64,000 nt of DNA from Skeletonema tropicum (Eukaryota > Bacillariophyta > Thalassiosirophyceae > Thalassiosirales > Thalassiosiraceae), in contig CM074130.1 of the NCBI GenBank assembly GCA_037178625.1, positions 868,001-932,000 of the forward strand, read 5' to 3'. Positions within the stretch are counted from its first letter, which is position 1. The number at the start of each line of letters is the position of its first letter. The notes under the pieces are model-generated. The model was not told the origin of the DNA. It saw only the letters and a program-made list of their open reading frames with translations, and ran no database searches. Shown in pieces: positions 1 through 64,000 of this stretch. A program made the position numbers and the translations under genes.

Positions 1-196
1 AATGTTTATTTGCTGTCAAGTGTGCGTTTCCTGTGCCATCAATCCAATGGAATGCACAATTGAGTTAGCTAGGAGACAATACTTAGTAGCGGCCATTTAC
101 ATAAGGCAGCGCTGCAAGGCACTCAGCAACTCATTGGAGGAGGAAAGATTTGGTAAACGAGTAAAGGAGCATTTATACTATCAATGTCAATCAGTC

Positions 197-1718
197 TTAC
201 TTGCTTGAAAGACTTTCGACTTGACTTACTTCTTCTTCCGCCGGTGCGAGAGAAAGACGTTGGGATACTTGAGACAAATTTTCGTGTGCAAAAGAGAACT
301 CTCTGTGAGATAAGCCAGACGACAAGGCACTTGATCCAGAGGATCTTGATAGATTAGAACCGTTCCTACCATTTGGGATCTCTTCAGATGGCATTGGCCG
401 ATCAAGGTAGGATTCATCCGATGTCAAACGATCAGGCATTGTTACTAAGAAAGAGGCGACCTCATGTTTTCGTGGTGATGCATTTACAGCCACAGCTGGC
501 TTTTTCACGGAGGAATCAGAATGATGTCTACGAATGAATGACTTCAATAATTGAGACGAATAGTTGGTGTACCACTCTTGGGACAATTCCTTTGTCCAGT
601 CGATTTGTGTAGTATCCATCGTCACGGGCTCGCTCATCTCCTCCTTCTCCACATTCCTCCTCGATGGATTCTTGCTCTTGCTCCTATTGAGTGCATCCCT
701 CAATGTCTGGCTAGTCTTTTCCATGGCCTTCTTGTCCCCGATATCAGGGTAGATGATATCATTGCGTTTGTCATATCTGAGGAATCGTCCACCGATCATT
801 CGTACAGCAGCTACAATGCCCTGTGATAAAGATGAGATGCGCAATGTTGGTTTTAGTACAGCGTTGTATGCACAAGATGTGAAAGTAGAATAATATATTA
901 CATTTTTCTACACTATCAAGATGGACCAGCCTCAATAATCCAGCTCCAAATGTCAGCTCACACAAACACTCTCCTGCGACAGAAACGAGAACTCACCCTG
1001 GAAATCTTCTTCTTATCCCTCTCGTGACATAAAATGTAAAGATCCTATTGAATATTACAAAGACGTTTAGAAAAGCAACAAATATAGTGAGCTAAAGTCA
1101 AGGTAAAGTCTCGTTGCACATGGACTGGAGATGGAGTAATTACCTTATTAGCAGACACCAAGCGTCGGTAGTTGACGCTGCCGATATGACTGTGCGGCTT
1201 GCCTTTTCCGCGGCCACATAACACATCCTGATCATTTACGGACAATCCGCTGCCATTCGTTCCATCGTTTAAGGATTTAGAGTTGAAGGCTGTCGCGACA
1301 GGGATTGATGTTGCTGTTGTAGCGGTAGCGGTAGCGGTAGCGGTAGCGGTGTGGTCAAGTCTGTCGACCTTGGCTTCGTAATCTACTTTTGCTTTTTTGT
1401 TAGGTACGATAATTATTATCCATGTTGTTTGGAGTTTTTCTTTGGCCACTCATTACATCGTCATTGAGTGATGGCTGCTTCTGCTGGACTTGGGTTGGCT
1501 GTACAACTGTATCATTGTCCTTCGGGTAGTTGGCCACTGTTGCTTCGTTATGATGATTGAACATTTCAATGCTTTGAGATAAGATCTGTGAAGGAAAATA
1601 TCATATGCCGCAGGCAATGAAGGATCGAGACAAGGATCGAGACCCCTGCTCTTGACCAAGACCTACTAACTGCCTGAGGTTGGCTGCACGACAAAGAACG
1701 ACCAACGACCTGACTCAT
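197..1718 (-). CDS. DUF6824-domain protein, spliced, with one frame disturbance
   Basis: Four exons are supported: 1671-1718, 1144-1585, 997-1044 and 197-820, all with GT-AG introns. Exon 1 starts at the ATG at 1718-1716. The DUF6824 domain is assembled across the introns: DVLCGRG, then YRRLVSANK at the end of exon 2, then LYILCHERDKKKIS in the 48-base exon, then GIVAAVRMIGGRFL. This family is expanded in diatoms and its function is unproven; a nuclear role is often guessed. Exon 2 is Asn/Gln-rich, then carries a Thr-Ala hexanucleotide repeat. Its first half (NHHNEATVANYPKDN) is open in one frame up to a TAA at 1402-1400, and its second half is open in the +1 frame. One extra base, or a 22-base micro-intron at 1386-1407, would reconcile the two. 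With one base removed the product is about 386 residues. The C-terminal 200 residues look disordered and Ser-rich. The next gene upstream is a paralogue in the same orientation. Confidence 0.8.
1319..1350. repeat. hexanucleotide microsatellite (TAGCGG, about 5 copies) in coding exon
   Basis: Five tandem copies of a six-base unit lie in the second exon of the first DUF6824 gene. They encode alternating Thr-Ala on the minus strand. Unit changes keep the reading frame. Confidence 0.85.
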
Positions 1719-2040
1719 TTTCTTAGCAAGAAGAAAATTTATTTGTGAGTGGGTCCTCCTTTCCTGTCTAGTATCTCTCCAGTGGAGTACTCAATAAACT
1801 GCTCCTTATTGGGACCTACCAAACCACGCCTGCGCTGGGCATGGTACCTACCTCGAGAGAAGAGATTGGATTGATTCATCGAGGACAGTGCAAGGTGGAG
1901 TAGATCGTAGGGTCTCTCTCTAGTTCAGTAAGAAAGTACAAGTACAAGAAGTACAACTAGAGGTACTTGATTTTAATACCGATTATTACTATGAAAGCGC
2001 AGCAGCAGAATCACATCTGCAACAAAAGGGATCATACCTG

Positions 2041-3092
2041 TCAAACACTGCCAATATTAATGTTAATACCATTGATAAATTCTAGGCAGTGTTCGGTGGA
2101 AATCATCTCAACGTCGTTATCTTCCACCAATCCCAATTCTTTGCAGAGTTCGCCGGAAGTCATGCGGGTGTCATGGTATTCCAGAACTTTATTGATTTCA
2201 TCCCCAATTGAAATTGAAGAGATTGCAGTGTCCCTCTCGGAGATTGCAGTGTCCCTCTCATTTTTTGGTGCAGCATCTATATCTGTTACTGTTGGGAAAG
2301 AATGAGAATAACATCCGTCTTGGACATGGAGTGACTGTGACTGCAACACCTGATCGGTAAAACTCGAATACAACTCCTTCGGCAATTCCGTTGCCTTGCC
2401 AACTTGTGGAATAGGAATGCCAACAGGTAATATCTCTCTCTTTGCGTCCCTCAATGCCTGACTAGTCTTTTCGGTGGCCTGCTTGTCCTTGATATCCGCA
2501 TAGAACATCTTATTGTGTGCGTCGTATGCGAGGAATCGACCACCTTTCCTGCGCACAGCAGCTACAATTCCCTGTGAATGATGACATGTTGAATATGATT
2601 TGGTAGAAAAAGTTGTTAAAAAGAGTATGTGAGATTCAGCTAAATAGCAGAAGCAAAAGACAACAGGTTGCGATGCGCTGCCACATACACTAACGTTTCT
2701 CATTACCAATGACAAGAGTTACTTACCATGGAAATCTTAATTTTATCTCTATCATGACAATGATTGTAAAGGTGCTATAGCATATATGAAGTAGACAAAT
2801 TTTTAAAGTGAGTGTATTCCATTGAAATTTTTGTGTCATGACATGAAAAAATGTGCGGCTGCCTTGCGTATCTTCTTCTTCCAAAAGCTCTAACACGAAA
2901 ACGGCTCGCATCACATAGTTGATATTATTACTGATATTTGACGCTTACCTTATTAGCAGAAACTAAACGGCGGTAACAGACGTTGCCCGTAGTATTCTTT
3001 ATATGATTTCCTTGACCATTAAGTACGTCATATGCGGACACTCCACGGCCATTAAGAGCGTCGTCTAATGAAATGGAAATTTCGGATGTCAT
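2041..3092 (-). CDS. DUF6824-domain protein, divergent paralogue
   Basis: Three exons join in frame: 2949-3092 (144 bases, ATG at 3092), 2727-2774 (48 bases) and 2041-2571, giving 240 residues. Intron positions and phases match the neighbouring gene at 197-1718: the break after SANK, a 48-base exon HLYNHCHDRDKIKISM, then GIVAAVRRKGGRFL. The two are therefore tandem duplicates. The signature that reads DVLCGRG in the neighbour is DVLNGQG here, losing the Cys and Arg, so the protein may have changed function. A 21-base tandem duplication in the last exon makes a doubled ERDTAIS stretch. The start is supported by an in-frame ATG about 180 bases downstream of a mobile element (see 3273). A GT donor-like sequence follows the TGA, so a 3' UTR intron is possible. 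The function of the family is unknown. Confidence 0.78.
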
Positions 3093-4607
3093 GATTATTG
3101 CTACTGTCTACTTCTGCTGCATCGAGTTACTGCTGCTTTTTTTTATGGCTGCTGCTGTGCTTCCTCGTCTGCGTCGCAGGGGGAGATAGAACGCAGCAAG
3201 CAAGCAGGGCAAGACCAAGATCTTGGTCCACGAATCACGAATCAACGAACGCTCAAAGTCGGGAAGTTGCAGGCTAGTCGACGCGCCATTCGATCGCCGC
3301 ACCGGCGCCATTCGCCGCAAATCCAAAATCACAATTTGCGACACAAAAAAGAGCCGCACCATGACGGCCTCCCTCCTACTACCCTCATTACACACCTAAA
3401 TGTCGACATTCCAAAGTAACAATGTAGGTTCTAGACCAATTTTTTGACGCTGAAATCAATGGTTCTATCGGCGGCTCGCCATATTCAGCAGAAAGAGACG
3501 TTTGACCGCCACAATAGCAATGGTGATTTTCATCCCCTCCGCCGCAGAGCACATGTAGCCAGTAGCACCAAGGCGTCGTTTCGGTCAATGAAACAGCAAG
3601 TAAGGTTGTAGGGGCGACCAATATTATATATATGGGCGGAATATGCGCTAATTAACCGGGTGTGGGTCTCATGCAACGCCTATCCAACATATCAAATCTA
3701 TGAAGTCGATTTAGAAAGATTTCCACAATTTATCTCCATCAACAGTGGGTATATATCTGACACAAAACATGCTGGAACCACACCATGGATCATAGAGGTC
3801 TTGTCTACTATACGATAATCAAGATTGTTAAGCTGGACTGCTCCGTATCACCACAGTGACTACTGCAACTCTCGGTTTCCTGGGAAACTACTGATTGTGG
3901 GTTATGAGAAGCCCACCTGCAGTCGCCTACACGAGTGTTGTGGCATGATATTGACGTCTCCTCCATGTACAATTGGGAATCTGTCGCCTCATCAAATCAA
4001 CAGCCATCTATTGTGCGCCTTTTGCTGTGGTTGGAGACAACGTTATAACTGTTATCAGTGGCTTTCCTACAAAGTCTAATGAAATGAGAGGCCGGATGAT
4101 CGACATAAAACTCCATGATGGCGTAGATATTGCGTGCAATTAATGAATCCGAGTGAAGTGAACAAGTATCATAGCATATAGAAGGAGTTATTAATGATCT
4201 GCTACTATTATGTTGTCTAAGTTACATAAACATGAGCATCTTATGACATGCCAGGTATGTGCAGATTTTCATGTGTGTGTGCGTCAGTCGCCCGCAATTA
4301 TCATCAAAACTACTTTGAATTGGACGCTGCAGCTTACATAATTGGAATCAGCGTGAAAAATTGGTTTAGTGAGTGTCTTCTTAGCGTTGATGGAGGGTAT
4401 ATGGGATCGATAATGCTATGGTTTGCCTTCGGATTCATCATGTCAGATGCACATTTTCAAGATTTTTTAAGTGTTTGTGCGTGATTACAGCAAATATCGC
4501 AGCAATTGAACGGAGCACCACCACAGGACGTACAAGATACATTCCAAACGATATAAATAGAAAGTTATTAGTCTTTCAACTTAAAGCATCGGCATATTAT
4601 TGGCCAA

Positions 4608-5880
4608 TATCCCAACCATTTTTTGAAAACGGCAGTTTACTGCCGTTTTCTGTAGAGCTCTGGTATGTTTCTACGTGAGAGGCAAAACGGCAGTTTACTG
4701 CCGTTTTCAAAAAAGCCTTTAGGCCTCACGCAAATAAGTAACATTTAGTTAGTGTGATGTGTGGCCTTCAGTTACTTTCTTGCGTTGAAGGGCTACATGT
4801 TTTTTGAGGGGAAAACACAAAAGGAGCTGCACTCTACTGCTCTAGAGAGAGCTATGAAAACGGCAGAGAGGAGTGCGGACTTGCCACTGAACTAGAGATA
4901 CCTAGACTGCACTCCTCTTATTACCTAAAATGGGCAAGTTCAGATCCAGCTTGCCCAGTAACAGCTCCTGAATACCATCCTAAACTAATCACTTATTTAT
5001 TTTATGAAAACGGCAGTGAACTGCCGTTTTCAAGCCGTATGGGTACTGAGCACAACTTGAAAACGGCAGTAAACTGCCGTTTTCAAAAAATGGTTGGGAT
5101 ATCCCAACCATTTTGAGAACGGCACCTCGGTGCCGTTCTTGTGTTGGGCCCAGTACCCGTAGGGCTTGAGAACGGCACCTCGGTAGGTGCCGTTCTTGAA
5201 ATCCCGTTTGTTAGCGGTCAAAGCTAGGCAGCTCCTAACGGCATTTTTTCAAAAAATCTGTAGCCCTTGTATGCAATAATAAGATCTATAGGCCACATTT
5301 TGACTCATGCTTTATTCTAACAAAGATTTTGAGGCCTACTGCCTTTTTTGAGAACGGCACCGAGGTGCCGTTCTCCTCTCCACGTAGAAACATACCAGAG
5401 TTCGGTCGACACAACAAGTATGTAGAGAGGGTCCGGCATTCGGTAATGACGTCGATGAAGAGAGAGGACATAAACAAATAGCGAACGGCACTCAAATAAT
5501 TATGATGGCGAGAGCGGGCATGGAGCAATCGTGGAAATGAACAGCTGGCAGCAAGAAACGGAAGAGGTGCAGCATCAAAATTGGTAGCAAGCAACAAGAC
5601 AACGTTGCTCACCAAAATTGGCAAGTGACGCCGGCAGATGCCGCGCATACATTGCTCAGCAAATCGGCAGGCAATGTTGCTCACTCCTTTGGCACACCAA
5701 CACACACGCTAGCTTCAACACACCATGTCAATATTTGATTGGGAAAGGAACTCCTGGGATTTGTTAATACCGAGGACATGATCAACACTTGGAAATACTG
5801 ACGCAGGAACTCATATTTTATTTACGGCACCGAGGTGCCGTTCTCCTCTCCACGTAGAAACATACCAGAGTTCTACAGAG
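4608..5880. mobile_element. hairpin-array element inserted in copy 1
   Basis: The insertion is bounded by inverted copies of a sequence reading GTTTCTACGTG: on the left at about 4650-4684, on the right (reverse) at about 5846-5878. A further right-type copy lies at 5376-5403. Next to these ends and inside are at least eight palindromic hairpins of about 26 bases. Class I arms read GAAAACGGCAGT / ACTGCCGTTTTC (4625-4650, about 4683-4708, 5006-5031, 5059-5084). Class II arms read GAGAACGGCACC / GGTGCCGTTCTC, with small end changes (5115-5140, 5168-5197, 5350-5375, 5824-5845). No credible coding sequence is seen. Its shape recalls foldback or double-hairpin elements, but I do not recognise the family. 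Confidence 0.65.
5006..5197. repeat. long imperfect palindrome centred at 5100/5101
   Basis: The centre 5087-5114 is a perfect 28-base palindrome (half site ATCCCAACCATTTT). The arms continue outward for about 95 bases with the same order of blocks: hairpin, a spacer containing CAGTACCC, and a second hairpin. The left arm carries class I hairpins and the right arm class II hairpins. Confidence 0.85.
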
Positions 5881-6147
5881 GCGTAGTATGCCAGATTTTT
5901 TTCTAGCGAGTCGACCTCATTTTGCAAAACAAGAAGAGAGAGAAGAGAGAGTTTTGCAAAATTGACCTTAAAAAGGTCAGTCACTAATAACGCTCTACCC
6001 GGAAGGCTCTCTCTCTTGCACACGGCCGGCCTCCGGCGTGCGGCAGCAGGAGACAATGTGAACGAAGAATTGTTAACACACTTAACACACATATTTAACA
6101 CGACATATGATACTACAAACTTTCTCTTCTTAATTGTTATTACTACT

Positions 6148-7492
6148 TCAAAAAGCTATTAACATTGCGGTAGCCTTCCGGGTTTTTTTGTTGGTTCGGG
6201 TCATTCTACAGTTCTCTCTAAGCATCCAGCTCAATACATTTTCTTTCGTGCTAAAGGCTTTCCAGATTCTTGCTTTGTATTCCTTTATGAGCGTGTCCAT
6301 TCCCAAGATAACAGCTGACTTATGCCTTTGCAGCTTCTCATTGAGTTCAATTGTCAATGTCAAGCCTTCAATAATTCAAGTAATTTCACATGCGCTGAAG
6401 TTTCCAATCGAGAAGCTACGTGCCTCCTTTCGTCAGCATCTGTTCCGATCTATAAGGTCTGCTTCATCCCCTGCAAATTGAACAAGCTCCGAGCACCTAA
6501 AGAGTGAAGTCTTGTGTTTGTGCAACCTTTGAGGGTACCAAGATTTTATCAATTCAGTGCAATTCAGCATGTTTGCCTCGCTCATCTCCAACAACACATA
6601 TTTTAAGCGCTCACATGCATTGCCAGTACCTTCTGCAACTTGTTTGGATTCATTTGAGTACGCCAACAGCACACGAGCAGGTGCAGCTGGAGCAGGAGCA
6701 GCTACTCTAGGGACAGCCGCTGCAGAGACAGAAGGCGCAGGTGGGCCAGCAGCTTTGTCCTTTTCAATCAAAGATGATTCAGAAGCATCATCGAAGGTGA
6801 GGAAAATTCGAGTTAAATCTTCCACAGAGTCGTCTTGCAGCTTTCTCTTTGATGAGCACGAGTAGTAGGTGAGTCTGAAAGGGGCGAATATAACTGATTC
6901 ATGAGACGCTTCGCCCTGTTCCGCTCCTTCTCCAATTCTGCTTTCGATGACTCAATCTCATGTTTGTGACACTCGATAAGCGCTTTCTTCCACTCCTGCT
7001 CTCCCTATTCTGCTCTTTCATTTCCGATACGTCGTCTCCAATCTGCAATACCATCATGAACATGGCCCCGTGATCTTGCGTTGATGGGCCCATTGCTTCC
7101 AGCTTATTCTCGTCAAATCTCTTCTTGCAATCATCACCAGCGAACTTGGACCACTCAAGTAGGACACTTCTACATCGGCCAAACCTATCCTGTCAGCAGC
7201 TTCAAAAAGGGTACTTACAACAAGACAATGGCCACCACACAACCTTAACATTTCTGGAAGATGACAGACCATGGCCACAAAGCAAGTTTCGACAATAATA
7301 CGCATTTCCCCTCACGCTGGAACAAAGACACATCAACTGCGAAGAGTTCATCCATCAATTTATCCACTTGCTCACGATTTCCCTTTCTTACCGCATCAAT
7401 ATCCAATATCAGGCATACTTATCATGGGCGAGAGTGCCCTCCGCTCGGCCCAATTTTCGTACGGCGGCGGCAGCATTATTCGATGATGCCAT
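6148..7492 (-). pseudogene. decayed coding remnant, unknown family, coiled-coil rich
   Basis: Coding-like stretches follow one another on the minus strand in changing frames. They are an ATG at 7492 with MASSNNAAAAVRKLGRAEG, then DIDAVRKGNREQVDKLMDEL, then SVLLEWSKFAGDDCKKRF, then the charged helix EWKKALIECHKHEIESSKAE, then a Pro/Ala linker near 6720, then RRHVASRLETSAHVKLLELL near 6380-6430, then a last stretch ending at 6148. At least five frame changes separate them. A 29-base segment at 7190-7218 has perfect GTAAGT...CAG ends and joins two frames in phase, so it could be a very short intron; the other breaks look like indels. The family is not recognised. It lies between two copies of the 1.5 kb element, so it may be part of a mobile unit. 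Pseudogene is the most economical call, but uncorrected sequencing indels could contribute. Confidence 0.5.
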
Positions 7493-7677
7493 TATTATTA
7501 AAATAGTAGTAATGATGATACTTAGGAGGGTGGATTATTTCGAGGTTTGCATGGATTGCGTGTGAAGAGGGGGAGTGGTATGCATGGTGTCTTGTGTCTT
7601 GATCTTGAAGTGATCTTGTGCTTCGTGCGCTGATTCGTGCCAGATTTTTTGCCTCTCAGAGTAGAGAGGCGCTTCGC

Positions 7678-9148
7678 GCTAGTCGGCGCGCCATTCGTCG
7701 AATTTGCGACGCAAAAAAGAGCTGTCACCAGGCTGTCCCCATGAGGCGTCCCATCCTACTCCCCTCATTACACAATTAAATGTCGACATTCCAAAGTAAT
7801 GATGTAGTTACTAGACCAATTTTTGACGCTGAAATCAATGGTTCTATCGGCGGCTCGTCATATTCAGCGCAAAGAGACGTTTGACCACCACAATAGCGGT
7901 GGTGATTTTCACCCCCTCCGCCGCAGAGCACATGTAGCCAGTAGCACAAAGGCGTCGTTGCGGTCCATTAAACAGCAAAAAAGTTTGTAGCGGCGACCAA
8001 TATTATATATATGGGTGGAATATGCGCTAATTAACCGGGTGTGGGTCTCATGCAACGCCTATCCAACATATCAAATCTATGGAGTCGATTAAGAAAGATT
8101 TCCACAATTTATCTCCATCAATAGTGGTATATATCTGACACAAAACATGTTGAAACCACACCATGGATCATAGAGGTCTTGTCTACTATATGATAATCAA
8201 AGTTGATAAGCTGGACTGCTTCATATTACCACAGTGACTACTGCAACTCTCGGTTTCCTGGAATACTACTGATAGTGGGTTATGAGAAGCCCACCTGCAG
8301 TCGCCAACACGAGTGTTGTGGCATGATATTGACGTCTCTTCCATGTACAATTGGGAATCTGTCGCCTCATTAAATCAACAGCCATCTATAGTGCGCCTTT
8401 TGCTGTGGTTGGGAACAAACGTTATAACTGTTATCAGTGGCTTTCCTACAAAGTCTCATGAAATGAGAGGCCGAATGATCGACAAAAAAATCCATAATGG
8501 CGTAGATGTTGCGTGTAAATAATAAATCCGAGTAAACTGAACAAGTATCATAGCATATAGAAGGAGTTATTTATGATCTGCTACTATTATGTTGTCTAAG
8601 TTACATAAACATGAGCATCTTATGACATGCCCGGTATGTGCAGACATTCATGTGTGTGTGCGTCACCCGCAATTATCATCAAAACTACTTTGAATTGGAC
8701 GCGGCAGCTTACATAATTGGAATCAGCGTGAAAAATTGGGTTACAGATTGTCTTCTTAGTGTTGATGTAGGGTGTATGGGATAGATAATGCTATGGTTTG
8801 CCTTCGGATACGTCATGTCAGATGCACTTTTTCAAGATTTTTTAGTGTTTGTGCGTGATTACAGCAAATATCGCAGCAGTTCAACGGAGCACCAGCAACA
8901 AACGTTGAAGATGCATTCCAAACGATATAAGTAGAAAGTTATTAGTCTTTCAGCTTAAAGCATCGGAATATTATTGGCCAATATTGGCGTAGTAATGCCA
9001 GATTTTCTGCGTCGCAACAAGATTTGGCTGGTTGTTGGGATGAAAAATACCTGTTTCTATCCAAAATGACGCTTTTTGTGTTCGATATCGGCTTTTCTAT
9101 CCGTGCGACGCCGCATCGTCGCATGCGACGAATGACGCGCCGACTAGC
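7678..9148. mobile_element. 1.5 kb inverted-repeat element, complete copy 2
   Basis: The termini are inverted: the left begins GCTAGTCGGCGCGCCATTCG and the right end, read in reverse, begins GCTAGTCGGCGCGTCATTCG. The interior aligns over its length with the copies at 3.3-5.9 kb and 50.8-52.2 kb. It contains no conserved ORF, so it is non-autonomous. No clear target-site duplication is visible beside the ends. The transposase superfamily cannot be told from the ends alone. Confidence 0.75.
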
Positions 9149-9549
9149 ATACAGAATCCTTGAGATTCTTTCCCTTTTGAGTACTAATTCCCGATCCTCG
9201 ATCCTCGATCGCCGAGCCTGGTCCAAAAATTCTCATCCTCCAGCATCACCTCCACCATGGCTGTTATCGATGTCTCATGCTCATGCCTCCCTCGCCCAAT
9301 CAAAGATGCCATGCCCAGCCGGCCTACCTCATACCACACTCATTGAATGAACGCTTGACAACTTTAAGTTCTTTAACCTCATGCTTCGGCTGATTAAGTA
9401 CTTAGGTGCTTGAGCTTTGAGTCAGGTTCAAAGAAGGCTCAAAGGTGACATTTCCGGGTACCGCATCGGCTGAATTCATTTTAGCACCAAGCCAAGGAAA
9501 AACTTTTCCAGTCACACACTGTACTGTACAATGACTTGTGGACAATAGC
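9149..9549. other. intergenic stretch, nothing firm
   Basis: About 400 bases between two mobile elements. An ATG at 9256 opens only 29 codons. No RNA gene or conserved motif is seen. Confidence 0.5.
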
Positions 9550-9862
9550 TGAAATCATCTGAATTAGTTTCCTTCGGAGTATCTTAGACCCTTTTAGATT
9601 CAGTTGATCATATTTTTTTATCGGAGCAAACAACCTTGAACCTATATTTGGATTTTGCAATCTACGAAATGTATATCTTCAGTACAGCATTCTTCTGTTT
9701 CACTTTCACACTGACCTTCTCATTATGAAAGCGTGGGGGGGGTGGTAGAATATCTGTACTGTTACGTAGATAGCCTCACCTAAATCATAGGCTCACTTCT
9801 AACTTCTCTTTATCTTCTCTATCTCCATCACCTATACCATTGTGGAGACTGAGATTCTACCA
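9550..9862 (+). repeat. left LTR-type direct repeat
   Basis: It begins TGAAATCATC and ends GATTCTACCA, and it matches 12426-12739 with one visible single-base gap. It includes an eight-G run near 9735. Confidence 0.85.
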
Positions 9863-10581
9863 GGTTATGACCGCCACAATATAATACGGTTGGTCTAATA
9901 TACCTCTGGGAAGTCGCCCACCCACCTACATTGTCATTTACGGAGGAGGGGGGACGAGGGGTTAAGCTCGTCTCGCTCCGCGGCAAACAGCGAAATCACG
10001 CTTCAATTCGGTTGCGAGCGTGTGGCATTTATTGCCCCTATATCTGGTTGGTCAACACAGTGCCGCCAGATACAATCCCACCCTACCTCCCATCCAATAA
10101 TAAAAGGGGGCGCTATTCAACATCAAAAGTCCCCATTGATCAGTCGATTTGAGCCAATTTATCGGCAGCACAAGTTTTGAAATAAGATTTTGTGTCTGCT
10201 GTCATCAAATTATTCGACTGATCTTATCCCACCTCCCACAGAATTCGATCGGGCCACGCCATCAGTAGTTCGTCGATCTGGCCCCGAGCGAATTCGCCAA
10301 TTGATTGGTGACCACTCTCCCTCGTTTTTATATTCAAGTGAGAGTGTCGGACATAAATTCACATCTTGTGTCCGTGTCATTGGTACAATACACAACGTCC
10401 CAATCAATTGACAGCACTTCCACCCACCTAATATATTGGCATTTACAAGGAATTGATATAATTATTGTTGATTCCTGGGAATTGTTTCCGTGGTGGAAGT
10501 CAGAGCAATCTTCACCCCGGTCGATTGCTTAGAAATAACACCGGGGAGGGGGGAGATAATAATTATTCTATCTTCGGTGTT

Positions 10582-10608
10582 ACAACAACAACAACAACAA
10601 CAACAACA
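10582..10608 (+). promoter_or_regulatory. (ACA)9 leader directly abutting the start codon
   Basis: Nine ACA triplets run without interruption into the ATG at 10609. An unstructured CAA/ACA-rich leader is known to favour ribosome loading in some plant RNA virus leaders. A similar effect here is inference. The repeat also fixes the preferred start codon of the downstream ORF. Confidence 0.6.
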
Positions 10609-12327
10609 ATGGTTTCCATCAAGGCCAACGGTGCTTTAATGACCCAAAAGTACCATTATTTGAAGGATATAACCTTCCGGATGTCGGGCAAGTTGGCCCG
10701 TGATAATATAGTCGCCAACAGTGGCTTTCAACAACTCCTGTCATCGGTTGAACGTTTTCAGGACAAGGTAGTGGCAAGTGGAGTTAACCTTGACACTGAA
10801 TATGAATATTTGCATCACATTGAGCGCTGCATCCCTCAAAGAGCGTTGGATTGGTGGGACAAAGTCATCATCACTGTTGCTGCTGACTGTACATGCAAGT
10901 CCGTGTACGACTTTTTCCTATCACACTACGATATCGACACTTCATTCATAGGTTCTGTACATGGGGGGCAGTCTTCATTGGACCATGAAAATACACTGGC
11001 TTGGTTCAACAATGGCCACGGGAGAATGCGCTTGTTGGTAACCACGGACGAATTTGCCGATAGGGTTTTGAAGAACATGCACCCCGACTACCATGTTAAG
11101 GTGATCAATTATGATGCCAAAACACATGGCCCAGCGCAGATGCATCATGACACATCTACTTGTTTACAGAACTGTTCAGAGTGGCCAGAATGGCGGATGT
11201 TGAAGGAATTAAATGACGAATATGAGGTTCTTCACAGCCGCGTTAAAAAGATGCGGAAACAGCAGCAGAAAGTTGCGGCAAGTGCTTCCACCACTCTTGT
11301 GTGCTGGTGGCGCCGTTCACAGCTTGCACTGAAGCATCGAACACTCTCTTGCATACGCATGCAGAAGGAAAAGATAGCTGCTGAGAGAGATCATGCAGCC
11401 AGATCCATTCAGATTTGTCGTCGGTACATTGTGCTTCAGCGCAAGAAACGTAAACAGGAGGCGGCCGCTCGTTCGAATCCACTTCGTGATAGGGGATTAC
11501 CACTTAAACCACGGAGTAGGAGTACATTTCGTCGGCATAAACGAAATGAGATGGCGCGGAACAAGCAGTTGACGAAAAATGAGGAGGGGCTTTTGGCAAC
11601 TATTCGGGAACTTCAGCAGTCGGTGCAACTACTTCAGGAAGCCAACAAGTCTATGGAGAAGAATGTGGAGTATCTTCTTCAACAACTGAGAGATAAGGAT
11701 GATAAGCTGCCTTGCAGCAAAACATCTGCATCGAACAACCATGGAACCATTAAACAGTCAGTTCATCATCACCCAAGTGAATTGAGCTGCAGAGGAAATG
11801 TAATTGGGGCAACTCTCCACGAACCTAGTGTTAGTGGATCGAGTAGCAGAGAAAGCGTATTGGATAATTCTCATCGGCACGGTGGTGAAACTCTTCATCA
11901 TCATGATGCCACCATCACACAACAACAAGTGATAGGGGCCGTTCTTCCTAGTGAATCGAGTGGCAGAGAAAATGTGTTGGACGAATCTGTGCAACAAAGC
12001 AGTGGACTTGTCCGCAGCAAAGCAGCACCAATTTCCTCATCCAGGGGTAAATCCAGTCGTCGTCGTCGTCGAAGACGCCGCCGTCGCCATCGTTCCAAGC
12101 GATGGAAACGGATTGATCCTACTCTTCAAAAGGGCGCGGCTTTAGCAATCAGTCACATTCCTACTCCGAACCACCCAGTGAGTCAACCTGATTTGCTACC
12201 AATGTCTACCTTTTGTGACCCACCCGTCGTGGCATCTAGATGCACGACATCAGAACCGTCAATCTGCCAAGAGAAGCCGATGTCCTACCTTTCAGCTCTT
12301 CTTGGCAATGCGACAAATATTGGATAG
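10609..12327 (+). CDS. gag-like single ORF of the LTR-type element
   Basis: 572 residues from the ATG at 10609. The N-terminal third (about residues 1-150) has a helical look with a conserved-looking RALDWWDKV stretch near residue 80, reminiscent of retrotransposon Gag (acidic/aromatic motif, no enzyme). The middle (about 200-290) is strongly basic with an IQ-like stretch (SIQICRRYIVLQRKK). A coiled-coil segment rich in Gln/Glu follows near residues 320-370. The C-terminal third is Ser/His-rich and ends with an arginine run (RRRRRRRRRR) near residue 490. No CCHC zinc knuckle and no pol motifs are seen. It is uninterrupted and enclosed by nearly identical direct repeats, so it is probably still functional for the element. 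A domesticated host gene is the alternative. Confidence 0.6.
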   Translation: MVSIKANGALMTQKYHYLKDITFRMSGKLARDNIVANSGFQQLLSSVERFQDKVVASGVNLDTEYEYLHHIERCIPQRALDWWDKVIITVAADCTCKSVYDFFLSHYDIDTSFIGSVHGGQSSLDHENTLAWFNNGHGRMRLLVTTDEFADRVLKNMHPDYHVKVINYDAKTHGPAQMHHDTSTCLQNCSEWPEWRMLKELNDEYEVLHSRVKKMRKQQQKVAASASTTLVCWWRRSQLALKHRTLSCIRMQKEKIAAERDHAARSIQICRRYIVLQRKKRKQEAAARSNPLRDRGLPLKPRSRSTFRRHKRNEMARNKQLTKNEEGLLATIRELQQSVQLLQEANKSMEKNVEYLLQQLRDKDDKLPCSKTSASNNHGTIKQSVHHHPSELSCRGNVIGATLHEPSVSGSSSRESVLDNSHRHGGETLHHHDATITQQQVIGAVLPSESSGRENVLDESVQQSSGLVRSKAAPISSSRGKSSRRRRRRRRRRHRSKRWKRIDPTLQKGAALAISHIPTPNHPVSQPDLLPMSTFCDPPVVASRCTTSEPSICQEKPMSYLSALLGNATNIG

Positions 12328-12425
12328 TGGATTATTATTTATGGTAATCTACTTCGTTGGATGCTTAGGCATCCTATTGTGGGGGGGTATGCAACATTTC
12401 CCAGGGGACCAACCAGCTATACCTC

Positions 12426-12739
12426 TGAAATCATCTGAATTAGTTTCCTTCGGAGTATCTTAGACCCTTTTAGATTCAGTTGATCATATTTTTTTATCGG
12501 AGCAAACAACCTTGAACCTATATTTGGATTTTGCAATCTACGAAATGTATATCTTCAGTACAGCATTCTTCTGTTTCACTTTCACACTGACCTTCTCATT
12601 ATGAAAGCGTGGGGGGGGTGGTAGAATATCTGTACTGTTACGTAGATAGCCTCACCTAAATCATAGGCTCACTTCTCAACTTCTCTTTATCTTCTCTATC
12701 TCCATCACCTATACCATTGTGGAGACTGAGATTCTACCA
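12426..12739 (+). repeat. right LTR-type direct repeat
   Basis: Second copy of the 9550-9862 repeat, one base longer near 12678. It starts 98 bases after the stop codon of the enclosed ORF. Confidence 0.85.
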
Positions 12740-12768
12740 GAACGTTTTAGTAACGTTATCAACTTGAA

Positions 12769-12888
12769 GACGGACATTTATTAAAAGACGGACATTTATT
12801 AAACATTCAACAAGCTCCCGACAGGGACTACTTACTTATGCAGCTTTACTCATAATACAAACATGCAGCTTTACTCATAATACAAACA
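12769..12888. repeat. two short tandem duplications
   Basis: A unit containing AGACGGACATTTATTAAA occurs twice at about 12769-12803, and a 25-base unit containing GCAGCTTTACTCATAATACA occurs twice at about 12839-12888. They lie in the probable promoter or 5' UTR of the gene at 12938. Confidence 0.75.
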
Positions 12889-12937
12889 TCAAAGGCATAG
12901 AACAAAACAATAATATCACCATCTTCTACTAACAACA

Positions 12938-13375
12938 ATGATCGTAGACTTCCCTCTCAATCGCAACCGCAATCATGACGTTGTGCGATTTGCCGCAACA
13001 GAATTTGCACAACTTTACATAGTTGATCGGCACGAGGACAAAAACGAGCTGTGGTACAACAAGGCAGAATACAACTCAATGAAACGTAACTTGAAGCGAG
13101 ATGTCCTCCAAGCTCGTGCAAGCGATTCGACGTCCGAAGCCGAAGAAGAGAGCGGCATCTGGATTGGTATTTCTCATCTACTCACACCGGTCTGTATGCT
13201 CGAGGTGCAAGCTTGCAGACGTCGATGTGTACGTGCAGTCCTCGTAGAGCAGGCGAGACAACAAGCCTCTGGAAGTTTGATGTGTGAGGATATTGCTCTT
13301 GCTTCTTTGGCCACAACAACGAACGCTGTGTGGAGAGCGAGGAAAATCGGTAGGCTTCATGAGGATTGTATTTGA
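12938..13375 (+). CDS. small diatom-family hypothetical protein
   Basis: 145 residues from an ATG preceded by AACAACA. It has the layout I associate with a small lineage-specific family in diatoms: an N-terminal segment with ELWYNKAEYNSMKRN (residues about 37-51), an acidic Ser/Glu linker, then a helical C-terminal segment with RRRCVRAVLVEQARQQ followed by IALASLATTTNAVWRARKIG. In such proteins the RRRCxxAVLxEQ helix and a closing RAxxIG motif are typical; no biochemical role is known to me. It begins about 200 bases downstream of the right LTR-type repeat, so its promoter may include element sequence. Confidence 0.6.
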   Translation: MIVDFPLNRNRNHDVVRFAATEFAQLYIVDRHEDKNELWYNKAEYNSMKRNLKRDVLQARASDSTSEAEEESGIWIGISHLLTPVCMLEVQACRRRCVRAVLVEQARQQASGSLMCEDIALASLATTTNAVWRARKIGRLHEDCI

Positions 13376-14570
13376 GAATGTTGATCTTCTCTAGAGAGTT
13401 AGAGGGATGCGTTAGTTGTATTATAATCGATGCACAAGACAAAATAGCAATGATAACCCAGTAATTGTACAAGTTAGAATCATTACAATTTTTAACATGC
13501 CAGATTCAGGCCAGATTCAGCACGCAGTCTATATCAGGTCAAGCTCACGTACAACATCAACCACTTATCTTGCTTTGCCCAATACAGTGAAAGCTCATTT
13601 AGGAGTACAATATCAATCTCTTTCTTGCTCTGCCCAATTACAGTTTAGTGACTGAAAGATGTCTCTTCGACGTGGTGCTTGAATTCATGCATTCCCACAA
13701 AAACAAAAATTGACACCTTTTAGCCTTCTTCGCACAACGCAACTACTAACAGGCAGCAGCCGGCAAAGTCAACCAAGTTCCTCATGTTCTCATATTCATG
13801 TGCAATATCCATTTCAGAGGCATCTTGCATTCTTCCCTGCGCTTGGAGAACCGCAAGGATTGATCGATCGAGCTCTACCAGCCTTCGTCTCTCTTTTCAG
13901 TGCGAGCCTGCAAAAGTCTAAACTTTTTGTCAGACTGCGCGCAAAATCTTAGACTTCAGAGAGAGAAAAAGTCTGGCGTTGGTGTGTGAGGTGATCCTCG
14001 ATGCCAACGGGAATTGGATCAGCCGGACACAAAGCTCTCTCCATTCTCTATGGCAAACACAACGACCCACATCATAGTCCAAGTCATCGAAGCACTGGTC
14101 CAGATCGGAGCAGCCAACAACAAGTCCCACTCCCCACTCCCATCTCACGGCACTGGGTGTCAGAAAGAAAGAACAAACTCTGAAGCACATCTATGTAAGT
14201 ACTTACATAAACCAGATGGCTTGCTACTAAGTAACTGACCACAACATCAATACGATTGCCGCTGATGAAGTCAATCAATTCGAAAGGATTTGAAGTATCG
14301 TATTGTAAAATATATTGGGTTTTACATCTTGTAGCTTGCAGTTGAAGTATTGTAATTGAAGTGTCGCTCGCTCACCCACGTGCGTAGCAAATGAACCGAA
14401 ACCCCCCAATATCTAGAGAGAGTCGTTAGTTGGTTGTTGGTGTTATTATTATTATTACTACTCCTATTATTTAGTTTTGTTGTTGATAAGTACCTAGTTG
14501 GTTGTTGCGTTGGTTGTTAGAAGTACTGATACTTCCAAGCATATATTATTGAAGCGATTTTAGAGACAGG
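13376..14570. other. intergenic region with a weak coding remnant
   Basis: About 1.2 kb without a convincing gene. On the minus strand, about 13720-13903 reads ERRRLVELDRSILAVLQAQG and further coding-like residues up to a TAA, with no start and an upstream stop, so it may be a lone exon or a relic. A direct repeat of GCCAGATTCAG occurs at about 13499-13520. Confidence 0.4.
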
Positions 14571-16247
14571 ATGAATGAGCAGCAGCAATCTCAAGCTCCT
14601 ACTCCTTCTTCTTCTGCACGCCCAGCTCGTCGGCGTCAAGGAGGGAAGAAACCATCATCTGCGTTGTTTGCTGAACAAAGAAAGCACACAAAAATGTCTG
14701 CAGCAACGGAGGAAAGAGATCCCTACAAAAATGGTGATGAACATCATATCAGTAGTCGGGGTAACGATCACAGCACCAATGTCATCGATTCCGCTACAAA
14801 AATGGCTCATCAACAACTAAGACGTCAGCAACAAAACACTGAAAAATCATCGCATCAGTATCAGTCAAAGAAGCAAGAAGTAGCAACTGCCAACTACAAG
14901 CGACGGCATCATCACAAACGGCAAAGTCCACCACGGCGGCAACAGCAGCAGCAGAACAGGCACATAGTGGAAGAGGAAGCAAATAATTTTTTATTGCGTC
15001 GACGGCAACAACAATCCAAAATAGGAGGAGTGGTTGATAAACAAATGCGCAAACAGAAGAATGGGGGAGCAAGTGTTGCATGTCATCAGGACAATATATT
15101 GCAAGTGGATGAAGTAATTAGAGCTGCTCGTAGAAGATATGGGAGTGCCAATGATAGGAAGGGGAGTAGCATCAATTTAGCTGCTGGTGGTAGGATTGAT
15201 ATAGCTGTTGGTTCCAAAAAGGAGATCGGCAGTAAGAGGAAGAATGTGGGTCAACAAAAGAAGAAGTTTCAACCAAAGCAAGACAAGCAAAATAACAACA
15301 ATGGTCATTGGAGGAACGATCGTCAACAGTTTCGAAAGAGTAATGATAACAAGACCCCTGTCGCAACTCACAATGATGGTGACGACAGTTCTCTTCCTGA
15401 TGATTATGTTGACAAAGTCATAGACAACATCCAACTCGGGAATGAGAAAAACGCCGAGGGGAAGAATGTAGCATGTAATGCCAACCCTCATGAATTCGAC
15501 GGTGAAGAATCATTGGCAGGAAATTGTGACAAGAATGTCAGCCTGCCACTACCACAAACATCACAATCTACATCCTTAACACGCACCGAGCAAGAGTTGG
15601 AAACACAGTGTCACCATGCAATGAAGGTACAAATATCTTACAGTAATGAGAACGAAGAATGTGAGGATATCGAGTGTAATTTAGATTGTGTGGAGATGGT
15701 GCCAAGTAATTCACATCAGTATCACTTCTCAAATCGGTTGGCTAACGATGATGGCGAGAAAAGAAAGTCGGATGAGACTGAGAGTAATAACGGTGCTAGC
15801 GAAGATGAAGTGGAATCGAGAGGATCTGACGACTCCCATCAAGACATCATCAAAGTACAAGCTAGTACTTTGGGGAAGAATGGATGGCATCGATTTCTGG
15901 GATTGCTAAATTCACCTCCTGCTGACGACATCAATTTATCGTCGGCTGCACTAGATGATGAGCACATTCCGAACCAGCACACGTTGAAATCGATAGGAGA
16001 GTCTGACAACAAGCTATGCATAGGCGACGACAACAAAAATACAACATTAGATCAACAAACTGTCACAAACATGCTAGGGAATCCACAATATGCACCAATT
16101 TTATCCGAGAAGGAAGCTCTACGTGAAGAATATGAAATGTTACAAAGAGAAATTGAGTCATTGGAACAGGATCGCATGGCGTTGGAAAGTCTATTCTATA
16201 AAATTGAGGTGGAAAAGAGGAGTCCATCAAGGCGATTTTCAGATTGA
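14571..16247 (+). CDS. large disordered protein with C-terminal coiled coil
   Basis: 558 residues in one exon from the ATG at 14571, with stops in all frames upstream. The first 270 residues are dominated by Gln, Lys, Arg and Asn, including poly-Gln and basic runs (QQQQQNRH, RKQKNG), a composition common in nucleic-acid-associated disordered proteins. The middle is acidic and Ser-rich. The final 45 residues (LREEYEMLQREIESLEQDR) form a heptad-patterned coiled coil, suggesting dimerisation. No catalytic domain is recognised. The long uninterrupted frame through low-complexity sequence supports a real gene. Function unknown. Confidence 0.7.
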   Translation: MNEQQQSQAPTPSSSARPARRRQGGKKPSSALFAEQRKHTKMSAATEERDPYKNGDEHHISSRGNDHSTNVIDSATKMAHQQLRRQQQNTEKSSHQYQSKKQEVATANYKRRHHHKRQSPPRRQQQQQNRHIVEEEANNFLLRRRQQQSKIGGVVDKQMRKQKNGGASVACHQDNILQVDEVIRAARRRYGSANDRKGSSINLAAGGRIDIAVGSKKEIGSKRKNVGQQKKKFQPKQDKQNNNNGHWRNDRQQFRKSNDNKTPVATHNDGDDSSLPDDYVDKVIDNIQLGNEKNAEGKNVACNANPHEFDGEESLAGNCDKNVSLPLPQTSQSTSLTRTEQELETQCHHAMKVQISYSNENEECEDIECNLDCVEMVPSNSHQYHFSNRLANDDGEKRKSDETESNNGASEDEVESRGSDDSHQDIIKVQASTLGKNGWHRFLGLLNSPPADDINLSSAALDDEHIPNQHTLKSIGESDNKLCIGDDNKNTTLDQQTVTNMLGNPQYAPILSEKEALREEYEMLQREIESLEQDRMALESLFYKIEVEKRSPSRRFSD

Positions 16248-16464
16248 TGTGAGGAATCCTATCGAGCATTTTGACAAATTTAGAAGCCATGAGCAATTAA
16301 GGATCTATTGTCCATCTGCATCGAGAATGTACTACTCGAAGACGCGGCGATGATTCCAAATGTATCAGTGCATACAAAAATGGTAGCAATCACATTTAAT
16401 ACTTACATTATTTTCTTTACAATAAGTAATTACTACAAAAACAATTGTTCAATATAACCATATC

Positions 16465-17205
16465 CTAAGCAGCTCGCGAAACCTGCAAGAGATGCGATGT
16501 CTTACCGACGCTTGGCAGGTGGTGGCCCTTACAATTGCCTGATGCCTCAGCATCTTGAAGTATTTTCAAAATTTCTGCTCTGTTCTTTGTTGACACCTTC
16601 TCTGCCAAAGTCACAGTTGTGCTGCCTTTCATCGTTTTCGCCGACACAGAAGCCGGGCACGCTTGAATCAACTCTTCAATTACTTCGGTGGATGCCCCGA
16701 AATTGATGGCTACGTGGATTGGCAACCAACCATTGTAGTCCGCGTATAACGCTGAAGCAGGGTTCGCCTCCAGCATAGTCTTGATCACGGTTGGGTCTGA
16801 TCCATTAGAACAGGCATAATGTATTGGAAGACGACCTAAAATATCTGGTTCCAGCGCAGTAGCCCTATCTTCTTGGACTAGATACTTGATGACTTCAGGT
16901 CGCTCTGCAAACTGACAAGCAACATGAATCGGAAGACGCTTAAATGCACTCTCCTTCATACGCAAAGCCTCCGGATATGCTTCAACAATCGCTCGCACTA
17001 CAGGGAGTGGAGTATGTAATGAACAAGCGATGTGCAGTGGCAGTACCAATGCCTCATGTTCTCCGTCAAAAAAGCCCTGTCGATGCTCCCAATTTTTTGC
17101 TTCACGAGGATGGCATTCGATTTCGGCAAGGGACGCCGCCCAATCCTCTTCGAAGAGGAAAAGTGGAAGCTGGCTGCGTTTGATATGTGGGAATGTGAAG
17201 TGCAT
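16465..17205 (-). CDS. ankyrin-repeat protein
   Basis: 246 residues, single exon, ATG at 17205. At least four ankyrin units of the type frequent in diatoms follow one another from about residue 52 to 200: LPLHIACSLHTPLPVVRAIV, LPIHVACQFAERPEVIKYLV, LPIHYACSNGSDPTVIKTML and LPIHVAINFGASTEVIEELI. Each is followed by a helix and a loop with YPEAL or similar. Such repeats mediate protein-protein contact; no partner can be deduced. There is no signal peptide or membrane segment. It lies convergent with the disordered-protein gene at 14571-16247, about 220 bases apart. Confidence 0.85.
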   Translation of the reverse strand: MHFTFPHIKRSQLPLFLFEEDWAASLAEIECHPREAKNWEHRQGFFDGEHEALVLPLHIACSLHTPLPVVRAIVEAYPEALRMKESAFKRLPIHVACQFAERPEVIKYLVQEDRATALEPDILGRLPIHYACSNGSDPTVIKTMLEANPASALYADYNGWLPIHVAINFGASTEVIEELIQACPASVSAKTMKGSTTVTLAEKVSTKNRAEILKILQDAEASGNCKGHHLPSVGKTSHLLQVSRAA

Positions 17206-17301
17206 GATGAGATATTTGGATTATGAATAGATGCGTTTGCTTGGGGAGGCTGTACTTATGCATCTGCTTAGCAGCTTGAGCTGAGCTGAGCATGAGATCT
17301 C

Positions 17302-17484
17302 TCACTCAGACTTTAGAGTTCTCGTCAGAACACTGCATGCAGTTTTCTTTCTGGGCTTCTCGGGATTGGTGACATTTTCAACTAATTCCTCTACCGTAGC
17401 TTCTACGAACTCTTTTGACTTTTGAACACGCTTTCCCCTCAAGATTGCATGACCAGACGTCAGTATCTTTGCAGAGCGTTTCAA
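17302..17484 (-). pseudogene. lone coding exon remnant, Lys/Glu-rich
   Basis: The reading KRSAKILTSGHAIL... to LTRTLKSE and a TGA is open for 60 codons on the minus strand and looks coding, but there is no ATG and an in-frame stop lies just upstream. In the duplicate near 26.3-26.5 kb the same stretch is frameshifted. It may be the last exon of a lost gene. No function is suggested. Confidence 0.35.
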
Positions 17485-17729
17485 GTATGTAAGTTCAAGA
17501 CAAGATGCATTGAATCACGTGCTTTTAGTTGCAATGCAGGCAACACAAGTGAGGCAACATATCGACACATATGCATGCCGATAATGAGGCAAGAGAGCAT
17601 CTTGTTTGATGTGGTCGACTGCAAGATGGAGATGCAATTTCCTATTGTTCGCTCTCGTTCTCGTCTCATAAATTCAAATCAAAACAACAGAAAACATTCA
17701 TCACAACCAAACGAAATTCAAAGAACAGC

Positions 17730-18047
17730 ATGTTTGGCAAGAACCTTCTACCCCTAGCAGCTCTATGTGCAATCGCACACCTGGCTGCTCTATGCGCCGT
17801 TGTACCCCTGGCAACCTTATTTGTCATCATCGTCGATAAATCTGCCAAGTATCTACACCAATCAATAGCATACTCATCACAGCAAGCAAGACAAGAAAAA
17901 GAAGAAAAGAATGCAACCATGAGTTTAGATCCGCACAACTTTTTCACAACACAGATGGAGCATATTGTTGATGCGGCAAATGCACTTTATCTCAATGCTG
18001 TTGACAATGACGATCACACTTTTCCAATGATCGATATCTCGCCATGA
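17730..18047 (+). CDS. small membrane protein, intact copy
   Basis: 105 residues from ATG at 17730. Residues about 7-35 (LAALCAIAHLAALCAVVPLA and onward) are a long hydrophobic stretch that could be a signal anchor or one to two membrane spans. It is followed by a Lys/Glu/Gln-rich linker and a soluble tail ending DISP. The duplicate at 26772 has the same first 50 residues, then a short insertion and a stop. No known family is recognised. Confidence 0.5.
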   Translation: MFGKNLLPLAALCAIAHLAALCAVVPLATLFVIIVDKSAKYLHQSIAYSSQQARQEKEEKNATMSLDPHNFFTTQMEHIVDAANALYLNAVDNDDHTFPMIDISP

Positions 18048-18345
18048 ATGCACAAATAGGAGGAATGAGTGGGCTGTCTAGCAGCGTCATTGGCGCTATT
18101 GCTGCTTTACGCATTGTCGACGTTGCTGTTGTCGGCTTCTTGTAATGAGACGACGTCGTGTGTGTGTGGTTCCAATGAGGAAGAAACATCTGATCATCTG
18201 CTCTCTAGAGGCATACTGCTCGAACATAGCTTGAGTCAATTCGAAGGATTTATATTAGGAAGACATTATAATGACAAAGAAATTCTATTTAGATTAGACG
18301 TGAAAATTAATCTTTTCCCTCCATCTAGAGCTAATCACACAGTGC

Positions 18346-18998
18346 TCATAGCATTACCCTCTTCCCGCTGCTTGAACCCCTTGATGACCTCGGGCCCCTC
18401 ACATCCCTCTTCGATGGTGACAATTGCGCAATCACATCATCAATCTTTGGTGCTTTCTGAACGGCATTCTTTCTTTGGGTAACATATTTGGCACTGCGCG
18501 TGTCCTGTCTCGTGGGTTTGAATGTTCCACTCTGGGACGAACTAGTAGAGCTGAATTCGTATTGTGGCATTGACGGATTGCTGCTCTTTCTTGGTGACTT
18601 GTATTGTGGACCCCCGGTGAAGTCTTGTCCTGATCCCGATGAGAAGAATTCGTCTGTAGAGTTGAATTGATGCACCGGTGAATTTCCATTGGATCGTTGT
18701 GGAGAAGCATACTTAGCGCCAGACTGCCCCGAAAGTGACGAACTTTGGTCTTCGAAATTAACTTGATCCTCAAAGAATTGTGTCATGGAGGTGTTACCAA
18801 TTCGTCGTACCGATGAAGAATCTTTGCCACTCTGCGAATTATCCTGTCTAGGAAGGAGGAGGTGGTGGAGGAGGAGGCGGCGGTGACCTTGGTACCTTTT
18901 GTACATGCATTGAAGGATAGACCTGGGCATCGCGTTGGGGCGGAAATGAGGTATTGCCATTCCTCCTATCGAATGATGCGTCAAAGAGAGAGCGCACC
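18346..18998 (-). pseudogene. truncated copy of the LRR-protein gene (3' end only)
   Basis: The minus-strand reading matches the last 200 or so residues of the protein at 27383-30547, including the same C-terminus (SSRGSSSGKRVML). The N-terminal two thirds, including all leucine-rich repeats, are missing. In the proline tract the copy lost bases, which shifts the frame upstream of about 18855. No start codon in a sensible context remains. Confidence 0.8.
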
Positions 18999-19003
18999 TC
19001 ATC

Positions 19004-19161
19004 ATGCGGCAGATGCACTTTATCTCAATGCTATTGACAACGACGATCACACGTATCCAGTGATCGATATCTCGCCATGAATGCACAAATAGGAGGAATG
19101 AGTGGGCTGTCTAGAAGCGTCATTGGCGCTATTGCTGCTTTACGCATTGTCGACGTTGCTG
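19004..19161. repeat. third partial copy of the duplicated block
   Basis: About 158 bases beginning GCGGCAGATGCACTTTATCT repeat part of the small membrane-protein 3' end and downstream sequence (about 17974-18132 and 27018-27170). It is closer to the second copy (both read ACGTATCCAGTGATC), so it was joined to the broken LRR end secondarily. Confidence 0.8.
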
Positions 19162-19196
19162 AGTGGGGCGTTAGGTTATTTTTGTGCTACGGTAAA

Positions 19197-19502
19197 CTAC
19201 TTATCACTGGTATTGTTAACAAGAAAAGTATCTGTAGATGGCTGTGAAGACTCTTGAGTCGACTGAGAGCTACTTCTTTGTGAAATAGATCTGCCACCTG
19301 TACTGTGTAATAAATATGAAATTTGGTCATCATTAAGTGATGACGCTGTTATCGGGCCATTGTTGCTCTCATAGAGTGCTTGAATGGCAGCTAGTCCTGC
19401 CGAGCCGTTTGCCTTACAAACCGTTCTGTTGTCGGCTTCTTGTAATGAGATGACGTCGTGTGAGGAAGAAGCATCTGCTCTAGAGGCATAATGCTCGTAC
19501 AT
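19197..19502 (-). CDS. short Ser/Gln-rich hypothetical protein
   Basis: 101 residues from ATG at 19502 (MYEHYASRADASSSHDV). The central part, KANGSAGLAAIQALYESNNG, recurs on the plus strand at about 36768-36998, and the 5' part resembles the segment after the small membrane-protein gene in both duplicated blocks. It therefore seems to belong to a small local family assembled from shuffled pieces. An intron acceptor-like TTAG just upstream leaves open a further 5' exon. No domain is recognised. Confidence 0.4.
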   Translation of the reverse strand: MYEHYASRADASSSHDVISLQEADNRTVCKANGSAGLAAIQALYESNNGPITASSLNDDQISYLLHSTGGRSISQRSSSQSTQESSQPSTDTFLVNNTSDK

Positions 19503-19698
19503 AGCTTGAGTAAATCCCTAATGACAAAGAAATTCTTTCGAAATACACTTCAAAGAATACGTCAATGGGGAGCTTTGCTAGCAGGTGGCAACAACCGACA
19601 GATCACTAACTTGACATAAAGAATTGAATTTATTACGTTATCATACAATATGAGAATATGTCTAATATACTTTCACTTACACATGACTAATTGGTAGC

Positions 19699-19971
19699 TC
19701 AGAAAGTCAATTTAAATGATGATCGATTTGGATGATAACCCAGGGTGGAGGTCATTCCCTTAGCCTTAGCATTAGCATCATACAACAACAACAAGAAGAT
19801 GTCTTCTTTGTCTTCAAGCATGTGCTCTTTCAAGATTTTAGTGAATTTCATAACAGTTCTTCCATCTTGATCGATCCAATGTTGCAACGATACGCACAAC
19901 ATTCGTTTTGATATGTCATGAGCTTTCGTTGGATATGCGGTATGCTGCATGTAACAGGTTGCAAGCGACAT
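19699..19971 (-). CDS. hypothetical protein
   Basis: 90 residues from ATG at 19971. Composition is ordinary (HMLEDKEDIFLLLLYDANAK near the middle), without signal peptide or recognised domain. It lies about 380 bases downstream of the FG-GAP gene on the same strand and could be a small gene or the last exon of an unseen one. Confidence 0.3.
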   Translation of the reverse strand: MSLATCYMQHTAYPTKAHDISKRMLCVSLQHWIDQDGRTVMKFTKILKEHMLEDKEDIFLLLLYDANAKAKGMTSTLGYHPNRSSFKLTF

Positions 19972-20172
19972 AGTAACACCAGAACTGCCATGGTCGGTCG
20001 GCGGCGGGCGGCTATTTTTTTTGCATTGTAACCGCCGAAATAGTCGAGCTTCGATAGGTGAACGACACCGTTGGAAAGAGCTGCTTCTTGGCTTTTCGTA
20101 ACTGCACGAAAGTCTTCTGATTTGAGTTGTTGCTATTTTACTATCTAAAATCTACGAAGCTAAGGAAGGCAA

Positions 20173-20248
20173 ATGGTTCCACATCATGTGAAACCATACC
20201 TCGAAAGCTGGGTACCGAAAATTGAACTCAAAAATTTGAGTTCAATTT
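20173..20248. terminator. two stem-loops after the FG-GAP stop codon
   Basis: A near-perfect palindrome at 20173-20197 (ATGGTTCCACA / TGTGAAACCAT) is followed by a perfect 14-base-arm hairpin at 20219-20248 (AAATTGAACTCAAA with a two-base loop). They lie 105-180 bases beyond the stop of the gene at 20353-22961 and may mark or shape its 3' UTR. A transcription-end role is inference. Confidence 0.4.
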
Positions 20249-20352
20249 GTTCATCTGTAGCTTCAGACCGACTTGCTCTCTCATTCCCCTCGTTTGGAGC
20301 GGGAAACTGTGTTGGGAAGACCTCCTCGGCAAAAGCAAAAGCATTGGGCTCA

Positions 20353-22961
20353 TCACTTTTCGATTGGCAATGCTTTTTCATTTTCAGACGGTCTTGGCGG
20401 AGGTCCATATGAATAGGCTATAGCCTCGCCTCTTTCGCTCGACCCAGATGGTGCGCCTACAATAAAAGTCTCATCACTGATTGCAACAGAGGCACCGAAA
20501 CGGTCATTTTCGCTTTCCCCCACGATAGGATTTTGGTAGTTACCTTCAAATTCGGGAAGGTACCACTCGCCATCTTTATCCTTATTGAAAAGGTAGGCTG
20601 CTCCGTGTTCAACACCGTTATTACTAGGGATTGGATGAAAAGTGAAAGAGGTTTCGGGCGAATGAGAAGAGGTGGTAAAGGTAGATGTTGAATACATCAT
20701 TGTCAGAGTACTCACATACTATAGTTTCCGCTTCCAACAACAACTGCTTCATCTGTCATTGCGACCGAAAACCCAAACTCTGAAAAATCTGGTGGATTAT
20801 CTTGTGGATTGGCTGGTAGAGTTTGAACTTTGTCGTTGTAATCATCCAGAGTCAGGTCGTATACGAATGCCCTACCACCATTCTCAGTGTAAGGTGATCC
20901 TACGACGAGATTTTTCCCGGAAAAAGCAACACTGTATCCAAATTCACAGTCCTCATCGCAGTTTTTCGTTGCAGCGGCTGGTGCGGGAATCTCCTCTGGA
21001 CCCTCATTAAAATTTTTTACATCTCTCCAAAGAAAGACGGCTCCATTTCCGTTGTTATGATCGATTGCTCCAACTGCAAGCCAGTTGTCGTCATTTAATG
21101 CAACAGACCAACCAAAGTCGTCTACACGTTGAAAGTCTCCTACGGTTCGGAAAGGTTCATCTTGGGGGCTTGATTTCATGTCAAAAAGTTCAACAATTCC
21201 GATCTTAGTTCCCACTGCAACTATTCCATCGGAATTGATGGCAACAGATGTACCGAACTCAGCCTTAACCTCTTCATTGTACTTTATTTGGAGGGGAACT
21301 AAAGGGTTGTCTCTATCATATATCGAAATAGCTCCACTTTGGCTTTGTGAATAGGTGCCATCTATGTAGTCTTGATAACCTGGACACCCCATCACTATGT
21401 ATTGCTCTGACAAGGCTACAGAATGACCGCATCTGAAGCGGACTCCTGGTGGTGCAGGGGCCGGTACCGGTAGTTGCGATACGTATTTTTGTGCATTGCC
21501 CTCAAGCTATAAAAAGAGGAAAGTGAGTCGAATTGAGATCCATATATACTGGTTACGAATGAAGCACGAAAGTCTATGCCAACCATAAACAACTCACAGT
21601 TTCGAAAAGATAGACTGCCCCGAAGCCATCGTCAGCATTAGGAGCGCCAACCAATGCACTCCCTCCAGAGATAGCAACACTTCCACCATATTGTGAGCCA
21701 TCAACGGTACTAGGTAGGACGAGGTCAGTGGCAGTAATTTGTACACTGGGTTTCTTGGTCGGTGGAGGGGAAGGGGGTGTACTTGGTTGTCTGCTAATAC
21801 TTGGTTGAGTAGATGGTGATAGAGATACACTTGGTTGATTACTGGGAGCGCTGCTTGGTTAAGTAGATGTAGATGGTGATGAACTCGGCTCGGAAGAAGG
21901 GGATAGAGATACACTTGGTTGATTACTAGGAGCGCTGCTTGGTTGAGTAGATGTAGATGGTGGTGAACTCGGCTCGGAAGAAGGGGATAGAGATACACTT
22001 GGTTGATTACTAGGAGCGCTGCTTGGTTGAGTAGATGTAGCTGCTTGGTTGAGTAGATGTAGATGGTGATGAACTCGGCTCGGAAGAAGGGGATAGAGAT
22101 ACACTTGGTTGATTACTGGGAGCGCTGCTTGGTTGAGTAGATGTAGATGGTGATGAACTCGGCTCGGAAGGAAGGGATAGAGATACACTTGGTTGATTAC
22201 TGGGAGTGCTGCTTGGTTGTGTAGATGGTGATGAACTGAACTCGGCTCGGAAGAAGGGGATAGAGATACACTTGATTGATTACTGGGAGCGCTGCTTGGT
22301 GGTTTTGATTTTGAGCTTTTGCTTCTATTTTTCTTAGAAGCTTTTGAATTTGACGAGGCTGAGGATTCGAATATGAGAAACAGATAATAATTGATGCTAA
22401 TGCTAATTGCTGGATATAGAACTAGTACTCACAATTTTTCATGGCCTCTCCAACTTTATCAGTATCTTCAACTGCACCAAATAGAACTAGAACTGGTGCA
22501 TGCAAAGACTGTACCTCCTGGGTCTGGGTATCTTCACCAAATAGATATTCATGTTCCCTCGTTTCCCCATTTGCGTTCGGACGTTCACCTTCAACTCCAC
22601 CGAATAAAAGCGATGCAGATGCCGATGCCGATGCAGACGCAGGCAAAGTCTTTTCAACATTTGCATGCTCTTGCCCTTGTTCCTTGACTTTGATCCTTCT
22701 GTTCTTCTGCTTTTGCTTGTGACGTTTCAAACCTCGGGCAGGTTGTTTCACATTCACATCGTTCGCATCAGCAGGCCTACAGATTACTATAGAAGTAGAA
22801 GAGTACTAAGTAAAAATCAAAAGTTTGGTGAGCATGACGTGCTGACGACCATACATACCACGAGGCAAAAGTTGAATGTTGAATTTAATACGGATAACTG
22901 ATAATTACTCACTGTTTAGTGCCAGTGCCACAGACAGCAGTGCATTAATAACGACTTTCAT
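20353..22961 (-). CDS. secreted FG-GAP repeat protein with Ser/Pro repeats
   Basis: Five exons join to 742 codons: 22913-22961, 22433-22786, 21598-22358, 20716-21506 and 20353-20623, all GT-AG and phase-consistent. Residues 1-16 (MKVVINALLSVALALN) are a signal peptide, so the product enters the secretory route. Exon 2 holds a charged region and an Ala-Ser repeat. Exon 3 starts with tandem Ser/Pro repeats (PSSAPSNQPSVSLSPSSEPS), a style typical of diatom surface and wall-associated proteins. Exons 3-5 encode FG-GAP/integrin-alpha-like blades, seen as YGGSVAISGGSALVGAP, FGWSVALNDDNWLAVGA, FGYSVAFSGKNLVVGSP, FGFSVAMTDEAVVVGSG and FGASVAISDETFIVGAP, which fold into a beta-propeller. In the repeat a 5-base duplication (22233-22242) shifts the frame and a 22-base duplication (22019-22062) restores it. 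A later CAA to TAA change (21861-21859) puts a stop in the repeat, so this allele may be broken. Probable role: cell-surface or extracellular matrix contact. Confidence 0.75.
21835..22290. repeat. coding minisatellite, about 84-base units
   Basis: Units containing GGATAGAGATACACTTGGTT recur about six times, encoding the Ser/Pro repeat of the FG-GAP protein. Units differ by small in-frame and out-of-frame changes. Confidence 0.9.
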
Positions 22962-25450
22962 TTTTCGTTTTCGGATTCAGGATTCAGATTATGGCTGCTT
23001 GGGAACGGGAGAGAACTTGGCTCTAGCTGTAAGGTACAAGGTTGCTGAGACTGAGATGTGAATGAGAGTGATAGTGATAAGGTCAACAAGGAAATCAATT
23101 TCAATTTGCTTCTGCATCTCATCTGCTTGAGCTGAGACTGAGAGAGCTTGATAATCATAAAGAGGCAGCCGTCACCATCACATACACTTATGTTCCTCTA
23201 GTCTCTAGTGCTGCCCCGTGTATATTTGTGTTGCATCCACTGAAATTTCGACACAAGATGACTCTCCAACGTCGAAGTCGAATTCAATACCAGCCATGTC
23301 ACGATGAGCCGAACCGGCTCAAAATCTAGGTGGAGAATCACAGTATTGGAATGAACAATGAATATAGATCAATCAGCCTTACAATATGCACTCTTTATGG
23401 GTAATTGGCGTCGGATGATGGCTTGGTTTGGTGGATCTAATGAAGTGGGGTCGTGATAATCAATTATATCATGCAAAATTGTGAGACATCAGCTCAGCTT
23501 AGAAAGCTCTTCATGGCATAATATGGATGCTGAGTGGCGTACCATAACCCAAACAACAGCACCAATCGATGATATTGATCATGTTGGATGTTACAGTCGA
23601 TCAGTGTCCGATACAATCGACGATAACCGCTCAATCATCTCGCTCTACTGTTAGGGCGGCATATAATTATACAACAAAATCACTGCGCCTTTTTTCGTTT
23701 TATGAAAGTGGAGGTCATTCACAGCATTTAAATATAAACAACACCTTCCAATATACTATGTCTAGAGCAGGTCATCTTTATATGCTATATTTAACAGAAC
23801 ATGATATGATATGTGTAATCTAAGCCTACCACAGAACATGATTCTCGACTCAACGCATGGAGCCGTACGATGCCAATGCAGGATAATAAGATGGCTGCAA
23901 ACCCCATTCAACCATAAAACACCCTTCTATTGGTCACTATCATCGATGTTGCGCAGCAGTTGGGGTTAAATGAGTCGTAAAGTGGACGCTATATGCCCAA
24001 AACGCTAAAAATCACCTATTTTGATGGCTCAAATTTCACCACACATGAGTATATATTAGAAAGAATCAGCAGTCCACAGCAATACCACGGTGCGCAAACG
24101 TTGCTACAATATATTTGAAACAATATCATGGTGTTTTGGGGTTTGCAAATGCTGATTTATTTTAGATATTGCAGAATATTATGCCAAAATTAAGTTGTCG
24201 ATGGTCGAGACGATCGGCACCGGTGACACAATATAACTCGGCCTCCTTTGACGAAACTCACCGAAAGAGTGGCCCGAATTCATCTCAATGGTTATTTAAA
24301 GGAATATATCCACTGTTTCGGTGCTTAACAGTTTGATACAGGTGGTGATATTGATTATTCACTATCTGGGCGGAAGTCGAGCGGCTCAAAATGTCTTATT
24401 TTTGATATGTGATCGGAAGAAAAACTTGTTGGAGCTGCTGATAAAAGCACAAAATGGCCAGCCATACCATATAGGATGATATGATGGTCTCTATTGTTGA
24501 TGGAATTATGTATACTGCTGTGTAGGAGGTCGATACTGTCAAGTCCGCCATGGTGGGCATGTTGACCTAAAAGAGTGGATGGTGTTTGGCGATATATACT
24601 GATTCCTATCGTTTCGCTAACCAGATGGCGCCATATTTGACCATATTTGACTCGACTAAGCTCCAAATCCATTCCCACGATGGCCAAAAGTGCCCCTACA
24701 TACGGAGGCTGATATCCACACAAGACAAAGATATAACACCACCAAACTTTGGGGATTTCTATTGGGGGTATAGACGAAGGTATTTGATCAATATTTGATG
24801 GAATATAATAGGTTTGAAATTTGAATATCAGGGGTGTGCACCCCCCTATTCAAATCCACAGCTGGGCCACAGCCACAGGATGCCATTACCAGCCACTCAA
24901 ACTCAACAATCAAACACAGAAGGCAGGGTAGCATGACCAACTGGACCCTGACCCTTTTCACCTTCACCTCACCATGTGCAACTCAACTACAACAACTAAG
25001 AACTCACCTTGACCTTGACTTGCTTTGTGCAAAGAATTATGAGACTATTTGATGATGAAAATGCTCCGATTGGAGCAAAACATGAAAAGCAAGACCCCAT
25101 TCCTCCGAATACAAAGCGCGAACCCTGAAAAAGCAAGCCTCCTGACAGTCCTGAATCTGAATACCACAAGGGTGAACTGTGCTGCGAACCATGTCAACTC
25201 CAACTCCAACTTCTGTCACAGGGAATGTGACTCTCACCAGTATTGCAATACCACTTTGATTTAGTGCATTTCTTCCCTCTATGATGTCGGAGGCCTGCTA
25301 ATACAAGAAATAATGAGCACCTTGCTTCTCTACCAGATCATGAAATGAGCACACAAATATCAGAAACTAAGACCCAATTCCCTAGAGCTGCGAACACTGC
25401 TTCGAACCACGTCAACTTGAATATTTCTTGTAATATGTAAAACAAGGTCG
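22962..25450. other. gene-poor intergenic region
   Basis: About 2.5 kb of mixed sequence with only short ORFs. The segment 23038-23185 recurs at 25827-25975 (both contain AGGTCAACAAGGAAATCAAT). No RNA gene or mobile-element terminus was recognised in 23.2-25.4 kb. Confidence 0.5.
23038..23185. repeat. direct repeat also present at 25827-25975
   Basis: About 150 bases shared in the same orientation, from GTTGCTGAGACTGAGATG to CATCACCATCACATA, with several small indels. The first copy lies just upstream of the FG-GAP gene start, so promoter-proximal sequence was duplicated. Confidence 0.75.
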
Positions 25451-25497
25451 AAAAAAGATACAACCTAATACTCATAGGATTTCATGGTTTCCCCGCG

Positions 25498-25812
25498 ATG
25501 TCTAGTCTAAGCGTCCTCAATGGCACGATCCAATCGGCTGAAGAGTTTCGAGACAACTTACGTCTCCGGTACAACCTGAAGCCGATGGATATGTCAGACC
25601 TATGCGATGGATGTGGTGCAAAAATGACGATGGAACATGCTCTCCAATGCAAGGTGGGCGGTCTCGTCCATTGCCGCCACAATGATGTTACGAGGGAATT
25701 TGGCTCCTTGTGCAAGCAAGCCTTTACTCCCGGTGACGTTGAGTACGAACCCTTTATCTACACTAGTACTCAACGCACTAGCTGCAGAGGCTGCTGCCGC
25801 AGCAAATGCTGA
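25498..25812 (+). pseudogene. fragment of a non-LTR retroelement polyprotein (zinc-binding tail)
   Basis: 104 codons include TIQSAEEFRDNLRLRYNLKP followed by CDGCGAKMTMEHALQCKVGG, then HRHN-like HCRHNDVTREFGSLCKQAF. This arrangement (AEEFRDNLRLRxxL, CDGCGxxxxxEHALxCKxGG, RHNxVR) is the region after the reverse transcriptase in many protist and algal retroelement polyproteins. No reverse transcriptase motif (FADD or similar) precedes it within 2 kb, so it is a relic. The ATG is probably incidental. Confidence 0.6.
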
Positions 25813-25826
25813 AAATACCACTTAAA

Positions 25827-25975
25827 AGGTTGCTGAGACTGAGATGGAGATAAGATTGAGAAGGTCAACAAGGAAATCAATTTCAATTTGCTTCTGCTTC
25901 TGCTTCTGCAACTGCTTGAGCTTGAGCTGAGAGAGCTTGATAATCATGAAGAGGCAGCCATCACCATCACATAAT
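25827..25975. repeat. second copy of the 23038-23185 repeat
   Basis: Same orientation as the first copy; it begins GTTGCTGAGACTGAGATGG. It lies just before the segmental duplication at 26286. Confidence 0.75.
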
Positions 25976-26285
25976 CATAATGCGTCAATGATTACGATGA
26001 CAAAGCAGCAGTTGCAACTATTCACAACCACAGCCACAGCAGCAGCCCAGCACTCAGCATAGCACCAGCATATCAGCCCCGCACCTATCTATCTACAACA
26101 CATAACTCACCTGTCACCTGCTTCGTGTCCCTTCCAATTCCAACTAAGTAAAAGTAATTGGAATTGGATTGGATAAGATTGATATACTTATCAATTGACG
26201 TTGATAACAAAGGTATTATTATGATTAGATTGACTGTGCCTGTACCTGTACGTTCAAGGTGCAACAGAGCGGAGGATGCATGCAT

Positions 26286-28042
26286 GCTGCTTCAGCAGCT
26301 TGAGCATGAGCTTCTCACTCGCGACTTTGGAAATCTCCTCAGAACATTGCATGCAGTATTCTTTCTATTCTGGGCGGGCTTCTCGGGATTGGTGACATTT
26401 TCAACTAATTCCTACCGTAAGTAGCTTCTACGAACTAACTCTTGACTTTGAACAACTTCTTTCCCCTCAAGATTGCATGACCAGACTTCAGTATCTTTGC
26501 AGAGCTGTTTCAAGTAAGTTTCAAGACAAGTGCATTGAATCACGTGCTTTGTACCATAACTGCAATGTAGGCAACACAGGTGAGGCAACATATCGACACA
26601 TATGCATGCCGATAATGAGGCAAGATAAGAGAGCATCTTGTTTGACGCAGTCGACTGCAAGATGGAGATGGAGATGCAATTTCCTATTGTTCGCTCTCGT
26701 TCTCGTCTCATAAATTCAAATCAAAACAACAGAAAACATTCATCACAACCAAACGAAATTCAAAGAACAGCATGTTTGGCAAGAACCTTCTACCCCTAGC
26801 AGCTCTATGTGCAATCGCACACCTGGCTGCTCTATGCGCCGTTGTACCCCTGGCAACCTTATTCGTCATCATCGTCGATAAATCTGCCAAGTATCTACAC
26901 CAATCAATAGCATACTCATACCAGAGCAAGCAAGACAAGAAATAGAAGAAAAGAATGCAACCATGAGTTTAGATCCGCACAACTTTTTCCCAACACAGAT
27001 GGAGCATATTGTTGATGCGGCAAATGCACTTTATCTCAATGCTACTGACAACGACGATCACACGTATCCAGTGATCGATATCTCGCCATGAATGCACAAA
27101 TAGGAGGAATGAGTGGGCTGTCTAGCAGCGTCATTGGCGCTATTGCTGCTTTACGCATTGTCGACGTTGCTGTTGTCTGCTTCTTGTAATGAGACGACGT
27201 CGTGTGTGTGTGGCTCCAATGAGGAAGAAACATCTGCTCTCTAGAGGCATACTGCTCGTACATAGCTTGAGTCAATTCGAGGGATTTATTAGGAAGACAT
27301 TGTAATGACAAAGAAATTCTATTTAGATTAGACGTGAAAAATTAATCTTTTCCCTCCATCTAGAGCTAATCACAAACAGTGCTCATAGCATTACCCTCTT
27401 CCCGCTGCTTGAACCCCTTGATGACCTCGGGCCCCTCACATCCCTCTTCGATGGTGACAATTGTGCAATCACATCATCAATCTTTGGTGCTTTCTGAACG
27501 GCATTCTTTCTTTGGGTAACATATTTGGCACTGCGCGTGTCCTGTCTCGTGGGTTTGAATGTTCCACTCTGGGACGAACTAGTAGAGCTGAATTCGTATT
27601 GTGGCATTGACGGATTACTGCTCTTTCTTGGTGACTTGTATTGTGGACCCCCGGTGAAGTCTTGTCCTGATCCCGATGAGAAGAATTCGTCTGTAGAGTT
27701 GAATTGATGCACCGGTGAATTTCCATTGGATCGTTGTGGAGAAGCATACTTAGCGCCAGACTGCCCCGAAAGTGACGAACTTTGGTCTTCGAAATTAACT
27801 TGATCCTCAAAGAATTGTGTCATGGAGATGTTACCATTTCGTCGTACCGATGAAGAATCTTTGCCACTCTGCGAATTATCCTGTCTAGGAAGTGGTGGAG
27901 GTGGTGGAGGAGGAGGCGGCGGTGACCTTGGTACCTTTTGTACATGCATTGAAGGATAGACCTGGGCATCGCGTTGGGGCGGAAATGAGGCATTGCCATT
28001 CCTCCTATCGAATGATGCGTCAAAGAGAGAGCGCACCTCATC
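26286..28042. repeat. segmental duplication, copy 2 (contains the complete LRR 3' end)
   Basis: Matches 17262-19002. Beyond 28042 the LRR coding region continues here but not in copy 1, so this is the ancestral arrangement at that end. Confidence 0.85.
26772..27091 (+). pseudogene. broken copy of the small membrane-protein gene
   Basis: The first about 50 residues equal those of the 105-residue protein at 17730-18047, then a small insertion (TCATACCAGAGCAAG against TCATCACAGCAAG) shifts the frame and a TAG ends the reading after 57 codons at 26943-26945. The remainder, from the Met-Ser-Leu segment to the DISP end at 27091, is still recognisable in another frame. Confidence 0.7.
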
Positions 28043-30547
28043 TCGCTTCGGGGACGCCCTGCCAGATCGCATTTCATCTCGCCTTGGGGATGTCCTGCCA
28101 GTATTATCTCCCCGATCCCGATCTGCCGTTGGAGACAAAGGTGTTGACTTGGTGGACTTCTTGGGAGTTCGAGATGGTTGTTTCCCTCGCCTCCTTCGAT
28201 CATCACTTTGATGCTTGTTACTACTACCTCCCCCCCTCCGTCTATTATTCACTTTTACAACCTCATCCTCATCCTCGTCTTCTTCGTCGTCGTCATCATC
28301 CCCGCCATTGCCAAGATTGGCAAGAGCATCCACCACATCAAAAATCTGCTGCCCCGTACTAACACTTACAAACGTCTTCAAAAATGAATTATTATACCGC
28401 AACGCAGCCTCCAGCGCATCCAACGAAGACTCCGAAAAGGAACACCCCGTCACGTTCAACTTCAAAATTTTCGAGTTGGCCTTTAACAAATCCTTGATAT
28501 TCATCGCCCCCCTATCCCCGACATGTTTATTCTTCGACACATCTAAATTGGTCAACGGATCATACCCCCGTAATCCAACGGTAAGTTCCTTCATGGACCC
28601 ATTATCCAAAGAACAATTCGATAATACCAATCGACTAATTTGATTCTGACGATTGACACTCTTGGACAATAAGGCGATACTCCGTCCATCCAATCTATTT
28701 TGGGATAAATCCAACAATTTCAACTCCTTGGCATATTCCACATTTTTGAGGAGGTAGTGGAGACATTCCTCTGTGGGGAAATGAACATCGACGAGTGATA
28801 GGGATGTCAAATGCATTAATGGTATTGCTGATGCAATAATCTCGACATTGTACGAAGATGATGACGACTGCTGCGACTGCGTGTGAGCATCACCTCCCCC
28901 ACTCTCGACAAGACCATTATTCCCCAAATCACACGATTGAAAAATAACATTCCTTATCGACTGAGAATGCTGCATCCCCAAAAATAAAATAGCCAACCCC
29001 GATCCAATAAACTGACATTGAATCATGGCAATATTCTTGAGGTGTTGTTTCCGTGCACACAATTGGGAGAGGTGGTGAGCAATATCATGAGATATTTCCG
29101 TCTCTTCAATTTCAATAGATTCAATGGTGGTATTTTCTTTGATGCCGGAGAGTATTGTGGTGAGGACGTGGTGTTTGCGTGCCCGGCCTTCCTTGCACCC
29201 CAATCGTTTGCAGGAGAGACGAATGGTGGATATGGAAGTGTTTCTTTGGAATAGTTGGGCCATTTCTTCGGCGGTATCTCTGTCCATGGAGGTGGTATCG
29301 AGGACTACTTCTCGAAGGGATACTTCGTTATGTTCCATTTCTACCATTAGACTGTTGAAACTGTCTCCGGAACGTGCTGTTCCAACAGATGAATCATCAT
29401 CATCATCGTCATCATCCTCCTCATCATCTTCTGCCTCGGTGAAATCACCTTCAGTAGCAGTAGTTTCTTCCTCCTCCGCCTCTGTCTCCTCCTCATCATA
29501 CGCATTGACAGATGTAGAATAATCATCCGTCTCATAGGCATCATCATCATCAACACGAAGATCATCATCGACATGACTTCTTCGTCTCAATGATGATGAT
29601 GATGGTGTAGTGGGTAGTTTCATACTTCTGTAGACAATCTCTTCCCCATGCTCTGTTGTATACTGTTCAGTAATGATATCAACTTCTTCTTCCTCCTCTT
29701 CCTCGGTGATGGGGTGATGATGATCCTCATGATGGTCCTCGCGAGTGTCGGCGGCAGCAGCAACAGGGGGGGGAGGATGAGGATGCTTCACCACCTCCTT
29801 TTCCTGTGCAAAATAATTCTTGGTAGCAGTGGCAATAAATTCATTTCGATCGATGATTCCACCTGCTGATACTACAAAATTATTATTCTCCGTGGCCACA
29901 ACAAAATTATTATCCTCCTCAAACTCCTCCTCCTCCACCCCGTGCTCCACCCTCGCCACCTCTTCCTCTTCCATCGGATGTTCCTCTTCCACCACCACGG
30001 CCTCCTCCACCTGATGATTTTCAGGCGACTCCGACTCCTCCAACTCCAACGAAGCATCGGCAGCAGCAGCAGCATTAAAACTATTCAACAATCCAGTAAA
30101 AGTTGAGGTAGAACTATCCGTCATGACAATTTGATGATCAATATCGAAAATATCGTGATCATCATCATCATCGCAATCAGTGTTGCTCATCATGGATTGG
30201 AGATCACGTGGAAAAAAGTCGAGCGATGTGGTGGTGGTGTTAGTGGCATTATTATATTGCTGCTCTGGATGTTGTTGTGGTTGTTGTGGTTGTGGTTGTT
30301 GTTGCACGGCGGATGTTGGTGATGGTGTGCTTTGTTGTCTTCGGCGGTTGGCAAGGGAAGTAAAGGAATCATCCGATGTGGCCGTGTGAATATTAACATT
30401 AACATTCGTGTGATGATTCTTTTGATGGTCGGAGGAGGAGGAGGATGACTTTTGTTGCATCTGCTTCCGTGCTTCGATTTGAGCCATGACACTCAGGCTT
30501 TGGCCTGGTAAGGGGAAAGATGACGTTCTTCTGTTCTTGGCGACCAT
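27383..30547 (-). CDS. leucine-rich-repeat protein with disordered flanks
   Basis: 1054 residues in one exon, ATG at 30547. Residues 1-400 are low complexity, with poly-Ser, Gln/Pro, Asn and very acidic runs. About 410-725 form leucine-rich repeats of the ribonuclease-inhibitor type: LREVVLDTTSMDRDTAEEMA, LKLLDLSQNRLDGRSIALLS, ISRLVLSNCSLDNGSMKELT, LTNLDVSKNKHVGDRGAMNI and LKLNVTGCSFSESSLDALEA. An acidic run near 750-760 is followed by a basic Ser/Arg region with TSPRRDEMRSGRASPKRDE, a proline tract near 873-884 and a basic tail. LRRs bind proteins; the tail looks suited to SH3/WW-type or nucleic-acid contacts. No membrane span or signal peptide is seen. The last quarter was copied into 18346-18998. 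Confidence 0.85.
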   Translation of the reverse strand: MVAKNRRTSSFPLPGQSLSVMAQIEARKQMQQKSSSSSSDHQKNHHTNVNVNIHTATSDDSFTSLANRRRQQSTPSPTSAVQQQPQPQQPQQHPEQQYNNATNTTTTSLDFFPRDLQSMMSNTDCDDDDDHDIFDIDHQIVMTDSSTSTFTGLLNSFNAAAAADASLELEESESPENHQVEEAVVVEEEHPMEEEEVARVEHGVEEEEFEEDNNFVVATENNNFVVSAGGIIDRNEFIATATKNYFAQEKEVVKHPHPPPPVAAAADTREDHHEDHHHPITEEEEEEEVDIITEQYTTEHGEEIVYRSMKLPTTPSSSSLRRRSHVDDDLRVDDDDAYETDDYSTSVNAYDEEETEAEEEETTATEGDFTEAEDDEEDDDDDDDDSSVGTARSGDSFNSLMVEMEHNEVSLREVVLDTTSMDRDTAEEMAQLFQRNTSISTIRLSCKRLGCKEGRARKHHVLTTILSGIKENTTIESIEIEETEISHDIAHHLSQLCARKQHLKNIAMIQCQFIGSGLAILFLGMQHSQSIRNVIFQSCDLGNNGLVESGGGDAHTQSQQSSSSSYNVEIIASAIPLMHLTSLSLVDVHFPTEECLHYLLKNVEYAKELKLLDLSQNRLDGRSIALLSKSVNRQNQISRLVLSNCSLDNGSMKELTVGLRGYDPLTNLDVSKNKHVGDRGAMNIKDLLKANSKILKLNVTGCSFSESSLDALEAALRYNNSFLKTFVSVSTGQQIFDVVDALANLGNGGDDDDDEEDEDEDEVVKVNNRRRGGGSSNKHQSDDRRRRGKQPSRTPKKSTKSTPLSPTADRDRGDNTGRTSPRRDEMRSGRASPKRDEVRSLFDASFDRRNGNASFPPQRDAQVYPSMHVQKVPRSPPPPPPPPPPLPRQDNSQSGKDSSSVRRNGNISMTQFFEDQVNFEDQSSSLSGQSGAKYASPQRSNGNSPVHQFNSTDEFFSSGSGQDFTGGPQYKSPRKSSNPSMPQYEFSSTSSSQSGTFKPTRQDTRSAKYVTQRKNAVQKAPKIDDVIAQLSPSKRDVRGPRSSRGSSSGKRVML

Positions 30548-31276
30548 ATTATTTCAAATAATGATGTTAGAGGAGTGTTTTGCTGTGGTGTCAATGGCTG
30601 TTCTGAATTACATACAGCGGAAGTTATGTTCATGCTCTTGTGTGTGTAGGAAGTAGTGTACAGTGGGTTGCCAGGAACATGATCCGAACGCCATGCTCAA
30701 CGCCTCTCAACGCATTGACCGGGTCATCGCCTTCATTGATCTTGCTTCGTTTATTTTATTCGTGCACTTTGCATCGGTTCCAGCATGCTTTCCTGTCTTC
30801 ATTCAACGCCACCACCGGTACTGACTTTTTATTTAAATCAAGTGAATCAAGTGATGGTCGTAAATGAGAAAAGAAGCTATGTTTTCTCGCTTGTGAGAAA
30901 ATGTTCAGATCATTTTTTGTCATCGGAACTCGGAACGGGGCATGCCAATGTACTTATTCGTGTATCGTCATCATGGGCATGGGCATCCATGCGCTGTCCT
31001 TTAGGGCACAGGGACGGAGACGGCCATTGTTATCCACCATGGCGGAGGGAGGCGGTGCATGCAGTGAGATGACGACATTTTTGTTGTCTACATAAATACA
31101 TGGGCGGCAATCAAGTTGTTGTGCCCGCAGATCGATAGAGCGAGGTTGAAACACGGACAGGAGTTGAAATGTCAGAATTAATAAATATCGGTCAAAACAA
31201 TTCTTGCAGGAGCGTTCCAAGATCGTCATGATCTAATTTATATGGAGGTTCATAATGATATTGCCCTCACTACTAT
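30548..31276. other. intergenic region, nothing firm
   Basis: About 730 bases between the starts and ends of two minus-strand genes. Only short overlapping ORFs are seen. It should hold the promoter of the LRR gene and the 3' UTR of the kinase gene. Confidence 0.5.
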
Positions 31277-32532
31277 TCAGCAATCGAGCATCCATTCATG
31301 CTGTTGAATTTCTCTCAGTGAGAGCCTCTTGCTTGGATCAATCACCAAGATTTTCGATATCAAGTCAATAAAGCTCGAGCTTAAGCCGCTCGGCAAGGTC
31401 TTGTAATTTCCTTCCCTTATCATTGTGAACAAGTCTGGAAGAGATTTTGCCCGAAACGGCAATGTTCCGGTTGTCATTACAAAGAGACATACTCCCATTG
31501 ACCAGATATCCGCTCTCCTTCCATCGTAGCCTTGGCCGTCAAGAATTTCTGGCGAGAAAACATGGGTAAGTTTATGGTGAAACAAGTGACGTTGGATGAG
31601 TATCTGAAACACTATCCCACAAAGAAGAAATGAATTGAATTCCGAGGAGAGTTTGTATTCATCTTGGAAACTGATGACCAAGGGTCACATCAGTTTCCCC
31701 AACACGCTAAAGTAGTCCTAATTATCATGACTCTAAACTCGTTGCCTGTGCTCTTACCTGGCGAGACATAATAAGGTGTGCCACATGCTGGCAAATAAAA
31801 TGAGGGAGAATCGAATGAGCAAGTGAGCAAGCAAGGTAGCTCGAGCTCGATATTCACACTCACACCATAGCACTCACTCACTTGTATGAAGCATTTTCGA
31901 CTGAGTCATGGTCGCATCTCCGCAAGTAGCATCATGCAGCCCAGATAATCCGAAGTCACTAATTTTAAGGTCCCCATTCGAGTCCAGAAGCAAATTTTCC
32001 AACTTGATATCTCGATGGACAATGCCCTTGTCGTGACAACACATAATTCCGTCAACAAGCTGCTTAAAGAAATGCCTAGCTTTAACCTCTCCGAATTCCT
32101 TTTCCTTGACAAGCAAGTCAAAGAGCTCGCCTCCCGTCACAAGCTCTAGAACAAGGTAGATCTTTGTCTTCGATGCTAGAACCTCAAATAGTTGTACAAC
32201 TCTGGGATGCTGAATTAACTTTGTTATTGATACTTCTCTCTTCAATTGAGTTCGCATCTTTTGCTTCTTTAGCATTGTCTTGTCAATGCATTTGACAGCA
32301 TATTCTTTTCCAGTGATGATATGGCGAGCTTTCCTTACCTTTCCGAACGTGCCGGTACCCTTCGGGACGTCGATGCGAATTCAAGCAGCATCATTGGGGA
32401 TCGTCGAGACATAAAATCAATACGGAAGTCTTGGGGTTAGCAGGGAAGCAGTGCTTAATGCTGGACGTTGTCTTTGAATCCACTCACCAGCTTCTCACCA
32501 AGCTCATAGTCTCCGACTGTCTTCTTCTTCAT
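31277..32532 (-). CDS. CAMK/SnRK-type serine/threonine protein kinase
   Basis: Four exons join in phase: 32488-32532, 31882-32359, 31758-31787 and 31277-31548, giving 274 residues; ATG at 32532. It is essentially a bare catalytic domain. Visible motifs are the Gly loop GTGTFGKV right after the first intron, the ATP-binding Lys in EYAVKC (about 38), catalytic HRDIKLEN (about 130), DFGLS (about 150), the activation-segment TCGTPYYVSPE built across two introns, DIWSMGVCLFVMTTGTLPF, and a closing R in PSKRLSLREIQQHEWM. The pattern is closest to the CAMK-like SnRK3/CIPK and AMPK groups. No NAF/FISL regulatory domain follows, so control by a calcineurin-B-like partner cannot be claimed. Expected role: phosphorylation of Ser/Thr targets in signalling. 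Confidence 0.88.
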
Positions 32533-32993
32533 ACTTCTTTCTTTTTCTTCTTTCCGTCCATGTGCGTGAGAAGAAAGAAGAATTATTTCTATCAAAATTA
32601 GGCGGGAGCCCCAATCTTTTTGCTTGAGTGAGATGTCAGAGTTTGGCGGGTTTGGGCGTTATTATCTCGACCCTTCTTAAACAATTTAATGATACTGCAT
32701 ATGCACGGGCGGATACCGAGGTAACGTTCCTCTTTCTGTAGGTGTACTTGTGATCGTATTATATTACGGCTCGAAAACATAACAAGCGATGCTGAGAGGA
32801 ACAGGATCGAGTGTCGAGTGTCGCTTCATGCTGGAGCCAGCATAGTCGTCAAGGATGTCCTTTCCTTTCTAGTGTTGAAAAGAGAGATGCAGATTGAAGG
32901 GATGAGAAGGGACGCGAGAGGCTAATGCATGCAATATCGCGTAATGAGCGTCGTTATTTCATTATAGCACAATAATTGCGAATGTTAATTTTA
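32533..32993. other. intergenic region, nothing firm
   Basis: About 460 bases upstream of the kinase gene and downstream of the N-acetylglutamate synthase gene. No convincing ORF or RNA gene. Confidence 0.5.
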
Positions 32994-35900
32994 TCAAGAT
33001 GACACTTGATTTGACCACCACAGCTCAGCTGCGTCCAAGTCTCGCTCGCCATCAATCTCTTTCATGTAAATTTTACTCTTTCTCTTTTTGTTGTACATAG
33101 CTTGCCTACTCGGGGGCAAACTGTCGACAGAGACTTCCCGAAATCCTCTCTCGATGAACCAATCCATAGTTTGTGTACTTAAAACGAATACTTTTCGTGC
33201 TCCACATTGAAGTGACAGCCTTTCAAGATAACCAAGCATCGCATCACCTCTTCCTCCTTTACGGTAGTCTTTATTTACAACGAGGCAACCAATCTCTGCG
33301 AATCCTCCCTCAAACCTCTTGAGTTGTCCTGTTGCAACAATCAAACCGTCACGAGTGTAAACATAGTATCCTGTAATGTCCTTCTCCAACGTACTCTTCG
33401 GTCTTGGCACCAATGTGCCCGCACGAACCAATGGATCTATGAGATCGTATATACCTGAAACATCATTGACGTCGGCACGTCGTATGCCCTCGTAAATATC
33501 ACGGGAAATCAATGTGCCACATCCATCTCGAGTGTATAACTCCTGCACAAGAGCTCCATTTTCAGGAGCGAGGATGTGAGCTCGTTTCACACCCTTTTCC
33601 AACGCCACCATGGAATACCCAACCTTAATTAGAGTTTCAATTGAACCAGGAGTGCGCAAGACCTGTTGTTGGGGTGAGTTTCCATCCAAATCTACAAGAG
33701 CGAAACCCTTGGGGTGAATTTTCATGCTGTAGTGTTCCAATAAGTTCCTTGCATCACTAACTCGCAAGTTCTGCACTGGCTTGTTTGTATTCTTGTTTTG
33801 AAACAAGGTGCCATGGACGTTGAAGTAAACGATTTTGGAGGCACTGACTGCACCTGCTACAGAGGCAGCCAAAAATTCCGAGTTGACATTGAATATTTCT
33901 CCAGAGGGACTAACCCCGAGCGATGTTAAGAGGACAATATCATGCGTCTCATGAACTTGACGGATTCGTTCCACCTCCACCTTTCTGGGGAATCCCGTCC
34001 AACAGTAGTCAATGCCATCAATAACACCAAAAGGTTGGGCGGAATAAAAGTTACCCGATACCGACATTCCCCACCAACGATTCTGATCCCTTTACTAATC
34101 CCCCATGCAGCCTTAGACTCTTTGCTAACCGTCTCTCAATCTCAAATCGGACAAAGCCAGCTTCCTCCTTCACAACACGTAACGTATCCTCATCCGTGAC
34201 ACGAATAGAAGACATCATGACTTTACCACTATACCCCCTACTATCAGACTCCTCCCCCTCATCTTCTTCCAATCGCAAATCAATCTGATGACGGCATCCT
34301 GCCACCAACACAATCTTCATCCCCAGTAACCACGTTAATGCAATATCATCCATTAATCCCGGAAAGCCCTCCCAAGCCAACAATTCACCAGGGATATGAT
34401 ACACGGCAGTAGTACCACGATGATTAGCGATATAGGATGCCGATCCACGGAACATTTTTACAAAGCTCCCATTCTCAGTCTCTTCCAATAAGTCGTGCAA
34501 TCTTGACTTGAGTAGTTGAGTAGACATGTATGGTTCTGCTCCTTCACCTTGAATAATATTGTTATTATCTTCGTCAAGGAGAAGATCTTCTTCTTCTTTG
34601 ACTTCATCGGATGGTAGAAAATCAATGAATTTTGGATCAAGTGATAATTCACTCGTGTCCAAGCCACTGTTGGCAATATTAGTACTTTTGTTTGTCCGAA
34701 GTAGATGGAGTGGAAGAAGCGGCGACAGCATAGCCGTCGTTCAAGGAAATATTCTCGTCTAAAACGTCGTAATCATCAACATCGTCTTCTTCTTCTTCCA
34801 TCAGATCTTCATCTTCCTCTTCCTCCACAACCATATCCTCCTCATCATCTTCCTCCACTTCATCAAAAACCAAAGCACCACCACCACCATCACCATTTAC
34901 AGTCACATCATCATTATCATCATGAAACCGTTCTTCAACAACATCATTCTCAGTAGTAGAAACAGTACCAGTAGCAACCATAAACGCCTTGTCTTTATAC
35001 GTACTCATTCGACTCCCATCACGAAAATTCATACTTTGTGGTCCTACTTTTTCGTAGTATTGATTACTCTTTCCTTTGAATGGATCATTGCTGTTGTTGA
35101 TATTGGAAGTTTTAGCGGCACTGTTGTTCTCATCATTGGCAGTGGTAGCAGTAGCACCAACAGAAGTGGTACCACTCCCATCTTCCACAAACGAAATCTG
35201 TTGTTGTTGTTGCTGCTCCGGTTTTACCACTGACGAATCCATCGCAGGCAATACCGAATTAGGCACTACATTATTATTATTCCCATTTTGCTCTAATTCA
35301 ATGGCAGTACGTCCATCACTTCCACTACCTTTGAATCGTCGTACGTCATCACGGAAATTTTCTGCTTTGGATGGTTCTACTTGGATGGATGATGTGGCAT
35401 AATTGTTGTTGTTGTTGTTGTTTGGGGGTTCTATTGTTGGTTGTGATGATCCTTCCTGCTGCTGCTGTTGCTGTTGCCGTTGCCCCATACTCTGCTGCTG
35501 CTCCTTCGGAGGATAAACCACCCTCTCCAAACTACTCACCACATTCTTCCTTCGAAAACTCTGCTGCAATGCACTACTTGCCTCGGTCATGGGTGATTTA
35601 TAATTCCGTTGACGTCCTGGTGTTAGCTTTGGAAAGGAGTATCCTCCTTGCTGTTGTTGTGGTTGTTGCTGCTGCTGTGGTGGATGTCGTTGTTGAAAGA
35701 GGTGTTGTTCATTATTTGCAACTGATTGCGTTGATGATGATGATGATGATGGTGTTTGATTATTGATCATTTCCACCACACCACTATCTGTACCATCAGC
35801 AGCAGCAGTAGCACCCCCCTCCACCTCCTCTTCATTCCCCCTTTGTTGAATATAATCCTGTCCACCACGATGAGCATCTCGAAATCCCTCGGATGGTAAA

Positions 35901-36343
35901 TTTGGATTCATCATCATGTGCAAGCTTGTCGTTGGAGTGGTGAATTTCAGTTCGAGATGTGTTTCACAGATTGGTGTCCATGGCAGTCGCGGTTTGTGAA
36001 TGTCATGTTTCGATATCTTGATGCGTTTCTCATGATTGCTGGCTGATGATGATGGTGGTTTATTGGTGGTGAACTGTCGTGAGACGATGGAAGAAGATGG
36101 AGGTACAAATGCCAAACTACTACTACTGCTCCATCTGCCGCCACTAATTTTTACAGTCGTCGTTGTTGCCTTTCTTCGTTTGGCTGTATCCGCAATGAAG
36201 TTACGAATGGACGATGAGAATAATTGACCACTTCTAGAAGCTGACTTAGTGCTTGTACTGCAGGGACGCAGTAGTAGTGAAGAGGAGGAGGAGGAAGTCA
36301 CTGCCGGCACCAAGAGGGTGGTGAGTATTGTTGACATTTTCAT
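32994..36343 (-). CDS. amino-acid N-acetyltransferase (N-acetylglutamate synthase)
   Basis: The C-terminal part (357 codons, 32994-34067) aligns by eye with bacterial ArgA: SGNFYSAQPFGVIDGIDYCW of the amino-acid-kinase-like domain, then GCGTLISRDIYEGIRRADVN at the domain junction, and the GNAT domain with EIGCLVVNKDYRKGGRGDAM (acetyl-CoA site) and MDWFIERGFREVSVDSLPPS. The enzyme transfers acetyl from acetyl-CoA to glutamate, the first step of arginine synthesis. The region 34068-34681 supplies the start of the kinase-like domain (SFVKMFRGSASYIANHRGTT). An N-terminal extension of about 550 residues starts at ATG 36343 with a Ser-rich leader (MKMSTILTTLLVPAVTSS) that could target an organelle, then long Gln/Asn and acidic stretches. 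Two +1 frame changes are needed, one at about 34667-34731 and one at about 34064-34068. With both, the protein is about 1115 residues. Extra bases from assembly are the likeliest cause. Confidence 0.8.
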
Positions 36344-36714
36344 CGCTTCGTTTGATCTATTATACGGTATTGGTGGATGCTGCTGTCTGCTGAGTGGTAG
36401 GAAATCACGTCTTATGTGTAGTACTTGCTAGAAAGATATTACTGTCATGACACACATTGGTGCAGTCGGATGATAGTAACCTGCCGCCGGCGCGACGGAT
36501 CTCATCATGATCTGCTTTCTGCTTCGAAGTTGAGCAAGGAAGAAGTTGATGCGTAGGTAGCATGGGGGAAGCTAGAGAAAAGATATCTCTAGAGTCTAAG
36601 CTAGGTACTAAGTACCTAAGATAGCATTCACTCTCTAGAATTCTAGAACCCCATCAAACATCCTCGAACGAGCCGACTCTATTTGGAAATCAAAACAACG
36701 CATCTACCACTATG

Positions 36715-36998
36715 GGGGATCCTACAAAAGTCCTGACCCAAGCACTTACTACACACAAATTTTCGGGAGAACAGTTTGCACTGCCAATGGCTCAGCAGGA
36801 CTAGCTGCCATACAAGCACTCTATAAGAGCAACAATGGCCCGATAACCGCGTCATCACTTAATGATGACCAAATTTCATATTTATTATACAGTACAGATG
36901 GCAGATCTATTTCTCAAAGAAGTAGCTCTCAGTTGACTTCAAGGTCGTCTCAGCCGTCCATAGATGCTTTTCTTGTTTACAATACCAGTGATACGTAA
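36715..36998 (+). pseudogene. plus-strand relic of the 19.2 kb Ser/Gln-rich gene
   Basis: Codons from about 36768 to the TAA at 36996-36998 read ANGSAGLAAIQALYKSNNGP and onward, nearly the same as the minus-strand protein at 19197-19502. The ATG at 36715 opens a different frame that stops after 21 codons, so the 5' end was lost. It lies in the 1 kb upstream of the N-acetylglutamate synthase gene. Confidence 0.6.
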
Positions 36999-37352
36999 AC
37001 GTGAGTAGTTTACTGTAGCCATAGCAAGAATTAATCTAAAGCCCCACACCCAAAATCTCATAATGTCCACCCCAGAATCCCAGGTCGACGTGAGATTCCT
37101 TATTTACGTTTTTTGACCCCTGAGCTGGTAATGGTAACACTTGAGCCAAGCGGGAAGAGTTTTGTCTTTTCAGTATCAGTATCATTAGAATGGAGGAGGT
37201 AATGTTGTAAAGTGGTGTGGTTTTCAAGCTCCTTCTGGTGAGATATGAGGTGTATTCCACGACATTCCACGTTATGAGATTAATCAACACTGTTACTTTA
37301 GCTTGATTAAATCCAAAAAATCTTAAATTTATCTGCACACTACATTTAACAA

Positions 37353-37814
37353 TCAATGAGATTGAGGAACTGGTACTGTTGCAAATTCTCCGTAAAGGTC
37401 CCTCGCAGTCTTTCCCCCCTCACAACACGTCTTCTTGAACCCGAAGTCACAGCAAACTTCTGGGCGATCACAGTCGTAATTACTTTCACATGTGTCTTCA
37501 AATACGCTACCAAAGAAACCTTTCAGTATACCAGATACTCCTTTACTGTTAGCTGCTGCCGCTGCTACACTGGCTTCTTTGTCACGTATTGTTTTTGCTT
37601 CCACCTTGGCATCTTGAAATTTCTTCCGATTTGTCTCTTCCATTTCAAGAATCTCTGCCTGCAACACGACGAATTGCTCTGGTGTTAGAGGATCGAGGCC
37701 GTACTTTCTCCTAACCTTATTTTTCTCTTCCAATTCATTCCAATAGTCATCGGCGTCGCATACAACGTCATCATTCTTGTGTTCTTCGACTGCTGTGCCA
37801 AATGAATCAGCAGC
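37353..37814 (-). pseudogene. 3' part of split plastid-targeted Cys-rich protein gene
   Basis: This part carries residues from SFGTAVEEHK to the C-terminus of the protein whose start is at 43742. The part unique to this side encodes a Ala-rich linker, KGVSGILKGFFGSVF, and a Cys-rich motif CESNYDCDRPEVCCDFGFKK followed by CC, reminiscent of small disulphide-bonded domains seen in chloroplast proteins of diatoms and related algae. There is no start codon of its own in the correct context. Bases 37563-37814 are duplicated at 43221-43472. Removing the inserted element and one repeat copy restores a continuous 243-residue frame. Confidence 0.8.
37563..37814. repeat. 252-bp host-gene direct repeat, left copy
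   Basis: It matches 43221-43472 in length and, by eye, base for base. The two copies lie immediately outside the inverted termini of the 37815-43220 element, like a giant target-site duplication. Confidence 0.9.
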
Positions 37815-38048
37815 GCTATGGGTGGTGACGCTAGTAGCGCGCCTAAGTAAAACCTAAAAATGGCTATTTTTTGGAAATAGATAGAGTAAGCGAATAGTAA
37901 CTCTACGATGAAACCAAGACTACCAATGGAAAGCTTATCTCCTCTAGTTTATGATTCATGTGTTGTTCGTGTGATTTGGTCGACTATGAGACGAATTGGA
38001 ATCGTCCAAAGTTTTGCACTTGTCTGACTTTGGAACGGCTCTCTCACA

Positions 38049-38147
38049 CTCTGGGGGGTCGAATGCTGTCGTACAGGTATGCATTCGACTCGTGAGGTGT
38101 TCAGGAATCCAGTGCATATCTGTACGACAGCATTCGACCCCTCAGAG
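38049..38147. repeat. subterminal stem-loop, 28-base arms
   Basis: Arms 38049-38076 and 38120-38147 are inverted copies with one mismatch; the core reads GGTCGAATGCTGTCGTACAG. The loop is 43 bases. It is 230 bases from the left terminus and could be a protein-binding or RNA structure of the element. Confidence 0.85.
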
Positions 38148-38281
38148 CAATAGAATCGACTACTCCCTGAGACATCATTTCAACCCATTTTCAAATTTTT
38201 TTCGTTCGTTTTACTAGCGATTTGTTAGCAATTTGCAGAGAAAATCCGACCTCCGACAGTCAGGCTGTTCATTCTCGGCAA

Positions 38282-38575
38282 CTAAGCGGTCGATTCAACC
38301 CGTTCCAATTGCAGAGCTCTTCTAGAAGACCTATTGGAGCGATCCAATCGCTGTGTTAGGTTGGAATAGCTCTTTTTGCTGCGTAATACTGCGTCTAAAC
38401 TGGGCAATGCCATAGAGAGATCGCTTTTCACACGTCGGCGATGCATTTGGTTCATATTTGCTAACAATAACAAGATATTCGTCCATAAAAGCATGCCTTG
38501 TCTATTCATTAGGTAGATACTAGATGATTGAGTAGAATAATTGTAGCAAAGCGTGCCAGATTCCGATGGTGTCAT
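38282..38575 (-). CDS. possible small divergent ORF of the element
   Basis: 97 codons from ATG at 38575. Its start overlaps the ATG region of the plus-strand ORF by 10 bases, an unusual head-to-head overlap. It contains a hydrophobic stretch (MLLWTNILLLLANM) and a basic tail. It could be a chance ORF. Confidence 0.3.
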   Translation of the reverse strand: MTPSESGTLCYNYSTQSSSIYLMNRQGMLLWTNILLLLANMNQMHRRRVKSDLSMALPSLDAVLRSKKSYSNLTQRLDRSNRSSRRALQLERVESTA

Positions 38576-39666
38576 TCCTACAAGTGGCGAAAGCCGTCAT
38601 CACTCTCGAGACATCCACCTACTGGATACATGAATCAGCTTTCGCCAAGCTTTTAGGAGTGACCGACGCTGACTTGGAAGGATGGGTTAAGTGCGTGAGA
38701 GAAGGGGGCTCCGGTGCTAAATCCAAGAATACATTCCAGCCTAACCCTGCTCCCTACAATGTCAAAATCGATCTTCCCGATCTGTCTACAGATAACGTTC
38801 TAAATCTTCACTACCAAGAAAACAGGTGCAACACCATTCCAAAAGTAGACGGAGAAGTCTTGTCTTTGTGCAGCTTTGCCAGATACTACTTCATTGGTAC
38901 GTCGGCGAGTTGTCGGTCAACATCGTTAAAGACTGAGATTGACATTGCACGATACGTTGTAGGTGATCACAAGGAGCTTTTGTGTAATGAAGACTACAAG
39001 CCGATCGGTGAGAGACGCAGAAAGCTATGGCGACAATGGATGAACGGGGATAGAGAAGGATACGAATACACCAAGGAGGACTTACCAGTAATTGCATACT
39101 TCTTTGCTGACTACTTTGGAGTCAAACAAGAACGTCTACGCACATCTGACTTAGAGAGAGTCAAATGGCATATACGTGAAATTCTTGTGGCATTGAATTT
39201 ACTGGAAACCACAGATAATCCTCTCCCACGTCGAAGCACTAGAATAAGTAATGATAGCCAAGATATGGATATTGATGGCATCCCGAGCCAAAGAGTTCTA
39301 CACCAACGCGATGGAGACACCCGACGATCAAATTCTCCCGACGAAGTATCAGAGAGCGATGACAGTCTTGATGCCATTTTAGGCGATGAAGACGATGACG
39401 ATGAAGATATGACGCATCAAGCGGCCAAAAGGGCACTAAAGAAGTTGTTGGCTAGATGTGGTGGTGATAGAATAGCAGGTTATAGACGCGTCGGCATTCT
39501 CGAGGCTGCTTTTAAATGTGCCCATGGCGACGGGACAATCGTCGACCTCAACACGACGCTCTTTGCTCTTGCTTGTCCAGACCTCATGTCTCCAAATGAA
39601 TTTGATCGCATTGCTGCACTCCAGATTCCTATCCTCAAATTTTCGATATGTTTTGGTCCAAAATGA
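38566..39666 (+). CDS. element ORF1, unknown function
   Basis: 366 residues from ATG at 38566. The N-terminal half looks globular (ESAFAKLLGVTDADLEGWVK; RYYFIGTSASCRSTSLKTEI; RRRKLWRQWMNGDREGYEYT). About residues 220-290 are acidic and Ser-rich, and the final segment is again globular (ARCGGDRIAGYRRVGILEAA). No transposase, nuclease or zinc-finger pattern is evident. Its last 19 bases overlap ORF2, which is in the -1 frame relative to it, so translation by frameshift or a separate start is possible. Confidence 0.6.
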   Translation: MVSFLQVAKAVITLETSTYWIHESAFAKLLGVTDADLEGWVKCVREGGSGAKSKNTFQPNPAPYNVKIDLPDLSTDNVLNLHYQENRCNTIPKVDGEVLSLCSFARYYFIGTSASCRSTSLKTEIDIARYVVGDHKELLCNEDYKPIGERRRKLWRQWMNGDREGYEYTKEDLPVIAYFFADYFGVKQERLRTSDLERVKWHIREILVALNLLETTDNPLPRRSTRISNDSQDMDIDGIPSQRVLHQRDGDTRRSNSPDEVSESDDSLDAILGDEDDDDEDMTHQAAKRALKKLLARCGGDRIAGYRRVGILEAAFKCAHGDGTIVDLNTTLFALACPDLMSPNEFDRIAALQIPILKFSICFGPK

Positions 39667-40763
39667 GCTTATATCCGCATTCAACAAGGATTGTAGAGCA
39701 AACTCATGGTATGGAGCGCCATGCTTACAACTCACAAGCTTCAAATGACATGCGCGATGCACGCACAAACTATATGGCCCGTCAAGAGTATGAGAACAGG
39801 AGGGATCGAAGAAGTCTTGTACTGGCAAGAGCCGCGGAGGCGGAGAAGGCATCATCGACCACTGCTACTGCTACCACTGCCACGAAGCGATCAAAGAAGC
39901 AAAATGTCAAACATAATGACAGAAAGCCCACCCAAAAGATGATGGGTGACCAATTGCTTGAAGCATCGCAGAGATATACTGCTGTAAGTATTAAAGCACG
40001 CACCACGGTATCCTTCCAAGAAGCGTATAGCATTAGAAGCATCGTGAAGCGTGGAACAAACGTCGGTAAGAAGCAACTTGACGAAAAGAAAGTAGCCCAT
40101 GCAGAAGCAGTTGCAGCAAAGAAGAGACAGTCTACCACTTACAGTCAGACCTCATTGGAAGATCAAGAAGAAGCAGCTACAACACTAGTGACAGCCAATG
40201 ATTTGGCATGGAAGTCAAAAGATGCAATTGAGCGTGCAAAACGACTCGATAAAGTCCTGAAGAAGAGTTATTGGAAAGATGTCCCATCGAATTGTTTCTT
40301 TGAAGAACTCGAAAAAGTCCTTCCGCGCTTTTACAACCGTGCAGTGAGTGGTATGACCAAGACTTTTGTGCTGCGGACAGCAACTGAAACTTGCACTGAA
40401 GAGAATAATCTCGGTCAATTCATTAAACTTGTCCAAAATATTGCAGATGGAAAGACTCCAAACACCCTCAGCACCAAGCGTCGGGCAGACCAGTTGAAGA
40501 AGGCGAAAGCAACCAAGATGGATATTTTGGCTGAGTTCACTAAAGTGGCAGACTCTATTTACTTAAGTGTTGTTGAAGAGAAGGATTTTCAGAAGCATGC
40601 ACCTATGCGAGCAATAATTGAATCATTTGGCACTGAGATCGCTGGACATGCTAGATATCAATTGACAGATAAGAAGGATTTGACGACCACTTTTGTAACC
40701 AGTTACATCCCCCCAAGTGATGATGGCGATGGCGATGGCGATGACGATGGGATGATCTCTTGA
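39648..40763 (+). CDS. element ORF2, unknown function
   Basis: 371 residues from ATG at 39648; the frame is open for some codons upstream too (PDSYPQIFD), so the real product may be a continuation of ORF1. It is highly charged and mostly alpha-helical in look: an Arg/Ala region, a Lys-rich segment KRSKKQNVKHNDRKPTQKMM, helices with KSKDAIERAKRLDKVLKKSY, and an Asp/Gly repeat tail (DGDGDGDDDG). Composition fits a nucleic-acid-binding or structural protein. No domain is recognised. Confidence 0.6.
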   Translation: MFWSKMSLYPHSTRIVEQTHGMERHAYNSQASNDMRDARTNYMARQEYENRRDRRSLVLARAAEAEKASSTTATATTATKRSKKQNVKHNDRKPTQKMMGDQLLEASQRYTAVSIKARTTVSFQEAYSIRSIVKRGTNVGKKQLDEKKVAHAEAVAAKKRQSTTYSQTSLEDQEEAATTLVTANDLAWKSKDAIERAKRLDKVLKKSYWKDVPSNCFFEELEKVLPRFYNRAVSGMTKTFVLRTATETCTEENNLGQFIKLVQNIADGKTPNTLSTKRRADQLKKAKATKMDILAEFTKVADSIYLSVVEEKDFQKHAPMRAIIESFGTEIAGHARYQLTDKKDLTTTFVTSYIPPSDDGDGDGDDDGMIS

Positions 40764-41296
40764 AAGAGAATGTAAATATTGTAAATATTCTGTATAAAAG
40801 TCACCTGCACCCCACAATAGTTGTTTGTTCATCGGTACGGCGTAGAGGTGATGGTGTGTGAGTTCATATACCAAAGAAAATGGACTGTACTGTTGATTAG
40901 CAAATTGGACCACGATGCAAAACCGACCCACCCAATCTTTATATAACTCCAGCGGATGTATTCACTGCATTAGAACGTTCGTAATGTTGTGATATTGACC
41001 ATGATGGGTAAGATAGCCGAAAGATGGCAATTTTCCATGCCCACATTTCAAATTGCATTACGACCACGTAGACCTATTTCGAGCCAAATAATGACTGTAG
41101 ACATTGAATATATAGACAAGAAGCTGTACATGGAGCCATCGTTCGGCCTCCGACGACGTCCGTAACATGGTGCATGGTGCCGTCGAACATGGTGGTTTTG
41201 GTGATGTCTTCGTTCTGTGTGATTTTGAGGCCGGATAGCGAGGCGCGCCAATTTTTTTGAGTGATTTTGGCCCGATCTCCCGTTCGACATAGGTTT

Positions 41297-42875
41297 GTAG
41301 CGAGCACCTTATATTTTTTTCTCCACCAGCACCTTTTATTATGCGTTATATCTTGTTTTTTTGCTGTCTAGTACCACCTATATTTCAGCACCTTATATTA
41401 TACAGCCCATTTTTAGTATTTCTTCTTTGTCCTTATTTTTTTGTGTTACTAGAGAATGTCAGCACCTTATATTCGGAATTCCACGTGTAGTCTTCTGTTA
41501 GGTTTCTAAATCGTTTATTGCACTGGTACTTATCAGAACCAATGTTCTTTTTTTAATATTGTAGGAGTATTACGCTTGTACTCGGAGTATTTGCAACTAT
41601 TTTTGCAACCGTGTAATCACATACATGGTCACATAGTAGTCACACATGTCAGATCACGTGAAAGATGCGATTTTTCTTTATGACAAAGACATAGACACAA
41701 TAACAAGACATGCCTACCATGACATGCGCTTCATTTGCCCTTGGGTCGTCGTTCAGCCACCGCCATTGGCCATGAAATGGTATTGCATATTGTGAGCTTC
41801 CGTCAGAGCCGTCGATCGTCGTCATTAGCGTTATAGAATCACTGAGAGCATCATTGAAAAAGAGGCACGCGTGTGCTTGCAGCATTATGTTTGTTTCTCA
41901 CAGCAAATCAATCCAAACCGGAGGGAAGATCACATCTACGACAACAGCAGCGGCAGTTTTCAACAATTGAGTGGACGTGAGATGTTGTTTGAAATGTACT
42001 GGGTCCGAGAACTTAATTGGTTCCTTTCTGAACCAATACGATTCTAATTTTCTTACTACACTGGTTAAAATATGAACCAGAAAGATGACACTGTACTGAA
42101 CAATAATATTACACTGGTACTGGTCTGAACCAGTATCATACGAAACTACGAAGATACCTCAATGATGGAATCCGTCCAATCTGAAGTACGATCTGCCATA
42201 GTAATTTTTAATACATTTGCTATTATTTCATTCTATGGATCATCGAGATTAATTTTCTGCACATCTAATAATGATGGAGTCATTGTCCTAATTCACTTCC
42301 TACCGGAACTAACTGGTTCCATTCTGAATCAATTAGATTCTAATTCACTTACTACAGGAGTCATTGTCCTAATTCACTTCCTACCGGAACTAACTGGTTC
42401 CATTCTGAATCAATTAGATTCTAATTCACTTACTACACTGGTTAAAATATGAACCAAAACGGTAACACTACACTGAACAATAATATTGCACTGGTACTAG
42501 TCTGAACCAGTATTGTACTCTTGCAATGATGAATTCATTCTAATCTTAAGTACGACCTAAGATGGTAAATTTTCTTTCTATGAATGATGGAGTCATCGTC
42601 CGGACAGCTATGGATCCTAACCATTACAGCTATGAATCATACCCATTAACTTTCGTCCCAAGAACAGTTCCGGAAACTCAGAATATAAGGTGCTGACATT
42701 CTCTAGTTGAAAAAGAAACCAATGATATAAGGGCCTGACACGTGGAAATCTGAATATAATGTGCTGACATTCTCTAGTACGGGAAAAAAATGATGCCTGA
42801 TTCGACATAAAGAAAAGGGCTAAATAAGGCTAAATAATATAAGGTGCTGGAATATAAGGTGCTGGCTACAAAACG
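41297..42875. repeat. nested inverted-repeat region with TATATT/GCACC boxes
   Basis: Several copies of CAGCACCTTATATT at about 41305-41475 face inverted copies (AATATAAGGTGCTG) at about 42680-42860, some with the shared extension TAGAGAATGTCAGCACC. This looks like a smaller foldback unit inside the 5.4 kb element. Confidence 0.65.
42276..42437. repeat. 81-base tandem duplication
   Basis: Two exact-looking units, 42276-42356 and 42357-42437, each starting GGAGTCATTGTCC and containing GGAACTAACTGGTTCC. Confidence 0.9.
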
Positions 42876-43220
42876 GTCCGTTCGACCCATCCGACCCCCT
42901 ACGACCACCAACATCGCCGATGAAGACGAATCCAACGATAGGAATGGCAAGACATGACCCCAATGGACCCATGTTGGCGAGATCAGAAGGTGATTCGATG
43001 ATTTGATCACTACAGAGACCATTATCAGCACAAGAGGGGCATTTAACTAGGGAGTCACTAACAAACTGAATATCACGATAACTACATAAGTATTGGAGCA
43101 AAAACGGCTCCCTTTGCAGTTCATTGGTCCTAGGGGTATACTGAAGCTGTCTGAGAAGTATCAAGGCGATTTTCCAAAATTCGTTTGTTAGTAGATTTAA
43201 CTAGCGTCACCACCCATAGC

Positions 43221-43472
43221 TGCTACACTGGCTTCTTTGTCACGTATTGTTTTTGCTTCCACCTTGGCATCTTGAAATTTCTTCCGATTTGTCTCTTCCA
43301 TTTCAAGAATCTCTGCCTGCAACACGACGAATTGCTCTGGTGTTAGAGGATCGAGGCCGTACTTTCTCCTAACCTTATTTTTCTCTTCCAATTCATTCCA
43401 ATAGTCATCGGCGTCGCATACAACGTCATCATTCTTGTGTTCTTCGACTGCTGTGCCAAATGAATCAGCAGC
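43221..43472. repeat. 252-bp host-gene direct repeat, right copy
   Basis: Second copy of 37563-37814, placed immediately outside the right terminus of the 5.4 kb element. Confidence 0.9.
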
Positions 43473-43742
43473 TGCCTCATAGTCAAAGACGCACACTTGT
43501 CCGTGCTCGCCGGCTACCGGATAAAATCCTTCTCCACAGGGATTAGCATCCGTATTATCATCCACCTTCACCACTACAGCATCAGTAATCTCATCTCCAC
43601 CTTCACATATTCGCGTTGTTGATACTGACTGGGGTGTTATAGATTTCGTAAGTGATGATGAAGATGAAGAGAATGCGCTGGCCGACAGACATGATATCGC
43701 GGCGGCCACCAGCAGCATTATTATCCTAGGAGAGGACACCAT
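43221..43742 (-). pseudogene. 5' part of split plastid-targeted Cys-rich protein gene
   Basis: ATG at 43742 opens MVSSPRIIMLLVAAAISCLS, a signal peptide, followed at once by the ASAF motif with Phe in the +1 position. This is the bipartite signal used for import into diatom complex plastids. The mature part continues with NPCGEGFYPVAGEHGQVCVF and KVRRKYGLDPLTPEQFVVLQ. After EASVAA the frame enters the terminus of the 37815-43220 element and ends at 43197 after MGGDAS. The intact protein would be 243 residues, with the Cys-rich tail now at 37353-37562. A truncated 181-residue protein could still be made. Confidence 0.85.
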
Positions 43743-43810
43743 TGTACTAACAAACGAACAACATCTATTCGAACATTGTCATCCTTTGTTAGAATAACTT
43801 ATTTATGTAT

Positions 43811-44498
43811 CTAATGTTCCTCGATCGGATCGACCAAGATCAAGAAGGGGAAGCGCCTCATAAGCTCTCTTCTCAAGAGCTCACGGCTCACGCGTACCGG
43901 GATAGCGAGCGCGTGGGCGTGCCCACAAGAAGGACTGGTTTGAGCATGAGAAAGAAGATTGATTTGAGGGAAGTCAGTCAATCTTATTCCAGAGTAGTTA
44001 TCGACCGACATTGTCTTTAGAGTATTCCCACTCGTCGTTTGAATGCATTCTCTCTGTCGAACGATTTCTTCCAGCGAGTTTCGACTACCAACTCGAAGAA
44101 GGAGGCATATCGATGGCAGCATCCACTCCAGCATCAAGTCCATCATCGGAGAGATCATCCGCAGCGGCTGCCGCCATTCTGTCGAGCTCCTCATCATCTA
44201 CATCGGAATCGTCACCAACCTGGCTTGGCGCTTGTGTGGTATTGATAATCCCAAAGGACTCACCAGTGCACTGTAATGACTTCGATGATAAATGCCCTCT
44301 CCGGAGCGTCGACGTCTCCGCCATGGATGGATGTTTGTGCCGGCGAGTTTTCTCCTCTTTTTTTCTCCCCTTTTCGCCCCCAAATTTGTTGAAGCCCACT
44401 GTTAGAGTAGAGAGTAGTTCCTCTATCTGGCGCGCCAGCCGACCACACGAAAGTGATGCCATTGCCAAAACTTGGCAGCAGAGCTTACCTGAGCTCAT
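43811..44498 (-). CDS. small spliced protein of unknown family
   Basis: Exon 1 is only 10 bases (44489-44498, ATG AGC TCA G) before a GTAAGC donor. Exon 2 begins at 44398 after CTCTAACAG. The joined reading is MSSVGFNKFGGEKGRKKEEK, an acidic Ala/Asp region DSDVDDEELDRMAAAAADDL, then SLEEIVRQRECIQTTSGNTL to VDPIEEH. A +1 frame change near 44100 is needed to pass from the first to the second part; with it the length is 198 residues. The gene is divergent from the split plastid-protein gene region. No domain is recognised. The first exon, intron and upstream bases are part of a 165-bp module repeated at 45190. Confidence 0.5.
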
Positions 44499-44564
44499 TA
44501 TTTGCGTAGGTAGGTACTTGATTGTATTAAGAGTCTAATAGATCATTCACATAGGTCTCTAGCA
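44400..44564. repeat. 165-bp module: leader, first exon, donor and intron (copy 1)
   Basis: It matches 45190-45354 essentially exactly. On the minus strand it contains ATGAGCTCAG followed by a GTAAGC splice donor and most of an intron, so it can supply a start codon and 5' splice site to whatever lies downstream. Confidence 0.85.
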
Positions 44565-45189
44565 TACCTACGCAAAGGTCCACGAGTTCCCAACCTCGTG
44601 TAAAACAAAGGGTATAAACAGGGCGGCCAAAACCACCGGCCGAATGACACAAGTGCCGACGATACGATATGTATTATCCAATGCACATAACGTCAACGCT
44701 ACTAAGCGCTACCAGACTTTAGACCATCCACATCGACAACCTAGTCCACACTGAGAGTCCAGTCCAAACGGAGCTACAGCGGATCAGGGAACAGCTGCAG
44801 CTCGGCATCGAAACGATACACCTACGGAGCTACAGACAAGTACGGTAGAGGTCGCAAACTGCACACATAAAACCTCAACCACGTCAAGTGAGCAAACAGA
44901 ATAAGAATCCAGATGCGATGAAAAACAAGCAGTGTTGGCAAAATATATCTGTGCCGAAGATCCTAACACTTCAAAGGGTGGCGAGAGCATAGACCGTGGC
45001 ATAGGCACGGAGAATGCGTCACCTCAAAGGGTGCCAAAATCTTCGACTACGGAGGGAGATGATGACGGAATGAAAACAGGTCGCAACAAATTGCAAACAG
45101 AACGAACAAGACATAGAAATGGTAAGACACATGAAACAGAATGAAAGAACAAGTCGAACCAGCAGCATCGTGGGTCAGCTGAAAGGGTG
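44565..45189. other. sequence between the two 165-bp modules
   Basis: No firm gene. If the upstream module copy spliced to the CAG at about 45173, about 65 codons would stay open on the minus strand, ending in VVEDFGTL, but composition is not convincing. Confidence 0.35.
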
Positions 45190-45354
45190 TGTTAGAGTAG
45201 AGAGTAGTTCCTCTATCTGGCGCGCCAGCCGACCACACGAAAGTGATGCCATTGCCAAAACTTGGCAGCAGAGCTTACCTGAGCTCATTATTTGCGTAGG
45301 TAGGTACTTGATTGTATTAAGAGTCTAATAGATCATTCACATAGGTCTCTAGCA
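45190..45354. repeat. 165-bp module, copy 2
   Basis: Same orientation as 44400-44564, 790 bases upstream in genomic offset. It carries the same ATG, donor and intron. The acceptor used by copy 1 (CTCTAACAG) is not preserved; the nearest CAG follows CACCCTTT. Confidence 0.85.
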
Positions 45355-45560
45355 CCCACAGCCTGAAAAAAATGCAAATGAGACCACACTACAGGTCTCG
45401 CATCTACCGATACTCCTAGCATTCAGAAGGTGATTCGGTTTAAAGAAATGATAGTAGTGTGGAATGGATGTCAAATGGGTGCGTTTGAAAGTGATGTGTG
45501 GTACTAGTATGTACGATTATGGTACTTTAAGGTATGTAGAGGGAATGTCTTCGGTAGAAG

Positions 45561-46067
45561 CTCTAAAGTCTCAAGCACCTTGACGACCCGATTGAATTAT
45601 CGTAAATATCACCGGCCCGGCCCACCTTCACCAGACCGCAACCATGGTGCCCACACTGCCGCTGCCGAAATAGACCAACTTAATCGCCGACCTATGGGCC
45701 AATCGATGGCCAATCATTAGTATGGACTATTAAGTAAGTGCCGAAGCCCTCGCCGCAGCCATATCCCCAAAGAGAAGGCAGAATGGTGACGATGATTTAT
45801 GACGGCGATGTTCGGCGCTCGCCGGCCAACGAACAGGGGTTATCGAACACCCCAATGACCGTTTCTTCTGCATCCAAGCATGATAACACGTTTATAATAG
45901 TCCATAGTAACGTTCAGCCATCGATCGGCCCATAGGTCGGCGATTAAGTTGGTCTATTTCGGCAGCGGCACCATGGTTACGGTGTGTTGCGGTTTGGTGG
46001 TGGACGGCCGGGCCGGTGTTATTTACGATTATTCAATCGGGTCGTCAAGGTGCTTGAGCCTTTAGAG
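45561..46067. mobile_element. foldback element with about 165-bp inverted repeats
   Basis: The left arm begins CTCTAAAGTCTCAAGCACC and the right arm, in reverse, CTCTAAAGGCTCAAGCACC. The arms stay similar for about 165 bases (shared GACCAACTTAATCGCCGACC), with a spacer of about 165 bases. It has no ORF of note. A MITE or foldback element is the best description. Confidence 0.8.
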
Positions 46068-46439
46068 GTTATCTCGAAGTCTCAGCTCCTACATACGCCA
46101 AAGTACATAATCATAGATACCACCTACACAAATCACTTGTTTTCACCCCTCGCTCCCATCATCCCAAACATGCCATCAACCAACCATCGCTGAGTAGAGA
46201 TAACCGAGACCTGTAGTGTGAATGAGACGCACGGAGAGAGGCTACGCTGCACACGCGTATTTCACACACATCACTGCACACACCACTCGAAATGGAAGTG
46301 CCACGTCATATATGACGTGGCAATATATAGCTTTTGTTTTTGGAGGGCAAAGCAAGGGCAGATTTTTTCTTGGGGCAAGACCCCTTTCTTGCCCCAAGGA
46401 CCAAGCTAGTCACAGAACTCTCATTTTCGCACATAACTT

Positions 46440-47456
46440 TTGAATTTTGATCAAAGCCTTCGTCATTTTTTTTCTCTACCTTATTACTTTGTTTCACGCG
46501 AAGGTGAAGATGTCGAAACCACCGCCAAACAATGGCAATACTTTGCGCAAACCAATCAGGATAGCCAAAACTACATCTGTACACCTATTTCTGTTTCTCC
46601 GTCACAGTCTGAACAGGGTGCTACTGAAGCCTTTGAAGTGACTAGGCGCAGCATTGCGGATACGAGCAACCCACCAAGTCCAAGAACTGTGGTGAAAATC
46701 AATGGAGTAATGCGCTGTGACTGTAAGAAAGACCTTAATTGGGGCATGCCTTGTGACCATATTCAATGCACTCTCCAAGGGGGGTTTGTGGAGCAGCAGT
46801 TCGACAACCATTGGCGTATTCGTGATGATGTAGTGGAAGATCCTATCGTGCGTCACGGTCATACCACAGCCTCAAGTGAAGAAATTGTGTACGATTCTCC
46901 AGGAGATGTGACGTTCCCTACTCAAAGCAGTCAAGGTAGTGTTGAAAAAACTGTCGTCGGGAATGTTGACATTGGAGAAGAGAACATTTGTAATGGTGCT
47001 CGTGATGGAGTTGGAGTGTTTGTGACTGACTATGCACCTACCGGCAGTCAGAGTATTGTGAAAGGCAGTGCTCGTGCTGTCCAAAGCAAACGTCGAAAGA
47101 AGAAACTTGATCACACGCAGAAGTATAACATGATCGTAGAAGAGGGGAAACTAATTGCTGCCATTGTATCGAGTGATAATGAAGATCTATTATACAAGGC
47201 ACTGGGAGTAATGAAGTGGTTGAGAAGTAACATCCAAAACAAATCCAAAAAGGAGATAATCACTGCTTCTGCAGACTACGTGGGAATCGAGTTGTCTTCT
47301 TCCTCGAACTTGAGTGATGATGTGAACGCTGATGGTCCGGAAATCTTACCTCCACTCACGAAACGTGGTGCTGGTTCAACATCAACCAAACGTTTTCGAT
47401 CTGGTACGGAAGTAGCAGCGACGAAAAATACCAAATTGAAATCGGATGCAGACTAA
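46440..47456 (+). pseudogene. SWIM-zinc-finger C-terminus of a MULE-type transposase
   Basis: The frame is open for 338 codons but begins without an ATG, with a TAA just upstream. The SWIM pattern CxCx(n)CxH is seen as MRCDCKKDLNWGMPCDHIQC around residues 92-111. Beyond it are an acidic/Ser region, a helical basic segment KRRKKKLDHTQKYNMIVEEG and a Ser/Thr-rich tail. In full-length MULE transposases this finger follows the DDE domain, which is absent here. The nearest in-frame ATG is the Met of the finger itself, so expression of an intact protein is unlikely. Confidence 0.55.
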
Positions 47457-47479
47457 CAAAATCCAATTGGGTAGCTGAG

Positions 47480-47758
47480 ATGGGAACTGTCCAAATATTA
47501 CCAAAGAAGAATTTGCCACAGCAGTTTGACACTGCTGTGCCTCGTGATGCATTAGGTTTACAGCTTGTTGGATGTGTCTATGATGGTCTCAGGTCTCAAG
47601 CTAACGACCCTTCAAAACGTATTTACTGCGCAAATGTTGTGATGAGAGGAATGGTTCTAAAAGACTGTCGTGAGTTGTGGTTTACTCGTGCAGTAATTGA
47701 TGAGTGGGCAGGAAAAGGGAAGAGTTCAAGTCACTACGTTTTTGTGAAGAAGAATTGA
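47480..47758 (+). CDS. small ORF following the SWIM protein
   Basis: 92 residues from ATG at 47480, only 23 bases after the previous stop. It reads QQFDTAVPRDALGLQLVGCV, then CRELWFTRAVIDEWAGKGKS. It may be an accessory ORF of the element or the frameshifted end of the same protein. No domain is recognised. Confidence 0.4.
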   Translation: MGTVQILPKKNLPQQFDTAVPRDALGLQLVGCVYDGLRSQANDPSKRIYCANVVMRGMVLKDCRELWFTRAVIDEWAGKGKSSSHYVFVKKN

Positions 47759-49501
47759 TTGGAGTCATAAATGTATTCTGTGGAAGTGAAAGGATATTTA
47801 TAACGTAAAAAAGTTAGTTAGATGTGAGACTGATTGCATTCAGAGATGTCATCAACTTATGTACTAAGTTTGTACTCACTTTTATAATGTCACTTTCTAT
47901 TTCTGCAACTGAAAAACACGATGTCCTCGTGAATGGGAAACTTCCTCTCTCCCATCTTCAGATGAAATCGATCAATAGTGCCGGCAGACTCCCACCGCAG
48001 TTGTTGCTTCTGCATCTCCGTCCAACGATGTAAATATAAGAGACACATCAAATCTCCCTCCAACTTGTCAAAGGCCTTAGCCCCTTCTCCTCGTCCTATG
48101 CCAGAGGAGGGGATTGGATCCGTCGCGAAAGGATAGGGTAACTTTGAATATGTCGACGAAGACATTCCTTGGGCGAAGTCCCAGGAAAAGGGCAAGTGCA
48201 GACCAACTAAGAAGTAATTGATTTTGAGTAGAAATGAAAAGAAATATTGCTTCGACCATATTCATTTGGCTTCTCCCCTTCCAATCGGAAAAGTAGTGCC
48301 AGACATCACAATGGGAGGCTTCAATTCAAATCTTCTCTCCGTCAATCATTAGACGTCGATCTGCGTCTTCCCCGTCCATTGCTTGACCATGACGAACATC
48401 GCCGTTGTACGGTGGCTATCTATTGTTGCGTAGAAAAGAGATAATTTCTCCAGATTTCCAGCAAGTCGAAGGGGGCAGCAACGACCCCTTCGATGTAATT
48501 GATTCCCAATCAGTAACGTTGGTCAGTAATTCTTGAGAATGTGATGAGCATGAGGAGCAGCCGAGATGATACGAAGTTAGAGGAAGCCACTCATTACAGA
48601 ATGAAAAGCAGTCAAACAGGATTAAGCCATGGAATAGCTTGCCCCCAAGACTGCCACCCTTTCCTCCTGAATACTGTCCACTATCCATCGCCCCCGGAAA
48701 TCTTAAATAATATCAATAATTTCTTCAGAGAACCTCATCTTTTGCCCTGTTATCAATGACGCCTGACAGCACAATGATAAATTGACGCTGATAATAATTC
48801 ATTAGAAAACGCTGATGCCAAAGGAGGAGATCGGGATAAGAGTATTAGGCCTGTGTGCGGAGTTGTTTTTCGGAAATTATTCAGTAAGTAACAACATTTT
48901 TTGTGTAGAGCAGATAAAATAATAAACACTGAATATTTACCTGGATTTTTTGCTCGTAAGGAGACGGTGTGCTGATAGGATCAATGATGATATGGTAGTA
49001 GCATGAAATAATTTTCGTATGAAGTTGGATGGCGTCATGGCTGTAGGAGATATATATCTGCCATCATGGTTTTGTTGTTATGTGTCGGATTAAATCACTG
49101 GCGGTTTGGGTTGGGGGCGCCGGGCGCCGGCGCCAGCCAGGAAGTCGGAAGCAAGGTCGTGAGGCAGATGTGCCACGTCACCACTTACAATTTGAGTGGT
49201 GTGTGCAGTGGTGTGTGCTACCGCGATGAAAAAATCGCACCAATGAAAAAATCGCACCAAAAATATTTTGCTAGCTTTCTACGCACAAAACACACATTGA
49301 CTGAAACTAGTGCCTCACTACACTCAACATCGACCCTCTACCTACCTGCACCGACCATAAGTTGATAGTACATGTTATTACCTTTCGATTAAGCCTCTGG
49401 GAGTCATCATATGTACCATACTTGCATTACAGTGGCTGCATAGGTGCTCATATACGCATGCGTCATACATAGAATCACTACTTTTACTAGGTGAAATAGG
49501 C
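47759..49501. other. non-coding interior of the MULE-like element
   Basis: About 1.7 kb with only short ORFs. A minus-strand coding-like trace (DWKGRSQMNMVEAIFLF) near 48230-48290 suggests a further relic. Repeats containing AAAAAATCGCACCAA occur at 49228-49265. Confidence 0.4.
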
Positions 49502-50455
49502 TAGGGTAATGGAATTTCACCCTTTTTGAAATTCTTGGAAGTTTCAGGGTGAAATGTCATGGAATTTCATGGAATTTCAGTTTCAAATGTCACTAGCTTA
49601 TTTTCCTAACTGTTCGCACGCACCCCTGTCCACCATTCTCGAGTCCAGTTAAGGGTTAAGGGAGTCTGCAATCCTCTTTCCAAGCACCTTCTTCGCATGC
49701 ATGATATGACGAAGGTTCTCGTATCCTCGAAGAAGTGCAACACCAGTTGGATCCAACATCCTATTCCGATCCTTCATAAGAATGGTGTTCTTCAAAGGTT
49801 TGGCCCTACATTCACAATCCATGGATCCTACAGTTCCCATAGACAACAGAGGCTTAGCAACCAAGCGATAGAAGTCAGACGTCCCTGCATAACACTCAAA
49901 CGATCCCAAGCGTCCAGAAATAGCAACGGTTGTTTCCACATACTTTACCACATCTTTGATACCAAAAGACTTGTTTTTTTGCAGTTCCTCCAAAGATAGA
50001 ATTTGCGGAAGGGGATCTGCGAAGGATTCAAACCAGCCATTGGCTTGAGTGTCACACTCCTCAAAATCCTTCACAACTCTCTTCCGCATCTCATCAGATC
50101 CATCACATCCAAGGGCACATACCACTCGACCATCTTTCTCACAAGTGCAGCCTTATTAGTCTGCAGGTGGAATACCTCCCTCCAGACACGAGACTTTGGA
50201 TCGCAGAGGAAACACATCAAGTGATGCTCATCAAGTAGTTATTCTCCACCTTTGGGAAAGGATAGTTCTACCATGAGTTGGTACGATCGTCATCGTCATC
50301 GTCATCGTCATCATGAAAGTGGAAGTGGTTGATGGTTGATGGCTGAAACTTTTGTGAAAATTCATTTTTGGCCAAAATTGTGACAAATTGCACCCTGAAA
50401 GTTTCCTGAAAGTTGCAGTTGTGAAATTTCACCCGTATGAAATTCCATTACACTA
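49502..50455. mobile_element. 954-bp hAT derivative, TIR and 8-bp target duplication
   Basis: Left terminus TAGGGTAATGGAATTTCA and right terminus, in reverse, TAGTGTAATGGAATTTCA form an 18-base inverted repeat. Both flanks carry AAATAGGC (49494-49501 and 50456-50463), the 8-base target duplication typical of hAT transposons. The same terminus (TAGCGTAATGGAATTTCA) starts the large hAT element at 61535. It therefore is an internally deleted relative. Confidence 0.88.
49649..50125 (-). pseudogene. C-terminal fragment of hAT transposase
   Basis: About 158 codons remain, from CDGSDEMRKRVVKDFEECDT to LGKRIADSLNP. The stretch DRNRMLDPTGVALLRGYENL fits the C-terminal hAT dimerisation pattern (RNRL...V..L......NLR). 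Upstream, CFLCDPKSRVWREVFHLQTN continues in another frame (about 50127-50260), so the gene is frameshifted and lacks its catalytic N-terminal two thirds. Confidence 0.6.
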
Positions 50456-50754
50456 AAATAGGCCATTTTGGACCGATGCTTGCTATTGATTTAATAGTTA
50501 TATAACGGTCAACTAATTAATAATTGTATTCGAATATACTTCCTCAAGGATTTCTGCGTGTCAGTTTGGGTTCAACATGTTGAAAGGTGCGCTCTATGAA
50601 GAGCATACTCACATGGTTGTTTTGTGTTTTGTGCGGTGTTGCCTAGCTTTGAAAAATCGCACCAAAATTTTTTGGTGCGATTTTCTCATCGCGGTAGTGT
50701 GTGAAATACGCGTGTGCAGCGTAGCCTCTCTCAGACGCACGACGCAACTTCCCT

Positions 50755-52190
50755 CTTTTCGACAAAAAAAAAAAAAGAGCCGCACCATGACGGCCTCACA
50801 TCCTACTACCCTCATTGCACAACTAAATGTCGACATTCCGAAGTAATAATGTACATTCTAGACCATTTTTTGACGTTGAATTCAATGGTTTTATCGGTGG
50901 CTCGCCATATTCAGCACAAAGAGACGTTTGACCGCCACAATAGCGGTGTTGATTTTCATCCCCTCCGCCGCAGAGCACCTGTTGCCAGTAGCATAAAGGC
51001 GTCGTTTCGGTCAATGAAACAGCAAGTAAGGTTGTAGGGGCGACCAATATTATATATATGGACGGAATATGCGCTAATTAACCGGGTGTGGGTCTCATGC
51101 AACGCCTATCCAACCTACCAAATCTATGAAGTCGATTTAGCAAGATTTCCACCATTTATCTCCATCAATAGTGGGTATATATATGACACAAAACATGTTG
51201 AAACCATACCATGGATCATGGTTGTCTTGTCTACTATATGATAATCAAGATTGTTGAGGTGGGCTGCTCCATCTTAGCACAGTGACTACTGCAACTCTCG
51301 GTTTCCTGGGAAACTACTGATTGTGGGTTATGAGAAGCCTTCGAAGACGCCTACACGAGTGTTGTGGCATGATAATGACGTCTCCTCCATGTGCAATTGG
51401 GAACCTTTCGCCTCATCAAATCAACATCCATCTATTGTGCGCCTTTTGCTGCGGTTGGAGACAACGTTACAACTGTTATCAGTGCCTTTCCTACAAAGTC
51501 TCATGGAATGAGAGGCCGAATGATGGACATAAAACTCAATGATGGCGTAGATGTTGCCCGTAATTAATACATCCGAGTAAGCTAAACAATTATCATAGCT
51601 TACAGATGAGTTATTAATGATCTACTACTATTCTGTTGTCTAAATTACATAATCATGAGCATCTTTTGACATGCCCGGTATGTGCAGACATTCATGTGTG
51701 TGTGCGTCACCTGCAATTATCATCAAATCCTCATTGAATTAGACGCTACAGCTTACATAATCGGAATCAGCGTGAAAAATTGGGTTAGGGAGTGTCTTCT
51801 TAGTGTTGATGGATGGTGTATGGGATCGATAATGCTATGGTTTGCCTTCGGATTCGTCACGTCAGATGCACTTTTTCAAGATTTTTTTACTTTTCGTGCG
51901 TGAGTACCTCAAATATCGAGGCAATTGAACGGAGCACCTCCACCACACATCGAATATGCATTCCAAACAGTATAAATAGAAAGTTATTAGTCTTTCAACT
52001 TACAGCATCGGCATATTATTGGCCAATATTGGCGTAGTAATGCCAGATTTTCTGCGACGCAACAAGATTTGGCCGGGTGTTGGGGAGAAAAATACCTATA
52101 AAAATCCATAATAACCCTTGTTGTGTTCGATATTGGATTTTCTATCCGTGCGGCTCGACCAGGGACGCATGCGTCGCATTGCGCGCCGCA
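50755..52190. mobile_element. 1.5 kb inverted-repeat element, copy 3
   Basis: From the A-run at about 50764 and GAGCCGCACCATGACGGCCT to about 52190 it aligns with the copies at 3273 and 7678. The left terminus is missing where the MULE-like element ends (50732); the right terminus is degenerate (GCGCGCCGCACGG). It is the most diverged of the three. Confidence 0.7.
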
Positions 52191-53882
52191 CGGGTTCTAA
52201 GGCCTACGTAGGAATTCAAATCTTCGTAGAACGTACATACTACCTGTAAGTCGTACCTAATGCTGCACTTTTTGACATCAACCATGAAGCTGCCGCTCCT
52301 ACCGTCGGCCCCAACAATGCACACGCTTCAAATATAACCAATATACGCACCAATATCGCTCTCCATTACTATTGGGTATATTATGGAGGCGTTCCTTTGT
52401 CGAGGTAGATGCCGTCGTTGAGTTATTGTACTCGCCATCAACGATATGAAAATTGGTCATCTTCGTCCACCTGTGATATGATCCTTTTGGCAATGATACT
52501 CTGCACTACAAGGTCCCCTACTTTACATATCTCATCTGCAACATAATATTGACTTCCGAGGTCGTGCCCCACGTATGAGAGTGCTCCCTCTATTTTTTAT
52601 TACCCAGGCGCACATGTGATCGGATATGTGATGTTTCACATAATTAATATGCAACAATCAACCATATAAACAGTCCATAACAACAATGCAAACACAATTC
52701 TTCAACTCTCAACATGAAAGAGGATGTCGGGGGGGTATACACGCTTCAGCAGCCGCAATATAGGTGTAGATGTCATATTAATCATGGTGTAGAGGCCTAC
52801 ATTTTTTTGTAATTTATTGTACCAAATAATATTTAACATTATCCGATTGAAAACACTACTCCAAACAATACCAATGTATATTATTACCGCAATGATTTGT
52901 TAGTTCTGTTTTGGATGTGTTTTGGAATTATTGGTGGCTGTATACAACAATTGATGGTGGTTATTATGCCCATTTGAGACGAGTTTTTTGTAATTATTGA
53001 CTCGTCGCTTCAAGGAGACAATAAGACTCTTTTTATCAGGTTTATGCCCCCCAATCATCGCTCTATATCATATTATAACTGGGGCATAAGTTTCAGGGCT
53101 TCGTTCCCTCTGTGATGCATCCTTTGGTGAGAGTGTCGGTCGCAACAAGGCGACAGGTGGCTTTTGATGATGGTGTGGCTAGATCACTTATATTCTTGGT
53201 GAATACGGTGATTACTGTGGCGATAAGCATAACCTACGAATAATATATGTTTGTTTGTCGATTGGAAGGGGCAGGGCGGAGTGATGGCACACCCTACTGC
53301 CTCTCTTTTGGATAAATATGGCAGCGGCAGACTGTGTCGTCGAGGGGAAATTTCTAGCGATAAAATATGTCGACGAGAATTAATTCGACGTTATTGTATA
53401 CTGGTGAACTTTTTTATTAATAAACTACAATATGGGTGTAGAGTTCGTTGCCAAAAAAGTTCACCAGTATATCAAGATGGGACATTATATCACCATAGGA
53501 CGCAAACACACCATGGTGCCGGTGCTCCTCATCTTGGTGATGTTGAGTGGAGATGAAAAAGTGTTTGGCGATAGTTAGCCCGTCAAGAAAATATATTGAT
53601 TTTTGCCTGTTTTGGTTAGTAAGGGTTAACAAATGTCGTAGCGATAGTCATATCACCTGTTATGTACTATTCCTACGTTGATACTCCTACTTTTGAACTT
53701 AGACCGGGAGGCTTAGAACCCGTGGCGCCGACTAGCGTGATTTGAGGTTGGGCTTGACGGGAAAATTCGGGTCTTTTTCCGTTAATTTAGCTCTTTTGCA
53801 CCTGATTTTCAACAGTTGCATGAAAATCGCCCCCTATCACGATACGCCTCTAGAGAGAGAGGCACAACCCTATGGTTCAGCT
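52191..53882. other. gene-free AT-rich region
   Basis: About 1.7 kb without a convincing ORF of more than 100 codons. It contains one strong hairpin at 53397-53471. Confidence 0.5.
53397..53471. repeat. perfect 19-base-arm hairpin
   Basis: TATACTGGTGAACTTTTTT at 53397-53415 is exactly reversed at 53453-53471, with a 37-base loop. Confidence 0.85.
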
Positions 53883-55058
53883 GGAGGATTATGGATAGGG
53901 GGCACATTGCCCCCTTTTTGCCCTCTATGCCCCCCGTTTGCCTCCTTTTCTTCAACACACGAAAATATTCTCAACGCGCGAAAATATTCTCAACGCGCGA
54001 AAATCCTCGCCGGTCACTACGGTCACTACGGTCACTACGGTCACTACGGTAACTACGTAGTGACCGTAGTGACCGTAGTTACCGTAGTGACCCGTCACGC
54101 ACAACCCGTACGCGTGTAGTGACCATTGTGATCTTGTGACAATGGCCGAGCGCCGAGCCAAGAGCCAAAGCACCTCCAAAGCACCCGCCTCTACAATAAT
54201 ATGTCACTATCTTCTTGGCCCTCCACCGGAGTATCAGCAGCGGCAGGACTTTGGGGTAGCTCGAAACTATCAGCACCAGTATAATACATGCATTCCTGTT
54301 CATTGTTGCCTTCTACCTCGGACATCGGAGAAGAAGAGTTCGAATGAGAATGGTCACTGTCACACTCATCCTCATCATCGCTCCTATCTCGGTAGGTGTC
54401 AAGAAAAGAAAAGTCATCGTCTGCAAAGAAGGACATATTGTTGCATCAGTAGGAATGATAGAACGATAGTGTAGGCGTCAAGTTGGTTGTTGATGAGACA
54501 GAAGCAGAAATCGCCAAAACACTGGCGGCCAAAACGTTGGAGAAGCGGCGCCTCAGATGCCACCAACCTGAACGCAGCAGCACAACCAACTGTGCTCTAA
54601 AAACAGTAGGAGGACCGATAGTGCTTGTTTGCTGCCCTTTCGAAGCGATCGATGTTCATGGCTGCCATTCCACTACCATCCATATTATTGTAGAGGCGGG
54701 TGCTTTGGAGGTGCTTTGGCTCTTGGCTCGGCGCTCGGCCATTGTCACAAGATCACAACGGTCACTACACGCGTAGTGACGAGTCACGCGGTTTGTGACC
54801 CGTCACTATGCGGGTTGTGCGTGACGGGTCACTACGGTAACTACGGTCACTACGGTCACTACGGTCACTACGTAACTACGGTAACTACGTAGTTACCGTA
54901 CTTAGTTTACCGTAGTGACCGTAGTGACCGGCGAGGATTTTCGCGCGTAAAGAATATTTTCGCGCGTTGAGAATATTTTCGTGTGTTGAAGAAAAGGGGG
55001 CAAACGGGGGGCAAAGAGGGCAAAAAGGGGGCCGTGTGCCCCCTATCCATAATCCTCC
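53883..55058. mobile_element. foldback element with about 320-370-bp inverted repeats
   Basis: Both ends read GGAGGATTATGGATAGGGGG inward. The arms carry G/C-run blocks, two to three copies of a TATTCTCAACGCGCGAAAA unit, arrays of GGTCACTAC, and the sequence of a gene-like segment (ACAATGGCCGAGCGCCGAGC). The central 470 bases hold a small minus-strand ORF. Long arms plus captured coding sequence resemble a Pack-MULE-like unit. Confidence 0.75.
54191..54436 (-). CDS. acidic small ORF inside the foldback element
   Basis: 81 residues from ATG at 54436 (MSFFADDDFSFLDTYRDRSD), acidic and Ser-rich to the end, like a disordered domain of a host protein. It may be a captured gene fragment. Function unknown. 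Confidence 0.4.
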   Translation of the reverse strand: MSFFADDDFSFLDTYRDRSDDEDECDSDHSHSNSSSPMSEVEGNNEQECMYYTGADSFELPQSPAAADTPVEGQEDSDILL

Positions 55059-55839
55059 TGAATGTACTACTTACCATACTTAGTGAATGGCAAATACTTC
55101 TTCGTTAACAAGAATCATAATACTTCTTCGTTAACAAGAATCAAAATACTTCTTCGTCACCGATGCCATCATCGTCTTAAAGTGGATCGACATACAATCC
55201 AAGCCAAAACAAATGACCCCATTCAAGAAGGATAAAGAAGCCGCTCATGAACTGCTCTGTCAGCCCCTTGAAGTACAAATGCAGGTGAGACTCTGGTGCC
55301 AATTCCAATACCCAAACAAGTTCTTTGAACCAATAAAAATTGAAGGAGTGTGTTGGGAGTCTCACTTCTCTTGAACTCACATGTCGCTAGAGTGACTTGG
55401 CACTTTTGGAAGCACACTCACTTCTTACTCTAACCTCTCGAGAGATCTTATTCTCGAGTATTTACTAATTAGTAACCTTTCCTGCACCTGCGTGCTCCTT
55501 CTTCTGTGCTAGTGATCAGTCAGACAGAAGGATTTTTTTACACGGCATTCCTATTTCTTTTTCAGGCATCAGTCGATCCCAATCAGAGTTTGAAGAAGTT
55601 GCTCAAGCAGAGCGTCAAGCTGACTGCCGAGAGATGGTCTAACGTATGAAAGAATTAGCGAGTTTAAATTAATCAACTTATCAACTTCTACTTGTCGGTT
55701 CTGCTCTATGCACACAATAGTATGACAAGAGCTAAAGTTTGAAAATGCCTTTAAAATTTCTGTTGTATTATTACCTATCACCAGTCATCCGCTCTCATGT
55801 ACTATCTTTCTCTCTCCTCCCCTATCAATTATCAATGAA
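55059..55839. other. spacer with short tandem repeat
   Basis: At about 55090-55155 a unit containing ACTTCTTCGTTAACAAGAAT is repeated two and a half times. The remainder, including a minus-strand open stretch near 55180-55380, offers no firm gene. Confidence 0.45.
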
Positions 55840-56365
55840 TGACAAACTATGTAAGAAAGCATATGAACGCAACCAAAATTGTACCAGTATGTCATCAATG
55901 GTACACTACTTATGGATATTGAAGATACTCATATCCCGATTAATGGGAATCGTCCCATTTATCTACCGCACGTTGAACGTCGAATCTTCCGCGATCGTCA
56001 GTTCAGCAGAACTTATTTTCCCGCCATATCTTTACACAAGATACTAAAACCATGGCACGTCGACATCTCACAGTCGAAGAAATAGAAATAAACAATAACA
56101 CCGTGTAGTAAGTAGACGCCTATGGCGGATCTTTCTCTCAGTAATACTTCGGGAATCGAGTAGGAATAGCCGTGCCTTAGTGCACCAGTTTCCGGCTAAT
56201 TTGGGCTTTAGGAATCTTATCCCCAGCAACGTTGTCTCTCCCAACCTACGACACCAGATCGGGTGAAACCTCTCGCTACGGCCACGTTCACTTCTTCAGG
56301 ATCGTCCATTGTCCGCGGAGCCTTGCAGCTTGTATGGCATTCGACAGATTATTGCTTACTTTAGA
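55840..56365 (+). repeat. left 526-bp direct repeat
   Basis: Same length as 59039-59564. The +1 frame of the repeat also shows an open stretch (VINGTLLMDIEDTHIPINGN) that looks coding. Confidence 0.9.
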
Positions 56366-56582
56366 GATTAACAGTCTCGCTGCTCAGACGACTGGCTTCA
56401 GATTTACCGAATTAATAATCTGTCACCGCACGACTGTTCTAGCAGTTAGAGATCACCCAACTCTCCCTGATGTAAGTGGACTCCGCTATTCATACATAGC
56501 GAAATTTCCTTTCATACCAAGTGGGTACCCGTGATACCTGATCAAAAACAGGACAACATCTTTGTCTGACTCCGATATCAAC

Positions 56583-59246
56583 ATGAGGGAGGATCAATTT
56601 ACTTCACGTGATGATGTCATTGCTGAGGATGGTTCCGTAGATGTTTCTTCAGAGACCAGTAATGGTAGTCGGGATACTAATATGGAGTCTGATGTATTTC
56701 GCAGAGGAAGGTGGCGGAGACCCTTATCTTCTTCTGGTATTAATACCAACATTTATCCTTCTATGGATACACGTCCTATTGATGTTATTTTTTGTCTCAG
56801 ACAACATGACATCAGCGCACTTTTGATGACCCTATTCTGGAAAGTCGATATTCAGTTCCTGGGCACAAGTTCTTTCAAGCGACAGCATATCAATGTTGTT
56901 ACCTTCGGTGAGCATCGTCACCTCACAGATCATCTACTTGATGGCAGCACTCGCGATTTTCAGGCTGTGGATTGGGGAGTTATCTGTTTCGGTTATGATG
57001 GACTCTTTCTTTTACATTATCTCTTGCAACTATGGGGAGTGATGGTAAACACTTGCGCTGGTGGATTTACCTTGTTTTACGGTCTCTTGCTATGGGCACA
57101 ACATGTTGTTCATCAACTGGTGACGAAGATCCATGTTGCGTGGGGAGATTTTTTGCATTCGACATTGGGACTACTCAAGAGAATGGAGACATTGACATGC
57201 TGTACAAGTCTATTTGATGTCCTGTCTAGTGACATTGTCACTCACAAGTTCCAAGAGATCGGTCATCGCATTATACTTGTTCTCGGTCATCATGACAACT
57301 CCGATCACATGCCCAACAAGATCCTGTTTACTACCATTGCTCGGTCTGTTCTCAAGTTCCAGATTTGTTACTGTCCTTCAAGCATTCAAGGCTATGCATT
57401 TGTTGGGATTGTTCGTGGAATGGTATCTTATGTCTTTACTGCTTTGGAGCTACTGCGATATCACAAGATGATGATTGGGGAGTACTGTCCTGTGAAGATG
57501 CGATACTTTATTAATTTAGAGTTGCTTTTATCCTTTGAGATGAATGGGGAGCAAATTCCTTCAATTGAATATCCATCTGGGACGATACGAAGTTACCACT
57601 ATCCAGCGAAGATGAGAGACTTTATTACTTCAGAGTTGATTTGGTACTACGAGTCGAATAAAATTCAGTTGTACAAGACGAAGAATGGGGAGCAAGTTCT
57701 ACTCTACAAGTTGATAGAGGCCCAAGATGATACTGCCCTTGGAAGCCAAGTTGTTGTTCGTTCTCCTGCTGCGAAGATTGAATTCTGCCACCATCAAGTT
57801 GTTCTCAAGTCCTTGCAAGACTTCGCTGCTCAGTTCTATTCACATGATTCTCAAGATCTTGCCGATAGGATCTATATCATCGTCAATTGCAGGTTGCATC
57901 GCCTTTTGTTTGCAGAGATTACTCGTGGTCATCGACAGTATCACGTCTTGCTTTGGAACGTCATCATCAACAATGTTTTCATGGATCGACACCATCCAAT
58001 CATGATTACTACTGAGGAATATGGGGAGAGATTACTGATGAGGAATACTGCCGAGGAATATGGGGAGACATCATCAACTACTCGACTTCATCATATCATT
58101 CGACCGTCGGGAGATACTTCCTCCGAACCTTACAGCATGCTTGCTTTGCTCGGTATTGCCGCGAGAGAAGATACTAATCGGGCTCAATTCGGAGATGAGA
58201 CCTTAGCCGCAATCTTGTGTTCTCAAGCTGAATATGATATTATTTTGAAGGAATTTTGTGCTATTCTGGTAAGTATCGGCAGTGACACTCGTCACATGAT
58301 AATTGCACGTTTTGCACCAAGGATTGTTTGTGGGAAGCCCAATCTCTACGTTCTACACAATCAAGTCAATTCGGTTCTTCAACCTGATATCGTGAGTTAC
58401 GAACGTCATCGTCTCGGTCTCAATCATGGGGAGCGCATGGAACGCGTAGATATTCAAACCCTTATTGATGCATCACGCAACTTTGCATATTACGAAATCA
58501 TCGTCATCGTATGCAGTATTACCACCCGAAGTAATCGGCTCTTTGATGGATTCTTACTGTTCATCGATATCTTTGCGAGAAGTGCTGTGCAGGAAATCTT
58601 TTTCGTCCGAACTCCAGATGAATACGACCAACTTCAACTTCACGACAAACTTCAGCACCAAGTCGCGGATGACTGTATATACCTTGAAGTTCAAGTCAAA
58701 AACGGTAACAAGCCCTTCTCACAAGTCACAAACGGCAATAGGCCCTTCGCGAACAATCGCAATACTTTATCATCCACATTTTCTATGGCCGATCTACGTC
58801 TACCTAGTTCAAAGGAGGAAGAACTACTCAGTCTACCTAGTCCAAAGGAGGAAGAACTACTCATCCAATATCCTTCTCCTACGGGAAAGATCAATGATTA
58901 TCAAGAGCTTCTGGAAATGCCAATTATTATGGAAACAACTTCACACAACAATAAGTTTACCGCTCAGATGTTCTTTGAGATTGTCAATTACTTGTTGAAG
59001 TGGGGAGACTGGAATACAACATTCGGTTGGTTGGGGAGTGACAAACTATGTAAGAAAGCATATGAACGCAACCAAAATTGTACCAGTATGTCATCAATGG
59101 TACACTACTTATGGATATTGAAGATACTCATATCCCGATTAATGGGAATTGTCCCATTTATCTACCGCACGTTGAACGTCGAATCTTCCGCGATCGTCGG
59201 TTCAGCAGAACTTATTTTCCCGCCATATCTTTACACAAGATACTAA
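56583..59246 (+). CDS. 887-residue ORF of the 3.7 kb LTR-type element
   Basis: First in-frame ATG at 56583. The protein has an acidic N-terminus (MREDQFTSRDDVIAEDGSVD), then is unusually rich in hydrophobic and His residues with no recognised gag, protease, integrase or RT motif. It grew by internal duplication: KMRYFINLELLLSFEMNGEQ is echoed by KMRDFITSELIWYYE... NGEQ; EEYGE occurs twice; NGNKPF/NGNRPF and PSSKEEELL/PSPKEEELL are doubled. The last 70 residues lie inside the right direct repeat. A frame this long is very unlikely by chance, yet several other frames are also unusually open, so composition effects should be excluded. Function unknown. Confidence 0.5.
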   Translation: MREDQFTSRDDVIAEDGSVDVSSETSNGSRDTNMESDVFRRGRWRRPLSSSGINTNIYPSMDTRPIDVIFCLRQHDISALLMTLFWKVDIQFLGTSSFKRQHINVVTFGEHRHLTDHLLDGSTRDFQAVDWGVICFGYDGLFLLHYLLQLWGVMVNTCAGGFTLFYGLLLWAQHVVHQLVTKIHVAWGDFLHSTLGLLKRMETLTCCTSLFDVLSSDIVTHKFQEIGHRIILVLGHHDNSDHMPNKILFTTIARSVLKFQICYCPSSIQGYAFVGIVRGMVSYVFTALELLRYHKMMIGEYCPVKMRYFINLELLLSFEMNGEQIPSIEYPSGTIRSYHYPAKMRDFITSELIWYYESNKIQLYKTKNGEQVLLYKLIEAQDDTALGSQVVVRSPAAKIEFCHHQVVLKSLQDFAAQFYSHDSQDLADRIYIIVNCRLHRLLFAEITRGHRQYHVLLWNVIINNVFMDRHHPIMITTEEYGERLLMRNTAEEYGETSSTTRLHHIIRPSGDTSSEPYSMLALLGIAAREDTNRAQFGDETLAAILCSQAEYDIILKEFCAILVSIGSDTRHMIIARFAPRIVCGKPNLYVLHNQVNSVLQPDIVSYERHRLGLNHGERMERVDIQTLIDASRNFAYYEIIVIVCSITTRSNRLFDGFLLFIDIFARSAVQEIFFVRTPDEYDQLQLHDKLQHQVADDCIYLEVQVKNGNKPFSQVTNGNRPFANNRNTLSSTFSMADLRLPSSKEEELLSLPSPKEEELLIQYPSPTGKINDYQELLEMPIIMETTSHNNKFTAQMFFEIVNYLLKWGDWNTTFGWLGSDKLCKKAYERNQNCTSMSSMVHYLWILKILISRLMGIVPFIYRTLNVESSAIVGSAELIFPPYLYTRY

Positions 59247-59564
59247 AACCATGGCACGTCGACATCTCACAGTCGAAGAAATAGAAATAAACAATCACAC
59301 CGTGTAGTAAGTAGACGCCTATGGCGGATCTTTCTCTCAGTAATACTTCGGGAATCGAGTAGGAATAGCCGTGCCTTAGTGCACCAGTTTCCGGCTAATT
59401 TGGGCTTTAGGAATCTTATCCCCAGCAACGTTGTCTCTCCCAACCTACGACACCAGATCGGGTGAAACCTCTCGCTACGGCCACGTTCACTTCTTCAGGA
59501 TCGTCCATTGTCCGCGGAGCCTTGCAGCTTGTATGGCATTCGACAGATTATTGCTTACTTTAGA
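59039..59564 (+). repeat. right 526-bp direct repeat
   Basis: Second copy of 55840-56365; single-base differences are seen near 59152 (GAATTGTCC), 59199 and 59295. Confidence 0.9.
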
Positions 59565-59592
59565 ATCAACATGCTGACGAAGATACGGCTTC

Positions 59593-59692
59593 TTTACATG
59601 GCTTTAGTGCATACAGTTTTACATTCTTTACATGGCTTTAGTGCATACAGTTTTACATTACATGGCTTTAGTGCATACAGTTTTACATTAAT
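59593..59692. repeat. three tandem units of about 30-33 bases
   Basis: Each unit contains ATGGCTTTAGTGCATACAGT followed by TTTACATT. Confidence 0.9.
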
Positions 59693-60350
59693 CTCTTTAA
59701 GAGTTCTAAGGTGGAACCCAAATGAAGTCATGCCCATCATTTTGCTCTCGATCCGATCCTCCTTGACACACAAAAGCAAAAGGAAGAAAGTGCAACCATA
59801 GCTGTCTTGGATTATCATCTTACCCCTAAGTAGATAGATAGATTATTTTAGTCAGGGGTAAGTCTATGTCATGATGTACTTACTTAGCCTGCCGAAGAAA
59901 CCACCCAATCTATCTACCTATCTCTCTTGTGGTGAGGAATTAGCTAGTTGAAAGTTAGTTATAGTACCAGTAGTGATGTTATGTAGGTAACAGTGTCTAT
60001 CTAACACTAGTTTACTGTTACGTAGAAGTTGCAAAGGCCCGCCCCGTAAGCTCTATCGGGGAGCGAGGAGGATCGAGGACAAGTACACACACATCGACAC
60101 GAATGTATAGGAAGTTGAAACACAAAAGGAAATGTATGTAGATGTGTTTAGTAACATCCGATGTCTGCCATCAAAACAAAGCAGGCTGGCCTAGCACATC
60201 ATAAGAGACGGATTATAGACCGATTGTACCAAAATGGTTAGTCCTATTGTACATCTATCACGTCATCTTAACTTAATTGATCAACTAATTATTTACCTCA
60301 GTTACGACGAGGCTGTTGCTTTCCTCTTCCTCAACGAAAGACGTAATTCT
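59693..60350. other. gene-free spacer
   Basis: No ORF over 75 codons and no RNA gene recognised. A short inverted pair of ATCTATCTA-like runs occurs near 59830-59930. Confidence 0.45.
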
Positions 60351-61186
60351 TTAGACCATGTACTGACTGACCAAGTGCCATGACCCTTCTTTGAAAAGAG
60401 AGATGGATGCTCCTGCTTCAAGCAGCTTTGGCAGCTTCAAAGGAGTCACTGATGATCTGCGACGATGGAGCGCTGGGAAACGGCACAAATAACTCAAGCC
60501 AAGAGCATCAACACTGATGGGTCGGCCTTGCAATTCCACTGCGTCACTGAATTCGCCCAAATTAGGATCCCACCCGGTGTTCCTTCTTCTATCGCCCACT
60601 TAGCTATGTCCGAATAGAGATCAATTCCAATCGGGTCCGCCTCCTTCTCCACAATTTGGTTGTTTTGTTTTGCAACGGTTTTCTCTCGTTTCATGCTTTC
60701 AATGTAGGCATTCATTTCATCACGATACTCTTGACTTACATGAGAGCCCCCGGAGTACTCTGAGCACTTCAATATCGCATCAGCATCATGGTATTTTCTG
60801 ATATGCGAAAATCCATACTGTTTCGTTTTGGCTTCATCTTTCCACTTCTTTCAATGGCTGCAAAATGCCGTCATAGGCTCGCTAATCAAGCGATCGTAAT
60901 GAAAGTCCCGTTCTGCTTTGTAGTAAAAGCGAGATGGATCGGCTTTCATTTCCGGAGTTAAGTTGTACACAACTTCTCTGTAGTAGTCGGGCATATGTTT
61001 TTCGAAATAATCTATTGTTTCCTCGATTCGATTCCTATATTCAGGGAGATGTTTTATCACATTTCGTCTAGTCTCAAGTACTGCGGCTTCTTGATCTGCA
61101 CTTAAACGAAAAGAAGACGCGCCGGTGGATGCAGTGTCTGGCGCAGCCGTTTGATGCCGCGACTCTCTTCGTCGACGAGCAGCCAT
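60351..61186 (-). pseudogene. broken recombinase-like ORF of an ochrophyte mobile element
   Basis: ATG at 61186 opens MAARRRRESRHQTA. The reading continues through YDRLISEPM, an in-frame TGA (about 60853-60851), KKWKDEAKTKQYGFSHIRKY, YRDEMNAYIESMKREKTVAK, EKEADPIGIDLYSDIAKWAI and TQWNCKA, then shifts frame to RPISVDALGL. The order of motifs (RLISEPM, H(L)KxWKxE, KYHDA, DEMxxFMxxxK, EADPIS, W..QWN..AR..SID.L) recalls the N-terminal domain of putative tyrosine-recombinase proteins common in diatoms and other ochrophytes; this is from memory and needs a search. The TGA likely replaced a Leu codon, and one frameshift follows. No catalytic recombinase domain remains in the window. Confidence 0.5.
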
Positions 61187-61192
61187 AACCAA

Positions 61193-61534
61193 CCCAGACG
61201 TGATGTTGTTGTTGGTATGCGTTGTTGGGCTTATTTGTTGCTGATATTCTTATTATTGCTGTACAACTACCCTTTACTACGTCGTCTTATCATGTTGATG
61301 TTGGCGTTGAGGGGAGCGAGTAGCGCCATCGTGTCAGATGCCGCTGTTGGGAATGCTTGGTTTTCTTGTCGGAAAAATGAGAATGACTGTAGCTCTTTTG
61401 TTAGCACTCTCCGCACTCTCTGGCTCAGAATTAGATAGTCGGTTCTCATTTTCTCAACTAGCTAAATCGGGCTCTCAGGCAAGGAGAACTTTTTACTATC
61501 GTATTTAATTTGTGTGCTACTCTCAGCTATATAG
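61193..61534. other. short spacer before the hAT element
   Basis: About 340 bases, probably the promoter side of the broken ORF. Nothing else is recognised. Confidence 0.4.
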
Positions 61535-64000
61535 TAGCGTAATGGAATTTCAAAAGGGTGAAATTTCACTACTGCAACTTTCGTGAAATTTACAGGGTGA
61601 AAGTTGCACCAATTTTGGCCAACAATGAAATTTCACAAAAATTCTGGCGCGAACGGATGGTACTGAACCAACACGTAGCACAAAAATAACCTAAGACCCT
61701 TCATTCCACCAACCACCAAACCCCAAAGAACACCACGCACCATCCAGATGATGAGTTTGTCAACTCAGCGGAGAGTAACTCTTCACCAAAATGCTGGCGA
61801 CTAACAATGCAGTATTACTTATTCCTTCGTAGTAATTCAGCTTACATGCGTGTTCCTGCATTGGCATGTACCAGATGATTTTGGGCGCGGATGGCTCTTA
61901 TTTTGGGTGCGGGTATGTGCACAAATCAACTTTTTGTTCACTCTGCCGTCTACCACGCTGTCATAGTTTGCCTGGCAATAACAACAACAATTCAATAATC
62001 TTCAACAATAATGCTTTTGACATGCGCCGCCAACGCCCTTTGTGGCATGAAGAACTCCCCCCTCAACAACCCGGCTGATCATCAGTGCATGATGTGTGAA
62101 GGACCAATTCATGGTGCCCTTTGCGGTAAACTCTACTGTGAGGAAATTGTGGGCAACCCATCCTACAAAAACCCTGCAGGGGATCTTAATGATCATGCAA
62201 AAACACTTGCCAACTCCCATACCGCTCTCATGTGTCTTCACTGTGTCCAACACAAGCTCACCGCTGCGGCCCCAACTGCCGATGCTGCCGTCGCTGCTGT
62301 CGATCCACCTGCCGTCGCTGCAGTCGATCCACCCGCAGCACCACCTGCTGCTGTGCCTTTTGCAGCAGCTCCGGATGCCAAAAAGCAACGAGACTCAACG
62401 CTCTATTCCCAATACGAAATCACGCCCCAACCCAATGGCAAGTTACGTATTGTATGCAAGCACTGTCCTAAGTACAACAAGTTGCTAGCGACATTTAATG
62501 CAACAAGAGCTAGAAAACATTCTCTCCACGAATGTGAAGGGTTGACATGCCCTCACACAAGGAGACAAATCGAAGGAGGGGCTCAAGCGAATAAGAAACA
62601 AGCAACGTATCTTGCACTTCAATCCAACCCAAGTGAAACTGTTGCTGCCATGCGTAGTAATCATGGCCCCGTTGCGGTGATTGATCTACTATCCAACTCT
62701 GGGGACGTTAGTGATGTCACCAAATCCACCTCCACATCCGTTCCCCCTCGCAAGAAAACAAAGCGTGTACCATCTGCACAAACTACTATGGAGCACACGT
62801 ATGGTAAGAGCATGAACCAGGCATCTGCTGACATTGTACTCATGCACGAGGTACGAGCCATTGTCGCTCGTGGCGAGCCATTGAGTCGTCTATTGGATCC
62901 TTGGGTGCAAGCAAGCCTACACCAACGATACCCTGCCATCTTGAAGTTCATTCCAAGTGATGTTGAAACAATCTATGACAAGTATGTCATTAAAATTGAT
63001 AAACAAACGACATCGGAGTTGAAATCATTTATGGCAAAAATTCCCGGACATGTAAATGTTGCGATGGATGGAGTCACTGTCTTGGGCAAACAAAAGGTAC
63101 GTGATTTATGTTCTGTACAATAACTTCATTGCTTTCAATTGTCTCACTACTATTTATGTTGCCCTGCTGTATCCTCTTCTGCCTAGATCGTATACACCGT
63201 CGCGAAGAGTGACTTCTCACTCTTCCTCGAATGGAAAGATCTTGGAAGCGATAAGCATGTTACCGAAGCCGAAATAGAGGATGCTGTGAGGGTTTGTGAA
63301 AACGTCATGAAAGAATACAATGCGAAGATTGTGAGCATTCCTGTTGATAATGCTGCAAGGCATGTTGCGGATCGAGTTGGGAAGGAACTTGAAGAAAAGT
63401 ATCCAGGGATGAAGGTCATAGTTACACGCGATCCGGCTCATTGCATCGATTTGCTTATGAAAGACCTAGCCAAGACTTCAGTTATGCAACTTGTCATAAA
63501 GTATGCTAGGAAAGTCAGGGACTTCGTGAAGATTGATCGCATTGATTCTTTCCGACGCAGCGCAGCTCTAGTGGATGAGCTCGTGTTTTACTCCAAAGTT
63601 TTCTGCCCCGTGGAGACACGGATGAACCTTCTACATGACGTTGTTGTGAGCGCTCGCAAGTGTCGTGACTTTCTTCTTGTACTTCCTGGCAAGGCGGAGT
63701 ATCAAAAGTATCGTAGTGAGCGCACTGCAACAAAGCAAGCTGAGTTGGATGAGCTGATGGAGCACTTCAAGAAGGAAAATATTTGGAAGATGTTTGATGT
63801 TGTTATTGCCTTCACGCTCCCTTTCAAGGAAGCACATTTGGCTTGTTCCCGCAAGGATATGCCACTTAGTGCTTACCCCCTCTTGGTTCAAGCGCTGCGC
63901 AATGATATTAACAAGTGTCTCACTCCCGAGTTTGATGAACTTCTTGGTCAGGGCTCAAGAGCAGAAGTTGCTGGTATGATCCGTGAACGTTTCAATATGG
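61535..64000 (+). mobile_element. hAT transposon, left end and most of the transposase gene
   Basis: It begins TAGCGTAATGGAATTTCA, the same terminus as the 954-bp element at 49502. The subterminal sequence repeats CAACTTTC/GGGTGAAA motifs found in the smaller element too. The eight bases before it are CTATATAG, the expected target-duplication size. The right end lies beyond the window. The transposase gene inside is spliced and uninterrupted, so this may be the autonomous partner. Confidence 0.8.
62011..64000 (+). CDS. hAT-family transposase, BED finger and DUF659 (3' end outside window)
   Basis: Exon 1 runs 62011-63096 (362 codons), the intron 63097-63186 has GTACGT...CCTAG ends, and exon 2 runs from 63187 past the window, in phase 0. 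At about residues 145-180 a BED-type zinc-finger pattern is seen: VCKHCPKYN ... NATRARKHSLHEC. An Ala/Pro linker lies before it. The catalytic region follows: MDGVTVLGKQ (first DUF659/RNase-H-like strand), IVYTVAKSDFSLFLEWKDLG, SIPVDNAARHVADRVGKELE and VTRDPAHCIDLLMKDLAKTS, where the Asp in DGVT and DNA and the H in DPAHC are the expected conserved positions. It would cut and join its 18-base termini. No stop occurs in the visible part. Confidence 0.82.

Follow-up and report, generated by a model that had tools for sequence, protein, structure and literature searches.

Alternative transposition, in which the ends of two element copies take part, is described as duplicating or deleting the flanking DNA and leaving element ends at the joint (PMC3744419, PMC2775673). 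Two-site joining of this kind has so far been known mainly from fly and maize genetics, and none of the 10 papers listed in a literature search deals with such a reaction in diatoms, as judged from titles and the beginnings of abstracts. In the fly, hybrid element insertion reportedly gives exactly the product A-X-element-X-B, as described in papers of 1996. Among other described elements, IS3EU / GingerRoot have TA..TA termini, given as TAYGG..CCRTA for fungal IS3EU (PMC12730594, PMC10045372), and hAT5 is listed with a 5-bp target duplication (PMC12730594). For IS481EU, target duplications of about 4, 15 or 25 bp and ends of the form TGT..ACA or TNT..AYA are given (PMC10045372).

The locus analyzed here was found in the window, which is the whole stretch of 64,000 nucleotides of diatom DNA under study; the assembly searched comprises 78.4 Mb in 125 contigs. 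A transposon of 5.4 kb (37817 to 43218, plus strand) is bordered directly on each side by one copy of a host segment, called X in the following, as would be expected for the product of a hybrid element insertion. The raw direct repeat has a length of 254 nt (37561 to 37814 and 43219 to 43472, both unstranded), is 100% identical and is repeated at a distance of 5658 nucleotides; the host segment itself measures 252 bp. The inverted ends (37815 to 37835 and 43200 to 43220) are paired in 21 of 21 positions, which bears out the earlier note in its description of perfect 21-base inverted termini set directly against two identical 252-base host copies. The outer GC of these ends varies with the target at two other loci (L015 and L016) in the flank comparison. 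Therefore the element proper was taken to be TATGGG...CCCATA with ends of 19 bp. The left terminal inverted repeat (37817 to 37835, plus strand) reads TATGGGTGGTGACGCTAGT and has the outer flank GAATCAGCA-GCGC, while the right one (43200 to 43218, minus strand) has the outer flank GCTGC-TACACTGG.

The interrupted host gene (37353 to 43742, minus strand) has its start codon at 43742 and encodes a protein of 243 aa once the element and one X copy are removed. Joining position 37814 to 43473 gives back this open reading frame, and the claim that the insertion broke a gene was therefore confirmed. For the host protein 54 database relatives were identified, the named ones including those from Mediolabrus comicus (86%), Thalassiosira exigua (74%) and Skeletonema marinoi (56%). 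Mediolabrus belongs to the diatom order Thalassiosirales, so that the host is very probably a diatom from this order or close to it. The X segment is single in all 8 relatives that were aligned, which are the best-ranked of the 54. In the whole-assembly search of 78.4 Mb, X was found in two places in all, both in the window. The X copies are identical to each other while the window element differs by 1-2% from its closest copy (L009), which suggests that the 252-bp duplication is recent.

Next to this locus, the family as a whole was characterized. The 19-bp end occurs 88 times in the assembly with at most one mismatch, compared to 0 occurrences of the reversed control, so the end matches are not due to chance. 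Some 44 copies in 78 Mb are implied by these 88 recognisable ends. The same four segments as in the window element were found in 15 of 20 loci compared, and 13 of those 15 are about 2.1 kb in length. Dispersed copies with conserved inverted ends, as expected for a cut-and-paste TIR transposon, are thus present. A near-palindrome in the left subterminal part of the window element (38049 to 38147; 47-nt arms, 87% complementary, 5-nt loop) has a self-inverted match at 20 of 20 loci compared.

Identical 5-mers were found to flank the element at 12 of the 19 sites that could be read at both ends. The flanking sequence is GCTGC on both sides at L010, L011/L041, L013, L014, L017, L020, L021 and L026; the other identical flanks are GCAGC (L018), ACAGC (L015), GCTGT (L016) and ACTGC (L044). 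The 5-mers are not identical at 7 sites (the window, L009, L022, L024, L025, L028 and L047). L026 and L027 were taken once in this count, being the same insertion, L011 and L041 were counted as one copy by an inferred pairing of ends that lie 14.9 kb apart on C5, and loci with a single end in hand (L012, L019, L023, L048 and L049) were left out. The copy at L011 (G000 C5:241830-251330) is split by a nested copia-type retrotransposon and has the GCTGC flank at both ends. L026 and L027 (G000 C14 near 744015 and 720467) lie 23.5 kb from each other and share both element and flanks. These flanks are identical over 120 left bases and at least 6,413 right bases, and by this measure the pair is a segmental duplication in which the element was copied along.

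GCWGC is present on both sides at 11 sites, with the middle base agreeing in 9 of 11, where chance would give about half. As GCWGC is the preferred target, part of the identity at such sites would arise by chance anyway. The informative sites are L015, L016 and L044, which are identical across 5 bases and not across 6; identical 6-mer flanks were found at 0 of 17 loci. A direct comparison with empty sites is provided by L014, which is located in a satellite array of 184-191-bp units (G000 C14:793849-803349). The 35 empty satellite units beside it read GGT or AGT, followed by GCTGC (22 units) or ACTGC (13 units) and by TGG. In the filled unit GCTGC stands on either side of the element, and the difference is a 5-bp GCTGC target duplication. 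The family was thus shown to integrate normally at GCWGC-like sites, duplicating 5 bp. A long target duplication as a rule of the family is ruled out by the matching 5-mers at 12 of 19 sites together with the empty units at L014.

For the identification of the coding capacity, the two large open reading frames of the window element were analyzed; both are present at 38566-39666 and 39648-40763, as the earlier note had it. ORF1 (plus strand) extends from 38566 to 39622 up to the probable deletion junction and runs on to 39666, whereas ORF2 (39606 to 40763, plus strand) is open from 39606 with its first ATG at 39648. ORF1 aligns at 30% identity with residues 1-341 of the L048 frame of 883 aa; for ORF2 the match is to residues 439-758 of P0001, the L047 frame of 798 aa, at 35% identity. 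The frames of L048 and L047 overlap, from which we infer that the putative transposase measures about 1,370 aa. By these alignments, ORF1 covers the N-terminal part and ORF2 the C-terminal part of one putative transposase with the middle missing. The window copy does not hold a complete transposase. The internal deletion would have its junction at 39622 to 39630 (unstranded). The sequence of L009, which is 98-99% identical to the window element in the aligned pieces, differs from it at the junction of ORF1 and ORF2 and on to element position 2109.

The candidate catalytic residues, picked by eye in the large family ORF, are found in SDDT, TDNA and the glutamate of EQxH, with a spacing of about 414 residues between the candidate second Asp and the Glu. 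The window copy keeps the candidate Glu (RIVEQTHGMER) and is without the other two of the three; the part holding the candidate Asp residues (SDDT, TDNA) is absent at the junction. Searches of Pfam, NCBIfam and PDB sequences gave no significant match for the putative transposase, so that the view of the ORF products as lacking a known family held up. The profile search against PDB sequences gave one weak match (E 0.54). Among the best ~8,000 candidates scored each time, the N-part frame had 1 database relative and the C-part frame had 3; these are 3 proteins in all, too few for a better structure model. The predicted structure of P0003, made with 2 relatives, has a mean pLDDT of 34.2, which is too low for a fold search. 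A relative of the transposase was not found in the viral contigs scanned, and no full-length frame was among the best-scored candidates in the assembly, the longest being 894, 844, 798, 674 and 638 aa.

A further 1.59 kb of the window element (41289 to 42877, unstranded) is a nested insertion foreign to it, which is flanked by a 9-bp duplication CCGTTCGAC at 41280-41288 and 42878-42886. This insertion is missing in L009 and L012. It has TTTGTAGC-type inverted ends, holds an 81-bp tandem repeat and a 128-nt repeat pair, and is presumably Mutator-like, judging by the length of the 9-bp duplication. The window copy is hence best described as a probable non-autonomous deletion derivative that carries a nested insertion.

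Next, the borders of the window duplication were compared with the target sites of the family. Both borders are GCTGC, exactly 252 bp apart. The first X copy opens with GCTGC (37561-37565), which is a target-type site. The right element end adjoins GCTGC at 43219-43223, the same sequence that starts X at 37561, and a second GCTGC is located at 43471-43475. At the left junction GCGC was found instead of GCTGC, which is one base short. GCWGC starts at 208 of the 64,000 window positions (about 0.33%), so it is unlikely that the second border is GCWGC by chance. The 101 GCTGC in the 64-kb window include one pair at a distance of 252, where the mean is 0.17 pairs per distance for distances of 100-599; 14 GCWGC sites lie within the 3,342-base host piece. 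The two ends of the window element appear to be joined to two target-type sites that were not neighbours.

Other copies with odd flanks were examined by a self-comparison at 18 sites that took in up to 1.5 kb of flank, and less at L044 and L047. No repeat was found at 14 sites, the repeats being at the window, L014, L020 and L015. At L015 (G000 C15:842399-851899) the element lies between inverted-repeat arms of about 230 bp and 84% identity. A long direct repeat beside the element was present only at L014 (satellite) and L020 (paralog cluster) among the 17 non-window sites. The element at L020 (G000 C13:2493990-2503490) is located between two copies of a gene segment of about 510-540 bp that are 82% identical. 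This gene segment is unbroken over both borders in one nearby inverted paralog, and a second paralog spans the first border only. In this respect L020 looks like another two-site event. The paralogs of the cluster are 77-80% alike; since the L020 copies are about as divergent as these, L020 may instead have arisen by loss of DNA between tandem paralogs, with no duplication involved. If so, its GCTGC/GCTGC flanks would be no true target duplication, and the count of 12 of 19 would become 11 of 19.

L025 (GCAGC/GCTGC) and L028 (GCTGC/GCAGC) are the only non-identical sites with GCWGC on both sides. Their nearest relatives are 99.4% and 98.8% identical (16 copies compared), and decay is thus an unlikely cause of the mismatch. 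The weaker mismatch sites are L009, which adjoins another element, L022 (left CTAGC), L047 (left AT-rich) and L024 (right end damaged). Together, the mismatch sites weakly support two-site joining. At L009 (G000 C8:3001019-3001040) two elements lie almost end to end with 20 bases between them, consisting of GCTGC, a 13-base partial left end GCTATGGGTGGGC and GC.

We assign a probability of about 0.5 to the reading that the window holds a non-autonomous TIR transposon copy whose duplication was caused by alternative transposition of the hybrid-element kind. The 252-bp duplication would then be a rearrangement and not the usual target duplication of the family. The right end would have joined one GCTGC of the gene, and the left end another that lies 252 bp further along. 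Two chromatids or homologs may have taken part, one supplying the left end of the element and the other the right end of its copy, and the joining of these ends at such staggered positions would give gene part A, X, element, X and gene part B as the product, plus a reciprocal deletion. The transposase would have been supplied from elsewhere, because the window copy is without the candidate catalytic core. For the left GCGC, an added imprecise join or a later deletion would be needed. This reading requires the fewest insertions; the rival histories would lead to an identical sequence.

The 252-bp in-frame tandem duplication may also have come first, by slippage or end joining at GCTGC microhomology, with a normal insertion at the joint GCTGC later. 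With GCTGC at both sites, a duplication of this kind would create a GCTGC target at its joint; 252 bp corresponds to 84 codons, which keeps the duplicated allele in frame, and ordinary steps suffice. However, the insertion would have to strike the joint exactly, among 14 GCWGC in the 3,342-base host piece, and one base of GCTGC is missing from the left flank. A prior tandem duplication was already an option in the earlier note. It stands as a live rival, but the 8 aligned relatives of the 54 found all have the segment singly, and we regard this order of events as possible although unlikely.

If each GCTGC had received its own insertion, the two being on different alleles, an unequal crossover inside the element would then have left exactly one element between two X copies. 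Ectopic recombination with exchanged target duplications is described for Galileo (PMC2775673), and the non-matching 5-mers at 7 of 19 sites would fit such exchanges. This history nevertheless demands two hits within 252 bp by a family of some 44 copies in 78 Mb, which makes it rather doubtful.

The same sequence would also result from a single event with strands nicked 252 bp apart and filled in to give a 252-bp target duplication. Discrete target duplications of about 15 and 25 bp are described within IS481EU, even within one family (PMC10045372). The new integration mechanism which the earlier note considered conceivable is very unlikely given the flanks at the other copies of the terminus, where ordinary short duplications of 5 bp were found (12 of 19 sites); this is the result that the earlier note had named as one that would refute it. 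The comparison of L014 with its 35 empty units likewise gives 5 bp, and a long direct repeat is seen only at L014 and L020 among the 17 other sites. A collapsed diploid assembly can produce false flanking duplications, but a merger of two haplotypes with differently placed insertions is the least probable history of all, since the joints lie exactly at the element ends and GCTGC sites, so that two insertions would still be needed, and the contigs with listed element copies are 2.1-4.8 Mb long.

The hybrid-element reading of the window thus demands no new integration chemistry. It would provide a base-level example from a diatom of a transposon with its two ends on two target sites and a gene-disrupting duplication as the result. 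A more speculative and unlikely extension is that the family belongs to an unnamed diatom DDE superfamily (5-bp GCWGC targets, TATGGG ends and a very large transposase) in which the ends are often uncoupled at separate GCWGC sites, with local duplications and deletions as a regular by-product. If the transposase were truly from a new superfamily, it would represent a class of mobile DNA that is missed by current domain libraries.

The protein is called a putative transposase on the basis of candidate motifs, and a superfamily placement is not made. Compared by description, the ends TATGGG...CCCATA fit the TA..TA termini and the TAYGG..CCRTA of IS3EU. The usual target duplication of IS3EU is 6 bp in contrast to 5 bp here (identical 6-mers at 0 of 17 loci), no integrase-type domain was found by Pfam, and the candidate second Asp and the Glu are about 414 residues apart here. 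The 5-bp target duplication is shared with hAT5, and the family protein may resemble hAT in having its motifs in the order Asp, Asp, RW, Glu. Many hAT elements have CAGGG-type ends, unlike those of the window family. In addition, no hAT family was among the Pfam matches of the 7 proteins scanned (E up to 10). IS481EU is a precedent for unusual target-duplication lengths in one family, whereas the window family has 5 bp and TATGGG ends. The family is assigned to neither P nor hAT, and the event proposed here was inferred from one allele and the other copies in one assembly. The likeness to Drosophila P hybrid insertion and maize Ac/Ds alternative transposition lies in the element at the joint of a duplicated flank and in what appears to be a different target site for each end.
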